A stretch of 14,029 nucleotides of DNA from a bacterium. Lineage in GTDB: Bacteria > SZUA-182 > DTGQ01. The notes beneath the pieces were generated by a model that did not search any database, was not told the origin of the DNA, and worked only from the letters and a program-made list of their open reading frames with translations. A program made the translations under genes and the position numbers. The DNA lies in assembly GCA_023512255.1 (NCBI GenBank), contig JAILZY010000086.1, positions 1 through 14,029 of the forward strand, written 5' to 3'. Shown one piece after another: positions 1 through 14,029 of the stretch. The first letter of the stretch is position 1; each line of letters starts with the position of its first letter.

Positions 1-93
1 ACTATTGTCTTTTACCTCAATACCCTTACCCTGCGGCTTATCTCCTCCTCCTAATTTAAACATGGGGAACATCTGAACCTTGGGATAACTCAT
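1..93 (-). CDS. Possible N-terminal fragment of an unrecognised protein, cut by the window edge
   Basis: The minus strand is open from an ATG at 93 to the window edge (31 codons, beginning MSYPKVQMFPMFKLGGGDK). In-frame ATGs also lie at 72 and 63. The ATG at 72 is the only one with a Shine-Dalgarno-like AAGG five bases upstream, so the true start may be there. The polar, Gly/Lys-rich translation looks protein-like, but the piece is too short to assign to a family. If real, it is divergent from thi4, and its start region overlaps the proposed thi4 promoter. The plus strand is also open at the very edge (1-54, ending TAA), so the coding strand is not certain. Confidence 0.22.
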   Translation of the reverse strand, partial: MSYPKVQMFPMFKLGGGDKPQGKGIEVKDNS

Positions 94-121
94 TGACAAC
101 TGAAAAAGTATTTGATATTCT
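93..121 (+). promoter_or_regulatory. Candidate sigma-70 promoter of the thiamine operon
   Basis: A perfect -35 hexamer TTGACA (93-98) is followed after 17 bases by TATTCT (116-121), which matches the -10 consensus at four of six positions. Transcription would begin near 128 and give a leader of about 65 bases. That is too short for a full TPP riboswitch. It is the best promoter-like pair upstream of thi4, but the assignment rests on pattern only. Confidence 0.45.
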
Positions 122-183
122 GTATCAAATTCGAAGTATAAAATAAGTAAAAAAAATAAGTAAAAAGCAGAATTAAGGAGAGC

Positions 184-204
184 ATGATAAAGACATGGAA
201 TTAG
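184..204 (+). other. Six-codon mini-ORF overlapping the thi4 start
   Basis: ATG at 184 opens a frame of six codons (MIKTWN) ending in TAG at 202-204, so it overlaps the thi4 ATG at 195 in another frame. The AAGGAG at 175-180 is 3 bases from this ATG and 14 from the thi4 ATG; neither spacing is ideal. It could be chance, or a short leader whose translation brings ribosomes to thi4. Confidence 0.2.
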
Positions 205-986
205 ATGATCTGGTTGTTTCAAAGGCTATTATTGAGCGTTTTTCTGAAAAGCTCCTGAGCTACTCGCAGATCGATGTGGCTATTGTCGGAGCAGGGCCAG
301 CCGGCCTGATGGCCTCTTACGCCATTGCCAAAAGGGGGCTGAAAGTAGCTGTTTTTGAAAGAAGATTAAGCGTTGGCGGCGGCATGTGGGGCGGGGGAAT
401 GATGTTCAATGAAATCGTCGTTCAGGAGGAGGGGAAAAAAATCCTGGATGAGCTCGGTGTTACAAGCCGTGAATATAAAGCCGGCTACTATACAGCCGAC
501 TCGGTTCAGACCATTACCACCCTAGCCTCTTATGCCACCAAAGCGGGGGCGCAGGTCTTCAACCTAGTATCGGTTGAAGATATCATGGTCCGGGAGGAGC
601 GAGTCGTTGGCCTAGTAGTGAACTGGTCTGCGGTCGATATGGCTGGTCTACACATTGATCCTCTTAGCATCAAGGCTGAGACGATTATTGATGCTACCGG
701 GCATGCCGCTGAGCTGGTTAAGATTCTACGCCAGAAATTGGGAGCCAAGCTGCTGACCGAAACAGGAGACATCATTGGCGAGAAGCCGATGTGGGCTGAC
801 CTTGGAGAAAAGAGTATCATCAAGAATACTAGGCAGGTTTACCCCGGCGTATATGTGGTTGGTATGGCTGCTAACGCTGTATTTGGAGCTCATCGAATGG
901 GGCCGATCTTTGGTGGCATGCTGCTTTCGGGATTGAAAGTAGCTGAGCTTGTAGCTGGTAATACCCAAACCTCTTTTGGCCCATAG
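195..986 (+). CDS. thi4: Thi4-family sulfide-dependent ADP-thiazole synthase
   Basis: This enzyme builds the thiazole half of thiamine from NAD and glycine. The 263-residue length fits prokaryotic Thi4. It shows a dinucleotide-binding GAGPAG (32-37) after a hydrophobic strand, the Gly-rich stretch [10 protein letters not shown] (61-70), and a C-terminal [19 protein letters not shown] (223-241). At the sulfur-donor position the sequence reads AGLHIDP, so His153 replaces the Cys of the yeast suicide enzyme. In archaeal homologues this goes with use of free sulfide and catalytic turnover. It is the first gene of an operon with thiC, thiE and thiD, and no thiG/thiS/thiH is seen. AAGGAG (175-180) lies 14 bases before the ATG, which is unusually far. 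No better in-frame start was found. The family call is firm; the sulfide dependence is inferred from one residue. Confidence 0.95.
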
Positions 987-1009
987 GGAAATCACAACAT
1001 TATACACGA

Positions 1010-1021
1010 CATTATATAATG
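1010..1021. repeat. 12-bp perfect palindrome between thi4 and thiC
   Basis: CATTATATAATG is self-complementary and lies 26 bases before the thiC start. It contains TATAAT (1015-1020), so it could be a -10 element for an internal promoter or a small operator. No good -35 sits 17 bases upstream (TCACAA). Nothing else in the 61-base gap suggests a riboswitch. Confidence 0.3.
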
Positions 1022-1047
1022 GGTTGACACGATAGGAGGCTTTTGCC

Positions 1048-2343
1048 TTGAACACACAAATGAAACAAGCTCGAGCAGGCCACCTCACTCCGGAAATAGA
1101 GAAGGTGGCCGAACAAGAGCGCTTATCGCCTCAGACCATTATGGAGGGGATCAGCCGTGGGACTATAGTTATCCCACACAATCGGGCACTTCCCAAGTCC
1201 AGGATCTGCGGCATCGGCTGTGGGCTTCGAACCAAAGTCAATGCTAACATTGGAACTTCCAAAGATCGCCCCGATCTTGGGCAAGAGATGGAAAAACTGC
1301 ACGCTGCTCTTGAGGCCGGAGCCGATACGGTGATGGATCTTTCCACTGGTGGCGATATTAATCTGATACGCAGAGAAATCCTGCACCACTCTTCTGTCCC
1401 GGTTGGAACTGTGCCGATCTACCAGGCAGCTATTGAATCGATCGAGGAGTTTGGGGCGGTAGTCAAGATGCCGGAAGAAAAGCTCTTTCGGGTAATAGAG
1501 GAGCAGGCAGCAGATGGGGTGGATTTTGTTACTATTCATGCCGGCTTAACTATGGATGCGGTCCAGCGGCTGAAAAAACAGGGCAGACTAATGGATATTG
1601 TCAGCCGTGGGGGAGCCTTTTTGGTTTCCTGGATGATCCATCACCAAAGAGAAAATCCCTTGTATGAGCATTTTGATCGTCTCCTTGATCTGGCTAGACG
1701 CTTCGATCTGGTCTTGAGCCTTGGCGATGGTCTGAGGCCAGGAGCTTTGGCTGACGCCACAGACCGGGCCCAGATTCAGGAGCTTTTAACCCTAGGGGAG
1801 CTGGCCGAGCGGGCTTGGCAGGCTGATGTCCAGGTGATGATTGAGGGGCCAGGGCATGTGCCTATGGATCAGATTGAAGCCAATATTGTTCTCCAAAAGA
1901 GACTATGCAAAAACGCACCTTTTTATGTCCTCGGTCCTCTGGTAACTGATATTGCCTCCGGCTACGACCATATTTCTTCAGCCATTGGAGCGGCCATCGC
2001 GGCCCGAGCCGGAGCAGATTTCATCTGCTATGTTACCCCCTCAGAACATCTTCGGCTGCCTACCCCAGAAGATGTCCGGGATGGGGTGATCGCCGCCCGC
2101 ATTGCTGCCCACGCGGCTGATATTGCCAAGAAAATCCCAGGGGCTTTAGAATGGGATAATAAGATGTCACAGGCAAGAAAATCTCAGGACTGGCAAGCCC
2201 AGATTCAGCTTGCCATTTATCCAAAAACTGCCCAGAGGCTGCGCCAAGCCAGCCCTCCGAAGGAAACTGCCACCTGCAGCATGTGTGGAGAATTTTGTGC
2301 TATCGGTATGGTTAAAGATTTTTTAAAATCCTCCCAGCCGTAA
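1048..2343 (+). CDS. thiC: Phosphomethylpyrimidine synthase ThiC
   Basis: A radical SAM enzyme that rearranges aminoimidazole ribotide into HMP phosphate, the pyrimidine half of thiamine. The 431 residues match the shorter ThiC form that lacks the long N-terminal domain of the E. coli enzyme. Typical motifs are NANIGTS (66-72), MDLSTGGD (96-103), SLGDGLRPG (224-232), EGPGHVPM (266-273) and GYDHISSAIGAA (305-316). The C-terminal cluster motif is CSMCGEFC (Cys410, 413, 417), giving CX2CX3C where E. coli-type ThiC has CX2CX4C; I recall the shorter spacing from other anaerobe-type ThiC. The start is a TTG at 1048, chosen because a perfect AGGAGG (1034-1039) sits eight bases upstream. The next ATG (1060) would be 20 bases from it. 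A ThiC paralogue for benzimidazole synthesis (BzaF) is the main alternative, but the thi neighbours argue against it. Confidence 0.97.
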   Translation: MNTQMKQARAGHLTPEIEKVAEQERLSPQTIMEGISRGTIVIPHNRALPKSRICGIGCGLRTKVNANIGTSKDRPDLGQEMEKLHAALEAGADTVMDLSTGGDINLIRREILHHSSVPVGTVPIYQAAIESIEEFGAVVKMPEEKLFRVIEEQAADGVDFVTIHAGLTMDAVQRLKKQGRLMDIVSRGGAFLVSWMIHHQRENPLYEHFDRLLDLARRFDLVLSLGDGLRPGALADATDRAQIQELLTLGELAERAWQADVQVMIEGPGHVPMDQIEANIVLQKRLCKNAPFYVLGPLVTDIASGYDHISSAIGAAIAARAGADFICYVTPSEHLRLPTPEDVRDGVIAARIAAHAADIAKKIPGALEWDNKMSQARKSQDWQAQIQLAIYPKTAQRLRQASPPKETATCSMCGEFCAIGMVKDFLKSSQP

Positions 2344-2388
2344 AACCTATCAAGGTATTAACCGAGTATTAAACCGACTAAGTGTAGT

Positions 2389-3048
2389 ATGAAACCGACT
2401 GGCAAGAAAACAATTCAAGATTGCTTCCTCTATGCTTTGACTCCCCCTAACCTGGAAGCAGGCACTGTCTCCTGGATGAGGCTAAGAGAATCAATTGAGC
2501 AGGGGATAGATGCTCTGCAACTCCGCCTTTCGGGAAAAAGCGACCGGCAGATACTAGATCTAGGGTGGCAGATCCGTCAATTGACTCAAGAGGCTGGGGT
2601 GGTGATGATCGTAAATGACCGCCTGGACCTTTGTCAAATTCTGGATGCCGATGGGCTGCACCTTGGGCAGGATGATATTCCGCTCAAAGAGGCTAGAAAA
2701 ATCCTTGGGCCTGACAAAATAATCGGCCTCTCCACTCACACTCTCAGACAGGCTTATGAGGCTGAGGCAGAAGGAGCAGATTACCTTGGCTATGGGCCTT
2801 GCTATCCGAGCCTGACTAAGGGAAATCTTTCCCCAAGGGTCAGCCTTGAGGATATTAGCAGGTTGAGCCAAACCCTGAAGATTCCCTTTTTTGTCATTGG
2901 TGGGCTTTGTCTGGAAAATCTCTCCCCTATCTTGGCTGCCGGAGCCAGCCGGGTAGCCATCAGCGCTGGAATCTACTCATCTTCCGATGTCCGGCTAACT
3001 ATCCAAGGCATTCAAAAGCTCCTCCTAAGCCACAGGAAGAGGAGATAG
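2389..3048 (+). CDS. thiE: Thiamine-phosphate synthase ThiE
   Basis: Joins HMP pyrophosphate and the thiazole phosphate to give thiamine monophosphate. The 219 residues form a single TIM-barrel domain of usual length. Motifs are VNDRLDL (75-81), DADGLHLGQDDIPL (86-99), IGLSTHT (112-118), GPCYPSLTK (136-144, the usual GPxxPTxTK phosphate loop) and GG (171-172). The substrate motif QxRxK appears as Q44-L-R46-L-S48-G-K50, so Ser stands at the usual Lys position and the nearest Lys is two residues on. The gene is 45 bases after thiC. There is no clear Shine-Dalgarno before the ATG at 2389, and a 9-base direct repeat AAACCGACT (2371-2379 and 2392-2400) spans the start. A TenI-type relative is possible, but the NDR, HLGQDD and GPxxP motifs and the operon favour ThiE. 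Confidence 0.92.
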   Translation: MKPTGKKTIQDCFLYALTPPNLEAGTVSWMRLRESIEQGIDALQLRLSGKSDRQILDLGWQIRQLTQEAGVVMIVNDRLDLCQILDADGLHLGQDDIPLKEARKILGPDKIIGLSTHTLRQAYEAEAEGADYLGYGPCYPSLTKGNLSPRVSLEDISRLSQTLKIPFFVIGGLCLENLSPILAAGASRVAISAGIYSSSDVRLTIQGIQKLLLSHRKRR

Positions 3049-3108
3049 CCAGCCCCATAGAGCAAAAGAGAGGCCATATAATGGTTTAAGATTGGTAGGG
3101 TATAACCG

Positions 3109-3963
3109 ATGAATGCTCTTTTCCCCCTTGCCGAAAATGTTTCCTCCCCTCCCCTGATTCGTGCCCTGACCATTGCCGGCTCTGATTCTGGAGGTGGGGC
3201 AGGCATTCAGGCAGATCTAAAAACCTTCACCCTGATGGGAGTCTTCGGGCTTTCGGTGATCACGGCTCTTACAGCTCAAAACAGCCTAGGAGTACAAAGC
3301 GTTTTTGGTCTGCCGAAAGATTTTGTAGGACAGCAGATGGATTCGGTGCTAAATGATATCGGTACTGATGCGGCCAAAACAGGCATGCTCTGGAGCCAAG
3401 GGATCATTGAAGTGGTAGCCGACAAGCTCAAAGGGAAAAACTATCCGCTGGTGGTCGATCCTGTACTTACTGCCAAGCGAGGAGAGCCTCTGCTTCAGCC
3501 CGAGGCTATCCCAGCTCTCAAACAACGGCTACTTCCCTTGGCTAACCTGGTAACTCCAAACATCCCCGAGGCTGAGCTCTTAAGCGGCCTATCTCCCCTG
3601 ACCACTAAAGATCAGATCCGGGATGCAGCTAAAAAAATCATGGACTTATCTGGAGCGGAATCTATCCTGATCAAGGGGGGACACCTTAGCGGTGATCAGA
3701 TCTTTGATCTTTTTTTTGATGGGAGAGAATGTATGGTTTTTGAGAAGGAAAGAATCAACACCCAACACGTTCATGGAGTAGGATGTACGCTAGCTGCGAC
3801 CATCACGGCCTTTCTGGCCTATGGCCTGACCGTCATCGAGGCCGTTCAAAAGGCTCAAACAGTGATCAGGGAGGCTATCCGCTCATCCCGGCCCCTGGGC
3901 CAAGGCATTGGCTCGGTAAACCTTCGATTCTGTTATCTGCCAGAGGAGAAATATCATGTTTGA
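3109..3963 (+). CDS. thiD: Hydroxymethylpyrimidine/phosphomethylpyrimidine kinase ThiD
   Basis: A ribokinase-fold kinase that phosphorylates HMP and HMP-P to HMP pyrophosphate, the substrate of ThiE. The 284 residues are slightly longer than usual because of about 17 extra N-terminal residues. Motifs are ALTIAGSDSGGGAGIQAD (19-36), VVDPVLTAKRG (115-125), LVTPNIPEAELL (147-158) and ILIKGGHL (186-193). The catalytic loop reads HGVGCTLAA (222-230), with Cys226. Most ThiD proteins have HGTGC, so Val224 in the anion-hole loop is a substitution worth noting. The ATG at 3109 follows a weak GGTAGGG eight bases upstream and a 60-base gap after thiE. The 3' end overlaps the next gene by eight bases. 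Confidence 0.95.
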   Translation: MNALFPLAENVSSPPLIRALTIAGSDSGGGAGIQADLKTFTLMGVFGLSVITALTAQNSLGVQSVFGLPKDFVGQQMDSVLNDIGTDAAKTGMLWSQGIIEVVADKLKGKNYPLVVDPVLTAKRGEPLLQPEAIPALKQRLLPLANLVTPNIPEAELLSGLSPLTTKDQIRDAAKKIMDLSGAESILIKGGHLSGDQIFDLFFDGRECMVFEKERINTQHVHGVGCTLAATITAFLAYGLTVIEAVQKAQTVIREAIRSSRPLGQGIGSVNLRFCYLPEEKYHV

Positions 3964-4384
3964 GCGCTATAGTATAGGAAGACTTTTTCTTGGCCGTTTC
4001 GAATATGGAGTGGATTTACTCGATGAGCTCTACCGACTATGCGAAGATCAGCATATTCGGATAGGAACTTTCTGGGTCATTGGGGCTGTCCAAAGGTCCT
4101 GCGTTGGTTTCTATCACCAGGAAGAGAAGCGCTATCAACCGATTAGCCTGGCCACTCCGGCCGAAATTGTCTGCTGTCTCGGCAATATCTCTGCCAAGGA
4201 TGAGAAGATATTTATCCATGCCCATATCAGCTTGTCCGATGAGCAAGGAAAGGTATGGGGAGGGCATCTCATGCCGGGTACAATTGTCTTTGCCGCCGAA
4301 TTTCAGATTCAAGAGCTTCAGGGGAGAATTCTACAGCGAAGAGAGGATTTTATAACCGGCCTAACCCTATGGCATAAGGCCTAG
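3956..4384 (+). CDS. PPC/DUF296 domain protein, translationally coupled to thiD
   Basis: A 142-residue single-domain protein of the PPC family (plants and prokaryotes conserved, formerly DUF296). The signature is FIHAHISLSDEQG (86-98) followed by GGHLMPGTIVFAAEFQI (102-118). His88, His90 and His104 are placed to bind a metal ion, and structures of prokaryotic family members are reported to hold one. The fold is often trimeric and has no established bacterial function; the AT-hooks of the plant DNA-binding proteins are absent. The ATG lies inside thiD (GAGGAG at 3943-3948, seven bases upstream), so the two are likely co-translated. That suggests a thiamine-related role, for example handling an intermediate or a metal, but this is inference from position. 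The TAG stop lies in the first bases of a palindromic repeat. Confidence 0.85.
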   Translation: MFERYSIGRLFLGRFEYGVDLLDELYRLCEDQHIRIGTFWVIGAVQRSCVGFYHQEEKRYQPISLATPAEIVCCLGNISAKDEKIFIHAHISLSDEQGKVWGGHLMPGTIVFAAEFQIQELQGRILQRREDFITGLTLWHKA

Positions 4385-4504
4385 TTGTCTTTTCGCTAAC
4401 AAAGTGCACAAGATGCGGCGGGCATAAGGTCCGCACCTACAATTTATAGCATAATTGATCCGCTGCGCACTTGTGTTACGCACTTAGCGAAAGAACCACT
4501 TAGT
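4381..4504. mobile_element. MITE-like palindromic repeat, copy A
   Basis: A non-coding element of about 124 bp. Its left end (GTCTTTTCGCTAA) is the near reverse complement of its right end (TTAGCGAAAGAACC). Inside are sub-terminal inverted segments (AAAGTGCACAAG against CTTGTGTTACGCACTT) and a core hairpin GCGG-GCATAAGGT-CCGC followed by ACCTACAAT. A closely similar copy, about 85% identical by eye, lies at 10236-10367. No transposase ORF fits in it. It separates the PPC gene from the radical SAM gene and begins at the PPC stop codon. When transcribed it should fold into a long hairpin and could act as a terminator or RNA-stability element. Confidence 0.75.
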
Positions 4505-4524
4505 ATTCAAGGAGGAAGCAACAA

Positions 4525-5829
4525 GTGCCAGCTCTGCTCGTGGCGGATGAATCAGGGCGGATTTACGATCATCCCTATTTGAAACTTGCCGGCCAATCAG
4601 GGCATCATTTAGTTAGACCTGATCATAAGCAGCTTATTCCGCTTCCCTTCGGCAGTCAACTGTTTATGATGCCTGGCCGTATTCCTGTCGGCTGGGATAG
4701 CCGAGCGAGGCGGTTTACTCCCTGTGAGCAGTTTTCTTTCAATGGAAAGAAAAAGCAGTGCTTTCCTGTAGCCGCCTTCCTCGCACCGGGATTTTTGCGA
4801 ACCCTACTTCCAGCCACTCAGGTTACTCCAGGAGCAAGCCGCCCTAATCTTCCCCTCTGGGCTTATACTGCTGTCGGCTGGAAGGACGGGAGATTTTGGG
4901 TAAGTGCTCTTCAGATTGATCCAAATCCCCACTGGCATCCAAAATACTTTCAGGATGATCAAATAACCGCCAAGGCAGTGCGCTCATTTTTGCAAGAGAA
5001 GCCTAAAAACCGGCTAGTGCGGCAACTTTCCCGCTGTGCCCTGGAATACCATTGCTTTGCGGCTAAAAATTTCTTTCTCCAGCGATGGGAGTGCCCGCTG
5101 CCAACCTCACCGGTGTGTAACGCCAGATGCCTTGGGTGCCTATCTCTCCAGCCAGGTGAGTGCTGCCCATCATCCCAGGAGAGAATCTGCTTTGTGCCCA
5201 AAGTAGATGAGCTGGTAGAGGTGGCCTTGCCTCACCTGATCAAGGCAGAGGATGCCATAGTCAGCTTCGGTCAGGGATGCGAGGGTGAGCCACTGCTTCA
5301 GGCAGATACCTTGGCGAGGACAATTCACCAGGTGAGAAAAAAAACCTCACGGGGGATTATTAACCTCAATACCAATGGAAGCCTGCCGGATAAGGCTGAA
5401 GAAGTCTATCGGGCTGGCCTTGACAGTGTTAGGGTCAGCCTCAATAGCCTAATTCCTGACTCTTACTGCCGCTATTACTCACCTCATGGTTACAGCTTCG
5501 AGCAGGTGCTTGAAACCATACACAAGGCCAGGGAACTTAATCTTTATACCTCAATCAACCTGCTGGTCTTTCCCGGCATAACTGATCGGAGAAAAGAGTG
5601 TGAGATGCTCTATCAGTTCATTGAGCAATCAGGCATCAACCTGATCCAAATGCGCAATCTCAATATCGACCCTGATCTTTACCTGGAAAGAATGGGAGAA
5701 GAGGATCGAGGAGAATTTGTGCCCATATGGGAGATAGTTGATACGCTAAGGAGAAGGTTTCCCCGGCTCAGGCTGGGATATTTTAACCAATCCGAGACGG
5801 TAGTGCGAAAAGTAGCCTGCCGGCAATAA
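4525..5829 (+). CDS. Radical SAM protein with an uncharacterised N-terminal region
   Basis: A 434-residue radical SAM protein. The [4Fe-4S] motif CNARCLGC (Cys198, 202, 205; CX3CX2C) lies unusually far from the N terminus, followed by SFGQGCEGEP (247-256), the SAM-amino-group region, and NLNTNGSLP (280-288). The core barrel runs to about 420. Residues 1-190 are a separate region starting MPALLVADESGRIYDHP and including PLPFGSQLFMMPGRIPVGWD (39-58). Extra Cys at 171, 177, 190, 213 and 214 might serve a second cluster or a metal. The family looks conserved but I cannot give a reaction. The start is GTG 4525, with AAGGAGG (4509-4515) nine bases upstream. It lies 140 bases after the thiamine operon, across copy A, so co-transcription is uncertain. 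Its 3' end converges on marC. Confidence 0.85.
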   Translation: MPALLVADESGRIYDHPYLKLAGQSGHHLVRPDHKQLIPLPFGSQLFMMPGRIPVGWDSRARRFTPCEQFSFNGKKKQCFPVAAFLAPGFLRTLLPATQVTPGASRPNLPLWAYTAVGWKDGRFWVSALQIDPNPHWHPKYFQDDQITAKAVRSFLQEKPKNRLVRQLSRCALEYHCFAAKNFFLQRWECPLPTSPVCNARCLGCLSLQPGECCPSSQERICFVPKVDELVEVALPHLIKAEDAIVSFGQGCEGEPLLQADTLARTIHQVRKKTSRGIINLNTNGSLPDKAEEVYRAGLDSVRVSLNSLIPDSYCRYYSPHGYSFEQVLETIHKARELNLYTSINLLVFPGITDRRKECEMLYQFIEQSGINLIQMRNLNIDPDLYLERMGEEDRGEFVPIWEIVDTLRRRFPRLRLGYFNQSETVVRKVACRQ

Positions 5830-5830
5830 A

Positions 5831-5857
5831 AAATTTATTTCAAGCTCAAATTGAGCT
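5831..5857 (-). terminator. Weak terminator-like hairpin after the MarC gene
   Basis: In the 30-base gap between the two convergent genes, AGCTCAA (5843-5849) and TTGAGCT (5851-5857) are perfect inverted repeats with a one-base centre. In the minus direction they are followed after about nine bases by a run of six T (positions 5834 down to 5829). The stem is directly behind the MarC stop at 5860. The T run is displaced from the stem, so it may be an inefficient terminator. Confidence 0.45.
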
Positions 5858-5859
5858 GA

Positions 5860-6459
5860 TCAAACCAGTCGCCGCGACAGCAAAATAATCTCTACAATCC
5901 CCTTCCTGATCATCATCACGGCCATGGCCGCCAAAAACAGATTAACAATCCTGGACAGCACCTCAGCCCCTGACTCGCCGATCAGATAGAGAATCCAGTC
6001 CGAGCAGGCAAGAACAAAGCCCACAAGAGCGATATTTAGAGCAACCGCAATAATTACTGCCGTCAGCCTGTAATTCTCCATCAGGATAAGCAGGGTAGTC
6101 AAAACAGCCGGACCAGCAATGAGAGGAGTGCCGATCGGAACCACCCCAGCATATCTTCCAACTGGCATACCTCTCTTTTTGTTGTGAATTATCAGGCCAT
6201 CCATAGCCAAAATAAAAAGGATACTTCCGCCAGCGATCATAAAATCACCACCAGTAATGCCGAGCCAGACAAAGAGCAGTTTCCCCAAAAAAATAAAGCC
6301 AAAACATAACCCAAGAGAGGTAATCATCGACTCCAAGATGATAACCCGTCTCTGGCTCTTTTCAAGCCTTCGGGTCAGGGTAATGAACACTGACAGGACG
6401 CCAACCGCATCCATAGCTACAAAAATGGGGATAAAAGCAAAAAAGATGGCTCTCAGCAT
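5860..6459 (-). CDS. MarC-family integral membrane protein
   Basis: A polytopic inner-membrane protein of the MarC/UPF0056 family, function not established; the old link to multiple antibiotic resistance in E. coli was not supported later. From the chosen ATG the protein has 199 residues with about six membrane segments. Family features are the opening AIFFAFIPIFVAMDAVG and the PIGTPLIAGPAVLTT re-entrant-type motif near residues 108-122, repeated later as a RIVNLFLAAMAVMMIRKG segment. A GTG at 6477 would add six residues (MRPKGI) but has no ribosome-binding site. The ATG at 6459 is preceded by AAAGGA, although only three bases away, and fits the usual family N terminus. It lies about 100 bases downstream of lon on the same strand and may be read with it. 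Confidence 0.88.
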   Translation of the reverse strand: MLRAIFFAFIPIFVAMDAVGVLSVFITLTRRLEKSQRRVIILESMITSLGLCFGFIFLGKLLFVWLGITGGDFMIAGGSILFILAMDGLIIHNKKRGMPVGRYAGVVPIGTPLIAGPAVLTTLLILMENYRLTAVIIAVALNIALVGFVLACSDWILYLIGESGAEVLSRIVNLFLAAMAVMMIRKGIVEIILLSRRLV

Positions 6460-6488
6460 AATTCCTTTCGGCCGCACCCGCTACTTGG

Positions 6489-6505
6489 GGGCTCTTTTAG
6501 AGCCC
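6489..6505. other. Hairpin between lon and the MarC gene
   Basis: GGGCTCT (6489-6495) and AGAGCCC (6499-6505) form a perfect seven-base-pair stem with a three-base loop. It lies in the gap after the lon stop. There is no T run after it in the minus direction, so it is not a canonical intrinsic terminator. It may stabilise the lon transcript end or modulate read-through into the MarC gene. Confidence 0.4.
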
Positions 6506-6556
6506 TTCCCTTTGCTCGCCGCGACCATAACTTGGCGCAGCTATAAAAAGCTTGCG

Positions 6557-8914
6557 TCAGTTACTACTTAGAGCGATATCCAGGACCTCATCTACCCGAT
6601 CAACATATTTAAAATCAATTCCTTCAATCAATTGTGGAGAAATCTCCTCCACATCAACCTTATTTCGGGAAGGGAGAACTATCGTGGTGATACCTGCCCG
6701 CTTGGCCGCCAGCACTTTCTCTTTAATGCCACCAACCGGCAAAACCAGACCAGCAAGAGTTACCTCTCCAGTCATAGCCACATCCTTCTTCACAGGCCGT
6801 CCGCTCAAGATGGAAGCAATAGCAGTGGCAATGGCTGTTCCGGCTGAAGGCCCATCTTTCGGAATAGCACCGGCAGGTACATGGATATGCAGATCGCTGT
6901 GATCGTAAAAATCCTCCTTGATCCCATACCGACTGGCAATTGACCTAACATAGGAGAGTGCGGTTTTAACCGACTCTTGCATCACCTCACCCAACTGGCC
7001 GGTAATCGTTAATCCCTTCCTGCCTGGCATCCGTAAGGCCTCAATGAATAAGATCTCCCCACCGCTTTCGGTCCAAGCTAAGCCAGTTGCCACTCCTGGG
7101 GTAGAGGTGCGCCGGGCCATCTCTGGGAAAATTCTCGGTGCTCCCAGATATTCCCGAACCTTATCCGTGTTAATTAGCTCGTGCTGAACCCCATTTTCCC
7201 TAGTAGCTATCTGATAAGCTACCTTGCGGCAAATCTTGGCAATCTGCCGATCCAAATTCCTTACTCCAGCCTCCTGGGTGTAATTGGTGATAATCTCCTG
7301 AATGGCTGAGTCATCGAAAGAAATATTTTCTGGCCTAATACCGTGAGCCTCGATTTGCTTGGGAATAAGGTAATTTTTGGCAATATTGATCTTTTCTTCA
7401 TTGATGTAGCCAGAAAGACGCAAAACTTCCATTCGGTCCAGCAAAGCCGGATGAATAGGCTGCAAAACATTAGCCGTAGCAATAAACAGCACCTTGGATA
7501 GATCAAAGGGCAGATCAATATAGTGATCCATAAAACTGACATTTTGCTCTGGATCAAGTACCTCCAGCAGGGCAGAGGAGGGATCTCCCCGAAAATCCAC
7601 TCCTACCTTGTCAATCTCATCCAGCATAAAGACAGGATTATTGGTTCCAACCCTCTTGATGCTCTGTAAAATTTTCCCCGGCATGGCTCCGATATAGGTC
7701 CTGCGATGTCCCCTAATTTCTGCCTCATCCCGTATGCCACCCAGAGACATGCGGATAAATTTGCGGCCCATAGCCTTGGCAATTGACTGGCCTAGCGAGG
7801 TCTTGCCTACCCCAGGTGGGCCAACAAAGCACAGAATCGGCCCTTTCATGTCCTGCTTGAGCTTTCGCACAGCCAGATATTCGATCATCCGCTCTTTCAC
7901 TTCCTTCAAATCATAATGGTCATGCTCCAAAATTTCTCTGGCTCTCTCCAGATCAAGGTTATCCTGGGTCGATACCCGCCAAGGCAAATCCATCAGCCAG
8001 TCAAGATAGGTCCTGATGACCACATATTCAGGGGCCGCACTCGGGATAGTCTCCATCCGGCTCAATTCCTTTTCGGCTACCTTGCGCACCTCATCCGGCA
8101 AGTCCAAGCTCTCTAGCCGATCCCTCAGTTCCTTGATTTCAGCCTCCTGAGCGCTGCTTTCTCCAAGTTCTTTCTTAATAGCCTTCAGTTGCTCCCGCAG
8201 GAAGTACTCTCGCTGACTTTTAGAAATCTCATCAGCCACTTCAGACTGAATCTTGCCCCCCAGTTCCAGAATCTGAATTTCCTTATTCAACAAAGTCAAA
8301 AGTTGCTGTAGCTTTGGCTCCAAACCCTCAAGCTCCAAAATCTGCTGTCTCTCCTCGGCCTTAATGTTGATAATGGAAGCAATCATATAAACAACCGAGA
8401 AGGGGTCTTCCAAATTAGATACCGCAGACCCTAGTTCATCAGGCAGATAAGAGCTCAAAGCAACGATCCTCTGGAAGTTATCATTCAAATTCCTCAGCAG
8501 CGCCTCGGTTCGGTTTGTCCTCTGGTAGGTTTCCTCAATGATTTCAATTTGGCCAAGCAAATAAGGCTCGGTTTGGGTAATCTCCCCTAATCTGATTTTT
8601 TTTAATCCTTGAACCAAGAGTCTGAGACTTGAATCTGGCATCTTTACCAGTTTCAGGATGCCGACCGCGGTTCCAATATGATAGATATCATCGAAACCGA
8701 TTTCCTCCACCTTAGATGATTCTGGCTTGATCAAAAAGGTTCCGATAATCCGGTCTTTTTCCATAGCTGACTGGACCGCAGCAATGGATTTTCTCTTGCC
8801 AATTACCAGGGGAGATGCTGTGTATGGCAAAACAATCGTATTTTTTAATGGCTGAACCGGAATTAGCCGGCCAATTTTACCAAATTGATACTCTTCTATA
8901 TCAGTTATTTCCAT
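6557..8914 (-). CDS. lon: ATP-dependent Lon protease (LonA)
   Basis: The cytoplasmic AAA+ protease that degrades misfolded and regulatory proteins. At 785 residues it is full length. It has an N-terminal substrate-binding LON domain (about 14-205, [15 protein letters not shown]), a coiled helical region, the AAA+ module with Walker A GPPGVGKT (365-372) and Walker [10 protein letters not shown] (427-435), and the C-terminal serine-lysine protease domain. The catalytic dyad is Ser690 in PKDGPSAG and Lys733 in GGIKEK; the 43-residue distance equals that of E. coli Ser679-Lys722. The ATG at 8914 is preceded by GAGGAA eight bases away. The gene follows hsp20 by 75 bases on the same strand, so chaperone and protease are probably co-expressed under stress. 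The C terminus is complete. Confidence 0.98.
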
Positions 8915-8973
8915 GAGTTCATTTCCTCAAGATGCTGCTGTTAGCATTATTTATAGTACTTATGATATTGATT

Positions 8974-8979
8974 ATTATA
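8974..8979 (-). promoter_or_regulatory. Candidate -10 box for lon in the hsp20-lon gap
   Basis: On the minus strand a perfect TATAAT lies just after the hsp20 stop and about 60 bases before the lon ATG. No convincing -35 is found 17 bases upstream (TAGCGC). It could give lon a basal promoter of its own within the hsp20-lon unit. Evidence is a single hexamer in AT-rich DNA. Confidence 0.25.
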
Positions 8980-8989
8980 CACCTTCCTT

Positions 8990-9487
8990 TCAATAAGCGC
9001 TACCCCCTACCCCTATAGTAGTCGTACTCTCCTGAATGTTTTGGCTACATATTTTAGGCAGTCTTATGGTTAAAAAGCCATTTTCGTAATACACTCTAAT
9101 TCCCTCCTTATCAACCTCAAAGGGAATATGAATAATCCGCTCAAAGATACCATATTCGACCTCAAGCTGATGGTAGAGGATATTTGCCCCGCTGATTCTC
9201 TCCTTCCTCTGCCCCCAGATCACGAGGTAATTATCTCTAAAGCCAAGGCGAATATTATCCCCACTGATACCTGCCAGCTCAACCTCAATCACAATTTCCG
9301 AACTCAATTCATAGACATTAGTAAAGGGATACCAGCCTCGCTTTCGGGGGAAAAGTGAGGGCTTCTGGGGGTGAAATAGATCATAAAAAACCCTCTCCAT
9401 GTATGAGCAGCTAATCTCAAATCTCTTCTCATCTTTGCCTTTATCCTCTACTTCTATCTCAATCTTATTCATAGATAACTCACTCAT
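8990..9487 (-). CDS. hsp20: Small heat shock protein, Hsp20/alpha-crystallin family
   Basis: An ATP-independent holdase that binds unfolding proteins as an oligomer. The 165 residues comprise an N-terminal arm (1-50), an alpha-crystallin domain (about 52-145) with the hallmark ENGFLTIRLPK (135-145), and a short tail with I158-G-V160, a possible IxI/V oligomerisation motif. The domain has NVYELSSEIVIEVELAGIS (57-75), typical for the family. The ATG at 9487 has GGAGG seven bases upstream. A second ATG (codon 6) is less well placed. It is upstream of lon on the same strand, a pairing that makes sense for holding and then degrading damaged proteins. Its start region is duplicated (see 9474-9525), so translation may be coupled to a short upstream ORF. 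No CIRCE element was seen. Confidence 0.95.
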   Translation of the reverse strand: MSELSMNKIEIEVEDKGKDEKRFEISCSYMERVFYDLFHPQKPSLFPRKRGWYPFTNVYELSSEIVIEVELAGISGDNIRLGFRDNYLVIWGQRKERISGANILYHQLEVEYGIFERIIHIPFEVDKEGIRVYYENGFLTIRLPKICSQNIQESTTTIGVGGSAY

Positions 9488-9525
9488 AGATAAACCTCCG
9501 ATAACTCACTCATAGATAAACCTCC
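9474..9525. repeat. Perfect 26-bp tandem duplication over the hsp20 start
   Basis: Positions 9474-9499 and 9500-9525 are identical and directly adjacent. On the minus strand each unit carries GGAGGTTTATCT followed by ATGAGTGAGTTATC, so the ribosome-binding site, start codon and first four codons of hsp20 are all copied. Because 26 is not a multiple of three, the upstream start is out of frame with hsp20. The perfect identity points to a recent event, or to selection. Confidence 0.95.
9484..9513 (-). other. Nine-codon upstream ORF coupled to hsp20
   Basis: The duplicated start (ATG at 9513, with GGAGG seven bases upstream) reads MSELSEVYL and stops at TGA 9486-9484. This stop overlaps the hsp20 ATG (9487-9485) in the form ATGA, the classic layout for translational coupling. 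The second ribosome-binding site lies inside this ORF. Whether it tunes hsp20 translation is an inference from the layout; the reading itself is direct. Confidence 0.6.
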
Positions 9526-9567
9526 ACGAATCCAAGCTCAAAGAATTTATATCAAATAGTTATAAAT

Positions 9568-9593
9568 AATTATCTAATGCAATTATCTAATAC
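9568..9593. repeat. 13-bp near-perfect tandem repeat upstream of hsp20
   Basis: Two adjacent units AATTATCTAATGC (9568-9580) and AATTATCTAATAC (9581-9593) match at 11 or more of 13 positions. They lie about 80 bases upstream of the hsp20 ATG, where a regulator could bind. The sequence is AT-rich, so chance similarity is possible. Confidence 0.45.
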
Positions 9594-9823
9594 CCATAAG
9601 CAGTCTAAAATCAACAAAACAGACCTTATAAAATAAAAAAATCCTATATTAAACTTTCGGTAGATTTTTACCAATACGAGCACAAAGAAAAAATTCAAAA
9701 AAATCATATCTCTTCGCGGAGGCAAGATAGAAGTGGTGGCTTAAGATAATGTGGTTAGCTAAGAGATTTAATAATAATAACCTGACTGAAGGTGAGTACT
9801 CACTGTTTAGTGATTGCTGGTCT

Positions 9824-9841
9824 TAATCAAAACCTTGATTA
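9824..9841 (-). terminator. Stem-loop behind the DUF3795 gene
   Basis: A perfect seven-base-pair stem with a four-base loop lies about 30 bases past the gene's stop. In the minus direction it is not followed by a T run, so termination here would be weak or factor-assisted. Confidence 0.25.
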
Positions 9842-9870
9842 GTGAGGATTATTGAGAACTTGATTGAGAG

Positions 9871-10140
9871 CTATAACCCAATGCTGGTTGTGATTTGATC
9901 AAGAAATTTCTGGCATAAAAATTGACTACAAACTGCGCAAGATTCTAACCCTTTTTCATAAACGCAACAGCGAAAAATAGGGCATCTCCCCCAAAACATA
10001 ATTCCCTTCTGTCTGAGGCAGCCAAGACAATTATTTCTATAAAATTGACAATCTCCACAATTCAATCCGCAGATTGCCTCAAGCTGCTCACCGGTTTTCT
10101 CCCTAGATTTACTGCTCTGAGCACTAATCTGACTTCCCAT
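9871..10140 (-). CDS. Small Cys-rich DUF3795-family protein
   Basis: An 89-residue protein with eleven cysteines. Residues 21-76 match the pattern I know for DUF3795: ICGLNCGDCQFY (23-34), CLGC (38-41), a CPIFRCC (53-59) and CAVCSQFLC (68-76). The cysteine spacing suggests binding of metal or iron-sulfur clusters, but no function is established for the family. There is no signal peptide or membrane segment, so it is probably cytoplasmic. The first 20 residues are polar and may be disordered. AAAGGAGG lies upstream of the ATG at 10140, with about eleven bases between them. It stands alone, with a repeat element upstream and AT-rich DNA downstream. Confidence 0.8.
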   Translation of the reverse strand: MGSQISAQSSKSREKTGEQLEAICGLNCGDCQFYRNNCLGCLRQKGIMFWGRCPIFRCCVYEKGLESCAVCSQFLCQKFLDQITTSIGL

Positions 10141-10195
10141 CTGCTAGTCCCCCTCCTTTTAGATCTTGAAATATTTAAGCTTATTGTCAATATTA

Positions 10196-10244
10196 ACTTA
10201 TTGTCAACATTATAAGTTTATTACCGGTATTCCACTTAGTGGTC
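10196..10244. repeat. 49-bp direct repeat, left copy
   Basis: This segment is identical, base for base, to 10363-10411. It ends in the palindrome CCACTTAGTGG, where a right end and a left end of the palindromic element seem to abut. On the minus strand it contains both TATAAT (10214-10209) and TTGACA (10207-10202), so it could contribute promoter elements to the DUF3795 gene. Confidence 0.9.
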
Positions 10245-10367
10245 TTTTGGCTAATAAAGTGCGCAAGCTGAGCGGGCACAAGGTCTGCCCCTACAATTGA
10301 TAGCATAATTGATCCCCTATTGATCCCCTGCGTACTTGTGTTAAGCACTTAGCGAAAGACCCACTTA
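10236..10367. mobile_element. MITE-like palindromic repeat, copy B
   Basis: About 132 bp, the second full copy of the element at 4381-4504. Shared blocks include GTCTTTT-GCTAA at the left, GATAGCATAATTGATCC in the middle and CACTTAGCGAAAGA at the right. The core hairpin is GGGCA-CAAGGTC-TGCCC followed by CCTACAATT. Compared with copy A it has an internal 12-base duplication (TTGATCCCCTA then TTGATCCCCTG). No ORF lies inside. It stands upstream of the DUF3795 gene. Confidence 0.75.
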
Positions 10368-10411
10368 TTGTCAACATTATAAGTTTATTACCGGTATTCC
10401 ACTTAGTGGTC
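10363..10411. repeat. 49-bp direct repeat, right copy
   Basis: Identical to 10196-10244, with a period of 167 bases. The two copies bracket copy B and overlap its ends. The arrangement looks like a partial tandem duplication of flank plus element, not a simple target-site duplication, which would be far shorter. Confidence 0.9.
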
Positions 10412-10430
10412 CTCTCGCTAAGCGAGAGAG
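10400..10430. repeat. Collapsed third copy of the palindromic element
   Basis: After CCACTTAGTGGTC the sequence reads CTCTCGCT (10412-10419), A, AGCGAGAG (10421-10428), a perfect hairpin. It resembles the left end of copies A and B joined directly to a right end, with the roughly 100-base interior missing. This is what an internally deleted copy would look like. Confidence 0.5.
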
Positions 10431-10733
10431 CAGATCCAATTGCACAATCAATCGTAGGGTAATTACCTAATCAAATGAATAAATACCTTAAGCCATTATG
10501 AATTGTTTTTATAGACGCTATTTTAGTAATTTCCTTATGATTTTTTATTATAGATTAAAGTGATTAGAGAAAAATAAAAAAAATTCTACTGCTCAATACA
10601 CAATACAATAGAAGAGGGAAACTTCTGGAGGGAATAAATCAGAAAAGGCTAAATAATAAAACAAAGCATTACGAAATCAGCCTTGATAAGCTATTTTTGA
10701 TAAGCTTTTGCTGACCGAGCTAAACTAACCTAA
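10431..10733. other. AT-rich non-coding region between the repeats and cpoB
   Basis: No ORF with a plausible start and ribosome-binding site is seen in these 303 bases. There is a ten-base palindrome GGTAATTACC (10458-10467) and a direct repeat TTGATAAGCT (two units near 10682-10707) just past the cpoB stop. A GGAGG at 10628 is not followed by a start codon. No RNA gene was recognised. Confidence 0.5.
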
Positions 10734-11711
10734 TCAATTCTCCCCTTTTTTCTCTATGCTATCCAATTTCTTTTGGGCTATCTTAGCCTGCTCAGATTTG
10801 GGTGCTTTCTTAATTACCTGCTTAAACAAAATGCTGGCCTCTTTTGTTTTGCCAATAGCCTGAAAGGAGAGAGCCTGCTTCAGCATGGCTGGGATCAATT
10901 TATCTCCCTTAGGATAATTCTGAATAACCTTCTCATATTCCAGGATCGCTTTTTCATATTTCTTCTGATTAAAAAAAGATTCTGCTATCCAAAACTGAGC
11001 ATTATCAGCCAAATCGCTCTTAGGAAACCGATCCAAAAAGGCCAAAAATTTACTCTGGGCTCTGGCCCAATCCTGCTGAACAAAAGCCTGATGAGCCTCC
11101 TCATACATCCCCCGCTCGTCAATTTGACCAAGTTTTTCAGAAGGGTTAATGGGAGCCCTATCGTTGGAAGAAACCTCAGGAGTAGAGGACCCTGATGGGG
11201 GATAATCGGAAGAACTCTGGAGAGGACCTGGTTGTGAAGCCATATTTTCCAGATCCTCTCCCTCAGAAGACACCCCTGATTGATGGTATAATTCCTCGAT
11301 CTTTTTCCTGATCTCTTCTTGAAATTGAAGAGATCGTATTCTCTCATTCTCGATTTCTCGGGACAGATCCTGAAATTTCTGATCAAATTTCCTCCACAGG
11401 TTCATATTTTCCTGCTCAGCGGTAATATGGGAGCGAGTCTCCTCTTGCAGGCTATTGAGTTTGGCTTCCAAATCAGCTAATCTTCTGACATGGTCAGGGA
11501 TCTGACTTTCCCTGCTCTCAAGCCGCTTTAAGCGAGTCTCAAGATCATAAACCTGATTGGATAGCTCACTTACCTGGAGAATCGCCTTATTGACATGAGG
11601 CTTAAGATCCATAACCTCCTGCTGGGTAGCGCAACCACAGATAAAAACAGCACTCACCACTCCCAAGCTAAGCCAGTATCCAATGAACCTTTTTCTGTCC
11701 CTCAAGATCAT
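10734..11711 (-). CDS. cpoB: Tol-Pal system protein CpoB/YbgF, lipoprotein form
   Basis: A periplasmic Tol-Pal partner; in E. coli CpoB links outer-membrane constriction to peptidoglycan synthesis at division. The 325 residues show a signal peptide (about 9-26) ending in a lipobox ICGC with Cys27, a long coiled-coil region (about 38-142), a Ser/Pro-rich linker (145-195) and C-terminal TPR repeats (about 202-320) with paired helices such as AQFWIAESFFNQKKYEKAILEYE broken by YPKG. E. coli CpoB is soluble, so the lipid anchor here is a variation. The ATG at 11711 has only a weak AGGGAAAA upstream. It follows pal by 42 bases, the standard order. The length and coiled coil fit YbgF better than a generic TPR lipoprotein such as BamD. 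Confidence 0.88.
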   Translation of the reverse strand: MILRDRKRFIGYWLSLGVVSAVFICGCATQQEVMDLKPHVNKAILQVSELSNQVYDLETRLKRLESRESQIPDHVRRLADLEAKLNSLQEETRSHITAEQENMNLWRKFDQKFQDLSREIENERIRSLQFQEEIRKKIEELYHQSGVSSEGEDLENMASQPGPLQSSSDYPPSGSSTPEVSSNDRAPINPSEKLGQIDERGMYEEAHQAFVQQDWARAQSKFLAFLDRFPKSDLADNAQFWIAESFFNQKKYEKAILEYEKVIQNYPKGDKLIPAMLKQALSFQAIGKTKEASILFKQVIKKAPKSEQAKIAQKKLDSIEKKGEN

Positions 11712-11753
11712 AGACTTTTCCCTGTAAAACCGATTTTATTCTAATTCTAAAAC

Positions 11754-12356
11754 TTATGGCAAGATCACAATATGAGCACGACGATTTTTAGCCCAGGCCT
11801 CTTCATTATGCCCAGGATCGAGCGGCTTTTCCTCTCCATAACTAATGGTCGAGATATTATCAGCCGGAATGCCTAAGGAAATCAGATAGTCTCTAACACT
11901 GGCCGCTCTTCTCTCACCAAGGGCTAGGTTATAGCTGTTAGAGCCTCGCTCATCACAATGCCCTTCAATCTGAATTTTGACTCCAGGAGATTTTTTCAAC
12001 AACTCGGCATTGGCATTCAGAATCTCACGAGCTGTATCAGTAAGATCTGAGCGGTCAAACTCAAAGTTAACATCTTTGAGGGCAGAGCTTTCAAAAACTG
12101 CTCCCTCAATTCCAGGCTCCTCGGCCTTAGTGAGCGTCTTCTCAAGTTCGCCCTCTTTGGCTTCCTCCTCAGGAGCTGCAGGCTGTTCCGCAGGTTTTTC
12201 AACCGGTTTGGCTACTTCCTCCTCGGCTTGAGGAGCTATAGGGGGCTCTGTCTTGACCTTCTTGGCACACCCTGCGGCCAGACTGATCAGGCAAACTGAT
12301 ACCATAAGACCCACGCATCCTCTCACCGTTTTCATAATAGCATTCTCTTTAAGCAT
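11754..12356 (-). CDS. pal: Peptidoglycan-associated lipoprotein Pal
   Basis: An outer-membrane lipoprotein that binds peptidoglycan and TolB, tethering the outer membrane at the division site. The 200 residues have a signal peptide with lipobox LAAGC (Cys30), a flexible Pro/Glu/Ala-rich linker (about 36-80) and an OmpA-like domain (about 90-200). That domain shows VNFEFDRSDL (96-105), GHCDERGSNSYNLALGERRA (132-151) and NRRAHIV (191-197). The acidic and Arg residues in these motifs bind the diaminopimelate of the cell wall. The ATG at 12356 is supported by AAGGAGG exactly seven bases upstream, so the first Met is preferred to Met8. It lies 106 bases after tolB and 42 before cpoB. Confidence 0.96.
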   Translation of the reverse strand: MLKENAIMKTVRGCVGLMVSVCLISLAAGCAKKVKTEPPIAPQAEEEVAKPVEKPAEQPAAPEEEAKEGELEKTLTKAEEPGIEGAVFESSALKDVNFEFDRSDLTDTAREILNANAELLKKSPGVKIQIEGHCDERGSNSYNLALGERRAASVRDYLISLGIPADNISTISYGEEKPLDPGHNEEAWAKNRRAHIVILP

Positions 12357-12462
12357 AAAAAAACCTCCTTTTACTTATTTATAAGTGTTTTTATTAAAGA
12401 TAGATAAAAAAGTATGGATAAAGATAGTAATATAGCTACTTTTAAAAAAATAAATAATCAAC

Positions 12463-13815
12463 TTATTCTAAATGTGGTGACCATGCGGGGTTGGTAGCTT
12501 CCCCCCGAAAGGTTGTTAATCTTCTCTGATAGGTACCATTGATACTCATGACATAGATAGCCGCCCCTCCCTCCTTTGTAGAACTAAAGGCAAGATAGCG
12601 CCCATCAGGAGCCCAAGTAGGGTCTTCGTAATTACCTGGACCCTGCGTAAGTTGCCGAACCTGTTCTCCATCTGGCGTAGTCAAAAAGATCTTAAACGAT
12701 CCACCTTGACGACTACAGTAAGCGATCCAATCTCCCCTTGGAGACCAAGCAGGAGAAACATTATAGTTTCCCTGATAAGATAGTCGCCTGATATTTTTCC
12801 CATTGATATCCATGACATAAACCTGCGGACTGCCGGTCTGGTCCGAGACAAAGGCTATCTGTCTCCCATCAGGAGACCATGAAGGTGAAGCATAACTAGC
12901 TGAGCCCGAAGTTATAGGAATAGCCGAGGTCTCGCCCACCTTGGTCAAGAAAAGATGCGACCGATTATCCCGCTTTAACATGAGGATCATCTTCTCTCCC
13001 TCAGAATCACGAAACCAAGTTGGACAGGCATTTAATCCATTTCGATAGGAAATTCGATAATTCTTTCCCGATTCAAGGTCAATGGCATAGAGGTCTGGAT
13101 TTCGCTTCATGTAGGAAGTATACAAAAGCCTTTTGCCATCCAATGTCCAACGAGGCAAGATATTTATCGACTTATTCTGGGTAACTGGCCGAAGGTTTTC
13201 CCCATCAAAATCAATCAAATAAATCTCCTTATTCCCAGTCTGATTGCCAACAAAAGCAATTTTGGTATCAAATACTCCCTTTTCCCCAGTAATCTGAAAG
13301 ACAATTTCATTGGCGATTCGATGAGCTATCCGACGCCATTCCGACACCCTACCCTCATAACGGGTGCCTTTGATGAACTTTTTTTCCACCAAATCATAAA
13401 GCCGAAAACTCCCAATCAGGGAATTTTCAACTACCCGGAAACTCCCCGTTACCAGGGCATCTACTCCACTCCCACTCCAGGCTTCCAACTCGGAGCGATC
13501 AAGAAAACTCCTACTTATCTGAGCCTGGGGCGGAAAATCTTTCGGCTCAATAACCCGAAAAAATCCTGACAGGACAAGATCATTCACCACCACCCGATTA
13601 ATATTTCGGGCGATCTCCTGCTCCCTTCCACCCATTTTTTGGGGTGAAGTGAAATCAGCTACCGCAATCGGGAAGGGAGCAAGCTCTGGATTAGTAATGG
13701 TATCAAGATAAACCTTCCCCTCTACGCACCCTGCATCCATTACTGCCAAAAAAAAGCCAAGCAGGATGAACTCTAAAATTCTCTTTATCCAAAGATTCTG
13801 CAAACTATAAAACAT
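12463..13815 (-). CDS. tolB: Tol-Pal system beta-propeller protein TolB
   Basis: The periplasmic protein of the Tol-Pal machine that binds Pal and is recycled by TolA. The 450 residues have a hydrophobic signal peptide (about 10-30), an N-terminal domain (about 35-175) with PIAVADF (49-55), VVVNDLVLSGFFRVI (75-89) and VDALVTGSF (118-126), then a six-bladed propeller. The blades are marked by repeated W-S/A-P-D-G units at Trp223, 267, 313, 357, 401 and 445. The stop follows the last blade directly. The ATG at 13815 has only a weak AGAGAA upstream. Pal and cpoB follow on the same strand. The window ends 214 bases upstream without a tolA, so whether tolQRA are nearby is unknown. Confidence 0.96.
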   Translation of the reverse strand: MFYSLQNLWIKRILEFILLGFFLAVMDAGCVEGKVYLDTITNPELAPFPIAVADFTSPQKMGGREQEIARNINRVVVNDLVLSGFFRVIEPKDFPPQAQISRSFLDRSELEAWSGSGVDALVTGSFRVVENSLIGSFRLYDLVEKKFIKGTRYEGRVSEWRRIAHRIANEIVFQITGEKGVFDTKIAFVGNQTGNKEIYLIDFDGENLRPVTQNKSINILPRWTLDGKRLLYTSYMKRNPDLYAIDLESGKNYRISYRNGLNACPTWFRDSEGEKMILMLKRDNRSHLFLTKVGETSAIPITSGSASYASPSWSPDGRQIAFVSDQTGSPQVYVMDINGKNIRRLSYQGNYNVSPAWSPRGDWIAYCSRQGGSFKIFLTTPDGEQVRQLTQGPGNYEDPTWAPDGRYLAFSSTKEGGAAIYVMSINGTYQRRLTTFRGEATNPAWSPHLE

Positions 13816-14029
13816 TACGTTCTCTACGTCAATAGTTTCTTCGATAGTTTCTTAATAAACTTATAAACTTACGCATTAAGCGTTAGTATTAATTAGTGTC
13901 TGTCCGAAATTGACTAACTTATTGACAATATTATGTTAATTAGTATTATTATAGGCTCTATCTTTTAAGAGTTCGTAACCATTTGAAATAATTATTAATT
14001 TTTCATCTATTTCATCCGATTTTTAACGA
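13816..14029. other. AT-rich region upstream of tolB
   Basis: No gene is seen in these 214 bases. On the minus strand a TATAAT (13953-13948) could be a -10 box, but the position 17 bases upstream reads ACGAAC, a poor -35. An imperfect hairpin CTTACGC-ATTAA-GCGTTAG spans 13868-13886. CTTATTGACAATATTA (13918-13933) resembles a motif found three times near 10180-10379. The gap suggests tolB starts its own transcript, not a tight tolA-tolB junction. Confidence 0.4.

Follow-up and report, generated by a model that had tools for sequence, protein, structure and literature searches.

The hsp20 gene described here carries, across its own start codon, a 26-bp sequence in two perfect adjacent copies, which is very probably the product of a recent and most likely near-neutral short tandem duplication, the second to have occurred at this site, in a lineage that carries many such duplications. 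The duplication places a tiny open reading frame (ORF) directly ahead of the gene, and this leader ORF is most likely a by-product rather than a regulatory device. The window analyzed was a 14,029-nucleotide stretch of bacterial DNA (contig JAILZY010000086.1 of assembly GCA_023512255.1), and all positions given without a locus name are those of the window.

Within the window, hsp20 (positions 8990 to 9487, minus strand) encodes a small heat-shock protein of 165 amino acids (Pfam PF00011 [HSP20]; E value, 6.7e-12), and the lon protease gene (6557 to 8914, minus strand; identified by Pfam) lies downstream of it. The first-pass annotation had described a perfect tandem duplication at 9474 to 9525 that doubles the GGAGG Shine-Dalgarno (SD) site, the ATG, and the first codons of hsp20, and this proved to be exact: positions 9474 to 9499 match positions 9500 to 9525 at 26 of 26 bases, both on reading of the sequence and in Tandem Repeats Finder (100%). 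On the minus strand, the leader runs ...GATTCGT GGAGGTTTATCTATGAGTGAGTTATC GGAGGTTTATCTATGAGTGAGTTATC TATGAATAAGATTGAG.... The upstream copy of the unit (9500 to 9525) holds SD1 (GGAGG, 9525 to 9521) and ATG1 (9513 to 9511), and the downstream copy (9474 to 9499) holds SD2 (GGAGG, 9499 to 9495) and ATG2 (9487 to 9485), which is the likely start of hsp20. The unit was not found elsewhere in the 3.83-Mb genome when up to three mismatches were allowed, and the leader had no match among plasmid and viral sequences. Farther upstream in the leader, TATTAGATAATTG and CATTAGATAATTA form a near-repeat (9570 to 9596, minus strand); the same-genus relative described below lacks the surrounding stretch.

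ATG1 opens a nine-codon ORF, MSELSEVYL (9513 to 9484, minus strand; ATG AGT GAG TTA TCG GAG GTT TAT CTA TGA), which was recovered again in a baseline scan for leader ORFs. As annotated, its TGA (9486 to 9484) overlaps the hsp20 ATG as ATGA (9487 to 9484), and SD2 lies inside it. This precise overlap is automatic, because hsp20 starts with ATGA and the unit length of 26 equals 2 modulo 3; whenever an ATGA start is duplicated with a unit of 2 modulo 3, the TGA in the upstream frame falls exactly across the downstream ATG. ATGA begins 199 of the 704 sampled genes with an SD, and, given an ATGA start, about one-third of duplications would yield the overlap, barring an earlier stop.

Three relatives were compared at this locus. 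In G001, from the same genus, hsp20 has one start unit, GGGGAGGCTTGTCTATGAATGAAATCGAG, with a single GGAGG seven bases before the ATG and no leader ORF. The orthologue is 75% identical and begins MNEIEVEG, aligned to codon 6 of the window gene. The gene order DUF3795-hsp20-lon is kept in G001, and synteny with G001 extends over the rest of the contig. Between the window and G001, dN and dS were 0.14 and 1.86 for hsp20 and 0.044 and 1.09 for lon, and these sequence comparisons indicate that purifying selection acts on hsp20 between the two species. G003, from the same family, also keeps the DUF3795-hsp20-lon order, with one opposite-strand gene inserted; its hsp20 is frameshifted and its leader is unrelated. 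In G002, likewise from the same family, hsp20 is reduced to a C-terminal remnant ahead of lon. A protein search of genome contigs with the window protein returned no further relatives, and alignment matched one contig only, apparently that of G003. The single-unit state is thus seen in G001, the sole informative relative of the three and a distant one by its dS, and the age of the duplication is bounded solely by the identity of its two copies. As a separate observation, hsp20 ahead of lon looks to be decaying in the family (the G003 frameshift at L034:4609-4995 and the G002 remnant at L035:4900-5010).

The 26-bp unit overlaps a feature that the first-pass annotation had overlooked, an older, diverged tandem duplication of 15 bp (9464 to 9493, minus strand; TTATCTATGAGTGAG / TTATCTATGAATAAG, 13 of 15 bases identical), which is in frame, forms a period-15 array, and accounts for the first five hsp20 codons, MSELS, ahead of M6. 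The ATG at M6 (9472 to 9470), where the G001 protein begins, would be the ancestral start. In 1.17 Mb of the window genome there are 89 approximate 15-bp tandem pairs that match as well as this one, roughly one every 13 kb, so the older step rests mainly on the comparison with G001. In the simplest history, an in-frame 15-bp duplication would have added MSELS and shifted the hsp20 start five codons upstream, and the 26-bp duplication, still perfect and on that divergence presumably the later, would then have doubled the start region from the ribosome-binding site through the first codons, ATG included. Given the ATGA start and a length of 2 modulo 3, reading from ATG1 would run into a stop overlapping ATG2, and the nine-codon ORF would result.

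Perfect duplications of this kind are frequent in the window genome. A sample of 79 stretches (1.175 Mb) contained 68 perfect tandem duplications with a unit of at least 15 bp, 20 of them with a unit of at least 20 bp. When the same 1.18 Mb was base-shuffled, perfect tandem pairs reaching 15 bp per unit were absent, and the hsp20 pair is therefore no chance match. The density of units of at least 15 bp was 5.8 per 100 kb, 4.6 times the 1.25 per 100 kb found in 400 kb of G001, and 200 kb of a distant genome yielded none. Units ranged from 10 to about 28 bp, and 40 of 63 junctions had no extra matching bases (examples are at L081:1762-1815, L082:13798-13849, and L092:6301-6353). The hsp20 case is an ordinary member of this population: like short tandem duplications of 10 to 30 bp that arise in replication or repair, it consists of adjacent identical units with a blunt junction and no flanking homology, and dozens of similar cases exist in the genome. 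It differs from most of the others in what it covers, namely, a ribosome-binding site and start codon; among the 68, 40 were intergenic and three lay across the 5' end of an ORF. Elsewhere, the 5' end of a long ORF contains a perfect 18-bp tandem duplication (L119:16519-16554) in which an ATG is repeated in frame, with no obvious SD; this is possibly a second start-region duplication in this genome. Ku-type end joining was considered as an origin of the blunt duplications and set aside, there being no Ku gene in the window genome or its relatives.

Could the second unit be an error of assembly, the real genome carrying only one? The draft assembly consists of 172 contigs, and G001, which alone among the close relatives has an intact gene, lacks the duplicated state. 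Against this stand the intact hsp20 reading frame and the synteny of the rest of the contig with G001. An array of 52 bp is, moreover, shorter than ordinary reads and k-mers, and its collapse or expansion would be unusual. We regard an artifact as most improbable.

We then considered whether the leader ORF might be functional, with translation of MSELSEVYL opening the RNA at the second GGAGG and reinitiation at the ATGA making hsp20 output dependent on the leader. The anatomy is right for this: SD1 is strong, nine sense codons follow, the stop and start overlap as ATGA, and SD2 lies within the ORF. SD-preceded short ORFs with an ATGA overlap are also rare (3 among 704 genes), and short leader ORFs with a strong SD that end near a gene start are uncommon (12 entries in the sample, two of which are the hsp20 locus in two frames or starts). 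Among overlapping gene pairs of archaea and Escherichia coli, strict coupling was found in 13 of the 14 tested (PMC6728339). The window arrangement resembles the ATGA termination-reinitiation pairs of that study in its overlap and in having an SD motif inside the upstream ORF. It differs in that the upstream ORF is nine codons long, is no gene, is unconserved, and has a start that is predicted to be buried. A search of the literature for start-region duplications that create coupled leader ORFs found nothing specific.

By RNA folding, the leader is predicted to form a hairpin (9496 to 9543, minus strand), not conserved in G001, in which 9531 to 9523 pairs with 9516 to 9508, burying ATG1, and 9543 to 9534 pairs with 9507 to 9504 and 9501 to 9496, covering part of SD2. 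ATG1 thus lies in a predicted stem of nine pairs (AUUCGUGGA with UCUAUGAGU) and is predicted to be less accessible than in any of the 80 GGAGG/ATG genes sampled. At 37°C, the opening cost of the initiation region, predicted from folding energies with an error of a few kilocalories per mole, was 15.9 kcal/mol for the leader ORF (99th percentile of the 80 genes), 8.3 kcal/mol for the hsp20 start (44th percentile), 12.8 kcal/mol for a one-unit version of the window made in silico (90th percentile), and 7.8 kcal/mol for the G001 hsp20 start (39th percentile), and both the contrast and the gain in accessibility weakened when 100 nt upstream was included (9.8 versus 12.4 kcal/mol). Coupling calls for an open leader start and an occluded downstream start, and the predicted costs are in the reverse order. 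With its start buried and that of hsp20 ordinary, the leader ORF should be poorly translated, and hsp20 should initiate alone at the second site. SD2 itself is predicted to pair with an upstream CUUU and stands at the 15th accessibility percentile (more occluded than in 85% of comparable genes), so that some dependence of hsp20 on upstream translation is possible on the model. Since the G001 gene has no leader ORF, the arrangement is explained by frame arithmetic, and hsp20 has a strong SD of its own, we consider a functional coupled leader unlikely. The first-pass annotation had allowed for either a regulatory value or a recent, neutral origin of the arrangement. Neutrality is favored by the single unit in G001, the high genomic background, and the automatic overlap, and the case for coupling is weakened by the predicted folding; a regulatory effect of the duplication is unlikely.

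On our preferred reading, that of a near-neutral duplication with an incidental ORF, translation of hsp20 would most likely begin directly at the second GGAGG and ATG, and ATG1 would stay buried in the hairpin, leaving the leader ORF little translated. If expression changed at all, the likeliest effect, judging from the predicted folds, would be a modest gain, because the new hsp20 start lies outside the ATG1 hairpin. A selective version of this history, in which two successive duplications remodeled the hsp20 start and the second was kept since it rescued translation through a start outside the hairpin, with the mini-ORF as a side product, seems to us improbable. If true, it would be a natural case of expression tuned by duplication of a gene's own initiation region.

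The first-pass annotation had also suggested that the two GGAGG sites might form alternative RNA structures, perhaps temperature-sensitive ones; in a temperature-sensing leader of this kind, the structures would open on heating. RNA thermometers classically act on small heat-shock genes, an example being the ROSE-type element of Pseudomonas ibpA, and ROSE elements are defined by an SD-pairing motif, U(U/C)GCU (PMC3669281). The window leader resembles them in belonging to an hsp20-family gene and in having a partly paired SD. It also differs from them: neither the leader nor the whole window had an Rfam match at the gathering threshold, thermometer families included; the predicted fold places no U(U/C)GCU motif opposite SD1 or SD2; and the fold energy was ordinary (z = −1.08, with 30 of 200 shuffled sequences at least as stable). 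The G001 leader folds differently, with neither leader length nor structure conserved there, and a conserved SD-masking hairpin of the ROSE or fourU sort is thus not seen here. At 20°C, the predicted accessibility of SD2 was 0.10, and at 50°C it was 0.28, an increase exceeding that in 88% of comparable genes, but the opening cost of the initiation region fell with temperature about as it does in an average gene. Taken together, these predictions lend no specific support to a temperature effect on the hsp20 leader, which is unlikely, and a temperature-sensing leader built from the two GGAGG sites is very unlikely.

The best candidate for a promoter or operator of hsp20-lon lies farther upstream, as judged from sequence conservation and motif spacing. 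A block of 19 bp, TTGGTAAAAATCTACCGAA (9674 to 9656, minus strand), is identical in G001 and in the same place, and together with a TAATAT (9651 to 9646) it forms an element spanning 9646 to 9674, in which TTGGTA and TAATAT are spaced by 17 nt. The element includes an inverted repeat, GGTA-N6-TACC, and may represent a promoter with an operator. Between the 19-bp block and hsp20, the leaders of the window and G001 differ greatly in length and sequence. A regulon sharing the 19-mer was considered and rejected, no second site with fewer than two mismatches being present in the window genome or G001; among partial matches, the best one in the window genome falls close to the end of a contig and has no heat-shock gene visible nearby.

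The observation most worth pursuing is that short, blunt tandem duplications are in excess in a genome without Ku, which is more curious than the hsp20 case itself. The hsp20 locus illustrates that a short chance duplication across a start codon can, in a single step, mimic a designed coupled leader ORF, and such anatomy, read in a single genome, should count as evidence of regulation only once relatives and a genome-wide baseline have been consulted. If selection did act on the duplication, the locus would offer a neat natural case of translation retuned by the copying of a start site.
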